A stretch of DNA of 64,000 bases from Photobacterium indicum (GTDB lineage Bacteria; Pseudomonadota; Gammaproteobacteria; Enterobacterales; Vibrionaceae). Within the stretch, counting starts at the first letter, position 1; each line of letters opens with the position of its first letter. The stretch covers positions 124,001 through 188,000 of the forward strand of contig NZ_PYOC01000004.1 in the NCBI RefSeq assembly GCF_003026215.1, read 5' to 3'. Positions 1-64,000 of the stretch are shown here, piece by piece. The notes beneath the pieces are model-generated. The model was not told the origin of the DNA, did no database searches, and worked only from the letters and a program-made list of their open reading frames with translations. The translations under genes and the position numbers were made by a program.

Positions 1-272
1 CTGATATCATAACGGTCGTCAACCACGCCCATGGCGACTAAAATCGTGGCGCAGATCAAAAACAATACGAGGCCAGAATCAATTGTTGTAAAGAGCAAGA
101 AAGTAATGGCGAGCGTAAAGAAGATAGAAACCCCACCCACCAACGGTACCACCCCTTGATGATGTTTACGGGCATTGGGTTTATCCACTAACCCTACATA
201 TTTGGCGACTTTTCGAAATACAAACAAGCTGCAAAACGATGTTATAAAAACAAAGATAAATGCATTAATCAT
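1..272 (-). CDS. wecA: WecA, UDP-GlcNAc:undecaprenyl-phosphate GlcNAc-1-phosphate transferase (N-terminal part, runs off window)
   Basis: This integral-membrane enzyme starts many O-antigen and capsule repeat units by placing GlcNAc-1-P on undecaprenyl phosphate. About 90 codons are visible, from an ATG at 270-272 to the left window edge. The visible protein has a hydrophobic first helix, then a KVAKYVGLVDKPNARKHHQG stretch, a PLVGG motif, a second hydrophobic helix and the acidic VVDDRYD motif, all matching the cytoplasmic-loop and metal-site pattern of E. coli WecA. It is the last gene of the minus-strand polysaccharide run, after galU. The C-terminal two thirds lie outside the window. Confidence 0.9.
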   Translation of the reverse strand, partial: MINAFIFVFITSFCSLFVFRKVAKYVGLVDKPNARKHHQGVVPLVGGVSIFFTLAITFLLFTTIDSGLVLFLICATILVAMGVVDDRYDI

Positions 273-301
273 AATTGTGAACTTAATAATGGTTATAGGG
301 G

Positions 302-429
302 CGAGGAGCGAGATACAAGGCACGAGAGGCGAGATACGAAAATCTAGAATCTAGTTACTCGTTACTCGACGCTAGCAAACTCTATACTCGCAACCTCGGT
401 ACTCGAAACGAGTAAACTCGACACTAGAT
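302..429. repeat. CTAG/CTCG-rich degenerate short repeat, overlapping the galU 3' end
   Basis: Iterated units such as GAGGCGAGATACGA, TCTAGAATCTAG, TTACTCGTTACTCG and ACTCGACACTAG fill the wecA-galU gap and run into the galU reading frame. The same vocabulary recurs at 22271-22326, 22780-22849, 23219-23262 and 53644-53667. The units are irregular in length and not spaced like CRISPR repeats. The last 19 or so GalU codons are made of this sequence. Confidence 0.6.
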
Positions 430-1300
430 AATCTTTAAAATCAGCACCCAATGACTCATGACGCACACCGTATTCAACGAAGGCTTTCAGGTAACCTAAC
501 TTATCACCACAATCGTGAGATTTACCCGTCATATGGAAGGCTTCAACGGTTTCATCTGCCATTAGCATATCAATCGCGTCAGTCAGTTGAATTTCATCAC
601 CTGCACCAGGAGGCGTCATCGCCAGCTTATCCCAAATATTGGCAGATAACACATAGCGACCGACAACCGCTAAATTCGACGGTGCCTCTTCCATTGCAGG
701 CTTTTCAACCATCGCTGTCATTGGGTGAGACTCGCCACCTTTTAGAGCAGCGCCGTTACAATCGACCACACCATACTTCGACACATCGTGCATCGGAACC
801 GGCTCCACCATGATTTGGCTGGCTTGTGTGCTTTCATAGCGCGCTAACATCGTCGCTAAGTTTTCACGTGATTGATCTGCGGTATATTCATCTAAAATTA
901 CATCCGGTAATACCACCACGAACGGCGCATCACCAATTAATGGCTTGGCACACAATACCGCATGCCCTAACCCTTTCGCATGGCCTTGGCGCACATGCAT
1001 AATAGTCACGTCTTTCGGGCAAATCGATTGGACGGCGTCAAGCAATTGACGTTTCACGCGCTGTTCAAGCGTGGCTTCCAACTCATACGAGGTATCAAAG
1101 TGGTTCTCGATTGCATTTTTCGATGAGTGTGTAACTAATACAATCTCTTTAATGCCCGCTGCCACACATTCATTGACAATATATTGAATCAACGGCTTAT
1201 CAACGATAGGCAGCATTTCTTTCGGAATCGCTTTGGTTGCAGGTAGCATACGTGTGCCGAGACCTGCCACAGGAATAACGGCTTTGGTGATGTGGTGCAT
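362..1300 (-). CDS. galU: GalU, UTP--glucose-1-phosphate uridylyltransferase
   Basis: GalU makes UDP-glucose from glucose-1-P and UTP in the cytoplasm and so supplies sugar donors for the polysaccharide genes upstream. The 312-residue protein carries the nucleotidyltransferase signature [19 protein letters not shown] near the N-terminus, the [15 protein letters not shown] block, [10 protein letters not shown] and [10 protein letters not shown], all close to E. coli GalU (302 residues). Family similarity ends near FKDYLV. The remaining tail ([19 protein letters not shown]) does not resemble the usual ending and is encoded by the CTCG/CTAG repeat, so the native C-terminus appears to have been replaced or extended by repeat sequence. 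The 456-bp gap upstream could hold its own promoter. Confidence 0.95.
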
Positions 1301-1756
1301 GTATAAATCCTTTTGAGGGGTAACAGCCCTGTCGCACTCTATTCATAAGGCAGGGCAACCGCATGAGTTAGTAAATTGTTATCAGTAACAAATTACCAAC
1401 AAGCAAGGTTCGTGAATCGGGATGCCACATGTGATTTTTGAGCGTTATTTTCAGGTTTTGTTTTTCGTTATAGTGTGAACGCAGTCCGTAACTACAAAAA
1501 GCAACACTTTAATTAACATAAAATCAACTCATGCGTTCACCCTGATTCATAAGGTACCTATCAGCGTACTATTTTAGTGTAAGATATGACTACCAGCAAG
1601 CGTTCACTTACCTGTCGAAATTATAAAGAATATTGTTTTTTAAGACAATGAGAGTGTCTCAAAAAGGACTCAGAAGAAACTCCTTATTACGAGGAGAAAA
1701 TATAACAAGGGATTAGCTACTTAGTAGTATCGATACCAATAGGTTCAATCATTAAG
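1301..1756. other. Intergenic region upstream of galU
   Basis: This 456-bp AT-rich stretch has no convincing coding region. A weak imperfect stem (AGACA / TGTCT) lies near 1643-1660 and could end transcription of the upstream epimerase gene. Much of the rest is presumably a galU promoter region, but no -35/-10 pair is clear enough to assign. Confidence 0.4.
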
Positions 1757-2710
1757 TTAACTCTTAAATTCATGCTTTATCATTCTCTTTAATCCTTCTT
1801 CCAAGGTATAAGGCGGAATAAAGCCTGAAGACATTGCAGCGCTTGAGTCAATAGTCGTATCTGCACAAAATTTTTGAATACGTACCAAACTTACGGGAAA
1901 CTTTTTTCCTGTAAGTTTTGAAAGAACATCGAACGCATACCCACCCATTAATCCAATACTGTATGGCACCTTTATATTTCTTGCTAAAATATTCATCTCC
2001 TTTCGAACAATCAACACAATATTTGACGATGATAAATCTTCCTTATCAGCATAATTGTAAACGTGATATCCTGATTCTTTGTCTAACTGTTGCTTTAAAA
2101 ATTCAGTGATATTACCAACGTATCCCATTGACTTGCAGTTAGTCCCGTCACCAATCATTAAAAAACGACCTGATACGATTTGATTTATCAAGTTATAAAC
2201 ATTCCCACGGTTATTTTCACCAAAGACAACGGCGGGGCGAACAGTCACTAACGTGCTATCACTGTGTTTTGAATGCCATTCATTAAATACTTTCTCTGCT
2301 GCTAGCTTTGTACGCCCATACTCATTAAAGGGTTGGGGATCAGTGTTTTCATCCGGTGTACCACGATTCAAACCATAAATTGCAACTGAGCTAGTGAAAA
2401 TAATTTTATTTATATTATTAACTTCTGCTGCTTTTACTACATTTTCTGCACCACCAACATTCACATCATGATATAAAGACAATGGTGTTACATTATCAGC
2501 ATGCTCTGCAGCTAAATTATAAATTAAATCAACTCCTTCACAAGCAGAATTCAGTAGGCCAAAATCACGAACATCGCCTATTGTCGTTAACTCAGGATAT
2601 TTAACACTATAATTTTTATCAAAAATAAAAACTTCATTGTCATCTTTTATGAGTAATTCCACTAGACGTGTGCCTATAAATCCACTCCCACCAATTACCA
2701 ATATTTTCAT
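1757..2710 (-). CDS. NAD-dependent epimerase/dehydratase (extended SDR), nucleotide-sugar modifying
   Basis: This 317-residue extended short-chain dehydrogenase has the dinucleotide-binding GGSGFIG motif at residues 7-13 and the catalytic YGRTK (YxxxK) motif near residue 130, with Ser in the preceding FTSSVA block. This fold acts on nucleotide-linked sugars in the cytoplasm as an epimerase, reductase or dehydratase. The exact substrate cannot be read from sequence. It is the last sugar-modifying gene of the operon before galU. About 260 bp separate it from the acyltransferase gene upstream, so it may have its own promoter. Confidence 0.75.
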   Translation of the reverse strand: MKILVIGGSGFIGTRLVELLIKDDNEVFIFDKNYSVKYPELTTIGDVRDFGLLNSACEGVDLIYNLAAEHADNVTPLSLYHDVNVGGAENVVKAAEVNNINKIIFTSSVAIYGLNRGTPDENTDPQPFNEYGRTKLAAEKVFNEWHSKHSDSTLVTVRPAVVFGENNRGNVYNLINQIVSGRFLMIGDGTNCKSMGYVGNITEFLKQQLDKESGYHVYNYADKEDLSSSNIVLIVRKEMNILARNIKVPYSIGLMGGYAFDVLSKLTGKKFPVSLVRIQKFCADTTIDSSAAMSSGFIPPYTLEEGLKRMIKHEFKS

Positions 2711-2820
2711 TTTAAGTCCTCATACAAATTTTTAGATTATAATAATCTTTAGTAAATAATAACTTTTATCGATGCAAAAAATCCTCACAATTTTTTGCGT
2801 AAACAATCGAGACAAGAATA

Positions 2821-2848
2821 GTTGAAAATCAGCTTATTAATTTTCAAC
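2821..2848. other. Inverted repeat between epimerase and acyltransferase genes
   Basis: GTTGAAAAT (2821-2829) pairs perfectly with ATTTTCAAC (2840-2848) around an 11-nt loop. It sits downstream of the minus-strand acyltransferase gene. No strong T-run follows on the minus strand, so it may be a weak terminator or an mRNA-stabilising stem. Confidence 0.35.
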
Positions 2849-2973
2849 ACAAAGCATCAATATTTTTAATGACCCAATTATCGGAAATGACCTTAAGGTT
2901 AATAGCTACGAAAGTCGTATGAACATCAAGAACAAGACTTCGCCACTTGCCATCAAAAAAAGTAGGTGGTAGC

Positions 2974-4848
2974 CTAATCAATCAAATTATCTTTAGCTAT
3001 TAAAGGCCATATTACATTAGATGCTATATATTCTGAGCCTTTAGGGGTCAAATGACCATAATCCCATACTAGGGGAGTTTTATTTTGATCAAGCTTAGCA
3101 AGACAACCAGCTTCGCTACAAAGCTCATTTATTAAAGAAATGTATGTTAGCTCGTCTTGTTTTGAATATTTTAACTTGGTATCACTATCTAAAGAAAATA
3201 AAGCTTTATCGAAAGCAAGATCACTAATTACTCTACTTTCCGAGGTAAAGTGCCTTTTTGCTAAAACTTCAGGTAGTGATGGGTGCCATTGAGGGACAGG
3301 ACCAACCAAAACGAATTTAGAAGTAACACCTTTAGATCTTGCAGTTTCAATTATAGATAAGTAATCTGTTTTATCATGTTGATTCTTCTGAGCCCAAATA
3401 ACTAATTCAGGAGCTTTATCCAAAAGAACTTCGAAAGCTTTCGAATTTGAGCGGAAGCACGAAAGCTCGATTTCACTAGTACCAGAATTAAATTTTAGTG
3501 AAGGAACACAAGCTGAACTGGCAACTTGATAAAACGGCTTATCTCGATAACCTCCTTTTAATCCGTAAGACAGAGCTTGTGCGTGAGAATCCCCCCAAAT
3601 TAAAATCCCACCGAGACCTTCATCAGTACAAGTATCAGAAATTCTATTTTTTGCTACGCCTAATTGCGAATCAAAAAAGTTGCACTCATCACCATAATAA
3701 GCTTTTAGCTCATCTGTAATGTATACATCCGGTTGATATTTTTCTACGTACTTTGTTTCATCTGATGTTGTAATGGAGCGGAAATTATAATCAAACCCTT
3801 TTCCCATATAAATGAACAAACAGGTTACAGGTACAAAAATTGACAAAACCACAAAACTAAAAGAATTTACCTTAAACTTTCGCTGCTCTATAAAATGATA
3901 ACTAAAAAAACCGAATATAATGGAAAGGGGGATACCAACAAACCACCAATTTTCAAAATAATAACTACCAAAAACTACTATAGGCCAATGCCAAAGATAT
4001 ATTGAATAAGACCATTTACCGATATACTGAAAAAATTTGTTACTAGTTAAAAGGCTTGTTTGGTTGTTAGACATAATTATTAAGAAAGAGCCAAATACTG
4101 GGAAAAATGCCATATACCCAGGCCATGGAACCTCACTAGATACAAAAATATAAGATAGTATTATAAATACAAACCCAATTATTTCTAAGTGTTTTCTCCA
4201 TCTAAATTTAGATGAAAAAGGAAATAAGAACGCTATACCACCAACAAGCATCTCCCAAGCTCGTGTTGGTAATAAGTAATATGATGCATTAGGAAACCGA
4301 TAAGAAGCGAAACAACCAACTAAAAATGCTATTATAGTAAAAGCACCAATAATTATCTTTACACGCCCTATAGAAAAAAACCTCACTAGTAACAATATCA
4401 TTATGGGATATAAAATGTAAAACTGCCATTCAACAGAAAGCGACCAAGTATGTAGCAGCCATTTTTCATAAGAACTTACATCAAAATATCCCGATTCTTG
4501 CCAGTAAACAACATTGGATAAAAAAGTAATACTACTTAGAGCATGTTTTCCTAACTTCATATAGTCGATTGGCGATAAATATACCCAACCATATGCTATC
4601 AAAGTTAAACACAACACAGATAGCGCAGGAATGATTCTTTTTGCTCTTGCTTTATAAAAAGAAAAAATAGAAAAACATTTATTTTCAATCCCTTTAAATA
4701 TTATTCCAGTCATCAGAAAACCAGAGATAACGAAAAAAACGTCAACTCCGGCAAAACCGCCTGCTAGAAAGCTAGGAGCAAAATGAAAAAATACAACGGC
4801 TAAAACAGCGATTGCACGCAATCCATTTATATCATAGCGAAAATTCAT
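2974..4848 (-). CDS. Membrane acyltransferase (family 3) fused to a C-terminal SGNH domain, OafA-like
   Basis: The 624-residue protein is probably an O-acetyltransferase of a polysaccharide: an inner-membrane acyltransferase-3 domain passes an acyl group to a periplasmic SGNH domain. Residues 1 to about 360 contain roughly ten hydrophobic helices and start with the family-typical YDINGLRAIAVLAVVFFHF. After a linker, the SGNH half shows block I (WGDSHAQALSYG, near residue 417) and a C-terminal DYGHLTPKGSEY block carrying the Asp-x-x-His pair. It lies in the O-antigen-type operon behind a glycosyltransferase gene, consistent with decorating the same polymer. A 9-copy AATA tract lies about 87-123 nt upstream of its start. 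Confidence 0.85.
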   Translation of the reverse strand: MNFRYDINGLRAIAVLAVVFFHFAPSFLAGGFAGVDVFFVISGFLMTGIIFKGIENKCFSIFSFYKARAKRIIPALSVLCLTLIAYGWVYLSPIDYMKLGKHALSSITFLSNVVYWQESGYFDVSSYEKWLLHTWSLSVEWQFYILYPIMILLLVRFFSIGRVKIIIGAFTIIAFLVGCFASYRFPNASYYLLPTRAWEMLVGGIAFLFPFSSKFRWRKHLEIIGFVFIILSYIFVSSEVPWPGYMAFFPVFGSFLIIMSNNQTSLLTSNKFFQYIGKWSYSIYLWHWPIVVFGSYYFENWWFVGIPLSIIFGFFSYHFIEQRKFKVNSFSFVVLSIFVPVTCLFIYMGKGFDYNFRSITTSDETKYVEKYQPDVYITDELKAYYGDECNFFDSQLGVAKNRISDTCTDEGLGGILIWGDSHAQALSYGLKGGYRDKPFYQVASSACVPSLKFNSGTSEIELSCFRSNSKAFEVLLDKAPELVIWAQKNQHDKTDYLSIIETARSKGVTSKFVLVGPVPQWHPSLPEVLAKRHFTSESRVISDLAFDKALFSLDSDTKLKYSKQDELTYISLINELCSEAGCLAKLDQNKTPLVWDYGHLTPKGSEYIASNVIWPLIAKDNLID

Positions 4849-4934
4849 AATAAAATAGCCTTAAAAATAACGACACTATTAATTGTATATAGTGACGAAA
4901 GTGAAGCATCACTCTAATTAGACACTTAAAATAG

Positions 4935-4971
<37 letters not shown>

Positions 4972-4984
4972 GGAAAATCTATCT

Positions 4985-5737
4985 TTACAACCGTTTCAAT
5001 AACGCAAAGTATATATAAAACAAAAAGTAATACTGCTTATATAAAAATGATATTGACCCTTGAGAATGCAATATTTTATAATGCCACATGGCTGACTTGA
5101 ACTTATTTGAAGATAATGACCCATCCGCGACTCTATAATAAGCCAATTTTTCTTTAATTCCTAATGATGGAACCATAGACAATATAACAAGCCACATATC
5201 ATAGTCCTCATGGCCAATATTTTTTTGTAAAATAGTACCTAAAACCTCTCTATTATATAGGCCAGTTAGGTTTGGTATATGATTAGTCTTCAATTGATCT
5301 TTGTAAGTCACGTGCCTCTTACATTGTACTGAATTTATAATTGATCCTGTATCGCTAACTCTTACATATGAAGTATGACAAGCGTGATAACCAAGTCTCT
5401 GCATCTCACTAAGCTGAACCTCTAACTTCCGTGGATGCCATCTATCATCACTATCGAGAAAAGCAATGAATTTCCCACTGGCTTTTTTTAAACCAATATT
5501 TCTTGCTAGATAAGCTCCACCTTGGTCTAAAGTATTAGAAAAAAATTTTACTCGCTCGTCAATTAATGAATATTTCTCAATGATATCGAGTGTCTTATCT
5601 ACAGAGCGATCATTTATAATCACCAATTCCCAATGTACATAAGTTTGAGCCAATACTGAATCTATACTTTCCATAATATGTTTACTTGCGTTGTGTGCCG
5701 GCATAATTATAGATACAAGTTCATTATCAATTATCAT
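4985..5737 (-). CDS. Glycosyltransferase family 2
   Basis: This cytoplasmic GT-A glycosyltransferase probably adds one sugar of the repeat unit. It has the N-terminal VSIIMPAHNA motif, the VIINDRSVDKT nucleotide-binding segment and the metal-binding FLDSDDRW (DxD) block. An in-frame GTG lies 15 nt further upstream (5752), but GGGA sits 8 nt before the ATG at 5737, so I prefer the ATG. This gives about 250 residues. The C-terminal 20 residues are hydrophobic/aromatic and may contact the membrane. It follows the polymerase-like gene with a short gap. Donor and acceptor are unknown. Confidence 0.8.
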   Translation of the reverse strand: MIIDNELVSIIMPAHNASKHIMESIDSVLAQTYVHWELVIINDRSVDKTLDIIEKYSLIDERVKFFSNTLDQGGAYLARNIGLKKASGKFIAFLDSDDRWHPRKLEVQLSEMQRLGYHACHTSYVRVSDTGSIINSVQCKRHVTYKDQLKTNHIPNLTGLYNREVLGTILQKNIGHEDYDMWLVILSMVPSLGIKEKLAYYRVADGSLSSNKFKSAMWHYKILHSQGSISFLYKQYYFLFYIYFALLKRL

Positions 5738-5767
5738 TATATACATTCCCACATCGAAATAAAAAAA

Positions 5768-7024
5768 TCACTCGTCGCACAACCCATTAAAACTAATAAA
5801 ACATAGAAACCAAAACCATGAAAAATAAATCATAGGGTTTGTACTTCCGGCGATAATGAAACAAATACCACCAGTCAAAATCGCGTAAAACACCATCCCT
5901 GAATCACATTCAAATAACTCCCTCCCTTTAATAAAATTACTATATAAAATAAGAAAGCAAACCAATAAAAAGAATGAAAATAAAATTAAACCGCCTTGTG
6001 CCAACAATGCCAAATACACCCACTCATAGGACCAAGGTTCGGATGCATTACGAGTATATTGAGGGTGAGAATTTAGACCACTACCGAAAAAAGGAGATTC
6101 TGCGAAGAAATTAAATAAAGCGTAAGCTTGTTCTTGTCGCTCGACACCTCCACCTTTACTTGAGTCAAATGAAAGTAAAATCGTATTGATGAATGTTGCA
6201 AGCGGGTTTTTCAAGTCAGTAAACATTGATATTATGTCGAAAATAATAGACATACAAAATATAAAGAAGACACTTGCTAATAATAATCTAAACAAACTAC
6301 TTATAGACATTCTACTTTCATAAGCATAAATTACAGCGGAACAAATAAGCCCCAAAAAGAACAGTATTTGCAACGCTCTTCTTCCAGAGAAAATCACGAC
6401 AATTAATCCTACAATAAGAAAAGTCGTATATAACAGTCTCTTTTTACCAAAAAATAGAAGTGTTGCTATATAAGGTAGTAAAAATATTAATGAGCTTTGA
6501 CTCGCTAATCGAATTTCTAATTGCTCATCAGTAATCTTTATCCCACCAAAAGCTCTCATTTCTAACATCCATGCAGGAATAGAATAGAACCCAAGCCTAA
6601 ATCCAATATAATAAAAGCTCAAAAATAATATAAATCCTAATGAAATTATTAGAATTGAGTTTACAAACTTTAGTCTAGCACTATTGATCCTAGCAGCAAG
6701 CAAGAAACAAATAATTGGCGTCAATACAGTATAAAATAATAGAGAAAAACTAAATTTAAAACCAATAACTAAACCATGTAAATAACTAAAAGTTACTAAA
6801 AACAGCCAAATCAGAAGTACGGCGTATGATTTTAAACTATAATTTACTCTAAATTGAGTTAATTCAAATAGAGTTAAACTTAACAGAACAACTAAAATTA
6901 TTAATTTGAAATTTGTAAAATCCCCAGAAAAAGCTAGCATCATGAATAGCCAAAGCCCTAGGAAACTTCGGTATATTAACTCATAAAAATAATCAACTTT
7001 CATTAAATTTACCAAATTTACCAA
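5768..7024 (-). CDS. wzy: Wzy-like O-antigen polymerase
   Basis: The 418-residue protein is almost entirely hydrophobic with about 10-12 predicted membrane segments. It has a longer polar loop around residues 275-325 (with NPLATFINTILL, GGGVERQEQAYALFNFFAESPFFGSGL and an SEPWSYEWVY stretch). This matches the large periplasmic loop and the P-x-x-G-x-G-x-N/H-like pattern of Wzy/O-antigen ligase proteins. Family assignment rests on topology, this loop and position next to wzx and glycosyltransferases. In Wzy-dependent systems it polymerises undecaprenyl-linked repeat units in the periplasm. Its 5' end overlaps the preceding glycosyltransferase gene by 32 nt. Confidence 0.7.
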   Translation of the reverse strand: MVNLVNLMKVDYFYELIYRSFLGLWLFMMLAFSGDFTNFKLIILVVLLSLTLFELTQFRVNYSLKSYAVLLIWLFLVTFSYLHGLVIGFKFSFSLLFYTVLTPIICFLLAARINSARLKFVNSILIISLGFILFLSFYYIGFRLGFYSIPAWMLEMRAFGGIKITDEQLEIRLASQSSLIFLLPYIATLLFFGKKRLLYTTFLIVGLIVVIFSGRRALQILFFLGLICSAVIYAYESRMSISSLFRLLLASVFFIFCMSIIFDIISMFTDLKNPLATFINTILLSFDSSKGGGVERQEQAYALFNFFAESPFFGSGLNSHPQYTRNASEPWSYEWVYLALLAQGGLILFSFFLLVCFLILYSNFIKGRELFECDSGMVFYAILTGGICFIIAGSTNPMIYFSWFWFLCFISFNGLCDE

Positions 7025-7850
7025 ACAAACAGTCTCTTATAGCTAGTACTATAAATTCAAGTTTTTTTGTTTTGTCTGTCTCTAAGATCAAGATTTTTAA
7101 AACTTGTTTTATTGATAAAAACAAGAGACTTACGTATCTAACTATAAAATTTTCATCAGATTTATAATTAAAATAGTAAAATCTATTTCTAAATTGGTAA
7201 TAATTTCTTAATGGAGAATGTTGAAAAAACTTAATTCCAAATCTTTCCTCTGAACTTCCTAACTTCTGAAATAGAAAAGCATTAGAAACTTGAATAATGT
7301 CAAACCCGTTTTTTCTAGCTTCCATACAATAGTCATATTCGATTCTGTCTATAAAGTAATTCTCATCAAACCCATTGGAATTTATAAATATGGCAATATT
7401 TATAAATGACCCAGAGGTAATAACCCAATCGACAGCACGGTACTCCTCATTAGACTTCGCAATTTTGCTGTTTTTAAATTCATATACTATTGTAGGCGAT
7501 ACGATTGCTGCATTGCTTATAACATTAATACTAATCAGTCTGTGGATCTCAGATATTGCATCCAGAGATAACGTACTGTCCTGATCCAAAACACAACAAT
7601 AATCATAACCTAGTTTAGAACTTGTTTCACAGATAAGATTTAATGATTTAGATAACCCAATATTAGCCCCTTTAGATATCAGTTTTAATCGTTCATCATT
7701 AAAAAAGCACTCTAAGTTAGTATCTTCAGGTGTATTATCAACTACTAATATTATCGGAAAAAATAGTAGATATTCTTTCAGACGCTCTAATTCTTCCTTA
7801 CTTGGATGATATAGAGTAACAGCTGCACAAGTTTTAACTTTATTATTCAT
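6993..7850 (-). CDS. Glycosyltransferase family 2, rhamnosyltransferase-like
   Basis: A 285-residue cytoplasmic GT2 enzyme. It shows AAVTLYHPS at the N-terminus, VVDNTPED, the SKGANIGLSKSLN segment and a VLDQDSTLS block. The DQDS form of the metal motif is typical of rhamnosyltransferases of the RfbF/RfbN type. The complete dTDP-L-rhamnose pathway in the same operon agrees with a rhamnosyl donor, but this is an inference. The gene overlaps its neighbours on both sides (8 nt with the fucosyltransferase-like gene, 32 nt with wzy), so translation is probably coupled. Confidence 0.75.
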   Translation of the reverse strand: MNNKVKTCAAVTLYHPSKEELERLKEYLLFFPIILVVDNTPEDTNLECFFNDERLKLISKGANIGLSKSLNLICETSSKLGYDYCCVLDQDSTLSLDAISEIHRLISINVISNAAIVSPTIVYEFKNSKIAKSNEEYRAVDWVITSGSFINIAIFINSNGFDENYFIDRIEYDYCMEARKNGFDIIQVSNAFLFQKLGSSEERFGIKFFQHSPLRNYYQFRNRFYYFNYKSDENFIVRYVSLLFLSIKQVLKILILETDKTKKLEFIVLAIRDCLFGKFGKFNES

Positions 7851-8751
7851 CCAGCAACCTCATTTCTGAAGTAAAAATATCATTGACGTCACAGTGATAA
7901 TTATACCAACGAGATGGAGAAAGAATAATTTTGTTCGGATTATCAGATAAAAACGCACCCCACCAACTAAATGAGCTGTTTGGAATAACAAAGTTGTCAC
8001 AACTATACATGAGTCTTAAACTTTGGACTGCATCCATATTTTCAATATATACAAAATTAATATTATCTTCCTTAGAAAGAAGTGTTCTTGCCTTATCTAT
8101 ATCATCACTGAAGACGAAAACATTACGCACATTGATTTCAGAAACTAACATTCTCAAGGCTTTGATATAATATGTATTGTCGCACACATTTAGAATAGGA
8201 CAAGAGAAGTAATCACCTCCCAGTCTAAGACTTATCGCGATATTTTTATTTGCATTAATCAAGTCCAAATAATACTGTTCTTTTAAGTTAGGTTTATTAG
8301 TAACTTTCAATATACTTTTAATTTCTGCTTTAGAGTCAATGAAATATTTTTCACTTTGAAAGTAACCATATAAAAAAAGCTCGCTCTTAGATTTTATGTC
8401 TGACGGTGCTTTATAATAATGAGGATCAAAATTGAATAGACACCCGATTTTTAATGCTTGATAAAAATAAGACTTACCAAAATTACTAGAGCGAAATACA
8501 GTCTTAACTATTTTCTGATAGATTCTATAGAATTTAGCATGTCTATTGAATTTACTTAACTGACCAGTTTTATCAAAGCTGACAATTTTAGATATTTCCA
8601 ATTTATCTAATTCAAGCTCTCTCACTTTATAACTACTATACTGTGATGAATCAATTATAATTTTTTTACCTGTTTTTTTTGAAAGATCATAAGCATAAGC
8701 AATTTGAAAAAGCTGATTTCCCAATCCTCCAATAAGCTTTACGTAAATCAT
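7843..8751 (-). CDS. Alpha-1,2-fucosyltransferase-like glycosyltransferase (GT11)
   Basis: The 302-residue protein starts with KLIGGLGNQLFQIAYAYDL, the hallmark of GT11 alpha-1,2-fucosyltransferases. The C-terminal region has FVFSDD and the PNSSFSWWGAFLS block, also diagnostic. The central donor-binding motif, usually HxRRGDY, reads SLRLGGDYFS here, so one or both arginines are replaced or shifted. No GDP-fucose synthesis genes (gmd/fcl) are in the window. The donor must therefore come from elsewhere or be a different 6-deoxyhexose. It overlaps the next gene by 8 nt. Confidence 0.75.
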   Translation of the reverse strand: MIYVKLIGGLGNQLFQIAYAYDLSKKTGKKIIIDSSQYSSYKVRELELDKLEISKIVSFDKTGQLSKFNRHAKFYRIYQKIVKTVFRSSNFGKSYFYQALKIGCLFNFDPHYYKAPSDIKSKSELFLYGYFQSEKYFIDSKAEIKSILKVTNKPNLKEQYYLDLINANKNIAISLRLGGDYFSCPILNVCDNTYYIKALRMLVSEINVRNVFVFSDDIDKARTLLSKEDNINFVYIENMDAVQSLRLMYSCDNFVIPNSSFSWWGAFLSDNPNKIILSPSRWYNYHCDVNDIFTSEMRLLDE

Positions 8752-8784
8752 TACAGCTTCACCTCACCTTACTTGTATTTAACA

Positions 8785-10176
8785 TTATTTATCTATCAAT
8801 TTCTTTAACATTTCAAGACTAGTTCTAATACTATCAAAAAGTCCAAATATGATTTTCAATTTAATTTTATAGGAAATTGTTCTCATTGTAATAATTTCCT
8901 TAAAAAGTTGCCTTCCCAAATATGGTTTTTGCTTATTACAAAGAGCATTAACATTATTTACACCATACTTCAACACTTCAGGGACATCATGATATTCTCG
9001 ACGCAAAGCACAATTAAAACGTACTTTAACTCTAATTGGGTCATGAATAATTTTCACTTCTTTATAGAGTTTTGCCTGTACTTCTTGATGAAGTTGAAAC
9101 GTATCATTGCAAACAGATTCAAGCTTAATTTGGTCCAATGGGCTATAGCCGGAAATCGCAGTCTTTATACCAATAGGGAACAAACCATTTAAGTACGACT
9201 CCGTAAAAGCTGTTCCTCCAGTTATTGGTAATGTATCAATTATTGCATCAGCAATGCTAATTTTGGCTATATAGCTTTCGTAAGGTAGCTGTTCATGTAT
9301 TTTTAATCTTCTCCAATATTTTATTTTCGTTGACCACCACCAATAGTCTGAACCTTTTGCTCCAATAATCATGACTTTGTTTTTCTTGTCTGAACCTAGG
9401 ATACTCTGAACGACCCTAGGCGCTGAGTATAGTTCATCTGGTTTCATCTTATATGAAGCACCTGACATCAAGAAATTTCTTATATCTGTCTTAAGTTTCG
9501 GCATTTCTTTCATATCGATTGGAATACCAATAAATGAAACCTTATACTTAGCATTTTTAATAATTTTATCTATCTGATAACCACGATTAGATATATGGAG
9601 AACAACATCAGAAATGGATTTACCAAATGAGAAAACATGGTCAGCATGGTTTACAAAATAAACTGAAAAACTATAATCACACCTTTTAAGTATTCCTATT
9701 GCAATACATGTTGTAATATCATTAGGATGAATATGCAAAATGACGTTATCGTACATTGCGCACCTATGTATGATTGCAAGTATTCGGCTCTCCACACTAC
9801 AAGTTTCTATTTGATATACATTCCTAAAATAGGTTGACAATCTATTTACTAACCCATCAAAAACAAATTCATTACCAGATATTAGTAAATCAGCATCAAT
9901 ATCTGCTAGTTTCTCACAAAGCCTAGTATGACCACCACTATTATAAGGAACCGTTATAATATGTAGAACTCCAGATATTTTATCAGGCCATGATATTTTA
10001 TTAGTATCAATTTTATGTTTTAATATATCGAAGAGCTTATTTTCAAAATCTATTTCAGCGTAAACCACTGGGTTACTATTAGACAATGATCTTTCATAAA
10101 CTTTAGACAAGGTAACAATATCTTCGATATTTTCGCATTTATATATATACTTTTTAAGCTTTTCACGATCCATCAT
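8785..10176 (-). CDS. Putative GT-B-type glycosyltransferase, family not identified
   Basis: I do not recognise this 463-residue protein as a named family. It has a VPYNSGGHTRLCEKLAD segment (about residues 75-92), reminiscent of the N-terminal nucleotide-binding loop of GT4-like enzymes. Further on, ADAIIDTLPITGGTAFTESYLNGLFPIG (about residues 310-340) resembles the E-x7-E donor region, with a proline/glycine-rich turn followed by Glu. Rossmann-like beta-alpha alternation and the absence of membrane helices support a cytoplasmic GT-B fold. It lies between wzx (14-nt overlap) and the GT11 gene, which fits a repeat-unit glycosyltransferase. MM at the start leaves two possible ATG codons. Confidence 0.5.
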   Translation of the reverse strand: MMDREKLKKYIYKCENIEDIVTLSKVYERSLSNSNPVVYAEIDFENKLFDILKHKIDTNKISWPDKISGVLHIITVPYNSGGHTRLCEKLADIDADLLISGNEFVFDGLVNRLSTYFRNVYQIETCSVESRILAIIHRCAMYDNVILHIHPNDITTCIAIGILKRCDYSFSVYFVNHADHVFSFGKSISDVVLHISNRGYQIDKIIKNAKYKVSFIGIPIDMKEMPKLKTDIRNFLMSGASYKMKPDELYSAPRVVQSILGSDKKNKVMIIGAKGSDYWWWSTKIKYWRRLKIHEQLPYESYIAKISIADAIIDTLPITGGTAFTESYLNGLFPIGIKTAISGYSPLDQIKLESVCNDTFQLHQEVQAKLYKEVKIIHDPIRVKVRFNCALRREYHDVPEVLKYGVNNVNALCNKQKPYLGRQLFKEIITMRTISYKIKLKIIFGLFDSIRTSLEMLKKLIDK

Positions 10177-11623
10177 ATTTATGACATCTTACCTTATTTA
10201 TTATTTTTTCAACTATATCTACTGCGAAAGGAACTCTAAAGAGAATGATACAAGAACAATAAACAATAATCCCAACGAAAACTCTTGCTAGCAACTCTAA
10301 AAAAAGATCATTATAATTAATTTGAATCACAACAATGTACATTATAATAGAAGAGATCACGACAGGAAACATCGGTTTCATTTGATCAGTAAGTTTGAAT
10401 CCATAAAGTTTTGCGGGAAAGTATGCGTTAATAAAGTATGCTATAACAGAAAGAACTAACTGGCATATTGAAACTCCAATTACTCCATAAGGGAGGGCAA
10501 TAAACAATAGTAAAACTAACACTGGTATCTTAACTAAATCAGCTCTCAAGAAAAGATCTGTTCTTCCTGATACATTAAGTACATAGAGATTTAGACTACT
10601 AATTGGCGTCAATGCTCTTGCAAATGAGAGTATAATCAGTACAGGGACAATATCTTTCCATTCATCCCCAAGAAAAACTAATACAAAACTCTCCGATACA
10701 GCAGCAAATCCCATAAAAACAGGGAATGAAATAAGAGCTGTAATTTGAATTGCAGTTTGATAAGTATTAAGCATCTTTTCCTTTTCATCTTTTATTGATG
10801 TAAGGATTGGGAAAGTGACGCCTTGGATTATTGAAGTTAATGTAAATGAAAGTGTATTTGTATAGTAATAGCCTTGATGATATAAGCCAACTTGATACGG
10901 ATTGAAGAATCTTCCCAGTATTATTGTATATAAGTTCTGAACAAAAGTAGCTATAAGGCCTGATATAAGTAAATTGGAACCAAAACCAAATAACTGACTA
11001 AATGATTTTTTACTGAATCTCTTTTTAGGCAGCCACTTACAAACAATGATAAGTAACAATGATGACACAAAGGACTTACTGAGAGTCATGAACACTAGTG
11101 ACCAATAGCCCCATGTATTTTTGACAGCCACCACTGCTACTACAATACTTACAAAAACAGCTATTGTATTTACTATGGTTTGTCTTTTGAAATCGATATT
11201 TATTGTTAATTTTGCTCTAGGTACAATTGAAAATGCATTAAATATAAATGATAAAAATAGAATCCTAGAAACTGAAATAAGATCATCTTGATTATAAAAA
11301 TTTGCTATCGCAGGTGCCAATGCATAAAACAATAAGTATAAAAATACTGATAATATAAGATTTGTGTAAAATACTGTTGAAAAATCACTCTCATTCGCCG
11401 AATGACTTTTATGAATCAGAGCCTGCGTAAATCCAGAGTCAATTATTGACTGTGAAATAGCTATAAAAACTGATAGCATTGCTATCAGTCCAAAATCAGA
11501 TGGCGCTAATATGTTTGATAAATATATCAATAAAATAGCGACACTTAGTTGATTGATAATTTTGTCTAGGAATGACCAAGCTGCGCCATTAAAGGCTTTA
11601 TTCTTGAGTTTTCTATCTAGCAT
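10163..11623 (-). CDS. wzx: Wzx-type flippase (MOP superfamily lipopolysaccharide transporter, WzxC-like)
   Basis: The 486-residue membrane protein has 12-14 hydrophobic segments. It opens with NKAFNGAAWSFLDKIINQL and LSNILAPSDFGLIAMLSVFI, typical of WzxC/TuaB-like polysaccharide transporters of the MOP superfamily. It is expected to flip undecaprenyl-diphosphate-linked repeat units across the inner membrane for Wzy polymerisation and Wza-Wzc export. It overlaps both neighbours (11 nt with the SGNH-like gene, 14 nt with the glycosyltransferase gene), so it is part of one transcript. Confidence 0.85.
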   Translation of the reverse strand: MLDRKLKNKAFNGAAWSFLDKIINQLSVAILLIYLSNILAPSDFGLIAMLSVFIAISQSIIDSGFTQALIHKSHSANESDFSTVFYTNLILSVFLYLLFYALAPAIANFYNQDDLISVSRILFLSFIFNAFSIVPRAKLTINIDFKRQTIVNTIAVFVSIVVAVVAVKNTWGYWSLVFMTLSKSFVSSLLLIIVCKWLPKKRFSKKSFSQLFGFGSNLLISGLIATFVQNLYTIILGRFFNPYQVGLYHQGYYYTNTLSFTLTSIIQGVTFPILTSIKDEKEKMLNTYQTAIQITALISFPVFMGFAAVSESFVLVFLGDEWKDIVPVLIILSFARALTPISSLNLYVLNVSGRTDLFLRADLVKIPVLVLLLFIALPYGVIGVSICQLVLSVIAYFINAYFPAKLYGFKLTDQMKPMFPVVISSIIMYIVVIQINYNDLFLELLARVFVGIIVYCSCIILFRVPFAVDIVEKIINKVRCHKYDGS

Positions 11624-12491
11624 TTTCTATTCTTCTTAGAACTTCACTTGTTAACTTAAATGCTCCCTTCTCATTTAAGTGGTCATAATCCCCAAGATCT
11701 GAGTCCTCAAAAATAGGAGAGTCATAGAAATCCATAATGCATACATTTTCACTTTGAAAATTATAGGCACCTAAGAAAAGTTCACTTTTATGCGGAAGAG
11801 AATTAACATAAGCTTTTTGTGCTGGTGGGATGACAATATATAGCTTCCTATTATCTCTAGTAACAGACTCAACTAGCTTTTCTAACCAAATTAACTGATC
11901 CGGTTTTCTGATATTTTCTCTTAAATGAATTTTTGCTCTTTTTTCAACAGGTATGTCAGTTATAAAATGATGATTATTTTCATAACCTCTATAGTCTTCT
12001 CTAACATTTATTTTTTTTATTTTATTGCATTCTTTAAGAATTTTTGCTTCTAATTTACAGTCTAGAACCCCCTCTTCTTGATATGCTACACCAAAATATT
12101 TTTTGTAAGCTACAAGACGATATTTTTCACTAATTTTTATTAAGGATAGACCAGGTGTAAAAACACTGTAGAAAAAAATAACACTATTCAAATTGGTCAT
12201 TTTTTGAGAGTAAGCCTCGTACAGTTTGTAGTTAAAGTATATATCTGTACTTGTTAATCCTAAATTATATAGAGATTTCTCATGGTCTGTTAATATGCCA
12301 TAATCAGCATGAGAGCCCCGAAGAGCCAAGATTTCCATTGTTTCTAAATTCTTTTCAAATCCAATTTTTTTTCTTTTAACATAAGAAAGGAAATCTCTAT
12401 CCATGAACAATTTTCTTTTTCTGTTTCTATATTTAATTACTTGATCCACAAATTTTTGAGGAAGTATTTTTTTTATAATTTCCTTTAGCAT
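11613..12491 (-). CDS. Hypothetical SGNH-like protein of the polysaccharide cluster
   Basis: A soluble 292-residue protein with no obvious signal peptide; its N-terminus is lysine-rich. ILALRGSHADYGIL near residue 53 could be a degenerate SGNH block I. The C-terminal DLGDYDHLNEKGAFKLT has the Asp-x-x-His arrangement of SGNH esterase/acetyltransferase block V. A central LYIVIPPAQKAYV segment resembles the strand before block III. It may modify a sugar or acyl group, but function is not established. It is the second possible SGNH-type modifier in this operon, after the OafA-like protein. It overlaps wzx by 11 nt. Confidence 0.45.
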   Translation of the reverse strand: MLKEIIKKILPQKFVDQVIKYRNRKRKLFMDRDFLSYVKRKKIGFEKNLETMEILALRGSHADYGILTDHEKSLYNLGLTSTDIYFNYKLYEAYSQKMTNLNSVIFFYSVFTPGLSLIKISEKYRLVAYKKYFGVAYQEEGVLDCKLEAKILKECNKIKKINVREDYRGYENNHHFITDIPVEKRAKIHLRENIRKPDQLIWLEKLVESVTRDNRKLYIVIPPAQKAYVNSLPHKSELFLGAYNFQSENVCIMDFYDSPIFEDSDLGDYDHLNEKGAFKLTSEVLRRIENAR

Positions 12492-12683
12492 ATTTATATC
12501 CTACAAGTCTAATATTCTTGCAACTCGAGTTTACTTACTCATACTTATCTGGATGTATAAACCGTTAATAATACAAAACATCGTCATAGAAGTAATGTCT
12601 ATTAATTTGTTTATATGTCCTTATCATATACCACCCATGGTAACTGATGGTATATAATTCATAGAGCAGTTTCGATGAAATGA

Positions 12684-13784
12684 TTACCTAAAGTTATTGA
12701 TAGCTTCAATCACTAATTTAATTTCTCGATAGCTAAGCAGTGGATCTATCGGAAGGCTAAGAACTTCATTATGAATACTTTCTGTTATCGGTAAGCTAAT
12801 ATTCTGAAATTCTTCTAACGCTTTTTGCTTATGTGGTGCAATTGGGTAATGGATTACTGTATTTATGCCTTTATTTCTGAGGTGCTTAGATAATTCATAT
12901 CTACTTTTACAACGTATTACAAATAAATGAAAAACATGATTTTCTTCATTTTCCCATAACGGTAATTTTACTAACGGGTTATCTATCCCACTATTATAGG
13001 TCGCAGCAATCAACTTTCGTTTCTGTGTCTCTTCATTCAAATATTTCAGTTTAACTCTCAGCATTGCTGCTTGAATTTCATCCAAACGAGAGTTCACTCC
13101 TTGGTAAGTATTTTCATATTTTTTAGTAGAACCATAGTTTCTTAAAGCTCTTAGATTATTTGCTAGTTCACAATCATTAGTTGTTATTGCTCCAGCGTCT
13201 CCTAATGCTCCTAAATTCTTCCCAGGATAAAAACTGAATGCGCCAGCATCCCCCCAAGAGCCTACCCGCTTAGAATTAATACTAGCTCCATGAGCTTGTG
13301 CACAGTCTTCCAAAACTAAAAGGTTATACTCATCAGCAATATTCATAATCTCAGGCATATTTGCAATTAAGCCATATAAGTGCACAGGTAATATTGCTTT
13401 AGTTTTATTTGTTATTGCACTTAACGTGCCTTCGATTGATAAATTAAAAGTATCAGGATCAGGCTCAACAAGAACAGGGATTAAGTTATTCTCTGTAATT
13501 GCTAAAATAGAAGCTATATATGTATTTGCAGGTACAATAATTTCATCGCCATCATCAAATTTACCCATGATTTTCCAAGATCTTATGACGAGAGTTAATG
13601 CATCCAATCCGTTAGCTACACCAATTGCATGTTTTACTCCACAGTATTCAGCGAACTCCTTTTCAAACTCTTTAAGTTCATCACCCATAATATACCAACC
13701 AGAGTCTATAACCCGAGAGCATGCTTCTTTTAATTCCAAGCTATATTGACTATTTAATCGACCTAAATTTAGGAAATCAATCAT
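12684..13784 (-). CDS. fdtB: FdtB/QdtB-type dTDP-3-amino-3,6-dideoxyhexose transaminase (DegT/DnrJ/EryC1)
   Basis: This PLP-dependent sugar aminotransferase of 366 residues converts the 3-keto product of FdtA into dTDP-Fuc3N (or dTDP-Qui3N). It has [26 protein letters not shown] and [16 protein letters not shown] with the Schiff-base lysine (about residue 188), then RALRNYGS and [14 protein letters not shown], all standard for this family. It follows fdtA and a GNAT gene, although the KAS III remnant and an IS now separate them. Its ATG overlaps the stop of that remnant by 8 nt (ATGATTGA), showing that the two genes were once translationally coupled. Confidence 0.85.
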
Positions 13785-13949
13785 ATTTATTCTCTTTTAT
13801 TCTTGCTAATATATTAGTAGCCCATGAAAGACCTACACTAAGACCTGATATTAATATTGTGTTATATTTAGAATTATTAATATAGTTTTTCAACATAATT
13901 GGTATCATTAAAGAGGCGGTATTACCTTTACCTTTAAGAAACGACATCA

Positions 13950-15163
13950 CAGGGCAAGATTACGCCCCCTTAACCCCTAAGGACTCCAGATGGGTAGCTA
14001 CTATTTCTACCTAACGGTCTTCGCTTTCTTTTTAAACCTGCTTTAAAGGATTCATCTGCATTTAATAGATTTAATGCAATTGAACCTCAATCGACCAATG
14101 TGAGCGGCTGGATTCAAGCAACGTTTTTGCATCTAGTTTCTTAGAGCTAATGTAATATCGAATCGATATGTCCTCTGCGGGAATATCTCCAACTTGCCTA
14201 ATAGATGCAACGATACCCATTACTTTTAATTCTGGCCAATCATAAGCAATATCACCCAGTACCGATAAAACTTCATTAACTAACGCTACGCGGGTTTCTT
14301 TACGACCATGCCCTTCTTCCTGAGTACTGTATGAGCTTCCTTCGAAGTTTTGCAGCATCTCCATTCTAAAGTAGTCATTAAAGGCTTTCTCTAAGCGCTT
14401 TTGATTACCTTTTACCGCCAATAAATAATCTGCACCTTTGCCAACTATGGCCTTAGCTATATCACGCTGACAGCCCATCGCATCAATAGTGACAAGGCAT
14501 CCACGTATGTCGAGTAGCTTCAGAAGCTCAGGTATAGCAGTGATTTCATTCGATTTCTCTGATGTTTTGATCAGCCCAATAACCACTTGATTTGCAGCAC
14601 TAAAAGCACTCACCATGTGGATTGCGCCTTGACGCCTTCCTTTGTCATAAGTGCCACGCAGAGTTTTACCATCAATCGCAATGACATCACCGTCAGTCGC
14701 TTGGTGACAGTCATCCATCCACAGAGCGAAGCACTTTTGCATCTGTTTGGCTGATATCATCCCCATCACTCTAGCAATAGTGTCATGGACGGGAATACCA
14801 CTCTCGAAATCATCATATTGCTTGAGCCAATCTAGGTGGTCTTCACCAAAATCTTGTATTCATCCCAACCATCAGCACCACCAATAACAGCGACAATCGA
14901 CAAAAATATAATGTCTGTCAATTTTTGTTCTATTTTCCATTGTTGCCGTAAGTCTTTGATTATTGAAATATGAACCAAAAGGCTAAGTCCATTCATGAAC
15001 GGATATCCATATACCGAAATATAAGTATATGATCACAGCTGATATAGATCGTCAAATTGATCCTAATTGGGATTACCGTTTTGTGCAGTAAACGGTAGTT
15101 TTAATTAAATTTCAACAGTGACTGAGCCCTTTCAGAATAAGGGCTCTTCATGAGCTTTCCCTG
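13950..15163 (-). mobile_element. ISAs1-family (H-repeat-associated) insertion sequence, degraded copy 1
   Basis: About 1.2 kb bounded by CAGGGCAAGATTACG (left) and the inverse of CAGGGAAAGCTCATG (right). It is nearly identical to the second copy at 40216-41484. The duplicated octamer AAGAAACG lies at 13936-13943 and 15173-15180, leaving 6 and 9 extra bases between the octamers and the recognisable IS ends. Compared with copy 2 it lacks about 90 bp near its left end, consistent with recombination between short AATGCAAT direct repeats. Confidence 0.85.
14071..14996 (-). pseudogene. ISAs1-type transposase, frameshifted and deleted (copy 1)
   Basis: The reading starts with MNGLSLLVHISIIKD at 14996. 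It shifts frame near 14860, where one base is missing relative to copy 2 (GATGAATACAAG against GAAGAAATACAAG), and reopens from about 14769. The central region has [11 protein letters not shown] and LVTIDAMGCQRDIAK, the DDE-type core of ISAs1/H-repeat transposases, and HSWSIEVQLH-like sequence. The C-terminal helix region (LDVGMNEDACRIRRDEA in copy 2) is lost in the 90-bp deletion. It is not expected to be active. Confidence 0.85.
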
Positions 15164-15344
15164 GGTTAGTCCAAGAAACGGTATTTTTTATTCGTTTAAA
15201 TTTAGTTTCTTTCGTATTCCATTTACAGTTGCTTTACTATCTTGATGTATTGAATATAAATCAAAACTTATCTTATTTACATAAATATGATTACTAATTG
15301 ATTTTGATACTTCAATGATAGCAAAACTGAAAAATTCTTTACCA

Positions 15345-15863
15345 TTATAGTAATTTTGAAAATTTCTTTCTTACTTTATCGATTGAAAATTTAGATACTC
15401 TAAAGTAATAATTATCAGAGTCTTCTTTATACTCAACAGCACCCATTTTCTTGTGAAAAGCTAATACTTTTTCATTAGCCTTTCTAACATCAAAGTGAGA
15501 TTCACTATAATCTAGAATGTCAAAACCAAACTTATAGACTAATAACGCACTTTCTATTGCTGAGTATTTCGTTTTATTTTCATTGAGAATCCAACTCCCC
15601 CAACAAAATGAATTATCAGTTAGATCGTAAACTCTAACTGTACCACAAGGCATCCCATCTAGTTTTTCTATTATAAAGTAAAATTCTTTACTTTCTTTCT
15701 CCAAAACTTTGTATTTCTCAATCCATTTTCTTTGCTGATTAACATCACCTGTAATTTTAGAAAGATGACTATTGTACTTTTCATTTGTTCTCAATGAATG
15801 TATAAACTTCGCATCATCTGGCTGAACCAACCTCATCTTAATTGTTTTTGACTCAAGGTTCAT
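15345..15863 (-). CDS. GNAT-family N-acyltransferase of the Fuc3N/Qui3N pathway
   Basis: A 172-residue GNAT protein, probably acylating the 3-amino group of dTDP-Fuc3N or dTDP-Qui3N. It begins TIKMRLVQPDDAKFIHSLR, the beta1/alpha1 pattern of RimJ/RimL-like GNATs, and ends with NEKVLAFHKKMGAVEYKED, the usual acetyl-CoA-side helix and strand. Its start overlaps the fdtA stop by 4 nt (ATGA type), linking it functionally to fdtA and fdtB. Named FdtC enzymes of some bacteria are left-handed beta-helix proteins, so I do not use that symbol. The KAS III remnant begins exactly at its 3' end. Confidence 0.75.
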   Translation of the reverse strand: MNLESKTIKMRLVQPDDAKFIHSLRTNEKYNSHLSKITGDVNQQRKWIEKYKVLEKESKEFYFIIEKLDGMPCGTVRVYDLTDNSFCWGSWILNENKTKYSAIESALLVYKFGFDILDYSESHFDVRKANEKVLAFHKKMGAVEYKEDSDNYYFRVSKFSIDKVRKKFSKLL

Positions 15864-16258
15864 AGTTTATTACCCTTAAATTCTTGATAGTCACGAATAT
15901 AGTCAGATTCATCATATATATTACTAGCGAGAACGACTAATACACAATCCTCACTGAATTCATGCATTTCACGCCATGTCATATTATCAATATATAATCC
16001 AACATCAGGTCTATTTAAGGTAACTTCTTCTTTCGAATCACCATCGTCCAATATAAACCGACATGAGCCTTTTACACAAACAACCACTTGTTCCAGATTT
16101 TTATGTGCATGATAACCTCTGGAAACTCCTGATTTGGTGTCAAAAATATAGTAAACCCTTTTTATTTCAAAAGGGATATTGATACCTTCCTCTAAAGATA
16201 TCAAACTACCTCTATCATCGCCTAAGGGATTTAACTTAATGAGTTTAATTAGGCTCAT
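15860..16258 (-). CDS. fdtA: FdtA/QdtA-type dTDP-4-oxo-6-deoxyglucose 3,4-ketoisomerase (WxcM-like cupin)
   Basis: The 132-residue cupin moves the keto group of dTDP-4-keto-6-deoxyglucose (the RmlB product) from C4 to C3, ahead of transamination by FdtB. It has the family pattern LGDDRGSLISLE at the N-terminus, RVYYIFDTKSGVSRGYHAHK with the catalytic His pair, a QVVVCVKGSCRFILDDG strand pair, and IYDESDYIRDY at the end. FdtA (galacto) and QdtA (gluco) cannot be separated by eye, so the final sugar is Fuc3N or Qui3N. It is coupled by 4-nt overlap to the GNAT gene. Confidence 0.85.
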   Translation of the reverse strand: MSLIKLIKLNPLGDDRGSLISLEEGINIPFEIKRVYYIFDTKSGVSRGYHAHKNLEQVVVCVKGSCRFILDDGDSKEEVTLNRPDVGLYIDNMTWREMHEFSEDCVLVVLASNIYDESDYIRDYQEFKGNKL

Positions 16259-16394
16259 ACTTATACCTATTAGTTACAGATAAAGAATATCTATCAAATA
16301 GCTCCGAATTGGATAACTTATCCTTATAATATCTACGCTACAATCAATATAACCTCATCTTAAGAAATAATAACTTTATAAATATTGAAAATAG

Positions 16395-16940
16395 CTATAA
16401 AGCGATAACATTTGAAAAAGACAATCCTTTAGAATCTTTCTCTGATAATTGTGGTTGTCCTTCTAGGGGCCATTTGACATCTAAAATCGCATCATTCCAA
16501 AATATGCTTTGTTCTGCATATGGATTATAATAATCAGTACACTTATAAACAAACTCTGCTTCTTCACTGGTTACATAAAAACCATGTGCAAAGCCTTCTG
16601 GCACCCATAACTGACGTTTATTTTCTGCAGATAAAAATACGCCAACCCATTGACCGAATGTTGGTGAATCCTTTCTGATATCCACCGCTACATCGAACAC
16701 TTCACCTGAAACGACACGCACTAACTTACCTTGCGTGTTTTCAGTTTGGAAATGCAAGCCTCGCAAAATACCTTGTTTGGATTTTGAGTGATTATCTTGT
16801 ACGAATTGTGTTGGCTTTCCCGTTACTAACTCTTCAAATTTTGCTTGATTCCATGTTTCCATAAAGAAACCACGTTCATCACCAAACACAGTAGGTTCAA
16901 TAATCTTCACATCAAAAATTGCTGTTTCTATCACTTTCAT
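16395..16940 (-). CDS. rmlC: RmlC, dTDP-4-dehydrorhamnose 3,5-epimerase
   Basis: Third step of dTDP-L-rhamnose synthesis, in the cytoplasm. The 181-residue cupin has FGDERGFFMETWNQAKF, QDNHSKSKQGILRGLHFQ with the catalytic His, GEVFDVAVDIRKDSPTFGQW with the catalytic Asp, and LWVPEGFAHGFYV. Length and motifs match the family throughout. It is the last of rmlBADC, 15 nt after rmlD. It is followed by a 136-bp gap before fdtA, so fdtA may also be served by an internal promoter. Confidence 0.95.
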   Translation of the reverse strand: MKVIETAIFDVKIIEPTVFGDERGFFMETWNQAKFEELVTGKPTQFVQDNHSKSKQGILRGLHFQTENTQGKLVRVVSGEVFDVAVDIRKDSPTFGQWVGVFLSAENKRQLWVPEGFAHGFYVTSEEAEFVYKCTDYYNPYAEQSIFWNDAILDVKWPLEGQPQLSEKDSKGLSFSNVIAL

Positions 16941-16955
16941 AATGAACTCGATTTA

Positions 16956-17834
16956 CTACGTATAAGCTTCAATGTTACCAAGCGCTAATTTCCAATCACT
17001 TGCTTGAATTGCAAATTTTTCGGTAATTAATCTGGTATCTAATTTAGAGTTAGCGGGGCGCTTAGCTGGGGTAGGATATTCTTCAGTGGTAATCGCATTA
17101 ACTGTCGGTGATTGTTGAATAACAGCTTGCTCTACGGCTTCATCAAAAATAACCTGTGCAAACTGGCTCCAGCTAACATGGGGTAAACCAGAAAAGTGAT
17201 AAATACCGAATTTATCGCTCTCACCATTACAAATTGTTTTAGTAATGACGACTAATGCTGCTGCGATATCTCCGGCATAAGTGGGTCCACCGAATTGATC
17301 GCCCACAATACCTAACGAATCATGCGTTTTAGCCAGACGAAGCATCGTCTTAACAAAATTATTACCCTGCTCACCAAAAACCCAGGCCGTACGAAGAATA
17401 ATGTGTTTATCGCACGCTTTAGCAACAGCAATTTCACCTGCTAACTTACTTCCCCCGTAAACGCCTTGAGGATTGGTCGTGTCGCTCTCTGCATACTCAC
17501 CTTCTTTGTTGCCTTCAAAAACATAATCGGTTGAGATATGCAAAATGGCAGCACCAATGCTTTGTGCTGCTTGGGCTAAATACTGTGGACCATCACGATT
17601 TATCGCATAAGAAAGTTCAACTTCCTCTTCTGCTTTATCGACTGCTGTATGGGCAGCGGCATTAATAATAATCGTTGGTTTAAATTCAGCAACTGTCGCC
17701 TCTACTGCCTCTTGATTAGTGATATCAAGGTGCTCTTTATCTAGGGCGAGTACCCTTGTGTTTTCATTTTTTGCTAATTGTTCTGTAAGGCAATAACCGA
17801 CTTGACCATGGCAACCTGTAATTAGTACCCGCAT
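16956..17834 (-). CDS. rmlD: RmlD, dTDP-4-dehydrorhamnose reductase
   Basis: Final step of dTDP-L-rhamnose synthesis, reducing the 4-keto group with NAD(P)H. The 292-residue extended SDR has GCHGQVGYCL at residues 7-16, LDKEHLDITN, INAAAHTAVDKAE, ISTDYVFEG with the catalytic Thr, YGGSKLAGE (YxxxK) and LRTAWVFGEQGNNFV. All are standard for RmlD. It starts one base after rmlA ends in the compact rmlBADC block. Confidence 0.95.
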   Translation of the reverse strand: MRVLITGCHGQVGYCLTEQLAKNENTRVLALDKEHLDITNQEAVEATVAEFKPTIIINAAAHTAVDKAEEEVELSYAINRDGPQYLAQAAQSIGAAILHISTDYVFEGNKEGEYAESDTTNPQGVYGGSKLAGEIAVAKACDKHIILRTAWVFGEQGNNFVKTMLRLAKTHDSLGIVGDQFGGPTYAGDIAAALVVITKTICNGESDKFGIYHFSGLPHVSWSQFAQVIFDEAVEQAVIQQSPTVNAITTEEYPTPAKRPANSKLDTRLITEKFAIQASDWKLALGNIEAYT

Positions 17835-18728
17835 TTAATTCACAGCCTTTTTCTGATTGTCATTTACTAGCCGAGTTAAATACTGTCCGTATTCATTTTT
17901 CATCATAGGTTTAGCTAGCGTTAGTACTTGCTCATCACTCAACCAACCATTGCGCCATGCGATTTCTTCTAAGCACGCCACTTTTAAGCCCTGTACGTTC
18001 TCTATGGTTTGTACAAATGAAGAGGCTTCATGAAGGCTTTCGTGAGTCCCTGTATCTAACCACGCAAAACCACGACCCAATAACTCGACATTCAGCGAAC
18101 CATCATTTAAGTACATTTCATTAAGTGTCGTGATTTCAAGCTCACCACGATGAGATGGCTTAACTTGCTTGGCCATTTCAACAACACGGTTGTCATAGAA
18201 ATAAAGCCCAGTAACTGCATAGTTTGATTTGGGGGTTTCTGGTTTTTCTTCAATCGAAACTGCTTTCATGTTTTCATCAAATTCAACCACACCAAATCGC
18301 TCAGGATCTTTAACTTGATAGCCAAATACAGTTGCTAGGCCTTGCGAAGTTAGTTCACCTGCGCGTTTAAGCTGCTCACTAAAAGATTGGCCGTAGTAGA
18401 TGTTGTCACCAAGCACTAAGCATACCGAGTCGTCACCTATGAACTCTTCACCAATGATAAACGCTTGAGCTAATCCATCTGGACTTGGCTGAACTTTGTA
18501 TTCAAAGTTAATGCCGTAGTCTGAACCATCACCTAGCAGTCGCTTAAAGCCAGCTTGATCCTCTGGTGTCGTAATAATTAAAATATCACGAATACCCGCT
18601 AGCATTAGCGTCGAAATTGGATAGAAAATCATGGGTTTGTCGTAAATAGGTAACATTTGTTTTGATGTACCACGAGTCAGTGGGTAAAGGCGCGTACCTG
18701 AACCACCGGCTAAAACAATTCCTTTCAT
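17835..18728 (-). CDS. rmlA: RmlA, glucose-1-phosphate thymidylyltransferase
   Basis: This enzyme joins glucose-1-P and dTTP to dTDP-glucose, the common precursor of both dTDP-L-rhamnose and dTDP-Fuc3N/Qui3N here. The 297-residue protein starts [20 protein letters not shown] (nucleotidyltransferase signature). It continues with [48 protein letters not shown] and [15 protein letters not shown]. All match RmlA of about 290 residues. Its ATG overlaps the rmlB stop by one base. Confidence 0.95.
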
Positions 18729-19843
18729 TATTTACTTCCCTTAGTTTCTGCTGACTCGACGCCTAAACGCTCACGTTGATAACTGCCATCTTGGACATGT
18801 TTGCACCACTCACTGTTTTCTAAGTACCATTGAACCGTTTTCTTAAGCCCTGTTTCAAAAGTCTCTACTGGCGTCCAATCTAACTCACGCTGCATTTTGC
18901 TTGAGTCAATCGCATAGCGTCTGTCATGACCAGGACGGTCTTGCACGTAAGTTACTTGCTGCGCATACCCTGTTTCTTTTGGTACTAGCGTATCTAAAAT
19001 TGAGCAAATAGTTTGTACCACTTCAAGGTTTTGCTTCTCGTTGTGGCCACCAATATTGTAGGTCTCGCCGACCTTCCCTTCGGTTACTACTTTGTACAGT
19101 GCGCGGGCATGGTCTTCGACAAATAGCCAATCTCTAATTTGATCGCCTTTCCCATAAATCGGAAGTGCTTTACCTTCTAGAGCATTCAAAATCACAAGTG
19201 GAATGAGCTTTTCAGGAAAGTGATATGGGCCGTAGTTGTTTGAGCAGTTTGTGACCATCGTTGGCAAACCGTAAGTGCGTAGCCATGCACGCACTAAATG
19301 ATCACTAGAGGCTTTTGACGCAGAGTAAGGACTTGATGGCTCATAGGAGGTTGTTTCTAAAAACATTGGCAGCTTTTCATTTTCTGAAGGCTCTGTCCCA
19401 CTTTCCACTTCATCAGGATGTGGTAAATCACCATACACCTCATCGGTTGAGATATGGTGGAAACGGAACGCTTGTTTCTCCGTATCAGCTAACTGATTCC
19501 AATAATCGCGCGTGGCTTCAAGTAATGTGTAGGTGCCTACAATATTGGTTTCAATGAACGCAGCAGGCCCTGTGATGGAACGGTCTACATGACTTTCTGC
19601 CGCCAAATGCATGACCGCGTCAGGTTGATGCTGAGTAAACACGCGATCAAGCGCTGCTCGGTCACAAATGTTGACTTGCTCAAACGCATAACGATCGCTT
19701 GCTTCTACAGAGATAAGTGACTCTAAGTTACCTGCGTATGTCAGGCAATCCACATTCACAACACTGTCTGTTGTATTCTCAATAATATGACGCACGACTG
19801 CTGAGCCGATAAAACCTGCGCCGCCGGTAACTAGAATTTTCAC
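18728..19843 (-). CDS. rmlB: RmlB, dTDP-glucose 4,6-dehydratase
   Basis: Converts dTDP-glucose to dTDP-4-keto-6-deoxyglucose, the branch point to rhamnose (RmlC/D) and the 3-amino sugar (FdtA/B). The 371-residue extended SDR has [15 protein letters not shown] at residues 6-20, [23 protein letters not shown] with the catalytic Thr-Asp-Glu, [15 protein letters not shown] (YxxxK) and [15 protein letters not shown]. Its length is slightly above the family norm because of an extended segment between DEVYGDL and the YSASK block. It begins 237 bp after wzc, a gap with no clear terminator. Confidence 0.95.
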
Positions 19844-20080
19844 TAATTTAAGCCTACTTTGAAATGATACTATCCATGATGCAAAAGCATATTTTGCAAT
19901 GAAGGGGATTTTTCATTGTATTTATTGAAAGGTTGCTCTCAGTTATTCATTTAAAACTGAGACGGATTTATTTCATTTTGAGACAGTCCATTGCGGTCTA
20001 TCCCTTGTAAAGACTGGGTTTTACTACCTTTTAAGAACGGGTCCCAATAGGTCCAACACACAAAAGAAATAGAAGTCAGA

Positions 20081-22255
20081 TTACAGCTCTTTTTTTGATT
20101 CATAACTGTAATTATAATAGCCATAATTACCACCATAATAACTGCTCGCCTTACGGACTACGGCATTTAAAATGAAGCCTTTCACTTCAACACCATTTTT
20201 CTCAAAGCGCTGTTTTGCAACATCAATCTCTTTAACTGCATTCTGACCAAATCGACCGACCATAAAAGTTGTACCAGCGTGAGCCGCTACAATAGCAGCA
20301 TCGGTAACTGCAAGAATCGGAGGCGTATCGATAATTACCATATCGTAATTCGCAGATGCCCATTCCATTAACGCTTGGAAACGGGGATGTAACAGTAATT
20401 CAGATGGGTTCGGTGGCACGTCACCACGGCTGATATAATGTAAATTTTCAACGCCTGGCTCTTTTATAGTAGCTTCAATGGCCATTTGACCTGATAGATA
20501 GTCAGACAACCCTGATTTATGCGTACTTGCCATTTGGCGTTCCATTCGGCCTTTACGCATATCGGCATCAATCACTAAAACACGTTGGCCTGCTTTAGCA
20601 ACAACCGCGCCCATATTAGCAGACACAAACGATTTACCAATACTTGGGCTAGGGCCGGAGATCATTAAGATATTATTTTTTGCTTCCATCATCGCAAAAT
20701 GCAAGCTAGTACGCAGGCTACGTAGTGCCTCGACTGATAAATCAGCAGGGTTTGAAACGGTCAATAGAGTTTCATTAACCGTTTTTATTTTCTTATTTTG
20801 GATTTTTTTATCTAACTCAACTTGCCAATCAGACATTGGGATACTGGCATAAACAGGTAAGCCAATCGCTTCAATGTCATCAGGGTTTTCAACACCACGA
20901 TGGAATGCTGCGCGTAAAAGCGCAATGGCCACTGCCAGCAAACCGCCAAGTAACGTGGCTAATACCACAATCAATGGCTTCTTTGGTTTTACTGCGTTGG
21001 TATAAGATTGAGCTGCATCTAGAATACGTACATTACCCACGGTGCTGGCTTTAACAATGTTTAGCTCTTGCACTTTATTCAGTAATTGTACGTAAATTTG
21101 CTGATTCACTTCTACATCACGCGTCATACGTAATACTTCACGCTGCGTTTTCGGTAGTTTTTGTACTTGGCGATTTAATCGGTCTCGTTCGCCTAATAAG
21201 ACTTTACGTTTATCAAGCAACGAGAGATAAGCGGGATGTTCTTTAGTGAAACGTTGTGAAATTTCGCTTTCTTTAAATGTTAGTTCATTTAACTGTGCTT
21301 CTAAGGTTACCATTACATCTAAGGTTGATTTTGCTTCGAGACCTAAATCAATCGAATCGTTATCTTGTCGAAAGCGATTAAGTCTATCTTCAGCAGCGGT
21401 TAATTCCGTTTTTATATTCGGTAAGTGTGTACGAAGAAAAGCCAAACTATTTTGAGCTTCCGCAGAATTACGCTCAACATTTTGCAGAAAATAATTTTGG
21501 CTAATATCATTTAAAATTCGTTCAATATCCGTTCGGTTTTGGCCCGTCAAGGATAACTGCAAAATACCCGTTTGTTTGCCACGCTCGCTCACTGCAAGAT
21601 TTTGCTGTAAATCTTGGATCGCATCTAAACGAGAACGTTTGGCTACAATAAAAGTTGATCCCGTATCGGCATTGATCGAGGTGACAAATAAACGATAATC
21701 GCCTTGAATAGCAAGCTCACCGACTTTACCCGTTAATACTTCACGCTCGCCAGTATCGGTTAATACGTACTGACCACTGCTTATATCTGTTACCGTCAAA
21801 GTGTACACAGGTTCTAATACATGCTCAGGAATATCAAAACGGCCGACGTCAAGATCAATAGAAGCACCTTGCAATCGGGCTAATCCCTTTCCGATAACAG
21901 GCAAGTATTGCGCTGTGGTTACCGTGGTAAGGTTCAACTTATCAACGGTTTTACCTAGGATCATGCGTGACTTTATAATTTCAATTTCAGTGGTTGCGGA
22001 AGATTCACTGCCAAACATTTCGCCCATATCACCAAGGGCTGGCATACCGCTACTTTTTTGTTCTACTTGGATTAGTGCATCGGCTTTATAGACTGGCGTT
22101 GCCAATAGCGCATACGCTACACCGACAATGGCAAACACAAAAGTGATAAGGATAATAGACCAACGATTATCTATCAAAATGCCAAATAATTTGCCTAAAT
22201 CGATTTCATCAGAAGAAGAGGTGTTTTTTTCGGGTAAATTTTGCGTAACACTCAT
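20081..22255 (-). CDS. wzc: Wzc, polysaccharide co-polymerase and BY-kinase (autophosphorylating tyrosine kinase)
   Basis: The 724-residue inner-membrane protein controls polymer length and export with Wza, and its phosphorylation is reversed by Wzb. A Wzz-type region comes first: DEIDLGKLFGILIDNRWSII, a first transmembrane helix around residues 32-52, a long periplasmic coiled-coil part, and a second helix near residues 430-450. The cytoplasmic kinase domain has Walker A (SGPSPSIGKSFVSANMG), Walker A' (VLVIDADMRKG) and Walker B (MVIIDTPPI). The C-terminus carries a seven-tyrosine cluster (Tyr706, 707, 711, 713, 714, 716, 718). Its 5' side is separated from wzb by a CTAG/CTCG repeat. Confidence 0.95.
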   Translation of the reverse strand: MSVTQNLPEKNTSSSDEIDLGKLFGILIDNRWSIILITFVFAIVGVAYALLATPVYKADALIQVEQKSSGMPALGDMGEMFGSESSATTEIEIIKSRMILGKTVDKLNLTTVTTAQYLPVIGKGLARLQGASIDLDVGRFDIPEHVLEPVYTLTVTDISSGQYVLTDTGEREVLTGKVGELAIQGDYRLFVTSINADTGSTFIVAKRSRLDAIQDLQQNLAVSERGKQTGILQLSLTGQNRTDIERILNDISQNYFLQNVERNSAEAQNSLAFLRTHLPNIKTELTAAEDRLNRFRQDNDSIDLGLEAKSTLDVMVTLEAQLNELTFKESEISQRFTKEHPAYLSLLDKRKVLLGERDRLNRQVQKLPKTQREVLRMTRDVEVNQQIYVQLLNKVQELNIVKASTVGNVRILDAAQSYTNAVKPKKPLIVVLATLLGGLLAVAIALLRAAFHRGVENPDDIEAIGLPVYASIPMSDWQVELDKKIQNKKIKTVNETLLTVSNPADLSVEALRSLRTSLHFAMMEAKNNILMISGPSPSIGKSFVSANMGAVVAKAGQRVLVIDADMRKGRMERQMASTHKSGLSDYLSGQMAIEATIKEPGVENLHYISRGDVPPNPSELLLHPRFQALMEWASANYDMVIIDTPPILAVTDAAIVAAHAGTTFMVGRFGQNAVKEIDVAKQRFEKNGVEVKGFILNAVVRKASSYYGGNYGYYNYSYESKKEL

Positions 22256-22270
22256 GAATTTTCCAGTAAT

Positions 22271-22326
22271 TAGGTTCTAGTTTCTCGATTCTAGTTTCTC
22301 GGTTCTGGTTTCTAGAACCTCGCAAC
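22271..22326. repeat. CTAG/CTCG-rich degenerate short repeat between wzb and wzc
   Basis: GGTTCTAGTTTCTCG, ATTCTAGTTTCTCG and GTTCTGGTTTCTAG follow each other as near-identical 14-15-base units. They fill nearly the whole wzb-wzc gap. Same family as the repeats at 302-429, 22780-22849, 23219-23262 and 53644-53667. Confidence 0.65.
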
Positions 22327-22334
22327 TAAAGCCT

Positions 22335-22775
22335 TTACAACTTCTGTGCCCATGCGTTGGCGGCTTGTTCTATTAACATGTACGCATGATCAAAGGCTTC
22401 TCTGCTTTGGCGGTATGGGTCGGGAATATCTTGTTGCCCTATCCATTGACCAAAAAGCATTGTTTTCCCTCTAGCCTCTGGTGCAATATGAGTAACAGCA
22501 TCAATGTGCCCTTTTTCCATCACCAAGATCAAATCATGATCACGGCACAACTCAGGGGTTAATTGTTGCGCTTGATGATCATCAAGCGAATAACCGTGCT
22601 CTTGCGCCACCGTATTCGCCATCTTATCGGCAGGTTTACCACTTAAGCCACTTTTCGCTGTTGCAACACCTGCCGAGTTAATGGTTTTATTCAGCAGGAG
22701 TTGTTTTAATAAATATTCGCCAGACGGTGAGCGGCAAATATTACCCACACAGACAACAAGAATTTTATTGAACAT
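22335..22775 (-). CDS. wzb: Wzb, low-molecular-weight protein-tyrosine phosphatase
   Basis: Cytoplasmic phosphatase that dephosphorylates the Wzc tyrosine tail and so allows cycles of polymer export. The 146-residue protein has the P-loop CVGNICRS at residues 9-16 (C-x5-R-S, catalytic Cys9 and Arg15) and the general-acid loop DIPDPYRQS near residue 120. Both are standard for the Wzb/Etp family. It lies between the broken four-helix-bundle gene and wzc, with repeat sequence on both sides. Confidence 0.95.
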   Translation of the reverse strand: MFNKILVVCVGNICRSPSGEYLLKQLLLNKTINSAGVATAKSGLSGKPADKMANTVAQEHGYSLDDHQAQQLTPELCRDHDLILVMEKGHIDAVTHIAPEARGKTMLFGQWIGQQDIPDPYRQSREAFDHAYMLIEQAANAWAQKL

Positions 22776-22779
22776 AAGT

Positions 22780-22849
22780 TTCTCAGTAGAGAGTAGAGAG
22801 TAGAGAGTAGAGAGTAACTAGATACACGTTACTAGCCCTCGCCACTCTT
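22780..22849. repeat. GAGAGTA tandem repeat plus CTAG/CTCG repeat upstream of wzb
   Basis: AGTAGAG is repeated about four to five times (GTAGAGAGTAGAGAGTAGAGAG), followed by AACTAGATACACGTTACTAGCCCTCGCCACTC. It borders the frameshifted four-helix-bundle gene on its 3' side. A related repeat borders that gene on its 5' side. Confidence 0.65.
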
Positions 22850-22859
22850 ACCTATTTTC

Positions 22860-23205
22860 TTTAATTTGCGATGAACGGTACTTTATCAACCCACCGATCA
22901 TGCGACCAACTTCTATTGACTCGTTAATCAGTTCATTTTATTGCCTCGGGGATATAATCAAGATCCCTAGCAAGCATCAGCTGAGTAACAAGCTCTCCGC
23001 AAGAACCTTTAGCAAAATATAAGAAACGCACATTATCTTTAGCCGTCTGGCGCTCAGCACCTTCAGCAATATTTGAAGGTATAGACACTGCACTGCGAGA
23101 AATTTGATCTTTCAATTCATAATCCTTACAGCTCTTTATCAATTTACAGACTTTCAATGTAAGCTGATAGCTTCTCTGCCAAACATCTAACTTTCGATAA
23201 TGCAT
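22860..23205 (-). pseudogene. Four-helix-bundle protein (S23 / 23S rRNA-IVS-protein family), frameshifted
   Basis: The first 90 codons from the ATG at 23205 give the family pattern: YRKLDVWQRSYQLTLKVCKL, DQISRSAVSIPSNIAEGAER and NVRFLYFAKGSCGELVTQL. The frame stops at 22933 after DYIPEAIK. The expected last helix (NELINESIEVGRMIGGLIKY) is present just downstream in another frame, down to about 22860. A single frameshift near 22940 therefore truncates a protein of about 115 residues. Such proteins form small pentameric bundles and their role in polysaccharide loci is not known. It sits between wza and wzb, with CTAG/CTCG repeats on both sides. A short product might still be made. Confidence 0.7.
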
Positions 23206-23218
23206 TCATTTCCCTTAG

Positions 23219-23262
23219 GTAGAGTAACTAGCTACTCGACACTAGCCTCTCGACCCTCGCAA
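23219..23262. repeat. CTAG/CTCG-rich degenerate short repeat between wza and the four-helix-bundle gene
   Basis: GTAGAGTAACTAGCTACTCG, ACACTAGCCTCTCG and ACCCTCGCAAC are consecutive variants of the same unit seen at the other four sites. It sits immediately upstream of the ATG region of the four-helix-bundle gene. Confidence 0.6.
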
Positions 23263-23269
23263 CTTTCCA

Positions 23270-24406
23270 CTACCAGTTTCTTACTCGTAGTGCACCTTCA
23301 GTCAGGTTATTAAAGCCATTAATTGTTGGAATTAACTGCGCAATAACGCGGTTCCAACGAGTCAGAGGCGCTGCCGTTACATACACAATATCGTATGGTT
23401 CTAACGCAAACTCAGTACCGATGATCAAAGCAGACGCTTCTTGAATATTTAATTGATAAATATCCGCAATAATCGGGGCATTCTCAGCCGTTTGTTTATT
23501 ACTTCGAATAACAAAAACTCCGGTTGCATCGGCAGATAATTCATTTATCCCTCCAACATTACTAAGTGCCTCAGTCAAACTCATCCCTGCGCGATCTATT
23601 TTAAGTAACTTAGGATCGTTCACTTCGCCCATTACAAACACTTTTTGAGCATCATTACGTGGCACGTGCACAATATCGCCCGCACGCAACAATCGATTTT
23701 GCGTTAAATCACCACGCTGCATCAAGGCATAAAGAGACAGGTTTTCTTCTTTGCCATTGCGGGTTAAAGTGATGTTGCGCCAATCGGCATCAGCAGCTAA
23801 ACCACCCGCACGGTTAATCGCATCGAGCAAGGTTAATGGCACATTGGTAATAGGCTGTTGACCTGGAGTGTTCACTTCCCCTGTCACATACGATTTTTGC
23901 GAACGAAAAGAAGCAACATTCACATCGACTTGTGGGCTTTCAATGAATTCTGCCAAACGTTTCGCGACTTCAGTGCGAATTTCCGTCACCGTTTTACCTT
24001 CCACTTTTACCAAACCGATATACGGGTAAAAAATGGTGCCGTCGGCATGTACCCAGTTACCCGATTCTTCAGAACTTCGGTAAGAACCTGCAGGAATAGT
24101 CAATTCAGGGTGATCCCAAATTGTAATATTCAAAATATCACCAGGGCCAATGCGGTATTGATAACGCACGATTTCTGCGTCTAAACTTGGGTTAGTTTTA
24201 GAAAAAATTGCAGGTGCTTTAAATTGATTAACAGCATTTGCCGTTAAAGGGTAAACATTAACTTGATCGCTAACATCGCTATCTTGTGACTGATTAGAGG
24301 CAACAATATTTTTATCATCAACCGTCAAGTGAGAACCAGGCACGGTGCAGCCTACCAGCATGGTCGAAGCCATAACGGTAATAAGCAGTTTCTTAGTGAA
24401 ATCCAT
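23270..24406 (-). CDS. wza: Wza, outer-membrane polysaccharide export lipoprotein
   Basis: Octameric outer-membrane channel through which capsule or EPS leaves the cell, working with Wzc. The 378-residue protein has a signal peptide with lipobox MLVGC (Cys20). It then has the YRIGPGDILNITIWDHPELT block of the Poly_export domain (about residues 84-105) and two or more SLBB-like repeats (SYVTGEVNTPGQQPI; KVFVMGEVNDPKLLKI). The C-terminal amphipathic helix LTRWNRVIAQLIPTINGFN forms the membrane barrel in the E. coli homologue. It is the first gene after the JUMPStart/ops element (134 nt) and diverges from gfcA. Confidence 0.95.
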   Translation of the reverse strand: MDFTKKLLITVMASTMLVGCTVPGSHLTVDDKNIVASNQSQDSDVSDQVNVYPLTANAVNQFKAPAIFSKTNPSLDAEIVRYQYRIGPGDILNITIWDHPELTIPAGSYRSSEESGNWVHADGTIFYPYIGLVKVEGKTVTEIRTEVAKRLAEFIESPQVDVNVASFRSQKSYVTGEVNTPGQQPITNVPLTLLDAINRAGGLAADADWRNITLTRNGKEENLSLYALMQRGDLTQNRLLRAGDIVHVPRNDAQKVFVMGEVNDPKLLKIDRAGMSLTEALSNVGGINELSADATGVFVIRSNKQTAENAPIIADIYQLNIQEASALIIGTEFALEPYDIVYVTAAPLTRWNRVIAQLIPTINGFNNLTEGALRVRNW

Positions 24407-25021
24407 ATGCTATAAATTCAATCTTAAAAAATGGATGGACTGCAGATGCAGCAAAGGGGAAACGGTGCTAAGGCCTCGTTCCTAAAAATTATTCTATCTT
24501 GATAAATCATACTGATTAAGGTGCACTATTGGTTTTTTCCATGCTACCGCCCTTAGGTTGCAGCTCCCAATATGCTGATTGATGCAGAGACGAAGTGTTT
24601 TTCATCTATTTTTCTGCTGATGTTTATAGCGAAAAGGACTTGGTTACACGTCACTTATTAACCGTGTGATACGGCTATCGCTTTATAAAAGTAGATAAAT
24701 AAAATCGGCTTTTATATGAAATCGAGCTGCATTTTACACTCAATACAGGGAAATAGAAATCAATTTATATCTTTCAAGTACGCGTTGCGAGCAAAACCTC
24801 TTTTACTGTGGTACCTAGCCTTAAATAAAGATAAAACTTTCTAATTGACAGTAGTATCAACACAATTTCTACATAAATAAATGAGACGCTGTTCCTATCT
24901 ACTAAAAATGATTTTATGACATTTTTAAGGATCCATTGCCATTGTCTACATATCCCCATATCATTAATAGGAAGATTACCTTTGATCTTTTTATAATTTT
25001 TTATACAAATAAGGAAATAGA
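24407..25021. other. Divergent regulatory region between wza and gfcA
   Basis: This 615-bp stretch has no supported gene. It holds the JUMPStart/ops leader of wza and the promoters of two divergent operons. TTGACA at 24845-24850 with TACATA at 24870-24875 (19-bp spacing) is a possible but weak promoter for gfcA. No activator site can be assigned. Confidence 0.5.
24540..24577 (-). promoter_or_regulatory. JUMPStart element with ops core (RfaH recruitment site) upstream of wza
   Basis: On the minus strand the sequence ends in GGGCGGTAGCATG. The ops core GGCGGTAGCATG is at 24540-24551, preceded by CAGCATATTGGGAGCTGC, which matches the usual JUMPStart layout at nearly every conserved block. JUMPStart/ops elements pause RNA polymerase and load RfaH, suppressing termination in long polysaccharide operons. 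Here the element lies 134 nt upstream of wza and could serve the whole 24-kb minus-strand run to galU. RfaH itself is not in this window. Confidence 0.85.
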
Positions 25022-25330
25022 ATGAAGAAAACAACGATTGCTCTACTGGCAGCAATGTCAATGGCAAGTTCTGCGTTTGCTGCAACTGAAACAGGCACTA
25101 CAGCGGGCACTACAGGTACATCAGCATCTACAGGTACTGCAGCGTCAACGGGTACTGCAGCGTCAACGGGTACTGCAGCAGGTACAGCTGGCGCAACAGC
25201 TGCAGCGGCTGGCGGCATTACTGCAACAGCAGTAGCGGCTGGTGTAGCAGTAGCAGTAGCTGCAGTTGCAGTTGCAGATTCAGGTGATAGCAACAACACA
25301 ACGACTTCTGTTTCAGCCGCTCAAGGCTAA
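25022..25330 (+). CDS. gfcA: GfcA/YjbE-like small Thr/Ala-rich secreted protein
   Basis: A 102-residue protein with a clear signal peptide (MKKTTIALLAAMSMASSAFA, cleaved before ATETG). A Thr/Ser/Gly/Ala-rich stretch with repeated STGTAA units follows, then an Ala/Val-rich hydrophobic part and a DSGDSNNTTTSV tail. Composition, size and position ahead of gfcBCD match E. coli YjbE/GfcA, whose molecular role is unknown but which belongs to EPS / group 4 capsule operons. The DNA for the STGTAA units contains 18-bp tandem repeats. A rho-independent terminator follows directly, which should make gfcA much more abundant than gfcBCD. Confidence 0.75.
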   Translation: MKKTTIALLAAMSMASSAFAATETGTTAGTTGTSASTGTAASTGTAASTGTAAGTAGATAAAAGGITATAVAAGVAVAVAAVAVADSGDSNNTTTSVSAAQG

Positions 25331-25385
25331 TACATCGTCTGTAATGTAATACAGAATAATAAAAACAGCTGTGTTATTTAATGAT

Positions 25386-25414
25386 CGCACTTTTGAGTGC
25401 GGTTATTGTTTTTT
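25386..25414 (+). terminator. Rho-independent terminator / attenuator between gfcA and gfcB
   Basis: Stem CGCACT-TTTG-AGTGCG (25386-25401) followed by GTTATTGTTTTTT. It lies 55 nt after the gfcA stop and about 75 nt before the gfcB start. Partial readthrough would give low expression of gfcBCD relative to gfcA. Confidence 0.8.
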
Positions 25415-25489
25415 AATAATTAAAATACGGCACGTTCAACCACCCTTTTAGTACTCTTTACTTGTTCAATTTGGACATAAGCAGCTCGG

Positions 25490-26194
25490 ATGCGGATATT
25501 TCAACGCTTTACCTTTTTAACACTGACTATTCTACTGTCTGCAGGTATTACCGGCTGCAGCCAAAAATTTAATGATGTTAACGATACGTTATCACTCGCG
25601 CTTTTTGGTGATAACGATACCGAACTCGCCAGCGATGACGTACAGCGCCTGCCTTACGCCAGCCTCTATGCGCAGGTTGATAATGGGCCACAAGCCTTTA
25701 TGGTATTGGCTTTGGCTGAACCCGCTCTGCCATTAACCCCAGAGAACCCAAACAAAAGAACACAACTCAAATGGGTGTCATCCGATAAAGGCATGCTGGT
25801 GACTGAAGGCGGACGATTAGTCAAAAGCCTGAACTTACCTCAGGGTAATTTGATTGAGACCTATAGCTCTCAACCCGATCCGCTGATGTTAGGTTTACAA
25901 CGCGCCAGTACGCCTATGCATTGGCAACGCACCATTGATTGGCAACCCGGTTATCATTTTGGTTACCAATTAACCTCTCGGTTTGCACGCCAAGACAACG
26001 CTGTCATTATGATCAATGAGCGCCCAGTTGAAACATGGCATTTTATTGAATCTGTCACCATTGACGCACTCGACACTAGTTACAAAAATCAATTCTGGAT
26101 CGATGGAAAAACAGGGAAAGTGCTTAAAAGCCAGCAAACACTGGCGCCCGGCTTACCTGTCATTGACATGACTTTATTGAAGCCTTATTCATAA
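25490..26194 (+). CDS. gfcB: GfcB/YjbF-like lipoprotein
   Basis: A 234-residue outer-membrane or periplasmic lipoprotein with signal peptide and lipobox AGITGC (Cys23). The mature part matches the YjbF/GfcB pattern: QRLPYASLYAQVDNGPQAFMVLALAE, LKWVSSDKGMLVTEGGRLVKS and NQFWIDGKTGKVLKSQQ. It is part of the GfcABCD set linked to exopolysaccharide or group 4 capsule secretion. Precise activity is not established. It is followed 18 nt later by gfcC on the same strand. Confidence 0.85.
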   Translation: MRIFQRFTFLTLTILLSAGITGCSQKFNDVNDTLSLALFGDNDTELASDDVQRLPYASLYAQVDNGPQAFMVLALAEPALPLTPENPNKRTQLKWVSSDKGMLVTEGGRLVKSLNLPQGNLIETYSSQPDPLMLGLQRASTPMHWQRTIDWQPGYHFGYQLTSRFARQDNAVIMINERPVETWHFIESVTIDALDTSYKNQFWIDGKTGKVLKSQQTLAPGLPVIDMTLLKPYS

Positions 26195-26212
26195 ACACGG
26201 ACGATCATAACC

Positions 26213-27076
26213 TTGCTTTTATCATTCTCTCGCTATTCATTGCGATCCCAGTTATGGCGCCTACTGCTACTCGCGCTGATTACTTGTAGCTCTGTCACTT
26301 ATGCGCTGGCAGCTAATACATCAACGCCGACTATTTCAAAACCAGCGACGCTTACATCAACAGACACTCAGCCTTTTGCCATCAATGTTACCACCTCAAT
26401 ACAGTTTGAGCGTCAACTGCAGCTCAGTTATTCAACGCCTGTGCGGATGAAACAAGTCTTATCCGACAGCCTGACGCACCTACCGGCGTTTTTAGCCAAT
26501 GATGTTAAGACAGACTCGCGTATTTATTGGACAGGCGCCGCACTCTTTCTCGCTTTTCCTCATCCACAACAACACGCAATTGTCACCCAACTCAACCAAT
26601 TAGCGACACACTGGCAAGGTAAACAACAACAAGCGGCACTGAATTTAAGCCAGCAAATCGCAGAACTCACGACGGGTGAGCGTATTTTTACGTCATTGGA
26701 TTATGACAATGTGCGATTAAACAAGCAGGCGAACACCCTCATCACGCAAGATCTCACACTCATTCTGCCGCCACGCCCTGAACGTATTTTAGTGCTAGGC
26801 GCCCTCGACAAGCCTGTATGGGCAAAGTGGCAAACTCGGCTTGATGCAGAGGCTTACCTAAAAAAAAGCAAACCACTCAGCAATGCCAATAACAGTGATG
26901 CTTGGGTGATCCAGCCAGATGGTACGGTAGAACAACACCCGATTGCGTATTGGAATCGCGATCATCACGATATTGCCCCAGGCGCCATTGTGTACTTAGG
27001 CTTTTCTTCATTACCCGATGGGTTTGAAACGCTGAACGAGGATATTATTAATCTGCTAAGGAATCGGGCACTGTAA
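26213..27076 (+). CDS. gfcC: GfcC/YjbG-like periplasmic capsule protein
   Basis: A 287-residue periplasmic protein. The start appears to be TTG at 26213; there is no suitable ATG, and GGA lies 11 nt upstream. An N-terminal hydrophobic signal (LWRLLLLALITCSSVTYALAA) is present. The C-terminal part with RILVLGALDKPVWAKW, PDGTVEQHPIAYWN and GAIVYLGFSSLPDGFE matches the YjbG/GfcC family. Family members have SLBB-like domains related to those of Wza, so an accessory role in polymer export is likely. The stop overlaps the gfcD ATG by one base (TAATG), so translation is coupled. Confidence 0.8.
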   Translation: MLLSFSRYSLRSQLWRLLLLALITCSSVTYALAANTSTPTISKPATLTSTDTQPFAINVTTSIQFERQLQLSYSTPVRMKQVLSDSLTHLPAFLANDVKTDSRIYWTGAALFLAFPHPQQHAIVTQLNQLATHWQGKQQQAALNLSQQIAELTTGERIFTSLDYDNVRLNKQANTLITQDLTLILPPRPERILVLGALDKPVWAKWQTRLDAEAYLKKSKPLSNANNSDAWVIQPDGTVEQHPIAYWNRDHHDIAPGAIVYLGFSSLPDGFETLNEDIINLLRNRAL

Positions 27077-29256
27077 TGCATACTGTCTTAAAAACCTCAC
27101 TCTCTGCCCTGACATTGGCCATGTTGCCAGTACTGCAGGCGCAAGCTGATGATTACAGCTACCCCGTATTAACCCCTTCACAGTCAGATTTTGGTGGTGT
27201 AGGCCTGATCCAAATGCCAACAGGGCGTTCAGCACCAGAAGGCGAATTCAGCATCGGCGCCACCTACAATGATGAATATATGCATTACACTGCCTCGCTT
27301 CAATTATTGCCGTGGTTGGAGTCCACTATTCGCTACACCTTGGTCCAAGATCTTTTTTACAGTGATGATCCCAGTTTCAGTGGCGATACCAAATACACAG
27401 ATAAAGGCATCGATTTTAAGGTTCGCCTGTTAGAGGAAAGCTACTGGCTCCCCGAAACCGCTATTGGCGTGCGTGACTTTGGCGGAACTGGATTGTTTGA
27501 TGGCGAATTCATAGCTGCCAGTAAACATGCTGGCCCGTTCGATTTCACCGTTGGTGTGGGCTGGGGCTATATGGGTAATAGCGGTAACCTGTCTGGCGAT
27601 AAAGCCAATAGCATTGACTGTGGCCGAGACACCAGCTTTAAAGGAAAAGGTGGCAGTGTCGACTTTGATCGCTGGTTCACGGGCTGTAGCGCCGTCTTTG
27701 GCGGGGTCGAATATCGGAGCCCCTGGGCACCGCTTCGCTTAAAAGCCGAATATGACGGTAATGATTATATCAGCGACTTCCCGGTGACCCGCGGTGGGGT
27801 TGATATGACTCAAGACAGTAAATTCAATTATGGCGTGCTGTATCGCTTCGGTAACTGGGGCGATGCACGCTTAAGTTATGAGCGCGGCAATACCTGGACC
27901 TTTGGCTTTACGCTCAACACCAACTTTAACGATCTCAAAGCCATCTGGCAGGATAAACCGTTACCGGCTTATTTACATCGAAACACAAGCACTGAGAATC
28001 TGAGTGATGCCGATTGGCAACAACTTGCTCAGGACTTGCATCAGATTGCGGGTTATGAAGATCCAACGATTTACACCACAGACGACACAGTCACTGTCGT
28101 TGCGCCGCAAACTAAGTACCGCGACCGAAATGAAGCGCATAAGCGTGCCGCGACGGTGATTGCGAACCAATCGCCTGAGGCCAAAGAATACCGCTTAATT
28201 GAAACCTCCAATCATCAGGCCATTACTGAAACCCGTATTGACAGCGAGCAGTACGCCAAAGTCGCGCAATACGAGTATTTTGGTGCCAAGGTGGAAGACA
28301 GTACCACCGTGGATATTCCTGATGCCCCACAAGGCAAGCTAGTTGCTAAATCAGATAAAAACTGGGACTTCAGCCTATCACCGACACTGCAGCAATCGAT
28401 TGGTGGTTCTGAAGACTTCTACATGTTCAACATTGGTATCAATGCGGGCGCCAATTATTGGTTCGGCGATCATGTTGAAGTCGGTGGTTCGCTGTACTTC
28501 AACCTGTATGATAACTATGACAAATTCTTGTACGAAGTGCCGCCCGATGGCACGGATCTAAAGCGTGTCCGTACTTTGGTCCGCCAGTACATCAACGATA
28601 ATCCGGTACGGATGGATAATCTCCAGCTGACCTGGATGGATCGCATGGGTGACAACTGGTACGGTCAAGCCTACGGTGGCTACCTAGAAATGATGTTTGG
28701 TGGTGTCGGTAGTGAAGTGTTATACCGCCCACAAGGCAGCAACTGGGCTATAGGCCTCGATGCCAACTACGTGATCCAGCGCGATCCGGATTCACAATTT
28801 GGTTTCTTTACTGAAGAAGTACAATACGATCCGCTGACCGGTCGTGACTACCGCGTGCAGACCGGTGCGATGACAGGCCACTTAACCGCCTACTACCAGC
28901 CACAATGGGAATGGTTACCGAATACCTTGTTCAAAGTCAGTGCCGGTCAGTATCTGACGGAAGATAGAGGGGTTACCATTGATTTCTCGAAGCAGTTTGA
29001 CAGTGGCGTGATTGCCGGTGCGTTTGTTGCCCTAACCGATTTAACCGCCGAAGAATACGGCGAAGGTAGCTACAACAAAGGTTTCTATATCTCGATCCCG
29101 TTTGATGTGATGACCGTGAAACCGAGCACCAACCGTGCAACGATTTCGTGGTTGCCGCTGAGCCGTGATGGTGGTCAGATGCTGAACCGTAAGTACAATC
29201 TGTACGGCGTGACCGATGCGCGTAGCCCATGGTATGAACGTAAAGCCATGAACTAA
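27076..29256 (+). CDS. gfcD: GfcD/YjbH-like outer-membrane beta-barrel protein
   Basis: A 726-residue outer-membrane protein with signal peptide (ends LQAQA). It contains the YjbH hallmark PSQSDFGGVGLIQMPTGRSAPEGEFSIG. Many alternating amphipathic strands then follow, consistent with one or two beta-barrel segments. The protein ends WYERKAMN, not with the usual terminal aromatic of a barrel. It is the distal gene of the gfcABCD/yjbEFGH operon, thought to help exopolysaccharide reach the cell surface. A strong terminator follows 38 nt later. Confidence 0.85.
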   Translation: MHTVLKTSLSALTLAMLPVLQAQADDYSYPVLTPSQSDFGGVGLIQMPTGRSAPEGEFSIGATYNDEYMHYTASLQLLPWLESTIRYTLVQDLFYSDDPSFSGDTKYTDKGIDFKVRLLEESYWLPETAIGVRDFGGTGLFDGEFIAASKHAGPFDFTVGVGWGYMGNSGNLSGDKANSIDCGRDTSFKGKGGSVDFDRWFTGCSAVFGGVEYRSPWAPLRLKAEYDGNDYISDFPVTRGGVDMTQDSKFNYGVLYRFGNWGDARLSYERGNTWTFGFTLNTNFNDLKAIWQDKPLPAYLHRNTSTENLSDADWQQLAQDLHQIAGYEDPTIYTTDDTVTVVAPQTKYRDRNEAHKRAATVIANQSPEAKEYRLIETSNHQAITETRIDSEQYAKVAQYEYFGAKVEDSTTVDIPDAPQGKLVAKSDKNWDFSLSPTLQQSIGGSEDFYMFNIGINAGANYWFGDHVEVGGSLYFNLYDNYDKFLYEVPPDGTDLKRVRTLVRQYINDNPVRMDNLQLTWMDRMGDNWYGQAYGGYLEMMFGGVGSEVLYRPQGSNWAIGLDANYVIQRDPDSQFGFFTEEVQYDPLTGRDYRVQTGAMTGHLTAYYQPQWEWLPNTLFKVSAGQYLTEDRGVTIDFSKQFDSGVIAGAFVALTDLTAEEYGEGSYNKGFYISIPFDVMTVKPSTNRATISWLPLSRDGGQMLNRKYNLYGVTDARSPWYERKAMN

Positions 29257-29293
29257 GCGTATTCACGAAGTCTGAGCACTTAAACGCAAAACA

Positions 29294-29328
29294 GCTCGAC
29301 GATTAATATAATCGTCGAGCCGTTTTTT
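29294..29328 (+). terminator. Rho-independent terminator of gfcABCD
   Basis: A perfect 12-bp stem GCTCGACGATTA / TAATCGTCGAGC with a 3-nt loop (ATA) is followed by CGTTTTTTATAA. It lies 38 nt after the gfcD stop. Confidence 0.9.
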
Positions 29329-29625
29329 ATAATATTCTAGGTGGATTAAATAACCATTTATGACCGTTCACAAAGGCTTATTTAAAGCTCCATCGATAAA
29401 GTGGTGCAAATAGCTGACCCTATGAATAACCATCAATGCCTGCACAAAAAAAGATAAAAATAAACGCGTTACAGGTAAGTCTCTTTATTGAAGACAACAA
29501 TGATTTTTACACTCAAAAATTGAGACAAAAAAGAACCGTTACAAGAGATGCTCACACACCACATTTCACTCAGACGCCCCCCCCAGACATAATGGGTATT
29601 AGAAAATAGTATTGATAACGTCGAC
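29329..29625. other. Intergenic region after gfcD
   Basis: About 300 bp of AT-rich sequence after the gfcD terminator. I see no coding region, hairpin or clear promoter. A CGCCCCCCCC-type C-tract lies near 29574-29583. Confidence 0.3.
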
Positions 29626-30057
29626 ATGTCAAAAACCTGTCAGGTTTGTTTCGCCACTCCCGTTGAAGTCAATATAATTGACGACCACACTTCACCTATC
29701 ATATCAATAATAAAAAATCGAGAATCAACAGAGATTAGTCCCAACTCTAGAGAAAATAAGCATGTTAACGATAAAAATGAGATATTATTGACTGATTACA
29801 TAATTAAGTTGATGACAATTCAACATAGAAGAGGTTGTGATATGTTTAGGGCTTATGCTCACTTTTCCGTGAACCACCCATTGGTTCATAAATTCAATTT
29901 ACTCGTCGTACTCAGCATTTTTTTTGTAAGCTGCTACGAATTATTAGCGAATGAATCAATTATTTTCTCTCTCGGTTTTGTATTAGTTGCATTTCCTATG
30001 CTTGTTTTTGCAAAAGCATCAGATTACAAGCAGAAATATTTGAGTGCGCAAAATTAG
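29626..30057 (+). CDS. Hypothetical small membrane protein
   Basis: I do not recognise this 143-residue protein. The N-terminal half is polar and Asn/Glu-rich. The C-terminal half has two hydrophobic segments (LLVVLSIFFVSCYELLA and IIFSLGFVLVAFPMLVFA) followed by a basic tail, so it is probably an inner-membrane protein. The true start may be an internal Met (MTIQHRRGCDMF). A clear terminator immediately downstream supports a transcription unit here. It sits between the gfc operon and yfcL-epmC without a visible functional link. Confidence 0.4.
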   Translation: MSKTCQVCFATPVEVNIIDDHTSPIISIIKNRESTEISPNSRENKHVNDKNEILLTDYIIKLMTIQHRRGCDMFRAYAHFSVNHPLVHKFNLLVVLSIFFVSCYELLANESIIFSLGFVLVAFPMLVFAKASDYKQKYLSAQN

Positions 30058-30099
30058 GTTAAGCTCTGAAGTAAGTTTTTCCTGCAGATAAAAAGAAAT

Positions 30100-30131
30100 G
30101 CTGTAATGATGAGGGTCATTACAGCGTTTTT
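30100..30131 (+). terminator. Rho-independent terminator after the small membrane protein
   Basis: Ten-bp perfect stem GCTGTAATGA / TCATTACAGC with a 6-nt loop, followed by GTTTTTG. It lies between convergent genes. The poly-T side fits the plus-strand gene. Confidence 0.8.
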
Positions 30132-30153
30132 GTATCAATTAGTTAGTTGCCAT

Positions 30154-30429
30154 TTACACAGAAGTACGTGCCTGAAGCTGCTGCCACATCTCTTTAACAA
30201 TCAGTTGATCGGCTGGCGTTAGTTCAGATTGTGCTTGCGCTATGCTGGTATCAACCGCTTCTTTCATTACATCAATCGATGCTATACCGTTAAGCTCACA
30301 TTCTGCTGCCGATAATGAAATATGACCACGCAAGTAACCGCCAGCAAATAGCTCATCATCAGAGGCTGTTTCTACCATTTGGTCTATCAAGCAGGATAAC
30401 TTTTCTTCATATTGCTGGATCATGTTCAT
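30154..30429 (-). CDS. yfcL: YfcL family protein
   Basis: A 91-residue soluble protein of unknown function matching E. coli YfcL. The pattern is EEKLSCLIDQMVETASDDELFAGGYLRGHISLSAAECE at the N-terminal half and a LTPADQLIVKEMWQQL helix at the end. In enterobacteria it lies directly next to epmC, as here (44 nt apart, same strand). No catalytic motif is visible. It is mainly useful as a synteny marker for the chromosomal locus. Confidence 0.85.
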   Translation of the reverse strand: MNMIQQYEEKLSCLIDQMVETASDDELFAGGYLRGHISLSAAECELNGIASIDVMKEAVDTSIAQAQSELTPADQLIVKEMWQQLQARTSV

Positions 30430-30473
30430 TACTCTTCAATCAATTATTAGTAAGCGTGAATACGGCCTAGGAG

Positions 30474-31007
30474 CTAAGCAGGCATTGGAAACTGAGCCGA
30501 TGTCAGGGGGTCAACTTGATAATACACACGTAAACGGTCTGATAAAACCTGAGCTCGCTCGGGCATACCTTGCACTAAATAGCATAATACCTGCTCTCTC
30601 ACTTTCAATGTGAAGCCTACCCTATCTGGCTCTCTGTCTCCACTCAAGTTATCACAGCTTACTTGGAATCGAAAACCGCAGCTTGCAGACAAGATCCACT
30701 CAACAGCTTGTGGTTTTATTTCAACGATCTCAAATTCCGCTTGAACTGCATCGATTCGTCCATCGGGTTCATACCAGTAGCCGTAATCTTCTAACAAGCG
30801 ACGTTGTGGTCCTGCAATACACCAATGCGCAATTTCGTGCATGGCAGAGGCAAAAAAGCCGCGAGCAAAAATAATACGGTGATGAGCATTATCAACATCT
30901 GCAGGTAAGTAGAGAGGTTCATCACCGCCTAATACTAACTCAGTGTTAAAGCGGTCTAAAAAGGTATCATTAAAAATAGCAATTAAATCATCATTTTTAT
31001 GTGGCAT
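30474..31007 (-). CDS. epmC: EpmC, elongation factor P hydroxylase
   Basis: EpmC (YfcM) hydroxylates the beta-lysylated lysine of translation factor EF-P, the last step after EpmA and EpmB. The 177-residue protein has the conserved ARGFFASAMHEIAHWCIAG with a metal-binding HExxH-like motif. GYWYEPDGRIDAVQAEFE and the CGFRFQVSCDNLSG block follow, all as in E. coli YfcM. In E. coli the order is aroC-mepA-yfcA-epmC-yfcL on one strand. Here aroC and epmC keep the same orientation but are about 22.7 kb apart, because a polysaccharide island lies between them. Confidence 0.9.
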   Translation of the reverse strand: MPHKNDDLIAIFNDTFLDRFNTELVLGGDEPLYLPADVDNAHHRIIFARGFFASAMHEIAHWCIAGPQRRLLEDYGYWYEPDGRIDAVQAEFEIVEIKPQAVEWILSASCGFRFQVSCDNLSGDREPDRVGFTLKVREQVLCYLVQGMPERAQVLSDRLRVYYQVDPLTSAQFPMPA

Positions 31008-31081
31008 AAAAGGGCTATATAAAACGTGAGAAAAAGAGTATATGTCAGACGGTACGATAGACTGACTATTGATGACGCGTA

Positions 31082-31645
31082 TTAGTGTTTGATTTTATCG
31101 CCAGAACCTTTACCCGTTGCAGTTTGTAGAATATACGTAAAGTATGCTGTCAATGAAAAAGTACGAATCATCTCTTCATCGACTTTCGCTAATTTTTCTG
31201 GAACAGACATATCAATGCCATTCACTTGCGCTAAGCCAGTAATACCAGGCAATACATGTAATACACCACGATGCTCTCGCGCCGTAATCAGTTCATGCTG
31301 ATTAAACAGGCATGGACGAGGACCCACAAAGCTCATATCCCCTTTTAACACATTGATCAATTGCGGCAGCTCATCTAACTTCGTTTTGCGAAGGAAATGC
31401 CCGTAACGAGTCACAGACGAGGCATCAACCATGTGTGTAGCGACCGATTGCGTATTGATGGGCATGGTGCGTAATTTGATTAATGTAAACGGCTTTTTAT
31501 TACGACCAACACGCTGTTGCAAAAAGACCGGAGAACCTGAATCAAAATACCCAATAACGCACACAACCAGTAAGATGGGCCATAAAATCAGCAAGCCGAT
31601 AAATGCAAAGCTCAAATCTAAAACGCGAATAAACGGTGAATGCAT
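31082..31645 (-). CDS. Initiating sugar-phosphate transferase (PglC/WbpL-region/WcaJ C-terminal type, short form)
   Basis: Transfers a sugar-1-phosphate to undecaprenyl phosphate, starting a repeat unit on the cytoplasmic face. An ATG 90 nt upstream is in frame, but homology begins at [23 protein letters not shown], so I place the start at 31645, giving about 187 residues. A single N-terminal membrane helix (or re-entrant hairpin) is followed by [23 protein letters not shown], then [26 protein letters not shown] and [12 protein letters not shown], the canonical bacterial sugar transferase motifs. Divergent from the WbpM-type gene, it is likely the entry enzyme of island C. The sugar could be QuiNAc or a related residue. 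Confidence 0.9.
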
Positions 31646-31885
31646 AATTGTCTCTATTCCAACTTTTTGACATGATAGTAAGCGCTTTGTCCATTGTATA
31701 GGTCTACTATCAATTACGCATCGTTTTTGAACCACTCTATCTTATGTACATATATTAAGCAGCCTTTACTTACCAAAGTGGTGTATATCAAAAAAATAAA
31801 TACTAATTTTTATCATACGGTAAATAACTAGCCTGTAACTACGACAAACATTACAATGTAGACAAGTCTATTTAGGTGTATTTTC

Positions 31886-33790
31886 ATGCTTCAACCAATT
31901 ATTTCTCTATTCAGCGCTAAACGTACCACTAAACGTGCAGTCACTATTGCCTATGATATTCTTGCAATCACATTCGCCCTTTACGCAGCGATCGCATTGC
32001 GTATTGGTAAGCTGGCAATCCCATTAAGCCAAGATGAAATAGCAAGCTTTCTTGTTACAATCATTGTCACTATTGCTATCTTCGCAAAGCTCGGACTTTA
32101 TAGAGCCGTTTTGCGCTATATGATAGTACCAGCGTTAGGTCATATCGTTCTCGCCGTTGTTGCATCAGCATTAGCACTCGCTATATCAGGCTTTTATTTT
32201 CATTCGTATATTCATCGAAGTGTTCCAGCTATTTATACCGGGCTCGCTGTCATCTTCTTAGGCTCACCAAGAATATTGATCCGTATGTATTTCGACCGAC
32301 ACTATCGAAGAGGAAAACCCAATGTACTTATCTATGGGGGCGGGGCAATCGGTAGAGAATTAGCCTACGCATTAAAACAAGGTTCTGAATACCACCCTGT
32401 TGCATTCATTGATGACGATAAGCATAAAGTTGGCAACATTATTTATGGGTTACGTGTTTATGACAGTACAAAATTCGAGCAACTTAACGGATTGTATCAA
32501 CCCGTGAAACTCTTGCTTGCTATTAATAATATCAGTAAAGGAGAGCGCTTACGTTTAGTCGATAAGCTCTCTCATTGGCCGATCGGTATAAAGTCAGTCC
32601 CATCAGTAGAAGATGTTGCATTGGGCCGTGCTAATTTGACTGAAATTAAAGATCTTGATATTGCCGATTTATTAGGTCGAGATACCGTTACACCTCAAGA
32701 AAACTTGATGAGAAACGCCATTGAAAATAAATCTGTGATGGTAACGGGTGCAGGTGGGTCTATCGGATCCGAATTATGTCGACAGATCATTAGTAGAAAT
32801 CCTACAACAATCGTATTATTCGAATTAAATGAATATAATTTATACAATATCGAAAAAGAGCTGCTCCAAATAGTTCGATTTAAAAAACTACAAATTCGTA
32901 TTATTGCTGCACTCGGTTCTGTTCAAAATAAAAATCGCGTCGAAAACATAATGACTAACTACAAAGTTAATACCATATATCACGCAGCTGCATATAAACA
33001 TGTTCCAATTGTTGAGCATAATATGATCGAAGGCATACGTAATAATGTATTTGGTACACTCTTTACTGCGCAAGCAGCCATAAAAGCAGGTGTAGAAAAT
33101 TTTGTATTAATCTCAACGGATAAAGCGGTACGTCCGACTAACGTTATGGGCGCAAGTAAGCGAATGGCTGAATTAGTTTTACAATCACTCGCAGAAGATC
33201 AGACGAAAACAAACTTCACCATGGTAAGATTTGGCAATGTACTGGGATCGTCAGGTTCTGTTGTACCACTCTTCAGGGAACAAATAAAACAAGGTGGACC
33301 TGTCACGGTTACTCACCCCGATATTATACGTTATTTCATGCTTATTCCTGAAGCCGCGCAGCTCGTGATACAAGCAGGCAATATTGGCAATAACGGTCAA
33401 GTCTTTGTTCTCGATATGGGAGAGCCAGTAAAAATACTCGACCTAGCAAAGCGAATGGTGCATTTAATGGGAATGAGTGAAAAGTGCGCTGAAAATACAG
33501 AAGGTGATATCGAAATTAAATTTACAGGCTTAAGACCCGGTGAAAAATTATATGAAGAATTATTAATCGGTGAAAATGTCACTGGTACCGAGCACCCTAA
33601 AATAATGACAGCTATAGAAGACAAACTCTCTTGGGCTGAAATGGAAATTGTTTTACAAAATTTAGACCATTGCTGTCATATCTTTGATATCGAATCTCTC
33701 AGGCAGATTTTATTAACAACGCCTACTGGCTATATCCCTCAGTGCGAGATTAAAGATTTACTTTATAACCCAAAGCTAAATGTTCAGTAA
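31886..33790 (+). CDS. wbpM: WbpM/CapD/FlaA1-type membrane UDP-GlcNAc 4,6-dehydratase
   Basis: The 634-residue protein has four N-terminal membrane helices (residues ~20-130). A first Rossmann region follows (NVLIYGGGAIGRELAYALKQG, ~145-165), then the SDR domain with VMVTGAGGSIGSELCRQI, HAAAYKHVPIVE, LISTDKAVRPTNVMGASKRMAEL and RFGNVLGSSGSVVPLF. Large enzymes of this class make UDP-4-keto-6-deoxy-GlcNAc. The catalytic Tyr of the usual YxxxK is Met here (MGASK), as is normal for WbpM relatives. With the downstream reductase it would yield UDP-QuiNAc or UDP-FucNAc. It has its own promoter region, divergent from the sugar transferase. Confidence 0.9.
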   Translation: MLQPIISLFSAKRTTKRAVTIAYDILAITFALYAAIALRIGKLAIPLSQDEIASFLVTIIVTIAIFAKLGLYRAVLRYMIVPALGHIVLAVVASALALAISGFYFHSYIHRSVPAIYTGLAVIFLGSPRILIRMYFDRHYRRGKPNVLIYGGGAIGRELAYALKQGSEYHPVAFIDDDKHKVGNIIYGLRVYDSTKFEQLNGLYQPVKLLLAINNISKGERLRLVDKLSHWPIGIKSVPSVEDVALGRANLTEIKDLDIADLLGRDTVTPQENLMRNAIENKSVMVTGAGGSIGSELCRQIISRNPTTIVLFELNEYNLYNIEKELLQIVRFKKLQIRIIAALGSVQNKNRVENIMTNYKVNTIYHAAAYKHVPIVEHNMIEGIRNNVFGTLFTAQAAIKAGVENFVLISTDKAVRPTNVMGASKRMAELVLQSLAEDQTKTNFTMVRFGNVLGSSGSVVPLFREQIKQGGPVTVTHPDIIRYFMLIPEAAQLVIQAGNIGNNGQVFVLDMGEPVKILDLAKRMVHLMGMSEKCAENTEGDIEIKFTGLRPGEKLYEELLIGENVTGTEHPKIMTAIEDKLSWAEMEIVLQNLDHCCHIFDIESLRQILLTTPTGYIPQCEIKDLLYNPKLNVQ

Positions 33791-33820
33791 AATTAACACT
33801 CTTACTACAGCACATGAATG

Positions 33821-34777
33821 CTAATTCAACGGCAGCCCACTTTTCATTGAGAATTGCGGCTGCCAGCCTAGTAATTTTTTAGCTTTAGCATTATCGATAA
33901 CTAGGTCATTAAATAATTGATTAGCAAGTGCTTCCTTATTTGCTAATTTTGCAAATTTTGTCATTATCCAAACTGGTATAGGTAGATTGCAGACCTTTTT
34001 ATTACAGCTATTTGCTAAAATATCTGTCAATTCTTTCGTTGAAATCGCTTCATCCTCTGCAATCAGAAAACACTCATTAGCAGCCTGTGGGTGAAAAGAG
34101 CAAACCTCTAAGAAATCAACAAGATTGGTAATCGAAATAAAACTTTTTTGATTATTTACAAGACCAAAAGGTAAGATTGGACAATATTTTACTAACTTAA
34201 GCAGTTTATTAAGATTGCCTGGCGCTGTAGGGCCATAGACTAAAGGAGGTCTCACGATAACAAGTTCGACATCTAATTTACTGGCTTCCTCTATTAAACA
34301 TTGCTCAGCCTCAAACTTAGAAATAGCATAAGCTTCTATTGGATTCGGGACGGAATGTTCTGAAAAAGGAGAGCCTGGTAACGTGGTATTGCCATTAACA
34401 CCTATTGAACTAACAAAAACGAATCGCGATACATTTTGTTTAGCTGCTTGACGTAATAAATTAACACTGGCATCCCGGTTAACCTTACGAAACTCATCAA
34501 TGGGAGACTCAGCGGTGTCCCTTGAGACATGTGCGCGACCCGCTAAATGTATAACAACATCAATATCTGATAATGCTAGAGACCAATCAGTGTCAGCCGA
34601 AAGTTCTCCGATAGTCACTTTATCAAACACCGTGTCATTAGGAATACGTTTAAATGTTGCGCTTTCATTACGCAGAGATACTCTAACCTGACATTGTTCT
34701 GCTAAATGAGTGACAACACTTTGCCCTATAAATCCATTTCCGCCAGTAACTAATACCCTTTTCACTCGTAAACTCAT
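33821..34777 (-). CDS. WbpV/WbjF-type NAD-dependent nucleotide-sugar 4-reductase/epimerase
   Basis: A 318-residue extended SDR with VLVTGGNGFIGQSVVTHL at residues 8-25, VVIHLAGRAHVSRD, RFVFVSSIGVNG and YAISKFEAEQCL (YxxxK). The N-terminal pattern and the HLAGRAHV block are typical of enzymes that reduce the 4-keto product of WbpM to UDP-QuiNAc (WbpV) or similar. It is convergent with the WbpM-type gene, 30 bp apart, so the pair is adjacent but separately transcribed. Only 15 bp separate its start from the divergent glycerophosphotransferase gene, so their promoters must overlap coding sequence. Confidence 0.8.
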   Translation of the reverse strand: MSLRVKRVLVTGGNGFIGQSVVTHLAEQCQVRVSLRNESATFKRIPNDTVFDKVTIGELSADTDWSLALSDIDVVIHLAGRAHVSRDTAESPIDEFRKVNRDASVNLLRQAAKQNVSRFVFVSSIGVNGNTTLPGSPFSEHSVPNPIEAYAISKFEAEQCLIEEASKLDVELVIVRPPLVYGPTAPGNLNKLLKLVKYCPILPFGLVNNQKSFISITNLVDFLEVCSFHPQAANECFLIAEDEAISTKELTDILANSCNKKVCNLPIPVWIMTKFAKLANKEALANQLFNDLVIDNAKAKKLLGWQPQFSMKSGLPLN

Positions 34778-34792
34778 TATTTAAAAACACCT

Positions 34793-36001
34793 ATGTTACT
34801 ATACCGCAATTATTTAAGTTGGTTCATCGTAATGTTTAAAATTAATAATAAAAACAAATTTCTCATACAACGCTTACTGGATGCCAGCTCAGGATTCTTA
34901 CTGTCTTTTGTCTTCCTTTTATTAAAAAGAAAAAAGCGCATTATTTTTAATTCAACGGTAAATACCGATTTTACGTTTAATTCAAAATATCTATTTATTA
35001 ACCATAAAGACAATCTTGAAACACAAGGCTACGAGATAAAATTTGTTATCAATGATATAGCCAAACGAGAAGCGTTATCCAAAAAATATGGTGATTATTT
35101 CATATCGAGCAAAGGGTTTAGCAATAAGTGCTATATCTTAAATGCTGCCGGCTGGATCATGAGTACCATGGATCCACCAATTGGAGGCATTTTTCTCAAT
35201 CACAACCGCTTTGTGCTTCAACTCGGACACGGTACACCAATTAAGAATATCGGTTTAATGGATGGTTCTGCGAGTTGGTTAAAACGCGCTTATTATAAGT
35301 TAATGACCACAAATGTAACTTATTACCTGAGCCCTTCTGATTTCTTTGCTGAATACATTGGTAAGGCATTTGGCATATCACATGAACAGGTCATGGTGAT
35401 GTCTCAACCACGTTTAGAGTCAATGAGTTACAGCCAATCTGATTTTATCAATCAGTTTCGTACTGATGGCGAAACGAAATTAGTGCTTTACAGCCCGACT
35501 TGGCGTCCATACGAAGATGTTAAATTGTTCCCGTTTGCAGATTACTCAACACAAACCATGGAGCAGCAACTTATTGAAGGCAATATGGTGATATTTGTTC
35601 GTCTTCATCCAAAATTTGAAGGTGATCTATCCCCTTACCTCAATAGCCAAGTGATCAATCTAAACAGTCAAGTTATTGAAGATATCACTGAACACCTTGA
35701 CCAATTTGATATTCTACTGACTGATTATTCCAGTATTTATTGTGATTTTGCAATGCTCGATAAGCCCGTTGGCTTTATTCCTTATGATAGGGAAGCTTAT
35801 CAGAAAGCTGTTGGATTTTCGTTTGATTATGAAGAGGTTACATGGGGAGATACTATTGACAGTGTAGAAAAATTATTCTGTATCGACAAAAGACATCGTC
35901 CAGGAGAACAACTGAATATCCTGAACATTACACCGAATGCTCAGGATATTGATTGCCTATTAAATGATCAACTAAGAAAGATAGTGCTGACGAATAATTA
36001 A
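34793..36001 (+). CDS. CDP-glycerol glycerophosphotransferase family protein (TagB/TagF-like) 1
   Basis: A 402-residue (389 from the second Met at 34832) cytoplasmic, membrane-associated transferase of PF04464 type. It transfers glycerol-phosphate or a similar polyol-phosphate from a CDP donor to a lipid-linked acceptor. Visible family signatures are LQLGHGTPIKNIGLMDG (catalytic His), VLYSPTWRPYED, IFVRLHPKFEGD (second His) and LLTDYSSIYCDFAMLDKP. It is the only plus-strand gene of this pathway in the island and overlaps the convergent membrane-protein gene by 30 nt. TagD in the same island would supply CDP-glycerol. Confidence 0.85.
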   Translation: MLLYRNYLSWFIVMFKINNKNKFLIQRLLDASSGFLLSFVFLLLKRKKRIIFNSTVNTDFTFNSKYLFINHKDNLETQGYEIKFVINDIAKREALSKKYGDYFISSKGFSNKCYILNAAGWIMSTMDPPIGGIFLNHNRFVLQLGHGTPIKNIGLMDGSASWLKRAYYKLMTTNVTYYLSPSDFFAEYIGKAFGISHEQVMVMSQPRLESMSYSQSDFINQFRTDGETKLVLYSPTWRPYEDVKLFPFADYSTQTMEQQLIEGNMVIFVRLHPKFEGDLSPYLNSQVINLNSQVIEDITEHLDQFDILLTDYSSIYCDFAMLDKPVGFIPYDREAYQKAVGFSFDYEEVTWGDTIDSVEKLFCIDKRHRPGEQLNILNITPNAQDIDCLLNDQLRKIVLTNN

Positions 36002-36766
36002 TTGGCTGGAAAAAAATGTTTTTAGAGCACCGTTTACTAATCGAACTAATAACAGTATTAAAATAGCTAATAAGATATGAATTTCTGTTGAGAGAACAAC
36101 AGAAACAATACCAATGAACAAAACAAGGTAAAAAATACTCGAAAGAGCATTAATAAATTGCTTTTTATCAATATTAAGTTTCTTGAGTAATCTGGTGTCA
36201 TGATTTGAAAAAACCCAGTACTCAATAATGATAAAATAAACGCAGATCACAGCCGTGAAATAAAGCGCATAGTGTACATTAAGAATAAACATTAACGCTG
36301 TAATTAAAACAATAAGTATCACATCGGCTATAATCTGACAATAAGCAGCATATGTTCGTATTACAATCCTTGTTGATAGTGCCTTGCCATTAAATTGATA
36401 CGGTTTTTTTTCAATCCTCTGTTGCTGTCTACTAATTAATTTCCCTTTATAAATCTGAACCCACGTATTTATTAAGTACAATACAATTACTATCATCATC
36501 ATTGTAGTGATATAAGTTGAACGCCCAACTTTCATTTCAATTTGTTCTAAGAAATCAATATTTTTAGAACCAGACAAAACGAATAGTAATTTAAGAGGAA
36601 TAAACATTACAATCATATTAAGAAATTTACTACAAAACATGGTTGCGCAGACACGAAAAACTTCGATGTCCACGTCTTGTTTAAAGAAGGGAAACAATTG
36701 TTTGATCGTGGTAAAGAAACCAAACAGTCGTTTATTTACTGTTAATAACTTTTGTTTTATCTTCAT
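35972..36766 (-). CDS. Hypothetical polytopic membrane protein of the glycerol-phosphate polysaccharide island
   Basis: About 264 residues from the ATG at 36766; an in-frame GTG at 36811 would add 15. Neither start has a good ribosome-binding site. Five or six hydrophobic segments are visible (e.g. MIVMFIPLKLLFVL, YITTMMMIVIVLYLIN, ADVILIVLITALMFIL, YALYFTAVICVYFIII, FYLVLFIGIVSVVLS). Their spacing and the KxL-R-Q-Q-Q-R-I-like cytoplasmic segment are reminiscent of an ABC-exporter membrane domain, but no ATPase is attached or nearby. Function is unknown and export of the polymer is one possibility. It overlaps the 3' end of the upstream gene and of the convergent gene. Confidence 0.5.
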   Translation of the reverse strand: MKIKQKLLTVNKRLFGFFTTIKQLFPFFKQDVDIEVFRVCATMFCSKFLNMIVMFIPLKLLFVLSGSKNIDFLEQIEMKVGRSTYITTMMMIVIVLYLINTWVQIYKGKLISRQQQRIEKKPYQFNGKALSTRIVIRTYAAYCQIIADVILIVLITALMFILNVHYALYFTAVICVYFIIIEYWVFSNHDTRLLKKLNIDKKQFINALSSIFYLVLFIGIVSVVLSTEIHILLAILILLLVRLVNGALKTFFSSQLIIRQHYLS

Positions 36767-38627
36767 TGAAAACACGATATAGCTCAGTAGATATATAATT
36801 AACGACTTCACACTTAGTTAAATGCGACATAGATGGAACATAATGAATATTACTAAACCATAAATCCTTATGGCTTTCACTAACGCGATACGATACACCA
36901 TGACTATTTGTTAATGCATACGTTGGTGTACCAGCTAAACCCGCCAATTCCAAGACTGTTGTGCCTGCACTGACAATTACATCAAGTCCCTGCATAACAT
37001 TAATTACACTATAAAAATCGTTATAATGATCGATATTGATATTATGTATTTTAATGTTATGCTTTTCTTCTAGTTCATTAAGCTCAACCGCACAATCACC
37101 ATACTGTAAATTAACAAAAATGACACCCTCTAGTTTTAATAACGACATCAATTGCTCAATAGTGAAATAATGCTCATTACGACTGGTTGTCATAATAGAA
37201 CTACGCCAGCTAATCCCAACTAATTTACATCCAGTTTTTTGTAATTCATTAATTTCATTCTTTAAAGCGATATCCTTAACACAAGCTACTGGTGGTTGAA
37301 TATATTTTTGCTCTGCTGATAGATAAATTTCAATTTGTTCAGATAATAAATCCGTCAGCATAGAAATCGAGTCGTAGCGTTCAATTGAATCAAATAGAGC
37401 ATTATCCATCAAGTGATGAAGTTTTTTGTGGGGTAAAGCATCATAGATAGATGCGCACTCATTATTCACACGGCGAGTTCGATTCACAGGTAAAAAATTG
37501 ACAGCTGGGTATAATTCACAGAGAATTTTATGCAATCGAGGTTCGCAAGTAATAGTAATATTCGAATTCTTACGGACTAAAATATTATAGACCTGCGAGA
37601 AGCGAATTTCATCACCAGGCCCCCAACTAGCAAAAACTAACGGTTGATGGGCTTTTTCAATTACTGATGTTAGCTGAGTATACTGACTAGGAAAAACCAG
37701 AGATAGTACTTGTGCAAGGTTCTGACGTCGGTAAGTAGCGTAAGCTTTAACGAGATCACCTTTCGCAAACCAATAGTGCCTTTCCAATTTATTGTTAATA
37801 ATATGTGGATTAATGGCTTTAGAAAGTGTTTTTTGATTATTAAAAAAAGTCTTATCTGCTATATCAAACAATGCCTTCGCATTATCAAGTAAGCCCTCTC
37901 GTGTATAGGCGTCATAAATACGCTCGAATGTTTTGACATCATAAGAGGCATAGTCTTTGTTTCTTTCATGAATTTTAATAAGTACTGATGGCATATTTAG
38001 CGCACTTAACAACGCTATATATTGTTTTACATTTAACTTAGACACAAAGTAGGATTTTTTAACCAGCTTTCTCATATAGGTTTCTTCGCCGTCCTTTAAC
38101 AACAAATAGCCAAATTCAAGAGGTGATAACAATTTTGACCGTAGTGTCATATTCCTAAGATATAAGTTAATATCGGCTTTATCAGGGTAACCTTCAATGA
38201 TAATTGCTGTTGTAATATCATTAATAGCAATCGGATGTAAATAGACGGCTTTACCTAAATAGTACTTTGATAACTCTGTCCCTTTAGTAACTAATCCAGC
38301 CCAACTTAAATATTTAGTTTTATTCAAATGAATAATAATATGGATATTTTTTACGAGCAGAATAATATACTCAGAATAATCTTTTTTATAATACAACTGA
38401 TCTAGCTGACTAAATAGATTAGCTCGACGTAAGTCTATAAATGCTTCCCATACAGCGTTGAATGAAACACAATATTTAGGTTTGTACTCAGTTGATAAAA
38501 TTTGAATAAGATGTTCTTCGTCGATTACCTTTTCAACAAAGTTATATCGTCCAGCGATACTATATTGAATGGCCGTCCGATACAGGCGGTTAGCAGTCTT
38601 TTTCATCAAGTTATGAATTTTTTTCAT
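36732..38627 (-). CDS. Large two-part protein with C-terminal GT9-like glycosyltransferase domain (paralogue 1)
   Basis: A 631-residue soluble protein. The N-terminal ~310 residues are helical and TPR/HAT-like without a clear family. The C-terminal half begins PLVFASWGPGDEIRFSQVYN and NITITCEPRLHKILCELYP. It continues with KLVGISWRSSIMTTSRNEHYFT and FVNLQYGDC, and ends with GLDVIVSAGTTVLELAGLAGTPTYAL. That layout resembles GT9 (heptosyltransferase-like) GT-B domains. The same C-terminal motifs occur in the protein at 43588-45423. Its start overlaps the upstream TagB-like gene by 17 nt. A sugar-transfer role in the second island is likely but not proven. Confidence 0.6.
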   Translation of the reverse strand: MKKIHNLMKKTANRLYRTAIQYSIAGRYNFVEKVIDEEHLIQILSTEYKPKYCVSFNAVWEAFIDLRRANLFSQLDQLYYKKDYSEYIILLVKNIHIIIHLNKTKYLSWAGLVTKGTELSKYYLGKAVYLHPIAINDITTAIIIEGYPDKADINLYLRNMTLRSKLLSPLEFGYLLLKDGEETYMRKLVKKSYFVSKLNVKQYIALLSALNMPSVLIKIHERNKDYASYDVKTFERIYDAYTREGLLDNAKALFDIADKTFFNNQKTLSKAINPHIINNKLERHYWFAKGDLVKAYATYRRQNLAQVLSLVFPSQYTQLTSVIEKAHQPLVFASWGPGDEIRFSQVYNILVRKNSNITITCEPRLHKILCELYPAVNFLPVNRTRRVNNECASIYDALPHKKLHHLMDNALFDSIERYDSISMLTDLLSEQIEIYLSAEQKYIQPPVACVKDIALKNEINELQKTGCKLVGISWRSSIMTTSRNEHYFTIEQLMSLLKLEGVIFVNLQYGDCAVELNELEEKHNIKIHNINIDHYNDFYSVINVMQGLDVIVSAGTTVLELAGLAGTPTYALTNSHGVSYRVSESHKDLWFSNIHYVPSMSHLTKCEVVNYISTELYRVFNEDKTKVINSK

Positions 38628-39729
38628 CTAAAATGGCCTCGACAAATCGTTTCGTATTATTATTATCGCGGTATTTAAAAAAGAGAGCTGAACCTTTCGG
38701 TGAGTTGTTGCCCATCGAAGCCATAGATTGATTCAAAGCCATCAAGAGATGATTAAAATCATAAGATATATCACCAGGGAAAACCGTATTCAGTGGATAT
38801 ATCATACCTCGCTCACCGTCATATAATTGCGCATCATAAAGGTACAAACAAATATTTGATGAAATGATGGAATAATCAAGCCAGACACTCGAATAGTCAG
38901 TGATCAAAATATTAGTATGTTTTAAGACCGTATTCGTAACATTATATTCTTTCAAATCGAGGAGTAACCCTTCAGCTTCTAATAAGGGAAAGGGCTGAAG
39001 GCGACTAAATTTATGCGGCCTAACGCCTAAAACAGCATTATTCGCTTTAAGGAAGTCTAACAGTTGGCATTCATTAGGTTCAGAAAAGCCCGTAATTTCA
39101 TTATTTTCATGCCAAGAACCACGATAGGTTGGCATCCATGAGACAAGCTTTCTTCCTTGTAATTGCTCAATAAGCAGTGCTTCTTGTGCGTCCTCATACC
39201 ATTCTAACTGACCTTGAAATATCAAATCATTACGAGGGAGTCCAGAAAGAATGCACCGACTAGGTGGTACTTGAAAACAAGCCGACATAACAGCCATATC
39301 CAACATAGAAGAACAAACTAAACCGTTTAGATTTTTTGATTCAAAGTCCAGAAAGCTCTCTTTGAATCGCTTATCGTCAAAATGACGAATTGTTTTTAAT
39401 GGGATACCATGCCAGACATTATAAATTTTCCTTTTATTATTCGTTAAAAACCGAGGTATTGCGTGATCGACAATCAAGTAATAAGCCGTAAAAAACGAAA
39501 TTAATGCTTTTAGTCGATTGCGTATGGATAACTTATGCTTACCTTTTATGATAATTACTTCAAATTCAGGATGGTAAGCTTTCAAATACGCTTCAACACA
39601 AATTAGATTAGCATCTAAAATACCTGTTGAAGCATAAAGCACAACCCTCTTTTTATTTTTTTTAAATAAAGGATCAACAAGTGATCTAATTAGTTTAAAT
39701 ATTACTTTTTTGTATTTGCGCTTTAACAT
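38611..39729 (-). CDS. CDP-glycerol glycerophosphotransferase family protein (TagB-like) 2
   Basis: A 372-residue PF04464-type enzyme with VLYASTGILDANLICVEAYL near the start and YNVWHGIPLKTIRHFDDKRF (catalytic His block). LVSWMPTYRGSWHEN, LGVRPHKFSRLQPF and ILITDYSSVWLDYSIIS follow. It probably adds or polymerises glycerol-phosphate on an undecaprenyl-linked acceptor at the inner face of the membrane. It shares one base with tagD (39729) and overlaps the downstream GT9-like gene, forming a compact tagD-tagB-GT block. Confidence 0.85.
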   Translation of the reverse strand: MLKRKYKKVIFKLIRSLVDPLFKKNKKRVVLYASTGILDANLICVEAYLKAYHPEFEVIIIKGKHKLSIRNRLKALISFFTAYYLIVDHAIPRFLTNNKRKIYNVWHGIPLKTIRHFDDKRFKESFLDFESKNLNGLVCSSMLDMAVMSACFQVPPSRCILSGLPRNDLIFQGQLEWYEDAQEALLIEQLQGRKLVSWMPTYRGSWHENNEITGFSEPNECQLLDFLKANNAVLGVRPHKFSRLQPFPLLEAEGLLLDLKEYNVTNTVLKHTNILITDYSSVWLDYSIISSNICLYLYDAQLYDGERGMIYPLNTVFPGDISYDFNHLLMALNQSMASMGNNSPKGSALFFKYRDNNNTKRFVEAILDEKNS

Positions 39730-40124
39730 TAAAACTTCTTAGCAATTTCAATTATTTCTGTTGTCGAGATCGATGGCGTTCTTGGAAAGTAAACAACATC
39801 ACAGATATCATTAAATTCATCAAAACGCCCTTTCCAATCATCTCCCATCGCTAGCACATCGCCACGATAAAATTCAATATATTCACGTTTTTTTTCAAGA
39901 GAGTGCTCAATAAACACTTCGTCAACAAACTTAAGGGATTGAACGATTTTCAATCGACTTGCTTGATCGTAAATGGGGTAGCGCTGCTTTTTACTAAAAT
40001 TAAGTTCATCGCTAGATACACCAACAATTAATGTATCGCCTAATGATGCACAACGCTCTAAAATATTGATATGACCAATATGAAACACATCAAATGTGCC
40101 AAATGTAATAACTCGCTTAGACAC
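39729..40124 (-). CDS. tagD: TagD, glycerol-3-phosphate cytidylyltransferase
   Basis: Makes CDP-glycerol from CTP and glycerol-3-phosphate for the three TagB/F-type enzymes of this island. The protein has RVITFGTFDVFHIGHINILERC with the HxGH nucleotide-binding motif, then GDDWKGRFDEF and PSISTTEI (the ISTT block), all diagnostic of TagD. An upstream ATG at 40136 is in frame, but it is part of the ribosome-binding stretch ATGAGG located 6 nt before GTG at 40124. The GTG start gives the usual N-terminus (131 residues). The IS copy 2 lies 92 nt upstream. Confidence 0.9.
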   Translation of the reverse strand: MSKRVITFGTFDVFHIGHINILERCASLGDTLIVGVSSDELNFSKKQRYPIYDQASRLKIVQSLKFVDEVFIEHSLEKKREYIEFYRGDVLAMGDDWKGRFDEFNDICDVVYFPRTPSISTTEIIEIAKKF

Positions 40125-40176
40125 AACTAACCTCATTTCAGTGGTAATTATAATGATAGAATCAATTCGAAGTATA

Positions 40177-41318
40177 TCACAACTCTAAGACTTTCCAATC
40201 TGAGTATCTATAAAGCAGGGCAAGATTACGAAGCTCCTTGCTCCATAAGGCTCCAGATAGGTAGCTATTATTTCTACCTGCCCATGTTCGCTTTCTTTTT
40301 AAACCCGCTTTAAAGGTTTTATCTGCATTTAATAGATTTAATGCAATATGACGAATTGCAGCAAAGTTTTCACCCGCTTCATCTCGCCTTATTCTGCATG
40401 CATCTTCATTCATGCCAACATCCAGTTTCCAATGCAATTGAACCTCAATCGACCAATGTGAGCGGCTGGATTCAAGCAACGTTTTTGCATCTAGTTTCTT
40501 AGAGCTAATGTAATATCGAATCGATATGTCCTCTGCGGGAATATCTCCAACTTGCCTAATAGATGCAACGATACCCATTACTTTTAATTCTGGCCAATCA
40601 TAAGCAATATCACCCAGTACCGATAAATCTTCATTAACTAACGCTACGCGGGTTTCTTTACGACCATGCCCTTCTTCCTGAGTACTGTATGAGCTTCCTT
40701 CGAAGTTTTGCAGCATCTCCATTCTAAAGTAGTCATTAAAGGCTTTCTCTAAGCGCTTTTGATTACCTTTTACCGCCAATAAATAATCTGCACCTTTGCC
40801 AACGATGGTCTTAGCTATATCACGCTGACAGCCCATCGCATCAATAGTGACAAGGCATCCACGTATGTCGAGTAGCTTCAGAAGCTCAGGTATAGCAGTG
40901 ATTTCATTCGATTTATCTGATGTTTTGACCTGCCCAATAACCACTTGATTTGCAGCACATGTGGATTGCGCCTTGACGCCTTCCTTTGTCATAAGTGCCA
41001 CGCAGAGTTTTACCATCAATCGCAATGACATCACCGTCAGTCGCTTGGTGACAGTCCCCCATCCACAGAGCAAAGCACTCTTGCATCTGTTTGGCTAATA
41101 GTGCAATGGACGGGAATGCCACTCTCAAAATCGCCATATTGCTTGAGCCAATCAAGGTGGTCTTCACCAAAATCTTGTATTTCTTCCCAACCATCAGCAC
41201 CACCAATAACAGCAACAATCGACAAAAATATAATGTCTGTCAATTTGTTTTCTATTTTCCACTGTTGCCGTGGGTCTTTGATTATTGAAATATGCTCCAA
41301 AAGGCTAAGTCCGTTCAT
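40177..41318 (-). pseudogene. ISAs1-type transposase, broken by two small deletions (copy 2)
   Basis: The frame begins [20 protein letters not shown] at 41318. It shifts after HCTISQ-like sequence, where about 23 bp are missing relative to copy 1 (near 41095), and shifts again near 40960, where 14 bp are missing between GCAC repeats. The longest intact part carries LVTIDAMGCQRDIAK, HSWSIEVQLHWKLDVG and NEDACRIRRDEAGEN, the DDE-type ISAs1 core and C-terminus. The reading frame passes through the left inverted repeat and ends at 40177 in flanking DNA. It is not expected to encode an active transposase. Confidence 0.9.
40206..40215. repeat. Target-site duplication, left copy (IS copy 2)
   Basis: ATCTATAAAG is found directly next to the left IS end. 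The identical 10 bp lie at 41485-41494 next to the right end. A 10-bp duplication is within the usual ISAs1 range. Confidence 0.9.
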
Positions 41319-41484
41319 GAATGATATCCATATACCGAAAGATAAGTATATGATCACAGCTGATATAGATCGTCAAATTGATCCTAATTGGGATTGCAGT
41401 TTTGTGCAGTAAACGGTAGTTTTAATTAAATTTCAACAGTGATTAAGCCCTTTCAGAATAAGGGTTCTTCATGATCTTGCCCTG
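40216..41484 (-). mobile_element. ISAs1-family (H-repeat-associated) insertion sequence, copy 2
   Basis: 1269 bp with terminal inverted repeats CAGGGCAAGATTACGAAG and CAGGGCAAGATCATGAAG, and a perfect 10-bp target duplication ATCTATAAAG on both sides. This precisely defines the insertion, which lies between tagD and the second cytidylyltransferase gene inside a same-strand run. It is nearly identical to copy 1 at 13950-15163, so the two are probably from the same lineage. Both have disabling internal changes, but different ones. Confidence 0.95.
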
Positions 41485-41494
41485 ATCTATAAAG
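41485..41494. repeat. Target-site duplication, right copy (IS copy 2)
   Basis: ATCTATAAAG, identical to 40206-40215, immediately beyond the right inverted repeat. Confidence 0.9.
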
Positions 41495-41638
41495 CATATG
41501 AAGTTATAAAATCAAGAACATTCGTCAATAATTAGTGATTAGTACTTTATACCAAATCCTACCTCAAATAGTTTAAGTTATCATCTTGCTTCTTAAAATA
41601 AAGGCTCTTTAATACTCCTTCAATACATGTGATAATAT

Positions 41639-42313
41639 TTAACATTCATCTTCGTTTTTTGCTATAAATCTAGCATAGTCAAGATCCTGAGGAGTATTAA
41701 TATCACACAACTCTTCTTCTGGCATAATAAATAGCATTGGTTTCCCCCCAAAGAAATAGCTATTTTCTTTCATTTGTTCATATGGTTGAATAAATATCCC
41801 TCCATCCTGATAATAATGAGGTTCTAACTCTGATGCTAAAGTATGTCTTTCTGCATATGGATTATAATTTAATACCTTATGATTTTTATCCCAAAGGTGC
41901 TCCTTTAAAATACCGACTGATAATAATGAGTCACAACTATCATTCAATAAAAATGTCTTTATTGCTTTATCATATGTTTTCCCAGTTATAAAAGGATTTG
42001 TACAGTGAGCCCAGACGACTATATCAGTTTCTATTAATGACATCATATTGCCAATCATGAAATTAGCGCTTGATAAAGTTTCATCACAAGCTATATTTGG
42101 CCTAGTAACTACTTCAGCCCCAAAATTAATTGCTTCCTCTTTGATCAAATCACTCTCTGTTCCAACAATTATTCGGTCAATAATTGTTGATTTTTTTAAC
42201 TGTTCAATTTTTCTACCTAATAGACTAATTCCATTGATCTCTTGAAGTGCCTTATTTTTCACACGAACACTTCCGCCCCTTGCTACTATTACTGCTGTTA
42301 TTTCTTTTTTCAT
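41639..42313 (-). CDS. CMP-sugar (acylneuraminate-type) cytidylyltransferase, second copy besides PseF
   Basis: A 224-residue nucleotidyltransferase of the NeuA/KdsB-like fold. The N-terminal ITAVIVARGGSVRVKNKAL matches the A-R-x-G-S-x-R-x-x-K-N CTP-binding loop, and IVGTESDLIKEEAINFGAEVV and VVWAHCTNPFI follow. It probably activates a nonulosonic acid or another sugar, or has been recruited to a different nucleotide donor. PseF (48076-48756) already supplies CMP-pseudaminic acid, so this copy may serve another acidic sugar, although no second synthase (NeuB/LegI-like) is in the window. The TSD-flanked IS follows downstream. Confidence 0.75.
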   Translation of the reverse strand: MKKEITAVIVARGGSVRVKNKALQEINGISLLGRKIEQLKKSTIIDRIIVGTESDLIKEEAINFGAEVVTRPNIACDETLSSANFMIGNMMSLIETDIVVWAHCTNPFITGKTYDKAIKTFLLNDSCDSLLSVGILKEHLWDKNHKVLNYNPYAERHTLASELEPHYYQDGGIFIQPYEQMKENSYFFGGKPMLFIMPEEELCDINTPQDLDYARFIAKNEDEC

Positions 42314-42638
42314 TTAAACCTCTAGAACATATGAAATGCTAAAATTTTTAAGCCTTGGCCAACAAAAAAATAACGACTGACTCCGAAGACCTTTGTATTG
42401 TATGTATAGAGACTGCTAGGTTTTATTTCTTCAAGATTTTTCAGTTTAAACAGCAAATTAAGTACTTATCTGCATTAACTACTTTTGATGTTACATGACA
42501 GTCGCAAAAAAACATCGCAACCTCATTTTAACTAATACAATTAGTCATCTCTTATTATACTGTAATGTAGCTTGAGTGAAACAAACCAAATAGACATGAT
42601 CTTCATTTTTTTAAGGTCGTTGTATAGATTAACCTCTT
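42314..42638. other. Intergenic region between the sialyltransferase-like and cytidylyltransferase genes
   Basis: This 325-bp AT-rich stretch has no coding region that I can support. It could carry a promoter for the cytidylyltransferase gene, since the run of overlapping genes is broken here. No strong -35/-10 pair or terminator hairpin is evident. Confidence 0.35.
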
Positions 42639-43613
42639 CTATACGTCATGATTTAAGGCAATATGGGAGTGAATGATCTTTGATTTATTGAAGTTTTTTT
42701 CTAATATATGTATGTATTTATACACTCCCAACTTTATCAAGTTATCAAAGTACCAATCACCTTTAAAATTATTTCTATCAACTAAACGTTTTGATATTAT
42801 ATAATTTGAAACCAAATCATGGACTGATAATGAAGATAAGTATTCATCAACACTGGAGAGTGTTGTTTTATAATGTTTCGAATGTAGAGGGAATCGCGTA
42901 TAAAAATCAATTTTTGTTATATATATATCTTTAACGCCATAACAAGTTAAATCATACAGGGTTCTTGGAAGAGCTAATAATGGAGTGGATATTTGCATAA
43001 TAAAAGGATTTAAAGGCAATATTTTATTGAGTATCTCTGGATGAATATCTTTAGTTTGTTTAACATAGTTACCGTTAATAATAGCAAAATGTAAAACCCC
43101 AGACTCAATTAGCTTTACTATTTCATTCTTATTATTCCTAAAAAACTCACCAGAATAATAAGAAACATTTGTATCTTCTTCACCTAAACAATTAAACCTA
43201 ATTATTACATCTGCATCTACTTTATATTGTTTTCCAGACGAAGGTCCAATAATTAATACTCGCTTCCCTTCTAGATAATCAGAATAGGCATTTCTAATCA
43301 TTACATTATTTTTATCACAGACACCAATACCAGCTAAGTTATTTAAAATTACATCATGTGCATTTTTTTTATTGTCATCTTTCAATAACTTTAAATGTTT
43401 ATTTACATTCAACTGGTCGATAAATGAAAAATCTGATTTATAGAGTTCTACTTTTAATAAAGAAATTAGATCTATATTATTTTTAATAGCCCCCTCAGTA
43501 ATGTATTGTTTTTTTCGTTGATAAGCTTCAAAAAATTTGACCTGTAGGATCAGTTTTTTTAAATTTTCACTTTCATTTTCTTCTAAATTATAATTTGTCA
43601 TATTCAACTTCAA
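42639..43613 (-). CDS. Putative sialyltransferase-like (GT29/GT42-like) glycosyltransferase
   Basis: A 324-residue protein that I cannot firmly name. After a polar helical N-terminus, GKRVLIIGPSSGKQYKVDAD and VIIRFNCLGEE (about residues 115-145) match the nucleotide-binding GxGxS...D-x-V-I-R-x-N pattern of GT29/GT42-type sialyltransferase folds, which use CMP donors. The C-terminus has DLVSNYIISKRLVDRNNFKGDWYFDNL followed by a YIHILEKNF end, which also fits a small GT-A-like enzyme. In a pseudaminic acid locus it is a candidate CMP-Pse transferase. Its start overlaps the upstream gene by 26 nt. Confidence 0.5.
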   Translation of the reverse strand: MKLNMTNYNLEENESENLKKLILQVKFFEAYQRKKQYITEGAIKNNIDLISLLKVELYKSDFSFIDQLNVNKHLKLLKDDNKKNAHDVILNNLAGIGVCDKNNVMIRNAYSDYLEGKRVLIIGPSSGKQYKVDADVIIRFNCLGEEDTNVSYYSGEFFRNNKNEIVKLIESGVLHFAIINGNYVKQTKDIHPEILNKILPLNPFIMQISTPLLALPRTLYDLTCYGVKDIYITKIDFYTRFPLHSKHYKTTLSSVDEYLSSLSVHDLVSNYIISKRLVDRNNFKGDWYFDNLIKLGVYKYIHILEKNFNKSKIIHSHIALNHDV

Positions 43614-45423
43614 TCATATTATCAACCATGGTTTTTAACTTTCTAAAGCATGCAAAATTGATATCTTTACTTGTTTTATTTTTAAAACCATCATCAGGAA
43701 TAACTAATAATGTATTATTAGATAGGACATCTTTACATTCTTCACTTTTCAAGCCAGAGCTTCTCATATAATATACCTCAGGCGAGTTAGCCATATGAAA
43801 AAACCTAATGCCTAAAGAAGCTGCAAACTCAGTAATAAAAGAAGACATACCAACAACACAATTCAATGTTTTTAACAGAGTCGCAGTTGAAACGAAATCA
43901 TTATATAAATCTACGTCATATGGGATTATAATTCCATTATCTTCGCATAATTGTTTATCATTTTCAGAAATAGGTGATTGTAAAGCAATGAATTTTACAT
44001 TTCTATCACTGTAAATATTTTTAAAATCGATAATATCTTCTAGTGATAATAAATACCGAAGTTGACGAAAAGGTTCTTTTAGTCCTGATGACCAAATAAT
44101 TCCAATTCGAATTTCATTCATATTATTCAGTTCTTCACTAATAGGCTTTATATATGCTTCATTACTAGCCTTTATCGAATCTTCACCAAGAACATTAATT
44201 AATGAGCCTGTTGTAATTACATGATCAAAATCATTTTTTATTTGAGAAATCGGCATAGGAAGATTCTTTCTATGAAAATCTCTTAATAAACTGCCATCTC
44301 CTCTAAAGCATCTTTTTACCGATAAAAAATTAATATTACTAAATGAATTTTTCAATAATTCATATAATCTAGGCTCACATGTTATTGTTATGTTGGTATT
44401 ATTTACTCTTGAGTACAATTTAGCCCAACGAACTTCATCACCAACTCCTGATTCTGAAATTATAAGCACTTTTTTTCTGGCTAATTCATCTTTCGTTGGA
44501 TAATTTAAACCACTTTCAATATCTAGGTAACTCTGAAGCCCATAAACATATCTTCTTCTACACTCTTCTGCGTCATTTATGCTATTTAAAATATAACCTG
44601 AAAATATTTCATATTTGATCATATTTAGAACTGATATTTCATTAAAGAAGTCAGCGATTCTTTCTGGGCAAATTGACATATAAGAATAGAAGAAAAAAGT
44701 ATGATTTAATTGAATTGATTTATACTCTTTATTCCTAAGTAAATTATTATATATATTTATTACTTTATGATGATTTTCCGTCACAAAGTAATATTGTAAA
44801 TTTTCTCGTAAGTTAGGGTTCTCTATTTTTGAATATTCACTTATAAACCTATCGAATTCACAGGTAATCCAAAATTCATTAATAGATATATTTTTATCTT
44901 TATCTATTGTGTTTTCAATATTGAAATTGACTTCAAAAAAAACATCTTTTAGTCTATTTATATATTTATTATCATTATTTTTTTCTTTTTCAATTTCATT
45001 ATCCAACTCAAATAAAATTATATACGCTGTAATTAATGACTTTTTCTTTTTTTTTGACTTACATAGCAGAAGGTCCAAGTCATTTTTTGAAAAGCCAATA
45101 GTAACATGAATCGTTTTTATGAAATCAATAATTAAAGCGATCGAAAAACGGTTAATTTTATCTATAATGAATTCTTTGTTATCTATAAATAATGCTTTGA
45201 TATTTTTTTCAGACACCATATACAACTTATATTGAATGTCTAAGCTGAGAGGACTAACTTTTCCATGTGGTAATCTCTGATGAGAAAACTCTGTAAAACC
45301 ATCATTAAATAATACTTTAGCTAAATAATTAAGCTTTATACTACGAGGTAAGTTTTTATGAAAAAAAAGTTTATTATCTCTTATTTTTCGTTTAATTACT
45401 TTTTTTAACACTATAACACTCAA
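43588..45423 (-). CDS. Large two-part protein with C-terminal GT9-like glycosyltransferase domain (paralogue 2)
   Basis: A 611-residue soluble protein paralogous to the one at 36732-38627. The N-terminal ~300 residues are helix-rich with many Lys/Asn and no clear motif. The C-terminal half has VLIISESGVGDEVRWAKLYSR, NITITCEPRLYELLKNSF and NFLSVKRCFRG. It continues with RIGIIWSSGLKEPFRQLRYLL, KFIALQSPI and LNCVVGMSSFITEFAASLGI. This order fits a GT9-like GT-B domain. A run of nine A on the coding strand (T9 at 45047-45055) encodes part of a KSKKKKKS stretch near residue 120. It lies directly after pseI and may transfer pseudaminic acid or another sugar (inference). Confidence 0.6.
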   Translation of the reverse strand: MSVIVLKKVIKRKIRDNKLFFHKNLPRSIKLNYLAKVLFNDGFTEFSHQRLPHGKVSPLSLDIQYKLYMVSEKNIKALFIDNKEFIIDKINRFSIALIIDFIKTIHVTIGFSKNDLDLLLCKSKKKKKSLITAYIILFELDNEIEKEKNNDNKYINRLKDVFFEVNFNIENTIDKDKNISINEFWITCEFDRFISEYSKIENPNLRENLQYYFVTENHHKVINIYNNLLRNKEYKSIQLNHTFFFYSYMSICPERIADFFNEISVLNMIKYEIFSGYILNSINDAEECRRRYVYGLQSYLDIESGLNYPTKDELARKKVLIISESGVGDEVRWAKLYSRVNNTNITITCEPRLYELLKNSFSNINFLSVKRCFRGDGSLLRDFHRKNLPMPISQIKNDFDHVITTGSLINVLGEDSIKASNEAYIKPISEELNNMNEIRIGIIWSSGLKEPFRQLRYLLSLEDIIDFKNIYSDRNVKFIALQSPISENDKQLCEDNGIIIPYDVDLYNDFVSTATLLKTLNCVVGMSSFITEFAASLGIRFFHMANSPEVYYMRSSGLKSEECKDVLSNNTLLVIPDDGFKNKTSKDINFACFRKLKTMVDNMIEVEYDKL

Positions 45424-46476
45424 CTATTCAATATACTTAAGTAAAAATGGTTGTCCTTTCTTCAAATTGAGCATGCTCTTTTTACCAATAATTAATTCAT
45501 AATGTTTAGGAGCACAACCAAAGCCAGGTCGAATACTTTTAATATTTTCAGGAGTATACGCCTCTCCTTCCTTAATATCTTTCACCACATATAACGAGCG
45601 ACGAAATTTCACATTCCCTATTTCAGCTTCTGTCCTTTCATAATTGATTTTACCCATTGCTTTCCAAGCAGTCTTTGCATCCTTACAAAGTTGTGTTAAT
45701 TCATGTGGTTCAAGAGAAAAACTATCATCAGCACCACCACCATTACGATCCATTGTTACATGCTTTTCAATTAGGCAAGCACCAAGCACAACTGATGCAA
45801 CAGCTGTAGCATTATCAATGGTATGATCAGACAGACCAGATAAAACACCAAAACGTTCAGAAATATCAGCAATAGTTTTTAAATTATATTGTTCTGCAGG
45901 TGCTGGGTATCCACTAACGCAATGAAGTACAACTAACTCTTTGCAACCATTATCTCTTGCAACTTGAATCGCTTCTTTTATTTCTTCTTCATTAGCCATC
46001 CCTGTTGACATAATCATTGGCTTGCCTGTTTGAGCAACACGCTTAATTAATGGTAAATCAACAAGCTCAAATGAGGCTATTTTATAAGCAGGGGCATCAA
46101 GTTCTTCTAGTAAATCAACGGCTGTAAAGTCAAATGGTGAACTAAAAATAGTAATGTTTAATTCTTTTGCTTTTTCAAATAGAGGTTTATGCCATTCCCA
46201 TGGCATATGTGCCCCTTTATACAGCTCGTAAAGTGTCTGACCGTCCCAGAGTCCACCTCGAATTTTGAACTCTTCAGAGTCACAATCCATAGTTATCGTT
46301 TCATGCGTATAAGTTTGGAGTTTTATCGCATCAGCACCTGATTTCTTTGCTTCTTCCATTATCTGGAATGCACGATTAATATCACCATTATGATTTGCCG
46401 AAAGTTCAGCAATGATATAAGGAGGATATTCAGGACCAATTTTTCGGCCATTGATGCTAATTACATTGTTTTTCAT
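45424..46476 (-). CDS. pseI: PseI, pseudaminic acid synthase
   Basis: Condenses 2,4-diacetamido-2,4,6-trideoxy-L-altrose with phosphoenolpyruvate to form pseudaminic acid. The 350-residue NeuB-family enzyme has YIIAELSANHNGDINRAFQI, KSGADAIKLQTYTHETITMD, IFSSPFDFTAVDLLEEL, LHCVSGYPAPAEQYNL and LSDHTIDNATAVASV, then EKHVTMDR. A C-terminal SAF-type domain follows (RSLYVVKDIKEGEAYTPENIKSIRPG). The ITMDCDSEEFKIRGGLWDG loop after the KLQTY strand is typical of PseI rather than NeuB. It starts one base after pseH in the same operon. Confidence 0.95.
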   Translation of the reverse strand: MKNNVISINGRKIGPEYPPYIIAELSANHNGDINRAFQIMEEAKKSGADAIKLQTYTHETITMDCDSEEFKIRGGLWDGQTLYELYKGAHMPWEWHKPLFEKAKELNITIFSSPFDFTAVDLLEELDAPAYKIASFELVDLPLIKRVAQTGKPMIMSTGMANEEEIKEAIQVARDNGCKELVVLHCVSGYPAPAEQYNLKTIADISERFGVLSGLSDHTIDNATAVASVVLGACLIEKHVTMDRNGGGADDSFSLEPHELTQLCKDAKTAWKAMGKINYERTEAEIGNVKFRRSLYVVKDIKEGEAYTPENIKSIRPGFGCAPKHYELIIGKKSMLNLKKGQPFLLKYIE

Positions 46477-46477
46477 T

Positions 46478-47014
46478 CTACAGCCTCAGCTTTTTTTTCA
46501 GAGATTCTCGAATTTCTTTCCATTCTTGAGGAAAAATCCCCAAATGACAGACGTCATGATATTGTTCACCGTCATAAAATGCATCTCTAAGTTCACCTTC
46601 TACTTTAAAGCCAAACTTAGTATGAAGCTTCACAACCATTTGATTAAATGAGAGGACTTCACATCTTAACTTATGAAGTTTTAGCTCTTTAAATGCATAA
46701 TCGAGAGCAAAAAATTCCATCATACTACCAGTCCCACGAGGAGCTGTTGGGTTCGCATAGAAGGCCCAACTGGCAGTATCTTTTATTAAATTAATCTCTG
46801 TGAAGCCAATAACACCGACAGGTACATTATCTTTGATAAAAACAAAGTATTTCTTTGTTTTATCATTCTGCAACTTATTAAACCATGCATAATGTTCTTC
46901 AGTGCTAATTACATGGTTTGTATACATATTTTTACGAACTTCCGGAGCATTTCTCCACTCGAGAATCATATCTAAATGACTCTCTTCCAGCTCCATTAAT
47001 GTTGTTTTTTTCAT
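46478..47014 (-). CDS. pseH: PseH, UDP-4-amino-4,6-dideoxy-N-acetyl-beta-L-altrosamine N-acetyltransferase
   Basis: Third enzyme-type step of pseudaminic acid synthesis: acetyl-CoA-dependent N-acetylation of the PseC product. The 178-residue GNAT protein has ESHLDMILEWRNAPEVRKNMYT at the N-terminus (the PseH/RimJ-like signature). GVIGFTEINLIKDTASWAFYANP and PRGTGSMMEFFALDYAF (acetyl-CoA loop) follow, then LSFNQMVVKLHTKFGFKVEGELRD. Its start overlaps the pseG stop by 4 nt and it is one base from pseI. In other bacteria PseH is usually of similar size. Confidence 0.9.
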   Translation of the reverse strand: MKKTTLMELEESHLDMILEWRNAPEVRKNMYTNHVISTEEHYAWFNKLQNDKTKKYFVFIKDNVPVGVIGFTEINLIKDTASWAFYANPTAPRGTGSMMEFFALDYAFKELKLHKLRCEVLSFNQMVVKLHTKFGFKVEGELRDAFYDGEQYHDVCHLGIFPQEWKEIRESLKKKLRL

Positions 47015-48066
47015 GAAAACATTTTCCTTATTTCTTCGATAACTCTTTGAGCCCCCATACCATCAACAGAAACTTTTGCTTCAGGAGATATGTCATCCCA
47101 TTCATTAGCCAATCTAGTCAATTCTTGCTTGTATATTTCAGGTGTCGTTTCTTCACCAGAGCCTAGATAGTTTATTATATCGAGTTCGGATAAATATTCT
47201 GACAGCTCTCTTTGATTATCAGCTACAGATACAACCGAAGTAGGAACTCTTAAACAAAGTCTTTCCCAGTTACTCACTCCAGAAGCTCCTATAGCATACT
47301 TCGACAAAGCAAGCTCTTGTTCAAAATTATCTATGAACTTAAATAAGCAACACACATTATCATTAATGATCGACTTAATTTGGTCATAATCTTGATTCGA
47401 GTTACCAGTTACGAGCTTAACTTTAAAAGGTATTGGACCGAGTTGGTTTAAAGCTTTTACTACTTTAAGGCATTCTGATGTGGGATCGCAGCCACCAAAA
47501 AAGACTAAAACCTGGTCAATAGGTTGATCTTTAGATTGTCGTAATTCATAAAATTTAGGTCTAAGCAGCGCATATTCAGGACCATTTAACACTTTATTTT
47601 TTATTGAATCTTGGTAACGCTCACTCGTATTACGCCATAAATTTTGATCTAATATCAAATCACACTCATGCTCTCTGTCTAAATCATCAATAATAAGTAT
47701 TTTACATTTCCATGCCGAATGAATTAATTTCTCCCATTCATGGTCTAATCCATAATGGTCGACAATCAACATATCCACATTGCTGCACTGTTCAAGCAAA
47801 CTCTGAGCATCATTCAGCCATGGTACCTGTAACCAAGCTAAATAATCAGCACTATGGGTCGGTTCTCTTACCTCTAGAGCCTGTACTAGCTCATATACAT
47901 GAAACCCTTTGTCACGAACAAACTGGACTAAATCTCCAGCTTGCGGACGAGAAGCAAAGCTAACCTTATGGCCTTGCTCCTTTAATGCTTCTGCAAGAAC
48001 CAAACACCGCATAATGTGCCCGCTACCTATGTACAGAGAAGCATCAGCTCGAATCACGACGTTCAT
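47011..48066 (-). CDS. pseG: PseG, UDP-2,4-diacetamido-2,4,6-trideoxy-beta-L-altropyranose hydrolase
   Basis: Removes UDP from the acetylated altrose derivative, giving the free sugar for PseI. The 351-residue GT-B-fold hydrolase has VVIRADASLYIGSGHIMRCLVLAEAL at the N-terminus (the catalytic-side GxGHxxR motif), LIVDHYGLDHEWE and IDDLDREHECDLILDQNL. A QVLVFFGGCDP segment and KYAIGASGVSNWERLCL (UDP-binding region) complete the pattern. It follows pseF after 9 nt. Confidence 0.9.
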   Translation of the reverse strand: MNVVIRADASLYIGSGHIMRCLVLAEALKEQGHKVSFASRPQAGDLVQFVRDKGFHVYELVQALEVREPTHSADYLAWLQVPWLNDAQSLLEQCSNVDMLIVDHYGLDHEWEKLIHSAWKCKILIIDDLDREHECDLILDQNLWRNTSERYQDSIKNKVLNGPEYALLRPKFYELRQSKDQPIDQVLVFFGGCDPTSECLKVVKALNQLGPIPFKVKLVTGNSNQDYDQIKSIINDNVCCLFKFIDNFEQELALSKYAIGASGVSNWERLCLRVPTSVVSVADNQRELSEYLSELDIINYLGSGEETTPEIYKQELTRLANEWDDISPEAKVSVDGMGAQRVIEEIRKMFS

Positions 48067-48075
48067 TCTTACCCC

Positions 48076-48756
48076 TCACAATGCTGAATACAGCGCCTCA
48101 GCTAAATCCCAATCTTCTTGTGTATCAATATCTTGCACTCTTACTCTAGGCATAACCACAGCCTTAGAGTACTTAGAAAATATAGTTTTACCTTGTTTGA
48201 ATGCCGACGTTTTACCCCAATAAAATTGGCCGGCATCATGATAAGCCTCATCTAAATCTTGGGAGCGAGTATCAGCATATTCAGGTGAGAACATGTTAAC
48301 AGCTCCCTCTGCTGACAATGATATGGCTCGCTGAATCGGAAATGCGTAAGTAGTAACACTAAAAGCGTAGTCTGCCTTTGATGAAACTAATTCGCTAAGA
48401 CCTTGGTTTATATATTCCGGCAAAACAAAGGGGGCTGTTGCATAAATACAGCAAACCAAATCAACATCCCAGCTTTGCTTTTCACACCATCCAATCGCGT
48501 GCTGTATCACATCCATGGTCGTAGCGTGATCATCTGAAATATTAGCTGGGCGCAAGAAAGGAACTTCTGCACCATACTTCAAAGCAATATCAGCAATATC
48601 TTGATCATCTGTTGACACAATAATTTTATCAAAACAACCTGATTGCTTAGCCGCTTCAATAGAGTAAGCAATAATCGGTTTTCCATGAAATAACTTTATG
48701 TTTTTTCTTGGAATTCTTTTACTTCCACCACGAGCAGGAATAATCGCAATTCGCAC
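48076..48756 (-). CDS. pseF: PseF, CMP-pseudaminic acid cytidylyltransferase
   Basis: Activates pseudaminic acid with CTP. The 226-residue protein starts MRIAIIPARGGSKRIPRKNIKLFHGKP, the classic CMP-nonulosonate nucleotide-binding loop. It continues with IIVSTDDQDIADIALKYGAEVPFLRP, TTMDVIQHAIGW and CCIYATAPFVLPEYI, and ends with RVQDIDTQEDWDLAE. It shares one base with pseC upstream. Motif spacing is that of PseF rather than of NeuA. Confidence 0.95.
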   Translation of the reverse strand: MRIAIIPARGGSKRIPRKNIKLFHGKPIIAYSIEAAKQSGCFDKIIVSTDDQDIADIALKYGAEVPFLRPANISDDHATTMDVIQHAIGWCEKQSWDVDLVCCIYATAPFVLPEYINQGLSELVSSKADYAFSVTTYAFPIQRAISLSAEGAVNMFSPEYADTRSQDLDEAYHDAGQFYWGKTSAFKQGKTIFSKYSKAVVMPRVRVQDIDTQEDWDLAEALYSAL

Positions 48757-49934
48757 TATTTGGTCTCCAACAATACCTGACGAAGAACACGAACAACTTC
48801 ATCTTGCTGCTGCTCCGTCATTAAATGGAACATTGGTAAAGAAATCGCATTGCGATAATATTCTTCTGCATGAGGGTAATCACCGTGTGTAAACCCCATT
48901 GCTTGGTAATATGGTTGAGTATGCACTGGAATATAGTGAAGGTTCACACCAATACCATTATTTCGAAGTGCATCAAAAACTTCACGGTGCGTCTTTGTAA
49001 TTGCGTCTAGATCTAAACGGATCACATATAAATGCAACCCTGAATAAGTATTAGGCAATTGGTATGGACGAGTAACAGGAAGTTCAACCAATAGTTGATT
49101 ATAACGATCAGCTAAGCGGTGCCTAGCTGCCACAAAATCACTCAAGCGGGTCATCTGACTAACCCCCAAGGCTGCTTGCAACTCAGTCATCCGATAATTG
49201 TAACCAAGCTCTACTTGCTGGTAATACCATCCACCGTGTGATTCTTCAGTCATCAAAGACTCATCACGAGTAATACCATGACTACGGAATAAAGCCATTT
49301 TTTCAGCTAATTCTACACTATTGGTTAGTGCTGCTCCGCCTTCGGCTGTCGTCACAATTTTCACGGGATGAAAACTAAACACCGTAATATCTGAGTATTC
49401 ACAGTTGCCCACAGGTTTACTGTCATATTTGCCCCCAATAGCATGAGATGCATCTTCAATTATCGCAAAACCATACTGGTCTGCTAATCCTCGAATCGCT
49501 TTCATGTCACAAGGCTGACCACATAAGTGAACAGGAACAACCACTTTTGGCAGGCAATTATTTTGTTGTGCTAGCTTCAGTTTGGCTTCAAGCGATACTG
49601 GACACATATTATATGTCTTAGGATCGATATCGACAAAATCAACCTGAGCGCCACAATAAAGACCACAATTAGCAGAAGCGACAAATGTAACTGGTGTCGT
49701 CCATAACCAATCACCATTGCCTAGCCCTAATGAAAGGCAAGCAATATGTAATGCTGATGTAGCACTATTGACTGCCAACGCATATTCCGCACCTGTAAAG
49801 TCAGTAAGCGCTTTTTCAAATGCTGGAACTTGAGGCCCTTGCGTTAAAAAATCAGATTGCAGTACGCTAATGACTGCATCGATATCTTGTTGGGTTATTT
49901 CTTGTTTACCATATGGGATCACAGGATTACTCAC
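48756..49934 (-). CDS. pseC: PseC, UDP-4-amino-4,6-dideoxy-N-acetyl-beta-L-altrosamine transaminase
   Basis: PLP enzyme that aminates C4 of the PseB product. The 392-residue protein starts VIPYGKQEITQQDIDAVISVLQSDFLTQGP, typical of PseC. It has YALAVNSATSALHIACLSLG, IEDASHAIGGKYDSKPVGN and ITVFSFHPVKIVTTAEGGAAL with the Schiff-base lysine (near residue 189). ELGYNYRMTELQAALGVSQM and an LHLYVIRLDL segment follow. Its start overlaps the pseB stop by 4 nt. Confidence 0.95.
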   Translation of the reverse strand: MSNPVIPYGKQEITQQDIDAVISVLQSDFLTQGPQVPAFEKALTDFTGAEYALAVNSATSALHIACLSLGLGNGDWLWTTPVTFVASANCGLYCGAQVDFVDIDPKTYNMCPVSLEAKLKLAQQNNCLPKVVVPVHLCGQPCDMKAIRGLADQYGFAIIEDASHAIGGKYDSKPVGNCEYSDITVFSFHPVKIVTTAEGGAALTNSVELAEKMALFRSHGITRDESLMTEESHGGWYYQQVELGYNYRMTELQAALGVSQMTRLSDFVAARHRLADRYNQLLVELPVTRPYQLPNTYSGLHLYVIRLDLDAITKTHREVFDALRNNGIGVNLHYIPVHTQPYYQAMGFTHGDYPHAEEYYRNAISLPMFHLMTEQQQDEVVRVLRQVLLETK

Positions 49935-50944
49935 ACTTCAAAGTTAGGATCAACATGCTCTTTAATTAATTCACGAATGCCTTCAACCGTTTCCCACTCA
50001 GTATTTGTACCCGAATTATATTTAAACCCAAACGGCACTTTTTCTGCCTTATGGTGATTCATATAGTCAGCTTCAGTATATGTGTACGAAACAGACGGTA
50101 AAATTGCGTAATAAGGGCCGAGATCAATTGTATTCAACGAATCAGTGTCAGTTATCATTTCTTCATGCAATTTTTCACCAGGACGGATACCCACATCACG
50201 CGTTGTACATTCTGGAGCTACGGCTGTTGCTACATCAAGAATTTTGTATGATGGGATTTTAGGAATGAATATTTCCCCGCCAAGATGATTGCCAAGCGCA
50301 AACATAACAAGGTTCACACCATCTTGAAGTGAAATATTAAATCGGGTCATTTCAGGGTGTGTTATCGGTAAGACACCATTTTCTTTTTTACTTAAGAAAA
50401 ATGGGATCACAGAGCCTCGAGAGCCCATCACATTACCGTAACGAACGACACTAAAGCGAATTTCTTTTGAACCACGGATATTATTCGCCGCTGCAAACAA
50501 TTTATCTGATGCTAATTTTGTTGCACCATAAAGGTTAATGGGTGCACAAGCTTTATCCGTCGATAAAGCCACAACATCTTTAACACCACAGGCTAAAGCT
50601 GCATGAATAACATTTTCAGCGCCATCAATATTAGTACGGATACACTCTGTTGGATTATACTCAGCAGTATCTACTTGCTTAATAGCAGCTGCGTGAATAA
50701 TGACATCAACACCTTCACATGCTTGAGTTAGGCGCTCTTTATCACGCACATCACCAATAAAAAAACGTAATTGAGGGTAATCATAAGATGGATACTGTTG
50801 CTTAATAATTGATTGTTTTAACTCATCTCGTGAATAAATAATGATTTTTTTCACATCAGTATATCGTTCTAAAATCGTTTTGATAAATTGCTTACCAAAT
50901 GAACCAGTGCCACCTGTAATTAGAACGGTTTTATTATTTAACAT
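49931..50944 (-). CDS. pseB: PseB, UDP-GlcNAc 4,6-dehydratase (5-inverting)
   Basis: First step of pseudaminic acid synthesis. The 337-residue SDR has VLITGGTGSFGKQFIKTIL at residues 7-25, IIIYSRDELKQ, VIIHAAAIKQVDTAEYNP, ALSTDKACAPINLYGATKLASDKL (YGATK active-site motif) and RYGNVMGSRGSVIPFF. C-terminal GIRPGEKLHEEMI is also typical. It is the first gene downstream of the ops element (119 nt to its core) and opens the pseBCFGHI block. Confidence 0.95.
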   Translation of the reverse strand: MLNNKTVLITGGTGSFGKQFIKTILERYTDVKKIIIYSRDELKQSIIKQQYPSYDYPQLRFFIGDVRDKERLTQACEGVDVIIHAAAIKQVDTAEYNPTECIRTNIDGAENVIHAALACGVKDVVALSTDKACAPINLYGATKLASDKLFAAANNIRGSKEIRFSVVRYGNVMGSRGSVIPFFLSKKENGVLPITHPEMTRFNISLQDGVNLVMFALGNHLGGEIFIPKIPSYKILDVATAVAPECTTRDVGIRPGEKLHEEMITDTDSLNTIDLGPYYAILPSVSYTYTEADYMNHHKAEKVPFGFKYNSGTNTEWETVEGIRELIKEHVDPNFEV

Positions 50945-51062
50945 CTATTTACCTTAAAGATCATTCATTTACCTTAAAATTATCGAGTAAATGTTATTTT
51001 AGTTCTGAAATATAATTAGTATCTTTGAGGGTTGATTAAAGCCACAAAATACAAATTTAAAA

Positions 51063-51101
51063 TACGCTACCGCCATGGAGTAACACACCTCCCCAGCAGA
51101 T
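51063..51101 (-). promoter_or_regulatory. Second JUMPStart/ops element upstream of pseB
   Basis: On the minus strand GGCGGTAGCGTA (51063-51074) matches 11 of 12 ops positions. It is preceded by GCTGGGGAGGTGTGTTACTCC, which resembles the upstream JUMPStart blocks. It lies 119 nt before pseB, close to the 134-nt distance seen at wza. It predicts RfaH control of the pse/tag run from 50944 leftwards. The glycerophosphotransferase gene at 51221 is outside its reach because it lies upstream. Confidence 0.75.
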
Positions 51102-51220
51102 AACCAAATTGTAAACCATGCAATTTTATCACATATTAAACATAACAATAAGAAACAATTTAAGCGAGTTAAATCAATAGCTTAACTTGAACTGTGAACG
51201 AATTGTCACTCACAATACGG

Positions 51221-52456
51221 TCATAACTCCACGAATAATCGCTCTATTACTCGTTGACTTGATTGCCCATCCTCTAGGGGATTAAATGCATGATTGAAAT
51301 TTTTGTGATCAATGTGCTTTTGAGTCGATTTTAATGCATGCACCAAACCACCCATCTCGCTCACTATTTCACCAGGAAGTTCTTTTTCAATGTCAAGGTA
51401 AAAACCGCGAGCCTCATTTTCATAATGTTCACGATCATACATATAAAAGTAAATAGGTCTATTTAACAAAGCATAGTCAAAGAATACACTTGAATAATCG
51501 GTTACTAATGCATCAGAGATCAAATATAAATCGTTTACATTATTATATTCTGAAACATCAATGAAACGCTTACTTGCTTGATTCGTACTGGTAAAATAAT
51601 GCCCTCTAAATAAAAAGACAACATTATCATCAAAATTATCAGTGAATTTATTATTTTCAAGCGGATTATCAAAATAGTAATTAAGGTTAGAATCTGAAAA
51701 CTGCTTATCACGCCAAGTCGGCGCATATAAAATCACTTTTTTACCTCGTTCAATACTAAGTTTATCTTTAATATCATTTACTTTCTGATGATTATTCTTA
51801 TCATTAATTAACTCATCATTTCTTGGGTACCCAAGTTCAATGATTTTTTCTTCGAGTAAATTAAAGCTTGAGCAAAAACGTTTTGATGCATACTTACTTG
51901 GTGACACAAAGAAATCATACCTACTAGAATCAGTATGGTAACTAAAACGCATCCCTTCCATACTTGTTGTCGAGTGAGTACCGACTTCAATATCAAGCCC
52001 TAATTTTTTTAATGGTGTACCATGCCAGCATTGAACGTATTTCTGCTCATTTTTTTTGTATAATCGGAACGGTAGTCGGCAATTTGTAATCCAGTATTTT
52101 GATGATGCATATACATCGTCATATTGTTTTGTGCCATAAATAACTATTTTTGTATTTTTATTTTTTAAAAGCTCAGATACGAATGGATGGTTATCTGAAT
52201 TTAGCACCCAATAAAATTTGTAATCTTTATTTTTTTTATATAATTCCTTATACAATGCCCACGGAGAGTCACTTACATTTTTTCCTTGGAAGCATTCAAA
52301 AACAAATTTATTTGGATTAACCCGAGTTGAGTGATATTTTGAACGAAATTTAATTTGTGCAATAAATACAACAATTTTTTTTATTAACAAATCAAGAGTG
52401 TCATTACTTGATAGCTTATGTTTAATATACGAAATTGTTCGTTTCTTGATAATCAT
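51221..52456 (-). CDS. CDP-glycerol glycerophosphotransferase family protein (TagB/TagF-like) 3
   Basis: A 411-residue PF04464-type enzyme. It has ESKYHSTRVNP-like N-terminal sequence, then YVQCWHGTPLKKLGLDIEVG (catalytic His), VILYAPTWRDKQFSD, VVFLFRGHYFTS and ALVTDYSSVFFDYALLNRPIYFYMYD. This makes three such enzymes in the island, enough for a primase-like and a polymerase-like step, although which is which cannot be told. It is upstream of the ops element, so it probably uses its own promoter in the 567-bp region behind it. Confidence 0.85.
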   Translation of the reverse strand: MIIKKRTISYIKHKLSSNDTLDLLIKKIVVFIAQIKFRSKYHSTRVNPNKFVFECFQGKNVSDSPWALYKELYKKNKDYKFYWVLNSDNHPFVSELLKNKNTKIVIYGTKQYDDVYASSKYWITNCRLPFRLYKKNEQKYVQCWHGTPLKKLGLDIEVGTHSTTSMEGMRFSYHTDSSRYDFFVSPSKYASKRFCSSFNLLEEKIIELGYPRNDELINDKNNHQKVNDIKDKLSIERGKKVILYAPTWRDKQFSDSNLNYYFDNPLENNKFTDNFDDNVVFLFRGHYFTSTNQASKRFIDVSEYNNVNDLYLISDALVTDYSSVFFDYALLNRPIYFYMYDREHYENEARGFYLDIEKELPGEIVSEMGGLVHALKSTQKHIDHKNFNHAFNPLEDGQSSQRVIERLFVEL

Positions 52457-53023
52457 TGTAATATTTATTCTTTAATTTTCATCGACCGTTAAACAGAAAA
52501 TCAGTCGCTTTAAGTAGTTTTACAATCATACACGACATTGATTACAGATACTGAATTTTAAGAGTTATGAATATCAAAAATCAAGCTAACCTCGTGTTAT
52601 GTTTGAATTTGCTTCAATTTGCTTTACTTTTTTAGCATTTATTGATAGGTGTTCATCTCATATTTAATGAGCAGCTACTTTAATAATAATTAAACACCCA
52701 TATTATTAGCCGATTTAAAGACCAATGCCTTTCAGTTCAGTAGCCAAATGATTGCTGATAAGAGCTGAGCCTTAATCCATTGAAAAAGCAACCAGCTAAC
52801 TCATCACTCTAACTAGTAATGTCCACCTACAATTCGCAACTGACAATGAAACGTATTCAGATACTGGGTTAATCTGGTCAGTTAATTATTCAGATTGATA
52901 TAAACATACAAACAAGCATGATTTTAATTCATGCATAAGGTTTTTTCTTTCATTTTTATATGACCAAAATCTCAAATATAATCTGTACATCTTGCTTTTC
53001 ATCTTTTTACGTAGATTTTTCTC
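52457..53023. other. Intergenic region between the TagB/F-like gene and the TRIC-type gene
   Basis: A 567-bp region of AT-rich sequence between divergent genes, marking the right border of the polysaccharide island. No gene, tRNA, integrase or attachment-like repeat was recognised. It should hold both promoters, which I cannot place with confidence. Confidence 0.45.
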
Positions 53024-53665
53024 ATGCTTTTAACAACTCTCTATATTATTGGTATTACTGCTGAAGCGATGACAGGTGCTTTGGCTGCGGGCAAGCGTCA
53101 CATGGATTGGTTTGGTGTTATGTTGGTGGCGAGCGCGACGGCTATTGGTGGCGGTACAGTCCGTGATGTGCTGTTGGGTCACTACCCGCTTGGCTGGGTG
53201 GCAAATCCACAGTATTTGGTTATCACTTGTCTAGCGGGTTTGTTAACGACTGTGATTGCTAAATGGGTTATTCGATTTCATAAGATTTTCATTATTCTAG
53301 ATGCGATTGGTTTAATTGTGTTCAGTATTATCGGTTGTCGTGTGGCAATGGATATGGGATTACCCGCTATTATCTGTATTGTTTCGGCAGTTGTTACGGG
53401 GGTGTTTGGTGGTTTGTTACGAGATTTGATTACTCGTCGCCAACCTATGGTGTTGCACAAAGAGTTATATGCTTCGATTGCACTGCTAGCGGGTGTGATG
53501 TATTACGGCATGATGTATTTTGCAGTACCTGAACTTATCACCACAATCGCAACATTAGTGGTGGGATTCACAGCGCGTATGGCGGCTGTACAATTACGCT
53601 GGCGTTTACCTGTGTTTGTACTCGAAGAGCCAAAAGAAGACAAGTTACTAGAAACTAGAAACTAG
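53024..53665 (+). CDS. TRIC-type cation channel family protein (UPF0126/YicG-like)
   Basis: A 213-residue inner-membrane protein with six or seven hydrophobic helices. It has two copies of the UPF0126 repeat: ITAEAMTGALAAGKRHMDWFGVMLVA with ATAIGGGTVRDVLLG, and LDAIGLIVFSIIGCRVAM with VTGVFGGLLRDLITRRQP. The GGGTVRDVLLG and GGLLRDLI motifs are typical of bacterial TRIC homologues, which conduct monovalent cations. The last codons (LLETRN) and the stop are part of a CTAG repeat. A bidirectional terminator follows. Confidence 0.85.
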   Translation: MLLTTLYIIGITAEAMTGALAAGKRHMDWFGVMLVASATAIGGGTVRDVLLGHYPLGWVANPQYLVITCLAGLLTTVIAKWVIRFHKIFIILDAIGLIVFSIIGCRVAMDMGLPAIICIVSAVVTGVFGGLLRDLITRRQPMVLHKELYASIALLAGVMYYGMMYFAVPELITTIATLVVGFTARMAAVQLRWRLPVFVLEEPKEDKLLETRN

Positions 53666-53667
53666 AA
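53644..53667. repeat. Short CTAG repeat at the 3' end of the TRIC-type gene
   Basis: TTACTAGAAACTAGAAACTAGAA, three units of ACTAGAA with one further partial unit. It encodes the last six codons and the stop of the TRIC-type gene and belongs to the same repeat family as the four left-hand sites. Confidence 0.6.
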
Positions 53668-53672
53668 TAAAA

Positions 53673-53710
53673 GAAAAAGCGGAAAAGCCATTAAGCTTCT
53701 CCGCTTTTTC
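53673..53710. terminator. Bidirectional rho-independent terminator between the TRIC-type gene and aroC
   Basis: GAAAAAGCGGAAAAGC / GCTTCTCCGCTTTTTC forms a near-perfect stem with A-rich and T-rich ends, so it can act on both convergent genes. Confidence 0.85.
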
Positions 53711-53738
53711 TTTGTCCTGTTTAGAGGTAAGTTGAAAC

Positions 53739-54824
53739 TTAAATCTTTGGTGTACTAGTCACTACATCTGCATTTTGACCACGATTCCGTAACAAGTGGT
53801 CCATCAATGTAATTGCTAGCATCGCTTCTGCAATTGGCACAGCACGAATACCCACACATGGATCGTGACGACCTTTGGTGATCACTTCTGCAGATTCACC
53901 TTTGCTGGTAATCGTTTCACCCGGAACCGTAATACTTGAAGTCGGCTTTAATGCAATATGGGCCACAATATCTTGCCCAGAAGAAATGCCACCTAAAATG
54001 CCACCAGCATGATTGGTTTTAAAACCATCAAGTGTCATTTCATCACGGTGCTGACTGCCACGCTGTTCGATTACCTCAAAGCCATCACCAATCTCAACAC
54101 CTTTAACTGCATTGATACTCATCAGTGAATGCGCGACATCGGCATCTAAACGGTCAAAAACAGGTTCGCCTAAACCGACAGGCACATTACTTGCGACAAC
54201 CGTTAGTTTGGCACCAATTGAATCTCCTTCTTTTTTCAGCTTACGAATAAGCTCGTCAAAGGCATCAACTTTATCTGCATCTGGGCAGAAAAAAGCATTC
54301 TGTTCAATTTGATCCCAATCGACTTTATCGATCTTCACATCACCCATTTGTGATAAGTACGCACGCACTTCAATACCATGAACCTGTTTCAGGTATTTCT
54401 TCGCCACGGCGCCTGCAGCAACTCGCATTGCCGTTTCACGGGCTGAAGAACGGCCGCCACCACGGTAATCACGTACCCCATATTTTTGGTGATAAGTATA
54501 ATCAGCATGACCAGGGCGGAATAAATCTTGGATGTTGGAGTAATCTTTAGAACGTTGATCGGTATTTTCAATCAACAAACCAATGGATGTGCCAGTTGTT
54601 TGCCCTTCAAATACACCTGAAAGGATTTTCACTTCATCCGCTTCGCGACGTTGTGTGGTGTATTTAGACGTACCAGGACGACGACGGTCAAGGTCGTGTT
54701 GCATGTCTTTTTCTGTCAGCGAAAGACCAGGAGGGCAGCCATCAATGATACAGCCTAATGCTATACCATGACTTTCACCGAATGTGGTGACGCGAAATAG
54801 TTGTCCAATCGTGTTGCCTGCCAT
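53739..54824 (-). CDS. aroC: AroC, chorismate synthase
   Basis: Last step of the shikimate pathway, converting EPSP to chorismate with reduced FMN. The 361-residue protein has [77 protein letters not shown] and [24 protein letters not shown], all diagnostic. With epmC and yfcL it marks the ancestral chromosomal locus into which the polysaccharide island has been inserted. Confidence 0.98.
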
Positions 54825-54970
54825 TACTTCCTCTGTCTTTATCCGCTACTTGATCACGTTAGGTAACGTTTTCGTTAATGAGTACATAGTGCAAAGTTGT
54901 GACATGGATTGCAAGAGGGAATTAAGCAAAGATAAAAGGAGGGTTTTAGTGATAAATAAAAAAGAACAAA

Positions 54971-55028
54971 GCACCTAATAAACAAGACATCATATACCGT
55001 GATATTTGATGTCCTGTTTATTAGGTGC
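54971..55028 (-). terminator. Long inverted repeat, probable terminator of the PTS gene
   Basis: Arms GCACCTAATAAACAAGACATCATATA (54971-54996) and its near-complement at 55003-55028 form a 26-bp stem with very few mismatches around a 6-nt loop. On the minus strand it is followed by TTTGTTCTTTTTTA. A further copy of AATTAGGTGCC stands just outside (55034-55044). It lies 76 nt after the PTS stop. Confidence 0.75.
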
Positions 55029-55103
55029 CTTGTAATTAGGTGCCTATCTATCAAATGCTTGTATGTCGGCTTTTATATAACCGATACAATTACACCGATA
55101 TCG

Positions 55104-56999
55104 TTACGCTGTTGCCGTTTGAACTTTCGCCATACGCATTTTCTTCAATGATATAGCTACAAGTGCAGTGACTACCATACCCGTCGCCATACATAGTAAT
55201 GCAAGTAGCGGCTTATTCATCGCACCTAATAGCGCAACTACTGGGCCACCGTGTGCCACGCTGTTGGTGATACCGAATGAGAACGCCATTACTGCTGCAA
55301 CCATGCTACCCAGTACGTTGGCTGGAATAACAGATAGTGGGTCTTGTGCAGCAAAAGGAATCGCACCTTCAGAAATACCCACCAAGCCCATTGCACCAGC
55401 TGCTTTACCAGCTTCGATTTCACTCTCTTCGAAGATATTCAATTTACGACCAATCACTGTCGCTAGACCCATACCTAATGGTGCAACAGGAATCGCACAG
55501 GCCATTGCCCCCATAAATTGAGTCTGACCGTTAGCAATCATGCCGACAGAGAATAGGAACGCCACCTTGTTGAAAGGACCGCCCATATCAAAACCAGCCA
55601 TACCACCTAACACAATACCCAGTAAAACAACGTTACCAGTGCTCATATTGGTTAGAAGCGCATTTAAGCCTTCCATCAAGCCAGCAATCGGCGCACCAAT
55701 TACAAAGATAAACGCACCAGCAATAAACAAGGTACCCGTAATAGGCGCAATCATGATTGGCACTAAAGGCTGAATCATTTTGTGGTAGTTACGAGTTGCG
55801 ATAAAGCGCACGAAATAACCGACCAGTAAACCAGCGACAATCGCACCAATGAAACCTGTTCCAGCTTCAGCACCGTAGAACGAACCGTCATTTGCAATCC
55901 AGCCACCAATGAAACCAGGGACTAAGCCTGGACGGTCTGCAATCGCAAAAGCAATGTAACCTGCAAGTACTGGAATCATCAGTTTGAAGGCAATCACACC
56001 TACATCTAATACTGATTGCCACAAGCTCCCTTCAGGAATCGCCATACCCGCATCAGTCGGTTGGCCACCAATGGCTAACGCTAACGCAATCAACAAACCA
56101 CCAGTAACCACAAACGGGATCATGTGTGATACGCCATTCATCAGGTAGCGGTATAGATTTGAACGCGCTTCTGACACTTTGCTTTCTGTCGAGGTTGGCT
56201 TTTCATTTGAAGCATCAAACGGGGCTGCCGCTAATCCTTGCTCAATCACGCCTTTACCGTCTTTAATCGGTGCTTTTACACCCGTCTTAATTAATTTTTT
56301 ACCCGCAAAGCGCGCCATATCAACTTGCTTATCACAACTTACGATAATGGCATCGGCACGGGCTATCTCTTCGGCTGTAGGGGTATTTTTCACCCCAATA
56401 GAACCGTTAGTTTCGACCTTAATTTCATACCCCATCGCGGCAGCTGCTTTTTCCAGCGCTTCTGCTGCTAAGTAAGTATGTGCAACACCAGCAGGACAAC
56501 CGGTTACGCCAATCAGGAAACCTTGGTCTTTTGCGACGCTTGGTGCGGCTGCTTTTTTCTCTAGCAATAACGCTAAGGCATCTGCCGGAGTTTTTGCCGC
56601 TAAGAACGCCTCAATGAAACCGTCTTCAATCAACTTCGAGGATAGTTCAGCTAACACTTCAATATGGTGGTTGGCGCCGCCATCTGGCGATGCAATCATG
56701 AAAAAGAGTTTGGAAGGTAAGCCGTCTTCTGCGCCGTATTCTATTCCTTGGCGACTCACACCAATAGCCACTGCGGGTGATACAACCGCAGCACTTTTGG
56801 CGTGTGGCAATGCTACGCCATCTTCAAAACCAGTATTTCCTAGCTCTTCACGTGCTTGGATATCTGCAAGAAATTGAGTTTTATCACCCACTTTTCCTTG
56901 CTGAGCAAGCATCTCTGCCATTTCAGCAAATACCGCTTCTTTGGTCGTTGCTTGTAAATTCAAGCTGATTAAGTTTTCATTAATGAGAGTTGTAATCAT
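55104..56999 (-). CDS. Fructose-family PTS EIIABC permease (probable mannose/fructose transporter)
   Basis: The 631-residue inner-membrane permease phosphorylates its sugar during uptake. Domains in order: EIIA (residues 1-~145, with GVALPHAKSAAV holding the phospho-His), EIIB (~155-255, LIGVTGCPAGVAHTYLAAEAL with the phospho-Cys) and EIIC (~285-631, NGVSHMIPFVVTGGLLIALALA and several further helices). With manA immediately upstream and an AraC regulator nearby, the cluster resembles the Vibrio cholerae mannose-type locus, so mannose is the likely substrate (inference). A CRP-like site lies about 350 bp upstream. Confidence 0.85.
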   Translation of the reverse strand: MITTLINENLISLNLQATTKEAVFAEMAEMLAQQGKVGDKTQFLADIQAREELGNTGFEDGVALPHAKSAAVVSPAVAIGVSRQGIEYGAEDGLPSKLFFMIASPDGGANHHIEVLAELSSKLIEDGFIEAFLAAKTPADALALLLEKKAAAPSVAKDQGFLIGVTGCPAGVAHTYLAAEALEKAAAAMGYEIKVETNGSIGVKNTPTAEEIARADAIIVSCDKQVDMARFAGKKLIKTGVKAPIKDGKGVIEQGLAAAPFDASNEKPTSTESKVSEARSNLYRYLMNGVSHMIPFVVTGGLLIALALAIGGQPTDAGMAIPEGSLWQSVLDVGVIAFKLMIPVLAGYIAFAIADRPGLVPGFIGGWIANDGSFYGAEAGTGFIGAIVAGLLVGYFVRFIATRNYHKMIQPLVPIMIAPITGTLFIAGAFIFVIGAPIAGLMEGLNALLTNMSTGNVVLLGIVLGGMAGFDMGGPFNKVAFLFSVGMIANGQTQFMGAMACAIPVAPLGMGLATVIGRKLNIFEESEIEAGKAAGAMGLVGISEGAIPFAAQDPLSVIPANVLGSMVAAVMAFSFGITNSVAHGGPVVALLGAMNKPLLALLCMATGMVVTALVAISLKKMRMAKVQTATA

Positions 57000-57444
57000 C
57001 GTTCTATCCCCGATTTATTCTCTTCTGTGTCGCTTTACACCTAGGATGTATTCATCCATTGATGGTGCGCTCATGTCTATAACTATTGTGGTCGCTGGCA
57101 AGCCATTTCGATAGAGCATAAAAAAGGCTTTTACTGGATATTTGTACCACGCAGCTTTCAGTGTGATCGATGTCTCATATAAAGAACCATATGCCAACTC
57201 GTAATAAAACCAACATATAAACATTAGAATACAAAGATATAAGATTAGAATTAACCATAATTATCGCTATTAAAATAAATACAAATAACCAACGGAAAAT
57301 TCAACACTGCAATAAAGTAACTATATAACTGATTAGATGTACGATATTTAGGTGATAAAGCTCACAAAATAAAACTGGATTGTAGGACTAGTGACTAAAA
57401 GGGAAATATTTACATAACGGGAGGACAATGTAGAACAGTAAAAT
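57000..57444. other. Intergenic region upstream of the PTS EIIABC gene
   Basis: This 445-bp gap holds no supported gene. It contains the CRP-like site described separately and a possible minus-strand -10 TATAGT at 57320-57325 or TATATA at 57322-57327. The long leader could contain further regulatory structure that I cannot identify. Confidence 0.45.
57351..57366 (-). promoter_or_regulatory. Candidate CRP binding site
   Basis: GGTGATAAAGCTCACA: one half (TCACA) is perfect and the other (GGTGA) has one mismatch to TGTGA, with the correct 6-bp spacing. Its centre lies 34-36 bp upstream of a TATATA/TATAGT -10 candidate for the PTS gene, near the class II activator spacing. Catabolite control of a PTS sugar operon is expected. 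Confidence 0.45.
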
Positions 57445-57476
57445 AAAGGGATTTACGCCTATAGCCTAAATCCCTT
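57445..57476 (-). terminator. Rho-independent terminator of manA
   Basis: Stem AAAGGGATTTA / TAAATCCCTTT around a loop GC-rich at its base, followed on the minus strand by a T-rich tail (ATTTTACTG). It lies about 35 nt after the manA stop. Confidence 0.75.
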
Positions 57477-57511
57477 TTCGTCTTTTTAGATATGCTTGGT
57501 TTTGTAAAAGC

Positions 57512-58711
57512 TTAGTTGTAGGCTCTCGCAAAACAACCGTTACAGCTAGCAGCATAGTTCAGAGCATAAGCAGGAATGAATACTGACTCCCCTTTTTCAA
57601 TTGTGATTGTTTCACCGTTTTGGTGCGTCACAGTAACAGGGGCATCAACTGCAAATAAGATCTCAGCACTGTAATGCTCGATCACTGTATTACTTACTTG
57701 CTGATAAACGCTGAACTTAAAATCAGGTACCGGAATAGGATAATGCTGGCTACCCTCACCCAGTTCAGGGGCAAGTAACAAACTGTCTACTGGTTTAGTA
57801 ACAAACAAGGTGCTTGCCACCAATTCTGGCACATCCATGTATTTCGGGGTTAGCCCGGCACGTAATACATTATCTGAATTGGCCATGATCTCTAAGCCTG
57901 TTCCTTTGATGTAAGCATGCGGTGTGCAGGCGTCAAGGAACATGGCTTCACCCGGCTGAAGGGTTAATACATTCAACATTAATGGCGCGAACAGACCGAT
58001 ATCACCAGGGTATTGCTCTGCTAATTCAATCAGTAAACCAAATAACGCGTCTTCTTGATGGGTGTTCGCGTAAGCTAACAATGCGTTCACCGCCGTTTCC
58101 TTCACTTCTCCTTCAAGAGATAACATCGCTTGGAAAAAGCCTTGTAGACCGACTTCGTTTTGTTCGGCAGAAAATGCCGCCACTAAGTCAGACAATACTG
58201 GAATATTGAGTGTTTCAAATTGCACCACAATATCGGCAATTTCACGGAAACCATTCATTGCTTGATAAGGCGTTAACGCAAACACTAATTCAGGCTTATG
58301 GTTTGGATCTTTATAATTACGATTACCCGCATTGCGAGGAATACCTTCAGCGTCTTCTTTCGCAAAACCAACTTCGGCTTGGGCTTTACTTGGGTGCACT
58401 TGAATTGACAGTGCTTTTTCAGCCGCTAGTACTTTGAATAAGTAAGGTAATTCACCAAACGTCGCCTGAGTATTCGCCCCTAAAATAGCATTAGGATCGG
58501 TTGCAATGAAATCAGACAATAATACTGGCTTGCCAGACATGTTGATTGTAGAACAGCCATTTGGGTGGGCCCCCATCCAAATTTCAGCTTGCGGCTGGGC
58601 ATCTGGATTTGCTGTGCCAAACAGCTGCTGCACAGAAGTAACACTGCCCCATGGGTAATTTTGAATTACATTATCCATTTTGAAAAATACAGGACGGATT
58701 GAATCAGTCAT
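57512..58711 (-). CDS. manA: ManA, mannose-6-phosphate isomerase (type I)
   Basis: Interconverts mannose-6-P and fructose-6-P, feeding the sugar brought in by the PTS into glycolysis and supplying mannose-6-P for GDP-sugars. The zinc enzyme has MDNVIQNYPWGSVTSVQQLFG near the N-terminus, QAEIWMGAHPNGCS, LFKVLAAEKALSIQVHPSK (zinc ligands), NYKDPNHKPELVFAL and FLDACTPHAYIKGTGLEIMANSDNVLRAGLTPK. An ATG at 58786 is in frame, but family similarity starts at TDSIRPVFFKMDN, preceded by AAGGA 9 nt before the ATG at 58711; I use that start (399 residues). Confidence 0.95.
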   Translation of the reverse strand: MTDSIRPVFFKMDNVIQNYPWGSVTSVQQLFGTANPDAQPQAEIWMGAHPNGCSTINMSGKPVLLSDFIATDPNAILGANTQATFGELPYLFKVLAAEKALSIQVHPSKAQAEVGFAKEDAEGIPRNAGNRNYKDPNHKPELVFALTPYQAMNGFREIADIVVQFETLNIPVLSDLVAAFSAEQNEVGLQGFFQAMLSLEGEVKETAVNALLAYANTHQEDALFGLLIELAEQYPGDIGLFAPLMLNVLTLQPGEAMFLDACTPHAYIKGTGLEIMANSDNVLRAGLTPKYMDVPELVASTLFVTKPVDSLLLAPELGEGSQHYPIPVPDFKFSVYQQVSNTVIEHYSAEILFAVDAPVTVTHQNGETITIEKGESVFIPAYALNYAASCNGCFARAYN

Positions 58712-59136
58712 TACCATAAATCCTTGTTGAATATGATCATCAAGATCGAATATTAAAATCAAATGCGTTAAAACGACTTTCATCAATCAGCCAGTTATCA
58801 ACCATAGTTATTAGAAGCATGGTTATTTACAAAATGGCTATTCGTAAACTATGGAAGCCGCAAACTGATGGAAGTCGTTTCGTTAACGATATTTACCGCT
58901 AGTTTTGTTAGCTCATCAACCAACACAATGCCGATCAACGCCGCAAGACTATAGCAAAATCGTTTACCCGATTGCGATATGCATTCATCATAAACTATTG
59001 GCTATCTTGTTTAAGATCATGAATCCCCCTTCAAATAGCCAGTAGGATACTGTCGCTTAATTACCACACTTAACTGACTTATCGTGGCATTTAGCATCTA
59101 TTTAAGCGCTTTTACACACTTTAACCATGAGCATCT
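58712..59136. other. Divergent region between manA and the AraC-family gene
   Basis: A 425-bp region with no other supported gene. It should contain the divergent promoters of manA and the regulator gene and probably binding sites for the regulator. I cannot define an operator by eye. Confidence 0.4.
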
Positions 59137-59982
59137 ATGAGTACTGTATTTCTCGATATCATTGATACTGTTTTATCTGAACGGGAGAATTTTAACCGTA
59201 TTTGGTTTGCAGGTGATCAACATGCGCCTCCCGCCTTTAGCTATCAAGTCAATTTTCCACGGCTGGAGCTGGTATTAAGTGGGGAATATATTAATCAACT
59301 CGAAGATCCCGTGATGGGAGTTAGCGAAGTTAGCCTAATGGCGGGTGATGCTATTTACATTCCCCCTAATACTTGGAATAAACCGAATTGGGAAAATGAA
59401 TGTTCGGTATTGAGCTTACTGTTTGGCAAACGTCAATTGGGGTTCAGCTTAGTCAGTAAAGGCAAAGAAAGCGTTGGGTTTTACGACGTACAGAAGCACA
59501 GTATTCAGGCTTGGACTGGGCATGCTATCGACCACATTTTGAGTGCCCTGAATACCTTAGCCAAAGAGCCAAATCACAGCCCGATGGATGAGCATTTGTT
59601 AATGGCATTATTAAGCTATTGCCGCACGATGATCCACTCACCTACGCAATCAGCAAAAACACGCAGTGAGGATCTTTATCAGGGGATTTGTATCTATATT
59701 CAAGAGAATTTTCACCGAGCAGTCACCCGTGAAACCATTGCACACCGCTTTAACGTCTCACCCAATCACCTTTCACGCTTATTTCGCCAACAAGGGCACA
59801 TGCGGCTCGCCGATTATATATGCTGGGTAAGGCTAGAACGGGCAAAGTTTATGTTGAAAAAGTACCCTTTCCGCTTGCATGAAGTCGCGACACGCTGCGG
59901 TTTCCAAGATGTGAATTATTTTTGTCGGGTATTTAAAAACAAAACCGGCAGAACGCCAACGGAATACCGGGAGATAACATAA
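59137..59982 (+). CDS. AraC-family transcriptional regulator
   Basis: A 281-residue DNA-binding protein with an N-terminal cupin-like sensing region (LVLSGEYINQLEDPVMG, AGDAIYIPPNTWNKP). The C-terminal AraC domain has two helix-turn-helix motifs: TRETIAHRFNVSPNHLSRLFRQQ and LHEVATRCGFQDVNYFCRVFKNKTGRTPTEYR. It is divergent from manA and adjacent to PTS genes, so it most likely senses a sugar or sugar phosphate and controls manA and the PTS genes (inference). Confidence 0.9.
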   Translation: MSTVFLDIIDTVLSERENFNRIWFAGDQHAPPAFSYQVNFPRLELVLSGEYINQLEDPVMGVSEVSLMAGDAIYIPPNTWNKPNWENECSVLSLLFGKRQLGFSLVSKGKESVGFYDVQKHSIQAWTGHAIDHILSALNTLAKEPNHSPMDEHLLMALLSYCRTMIHSPTQSAKTRSEDLYQGICIYIQENFHRAVTRETIAHRFNVSPNHLSRLFRQQGHMRLADYICWVRLERAKFMLKKYPFRLHEVATRCGFQDVNYFCRVFKNKTGRTPTEYREIT

Positions 59983-60034
59983 CGAGTGATGGTATAACAA
60001 GTCGTTTAGCAGCTGAACGCTCAAGCTAAGCAGT

Positions 60035-60841
60035 TTAGCTCAACGACTCAACTGAGCTAAGCGCATTCAAGATAATCGCATGGATCACAGCAGGCGTTTT
60101 AGCCGTTGTTAGCGCTTCACAGAAATCATCATTGAGTAAGCATTGCGAGAAATGGGCAAAAGCCATCACCACTGGGCGTTGTGGTGGCTTGGGCAGCACC
60201 ATTGCAATCATTCTCGTGACAGGTCCTCGGTTTGACCCCCACTCAATACCAGCGCTACTGCTTAATATCGTCATACCCGGTACGGTAATCGATTCATGCA
60301 TGATATGAGGCAAAGCGATCTGTTGCCCCATCACTGTCGCAGAGACTTTTTCCCTAGCCATAAAACATTCGACTAACTGTTTTTTAGTGCCAGTACTAAC
60401 TTTTTGCTGATTCAACCGATCCACCAGCGATGCAATCACTTTAGGTTTCGGTGTTGCAGCATCAACAGTTGAAATAGAGTGGACTGAAAACGAAAAATCA
60501 AAGGGTAACGGTGACTGAATATTAGCTAGTAACCCTGAAGACGATGCATTTTTCATACGACGTTGAATAACAGGTTTAGCAAATTCGGCAATGAATTCTG
60601 TTAACACCATATGGGCTAATTCAGCATCATTCCCTTGAATCACCAACTGGCAAAGTTCACCCGGTTTGCTCGCGAGACTGAGCATACGAAGAGGTTGGCG
60701 AATATCTGCTTTACGTAACTGACGAAGATTTAACAACGTGACTGATGAGCGGAAATAATCAGCCAAACGTTTTAGCTGATGAAGCTGATAAGACGGTAAG
60801 CCTTTCGAACAACAATAAAAGGTTATGCGCCGTTGGATCAT
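60035..60841 (-). CDS. PTS EIIA (fructose/nitrogen type) with degenerate N-terminal HPr-like domain
   Basis: A 268-residue cytoplasmic protein. The C-terminal EIIA domain (about 130-268) has FMAREKVSATVMGQQIALPHIMHES with the phospho-His, then GIEWGSNRGPVTRMIAMVLP. The N-terminal ~95 residues resemble HPr (Rossmann-like beta-alpha pattern with LRMLSLASKPGELCQLVIQGNDAELAHMVLTEFI), but the active-site region reads CCSKGLPSYQL where HPr has GLHARPA, so the phospho-His is missing. Proteins of this architecture occur next to fructose-like PTS genes. It lies 1 nt after the EIIB gene and probably works with it; no partner EIIC is adjacent. Confidence 0.75.
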   Translation of the reverse strand: MIQRRITFYCCSKGLPSYQLHQLKRLADYFRSSVTLLNLRQLRKADIRQPLRMLSLASKPGELCQLVIQGNDAELAHMVLTEFIAEFAKPVIQRRMKNASSSGLLANIQSPLPFDFSFSVHSISTVDAATPKPKVIASLVDRLNQQKVSTGTKKQLVECFMAREKVSATVMGQQIALPHIMHESITVPGMTILSSSAGIEWGSNRGPVTRMIAMVLPKPPQRPVVMAFAHFSQCLLNDDFCEALTTAKTPAVIHAIILNALSSVESLS

Positions 60842-60842
60842 T

Positions 60843-61145
60843 TTACAATTCCTGACAACGTTGAATAACAGCAGTCGGATTGATTAACACTTCTTCAATG
60901 GTCACACAGTGGATTTTACTGCCCGTAAAGCGAGCACGCTGTTCTACTTCGATATCAGATGCAATCAATACGATATCTGCTCGGGCAATATCTTGTGGGG
61001 TTAATAGATTTTCAATACCCATCGCCCCTTGAGTTTCAACTTGAATTTGAATCCCTAATTGATGGGCTGTTTTAGTAAGTACATCGGCAGCCATATAAGT
61101 GTGCGCAATGCCTGTCGGACATGCCGTGACAGCAACGATTTTCAT
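60843..61145 (-). CDS. PTS fructose-like EIIB
   Basis: A 100-residue EIIB domain with VAVTACPTGIAHTYMAADVLTK, which carries the phospho-Cys and matches fructose-type IIB domains. VETQGAMGIENLLTPQDIARADIVLIASDI follows. It is separate from the EIIABC permease at 55104-56999. Together with the adjacent EIIA it forms a phosphorelay without its own EIIC, so it may feed the nearby permease or have a regulatory role. Confidence 0.9.
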   Translation of the reverse strand: MKIVAVTACPTGIAHTYMAADVLTKTAHQLGIQIQVETQGAMGIENLLTPQDIARADIVLIASDIEVEQRARFTGSKIHCVTIEEVLINPTAVIQRCQEL

Positions 61146-61249
61146 GTATCTTCCTCTATAACATCAGAAATATAAAAAAGCGAACATCAAGTAAATAGTT
61201 ACTCGAAGCTCGCATTTTACGCTTTATCGGCTATTTAGCGTATTGCTAA

Positions 61250-62368
61250 TTATGACTCTCTTTTTGATTTCCACTTTTTGATGCCGCTGCTTGGCTTGTT
61301 GCCATGTGGTGCTTGGCTATCACGCGTACTTTGATCACAAGAGCTTTGATCACGAGAGCTTTGACGATCACGGTTCTGACTTGGGCGATTATCACCATTG
61401 CGTGCACTGCCCGTTTTATCATCACGTTCAGTATTACGACGCGTACGAGTGAACTCACCTTTGGCTTTAAACGTTTTATACGTTGCATCACGCATACCGC
61501 GTTCACGATCACGTTGGCGCTCTTCTGCAGCTTGTTGACGGCTATCAAACAGCTTAGCATCAGTGGCTTTAGAAATTGCTTGCCCTTCAGCATCAACTTT
61601 TGATGCTTCTTCAGTGCCGCTCGACTGTGAAATCAGGGTATTAATTTCCGCAATTTCATCGTCGGTTAGGTAACGCCATTTACCGTTTGGTAGGCCATCG
61701 ATGGTGATGTTCATAATACGTACACGACGTAATTTATATACATCGTAACCAAGTGCTTCACACATACGACGGATCTGACGGTTTAAGCCTTGCGTTAGCG
61801 TGATACGGAATGAATAGTCCGTTTCTTTCTTAACCGTACAAGGTAAGGTTACCGTATCTAAAATTTCAACACCTGATGCCATTTTTTCTAAGAATTCAGG
61901 GGTGATCTGATGGTCGACACGCACCACGTATTCTTTCTCGTGTGAGTTACCTGCACGCAGAATTTTATTAACAATATCGCCATCGTTGGTTAAAAAGATC
62001 AAACCATCAGAGGGCTTATCGAGACGACCAATCGGGAAAATACGTTTACGGTGGCCAATAAAGTCCACAATGTTATCTTTAACATGACGCTCTGTTGTAC
62101 ACGTTACCCCTGTCGGCTTATTCAGCGCGATATAGATTGGGCGCTCTTTCGCACGTAACGGTTTATCATCAACCAGTACTTCGTCATCTGGCATCACTTT
62201 AGTGCCCATCTCTGGCTGCGTACCATTAATGGTTACTCTTCCCTGATCAATTAGCTTGTCCGCCTCACGGCGTGAGCAATAGCCTGTATCACTGATGAAT
62301 TTATTTAATCGAACTGGCTTGCTTTGTGTTTCAAGCTGGTCTTTATTGTCAGACTGATTTTGTGGCAT
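61250..62368 (-). CDS. rluF: RluF, 23S rRNA pseudouridine synthase
   Basis: RluF modifies uridines of 23S rRNA helix 73 in E. coli. The 372-residue protein has an S4-like RNA-binding start ([31 protein letters not shown], ~19-50). A catalytic domain follows with [49 protein letters not shown] (catalytic Asp), [10 protein letters not shown] and [28 protein letters not shown]. The residues after ~265 form an Arg/Asp/Ser/Gln-rich low-complexity tail (about 100 residues) absent in E. coli RluF, probably a flexible RNA-binding extension. Confidence 0.9.
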
Positions 62369-62569
62369 GGGATTCTTCTTTCGTAAGCGTTTCGCAACGC
62401 GATCAAGGGTGATGTTTTCTGTATCTATAATACAAGCGTGATTTTACCTGAATCTCGACAAAACAGAACACTCTAATTATACCTATGAATGAAAAATCAC
62501 GCAGAATGCGATTTAATGAGTAAGAGAATCAATACAACCAAGCGGTTATTATTAGCCCCTCACCCAAGA

Positions 62570-62596
62570 AAAAACCGCCAAATATCGGCGGTTTTT
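62570..62596 (-). terminator. Rho-independent terminator after the RND transporter gene
   Basis: Stem AAAAACCGCC / GGCGGTTTTT around AAATATC. It lies between the RND gene stop and the rluF leader, and its symmetric A/T ends allow action in both directions. Confidence 0.85.
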
Positions 62597-62627
62597 ATTT
62601 AATGTACGAGCACTTTCGATTAATTAC

Positions 62628-64000
62628 CTATGAGTTGGGCGGTAATTCACCGTGTGTACTTCGGCCGACATAATCTTGCTGCATTGCTTTTTCCAGCTGA
62701 GCGGCAACATGACCAGGTGAGGTTGTTTTTGAGCATAACAAACGGTACATCGCAGGGATAACTAATAGCGTTACCAATGTGGCAAATGCCATACCAAAGA
62801 ACACCACAGTACCTACAGCCATACGGCTTTCAGAACCCGCGCCTGTCGACATGATAAGTGGAATAGCACCAAACAAGGTCGTAAATGCCGTCATCAGAAT
62901 AGGACGTAAACGTCGTACTGATGCATCCACAATCGCTTGCTCAAACTCAATGCCTTTGTCACGTAACTGGTTAGCAAATTCGACAATTAGAATACCGTTT
63001 TTGGTTACCATCCCAATCAACATGATCATGCCTATCTGGCTATAAATATTAAGCCCTTGCCCCATTATCCATAATCCTGCCATGCCGCCAAAGATCCCCA
63101 TCGGCACCGTTAGCATCACAACAAGAGGGTTAATAAAGCTTTCAAACTGGGCAGCCAATACCAAATACGCAATCAGTAATGCCAAACCAAAGACCATAAA
63201 GATATCACTTTGATTTTCACGGAAATCTTTCGATTCACCTGAATAGTTAATCGTGATATCACTCGGTAAAATATCAATCGCTTGTTGATCAAGAAAATCG
63301 AGAGCATTTCCTAAGGTATAACCATCATTCAGGTTACCTTTCAGCGTGATCGACTTTTGCTTATCTGTATGACTGAGGCGTTGCGGTGACGCGACTTCCT
63401 CAATTTTAGTCACGGTATCTAGCGTAACTAACTGACCCACCTTTGAGCGCAGATAAATTTGGCTAAGATCGGCTGAACTATTAAAACTGTTTTCATCACC
63501 ACGAAGGTAAACGTCATATTCCTCGCCACGATCAACGTATGTAGTTTCACTACGCCCTCCCAGCATAATCTCTAAGGTTTCAGCAATATCTGTCGCCGGA
63601 ATACCCAATTCAGCTGCTCGTTGACGGTTCACCGTCACCACCAATTCTGGCGTGGTTTCCGCGTAATCGAGATCAATGCCATTCATTATTGGGCTATCTT
63701 CGGCAATAGCTTGAAGTTTAGTGGCCCATTGGAAAAGTTCTTCATAATCAGAGCCCCCCAATACAAATTGGATAGGCTCAGAAGAACCACCACGGAAACC
63801 TGGCATCATAGGGCGTACCCAAACATCGGGAATACCTTGTAATGCTTTGCTGATCTGCCCTAGCGCTTGTTGAGCTGTCACATCACGATCAGCCCAATCT
63901 TCAAGCTGCATGATGACAAAGCCAGTCTGATCGCCCGCTCGCCCACCAAAAGCCGGGGTTTGAATACTCACCGATTTCAGCATGCCTTTACCTAACATGG
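62628..64000 (-). CDS. RND-family multidrug efflux transporter, C-terminal part (AcrB/VexB-like), runs off window
   Basis: About 456 codons of a resistance-nodulation-division pump that extrudes compounds with proton influx, in complex with a periplasmic adaptor and an outer-membrane channel. The visible half has a porter-domain part (MPGFRGGSSEPIQFVLGG, LDYAETTPELVVTVNR, ERQRAAELGIPATDIAETLE-like, YVDRGEEYDVYLRG). The C-terminal transmembrane block follows with FVLAAQFESFINPLVVMLTVP-like sequence, GLNIYSQIGMIMLIGMVTKNGILIVEFANQL and RLRPILMTAFTTLFGAIPL. The N-terminal half is beyond the window; the true start is not seen. Confidence 0.9.
   Translation of the reverse strand, partial: MLGKGMLKSVSIQTPAFGGRAGDQTGFVIMQLEDWADRDVTAQQALGQISKALQGIPDVWVRPMMPGFRGGSSEPIQFVLGGSDYEELFQWATKLQAIAEDSPIMNGIDLDYAETTPELVVTVNRQRAAELGIPATDIAETLEIMLGGRSETTYVDRGEEYDVYLRGDENSFNSSADLSQIYLRSKVGQLVTLDTVTKIEEVASPQRLSHTDKQKSITLKGNLNDGYTLGNALDFLDQQAIDILPSDITINYSGESKDFRENQSDIFMVFGLALLIAYLVLAAQFESFINPLVVMLTVPMGIFGGMAGLWIMGQGLNIYSQIGMIMLIGMVTKNGILIVEFANQLRDKGIEFEQAIVDASVRRLRPILMTAFTTLFGAIPLIMSTGAGSESRMAVGTVVFFGMAFATLVTLLVIPAMYRLLCSKTTSPGHVAAQLEKAMQQDYVGRSTHGELPPNS

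Follow-up and report, generated by a model that had tools for sequence, protein, structure and literature searches.

Inverted heptad arrays at gene ends in Photobacterium and relatives, and their association with genes of the S23/IVP family

Introduction

Short tandem repeats built on CTAG and CTCG can be found behind several genes of Photobacterium indicum, and at two sites they run into a reading frame and provide its last codons and stop. What these repeats are, how they came to lie at gene ends and what might spread them are the questions raised by the stretch of DNA analyzed here, which is 64 kb long and is referred to below as the window. Two puzzles touch on them. The heptamers of cyanobacteria, Geobacter, Beggiatoaceae and Xanthomonas have so far been explained separately, and the proteins of the S23p family, one of which is encoded in the window, are given no known function in the account cited (PMC4990558).

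Heptad Arrays in the Window

The three-unit pattern CTMGNNNCTMGNNNCTMG has 10 matches in the window (within 344-375, 22277-22301, 23228-23259 and 53648-53665), against a mean of 0.02 and a maximum of 2 in 100 dinucleotide shuffles. The degenerate repeat family claimed at five sites in a preliminary description of this DNA is thus borne out, and a weak sixth site can be added at 61195-61212 (+ strand), 38 nt behind the stop codon of rluF, where ATAG-TTA-CTCG-AAG-CTCG presents two CTCG units behind ATAG. The repeat unit is a tandem heptad, CTMG+NNN, i.e., CTAG or CTCG followed by three free bases. The repeats formerly given as units in their own right (TTTCTCG, TTACTCG, ACACTAG, and GAGAGTA) are real, but they form one heptad family with free triplets rather than several motifs. 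Likewise, the five sites exist but are organized as inverted pairs of the form [CKAG-NNN]n-centre-[CTMG-NNN]m, which in most cases follow a stop codon, and those at 22783 and 23228 are the two ends of one gene-bearing element. Both this inverted geometry and the IVP gene within that element were missed in the preliminary description.

At the end of galU, the left arm (292-333, - strand) has six CT units on the - strand, and the right arm (344-429, + strand) has five units at 344-378 and then degenerate units up to 429. The spacer between wzb and wzc harbors a gene-less array of seven CT units of the types CTAG, CTCG, and CTGG (22277-22325, + strand). The gene-bearing element lies in the spacer between wza and wzb (22783-23269, - strand), with arrays at both ends and the IVP ORF between them. 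Its left arm (22783-22842, - strand), located just ahead of the start of wzb, consists, as read by eye, of GAGAGTA units (CTCTCTA on the other strand) together with some of the CTAG/CTCG type, and its right arm (23228-23269, + strand), directly behind the wza stop codon, reads CTAGCTA CTCGACA CTAGCCT CTCGACC CTCGCAA CTTTCCA, with five CTMG units. The array at the 3' end of a TRIC-type gene (53638-53668, + strand) reads CAAGTTA CTAGAAA CTAGAAA CTAG.

Regarding the gene ends themselves, the array at galU encodes the last ~20 GalU residues in the source genome, close to the 19 formerly claimed, the stretch 362-429 giving the C-terminus and the stop codon. The TRIC-type gene (53024-53665; PF03458, Gly_transporter family), which is convergent with a neighboring chorismate synthase gene, indeed takes its last codons, LLETRN-stop, from the array, as its reading frame confirms. 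Since CTAG contains TAG, and since a period of 7 nt places TAG in all three frames, arrays that enter gene ends supply a new C-terminus, as in these two genes, which shows how gene 3' ends, e.g., that of galU, can gain new codons. Of 17 named Photobacterium galU loci, 8 have LKLVG or LKLVS at the C-terminus and nine have other ends. By its galU, the source genome is placed in Photobacterium, P. lipolyticum being the nearest named match (90%).

Repeats of other kinds can also be found in the window. Similar copies with a DDE_Tnp_1 transposase gene at 13984-15163 and 40251-41484 represent an insertion sequence present twice, one 300-bp block being identical between the copies and other blocks 90-97% identical. 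About nine TAAA units lie at 4936-4972, upstream of an ORF at 2974-4848 (- strand).

The IVP Gene of the wza-wzb Element

The ORF enclosed by the wza-wzb element (22933-23205, - strand; 90 aa) belongs to the 23S_rRNA_IVP/S23/four-helix-bundle family (IVP, 23S rRNA intervening-sequence protein), with profile matches to Pfam PF05635 (1.3e-31) and TIGR02436, "four helix bundle protein" (4.2e-30), and a match in the PDB to 2gsc (2.2e-14). It is the only PF05635 match in the source genome. This ORF is shorter than its relatives and frameshifted near its end; intact relatives exist, and the family is under purifying selection, with a median dN/dS of 0.086 over 11 pairs and of 0.078 in the six pairs whose dS is under 1.5. 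A single IVP copy adjoins heptad arrays in the source genome (G000) as well as in G359, G424, and G430.

The wza-wzb spacer lacks the IVP gene in L304, L305, L308, and L309, and contains it with heptads in L307, L312, and L328. IVP elements can also be found at this junction in L335, L336, L338, and L340, i.e., in several Photobacterium and in G112, which is of another genus. The sharing of the junction suggests either an old common insertion or a hot spot. At six loci in the families f116, f46, f38, and f127, an IVP gene lies between rpsI and tRNA-Gln, rpsI being identified by its C-terminal motif, which is also found upstream of the gene in L374 and L375. As this position recurs in four families, the IVP gene may be inherited vertically and not itself be mobile, while the gene-less arms spread, in the manner of RAYT-REPIN systems.

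Distribution and Position of the Arrays

The source genome (5.9 Mb) contains 27 matches to the three-unit pattern, compared with 7 to a reversed control. These matches are distributed over nine places, of which the window has four, and chance may account for some of the remaining five. Arrays of four units can be found in 38 of the 52 genomes of the genus, in 179/247 genomes of the family f1, which we take to be Vibrionaceae, and in 31/274 of the class, the reversed-pattern control being non-zero in a number of genomes and highest in some array-rich ones. A census of periods in 800 kb from three genomes gave 21 perfect period-7 arrays, 17 with CTMG and four with CTCT, against at most two arrays per genome for any other period. 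The units thus exceed background frequency; a background level was an outcome that the preliminary description had named as fatal to its claim. The chance share of CTMG is 8% of heptamers; its share in the census is biased upward, as the genomes, and some of the stretches too, were picked for CTMG arrays.

As to position, 46 of 51 arrays are not mostly within ORFs (called by length only), though 82-88% of the sampled sequence is coding, and all five arrays scored within ORFs come from f116. Among the 44 arrays of the sampled stretches that have a neighboring 3' end, 31 are found within 50 nt of a stop codon, the enrichment that had been proposed as a check, and outside f116 convergent gene pairs are the commonest context. 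An amplifying intergenic element at gene ends, as first supposed, is therefore supported in the relatives. As to mobility, species differ in the presence of elements at the same gene junction, as observed at galU, at wza-wzb and at two sites of G021. In these spacers, which are too diverged to fix exact ends, the search for empty sites (the two G021 elements and wza-wzb) gave no clean empty site and no exact boundary, and neither an insertion boundary, a target duplication nor a catalytic motif was found; we infer mobility from the differences in presence.

Arm Architecture and Folding

The two arms of a pair have a preferred order. For CTCG-containing arms at most 200 nt apart, the order is "-+" in 23 of 26 cases, and "+-", "++", and "--" occur once each. 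The triplets of both arms need not be complementary. The arms of f116, f46, and f38 are compact, their triplets being mixed, and exactly five CT units were counted in 36 of 52, 46 of these 52 (33 of them with five units) coming from stretches picked around four-unit matches. The unpicked stretches offer four arms only, with 3, 3, 5, and 6 units, and 12 of the 24 arms within 260 nt of IVP genes have five. Taken together, these counts suggest that compact arms are often five-unit, mostly in array-picked stretches. In Photobacterium G021 and in G112, arm length varies between 3 and 26 units and homogeneous arms are frequent; such long homogeneous arms look like the product of a later expansion.

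Arrays of this kind might be no more than common heptanucleotide repeats of the simple-sequence type, which arose through polymerase slippage, are tolerated in spacers and have no relation to IVP. The two papers cited report an excess of heptamer repeats in bacteria and attribute it to slippage (PMC4692102; PMC4679880), homogeneous arrays as long as those of G021 and G112 do occur, and the reversed-pattern control also gives matches in a number of genomes. Slippage does not account, however, for a CTMG core common to most arrays of the census (from stretches partly chosen for CTMG), for its retention while the triplets are heterogeneous, for the order of the arms or for the association with IVP described below, and as a complete explanation it is quite unlikely. 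By definition, a simple sequence repeat has its whole unit conserved and neither a fixed sequence nor a fixed strand order; the present arrays, with CTMG fixed, triplets free and a predominant "-+" order within 200 nt, do not match this description.

RNA folding was compared with that of shuffled sequences. Five complete elements from genomes of the class gave z values of -4.8 to -8.4, and five G021 elements gave -1.9 to -7.0; four stretches of the window are weak in this respect (-0.3 to -2.7), and a sixth class stretch, folded as left arm only, gave -1.2. Strong folding of complete elements, together with the A-run that precedes and the T-run that trails the arms in f116 and the placement of most arrays at 3' ends and between convergent genes, would be in keeping with bidirectional terminators or mRNA 3'-end stabilizers selected for that role. 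Yet the window elements fold weakly, separate intrinsic terminators adjoin some arrays (by eye), and a terminator leaves the 7-nt period and IVP unexplained. Selection for such a role is an improbable origin of the arrays, and termination could be a secondary effect.

Some individual elements have peculiar surroundings. In f116 (L272 1435-1584 and L262 11359-11432), the right arm is followed within a few bases by a start codon that, as judged by eye, lacks an evident Shine-Dalgarno sequence, and in L272 the element seems by eye to fill the entire spacer between two genes. In G289 (L221 2430-2640, 9078-9282, and 11550-11703; L218 9600-9811), the heptad arms are nested within a REP-like palindrome that begins with TGTAGGAGCG or GTGGGAGCG, as if one repeat had targeted or fused with another.

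Association of IVP Genes with Arrays

PF05635 is present in 18/18 array-bearing genomes, chosen for their arrays (22 copies, exactly one in 15 of the 18), and in 0/14 control genomes. In the sample of the class, 19 of the 31 genomes with arrays have IVP, as do 38 of the 243 without (Fisher p 1.5e-7), and in the family, arrays are found in 69/70 genomes with IVP against 110/177 without (p 9e-11), with medians of 40.5 and 6 matches; related genomes are not independent in these statistics, and the source genome was omitted in one version of the Fisher test. Array genomes devoid of IVP thus include the 110 just mentioned, to which belong 26 of the 59 family genomes with at least 50 matches, and 12 of the 31 array genomes of the class. 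A putative loss of IVP would explain them.

For 61 full-length IVP loci (10 of 71 loci reach contig ends and were dropped), the identity at lag 7 in the 200-nt flanks is 0.351 and 0.360, compared with 0.262 at the far ends; no rise is seen for lags 3-6 and 8-13, and lag 14 is raised as the double of 7. A strict lag-7 threshold is passed by 28 upstream and 22 downstream flanks, and by both at 14 of the 61 loci. The left and right flanks also match each other when inverted, with a score of 18.1 for a locus's own partner, 10.5 for the partner of another locus and 9.1 for far flanks. This inverted match exceeds the 95th percentile of far flanks at 43/61 loci; the window locus (L345), with a score of 11, equals that percentile and is not above it. 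CTCG-containing arms at IVP flanks have the expected orientation in 19 cases and the opposite one in 9, and at L341 no clear heptads can be seen by eye. Arrays and IVP co-occur, and the average IVP locus has inverted 7-nt arrays on its flanks.

The type of heptad varies among IVP copies, e.g., CTMG, TAGGGAG, GTGTTCA, CATCACC, GAACTCA, CTTGANT, and others. When a CTNG label is mapped on the IVP tree, 8 changes are required against a mean of 15.4 for shuffled labels, with 0/500 shuffles as low, on a tree that has few columns, many open forks and near-copies and in which 14 of 61 rows have no label. Among 29 genomes of the class, the five with a CTMG-flanked IVP have 34-256 CTMG matches and the 24 others have 0-33 (p 8e-5, or 0.001 if only the best IVP locus counts; the source genome was left out), i.e., CTMG arrays are most numerous in those genomes of the class whose IVP has CTMG flanks. 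In G382, whose IVP is of another heptad type, neither CTMG nor any other strong period-7 array was found in 200 kb.

Similar flanks can be found on plasmids. This separate set comprises 15 of 21 records of named S23 genes, from Nostoc, Anabaena, Calothrix, Stanieria, Aulosira, Pseudanabaena, Riemerella, Geminocystis, Picosynechococcus, and Azospirillum. Their flanks have a lag-7 identity of 0.450/0.457 against 0.252, and at 13 of the 15 loci one flank or both surpass the highest of 30 far windows, both doing so at 9; L427 and L436 are at background, and in L432 both arrays run in one direction. Periodic flanks are found in Cyanobacteria and at single loci of Bacteroidota and Alphaproteobacteria. 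On three cyanobacterial plasmids (L425, L432, and L436), the S23 genes are located within CRISPR operons, either between cas6 and cas4 or between cas10 and a cmr3-family gene.

It could be argued that IVP is a hitchhiker that inserts into pre-existing palindromic heptad sites, the arrays being spread by another factor. The many array genomes of the family without IVP would fit this explanation, as would the IVP genes fixed between rpsI and tRNA-Gln in four families, where arrays move and IVP does not. A hitchhiker would nevertheless not be expected to have a heptad type that varies by IVP copy and follows the IVP tree, nor should the dispersal of CTMG depend on which heptad lies beside IVP; the periodic plasmid flanks in such distant hosts also speak against it. 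None of the 23 "-+" pairs encloses a gene-sized gap, a weak argument, as IVP elements in the same stretches also went undetected as pairs. On balance the hitchhiker explanation is unlikely.

Another driver to be considered is the RAYT (Y1) transposase of REP/REPIN elements. PF01797 matches can be found in all eight array-bearing genomes of the class tested outside the family, and the heptad arms of G289 lie within REP-like palindromes. However, 20 loci were examined out of the 27 PF01797 matches, and none has a heptad pair next to the gene, the units seen at three loci being at least 700 bases away, and G000, G112, G197, and G098 bear arrays with no PF01797 match. RAYT was therefore rejected as the driver, and a role for it is extremely improbable.

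Proposed Explanation

REP-like dispersed elements with a parent copy that carries IVP are the best reading of these data. With a probability of roughly 0.57, the repeats of the window belong, as inverted heptad arms, to a family of dispersed elements in which the parent is built as [CKAG-NNN]n - IVP gene - [CTMG-NNN]m, IVP acting in trans. We infer that IVP binds the heptads and that its link with their dispersal is causal. In such a mechanism, IVP would act in trans as a pentameric ring whose subunits would each read one heptad, in succession along a single-stranded DNA or RNA arm. Gene-less copies marked in this way by IVP might then be copied by host functions into new intergenic sites, slippage might subsequently lengthen the arms to give the long homogeneous arrays of the window's family, and copies would persist where they are least harmful, i.e., behind stop codons and between convergent genes.

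As regards stoichiometry, each of the solved relatives, 2gsc and 2rld, comprises five chains. TRAP, which reads triplets, is a model for a ring that reads one unit per subunit. As there are five subunits and the arms are often five-unit, the ring may read one heptad per subunit. The link of the IVP family to Avd was not recovered by sequence in the PDB. A Xanthomonas protein is described as a toroidal homopentamer in the paper cited (PMC4990558).

A wider and more tentative claim, which is possible but rather less than an even bet, is that IVP/S23 serves in trans a large class of selfish elements that spans phyla, in which each variant would read its own heptad "address" through the five-subunit ring and spread inverted arms without a known transposase. 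The short tandem repeats (STRRs) of cyanobacteria, the paired sites of Geobacter and the heptamers of the intervening sequences (IVS) of 23S rRNA would then be one system. Pairing each IVP with its own heptad offers one testable answer to both puzzles raised above, and the DNA or RNA target of the IVP pentamer could be read from the flanks of its gene.

Comparison with Known Systems

In REPIN-RAYT systems, a genome mostly has a single conserved gene, accompanied by many gene-less palindromic copies that are dispersed in the spacers. The elements described here are alike in combining one gene with many gene-less palindromes, IVP taking the place of RAYT, as reflected by the single copy in most of the array genomes; they are unlike in that the gene is not a Y1 transposase and the arms are 7-nt tandem arrays. 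The STRR heptamers of cyanobacteria are also 7-nt tandem repeats, treated as direct repeats or regulatory sites. They share with the present arrays an intergenic location, and such heptamers lie on either side of the S23 genes carried by plasmids of Nostoc, Anabaena, and Calothrix.

Several other heptamers have been reported. The TAACTGA repeats of Beggiatoaceae, which are likewise 7-nt tandem repeats between genes, have stop codons in all three frames and are found at ORF ends; unlike the arrays of the window, they are treated as direct repeats or regulatory sites in the paper cited, and its main text contains neither "S23" nor "four helix" (PMC4679880). In Geobacter metallireducens, four classes of "predicted global regulator binding sites" are mostly paired, with classes 1 and 2 on opposite strands, and class 3 consists of five tandem heptanucleotides (MTYCTGA) in 15 of 16 sites. 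They differ from the present elements in being read, in that report, as IHF/HU sites and in that the units of class 1 measure 8 nt and those of class 4 are pentanucleotides; neither "S23" nor "four-helix" occurs in the main text (PMC2700814). The GGGAATC and GGGGA(C/T)T heptamers of Xanthomonas and Nostoc also form intergenic 7-nt arrays, some of them inverted, but are studied as G-quadruplexes in the source cited (PMC4692102). Among the titles and abstracts searched, a set exclusive of preprints and most subscription journals, none links S23/IVP to dispersed heptads, nor do the passages on heptamers cited here. With regard to that literature, the link between S23/IVP and dispersed heptads is new here, and the heptamers of Coxiella and Geobacter, TAACTGA and the G-rich heptamers are in print already.

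The IVS of 23S rRNA that contain an S23p ORF, e.g., in Coxiella and Leptospira, are also among the known systems closest to the gene-bearing element. The Coxiella IVS has three tandem GACAGAT heptamers and a degenerate fourth before the ORF, which vary among strains (PMC4990558). Both the IVS and the present element have an S23p-family (PF05635) ORF with inverted sequences at its two ends, read by eye in the window. The present elements are unlike the IVS in being intergenic and in having dispersed gene-less arms, with hundreds of pattern matches in some genomes. Instead of a 23S rRNA gene, the window copy occupies the wza/wzb spacer, six others lie between rpsI and tRNA-Gln, and the plasmid copies sit between protein genes where these are annotated.
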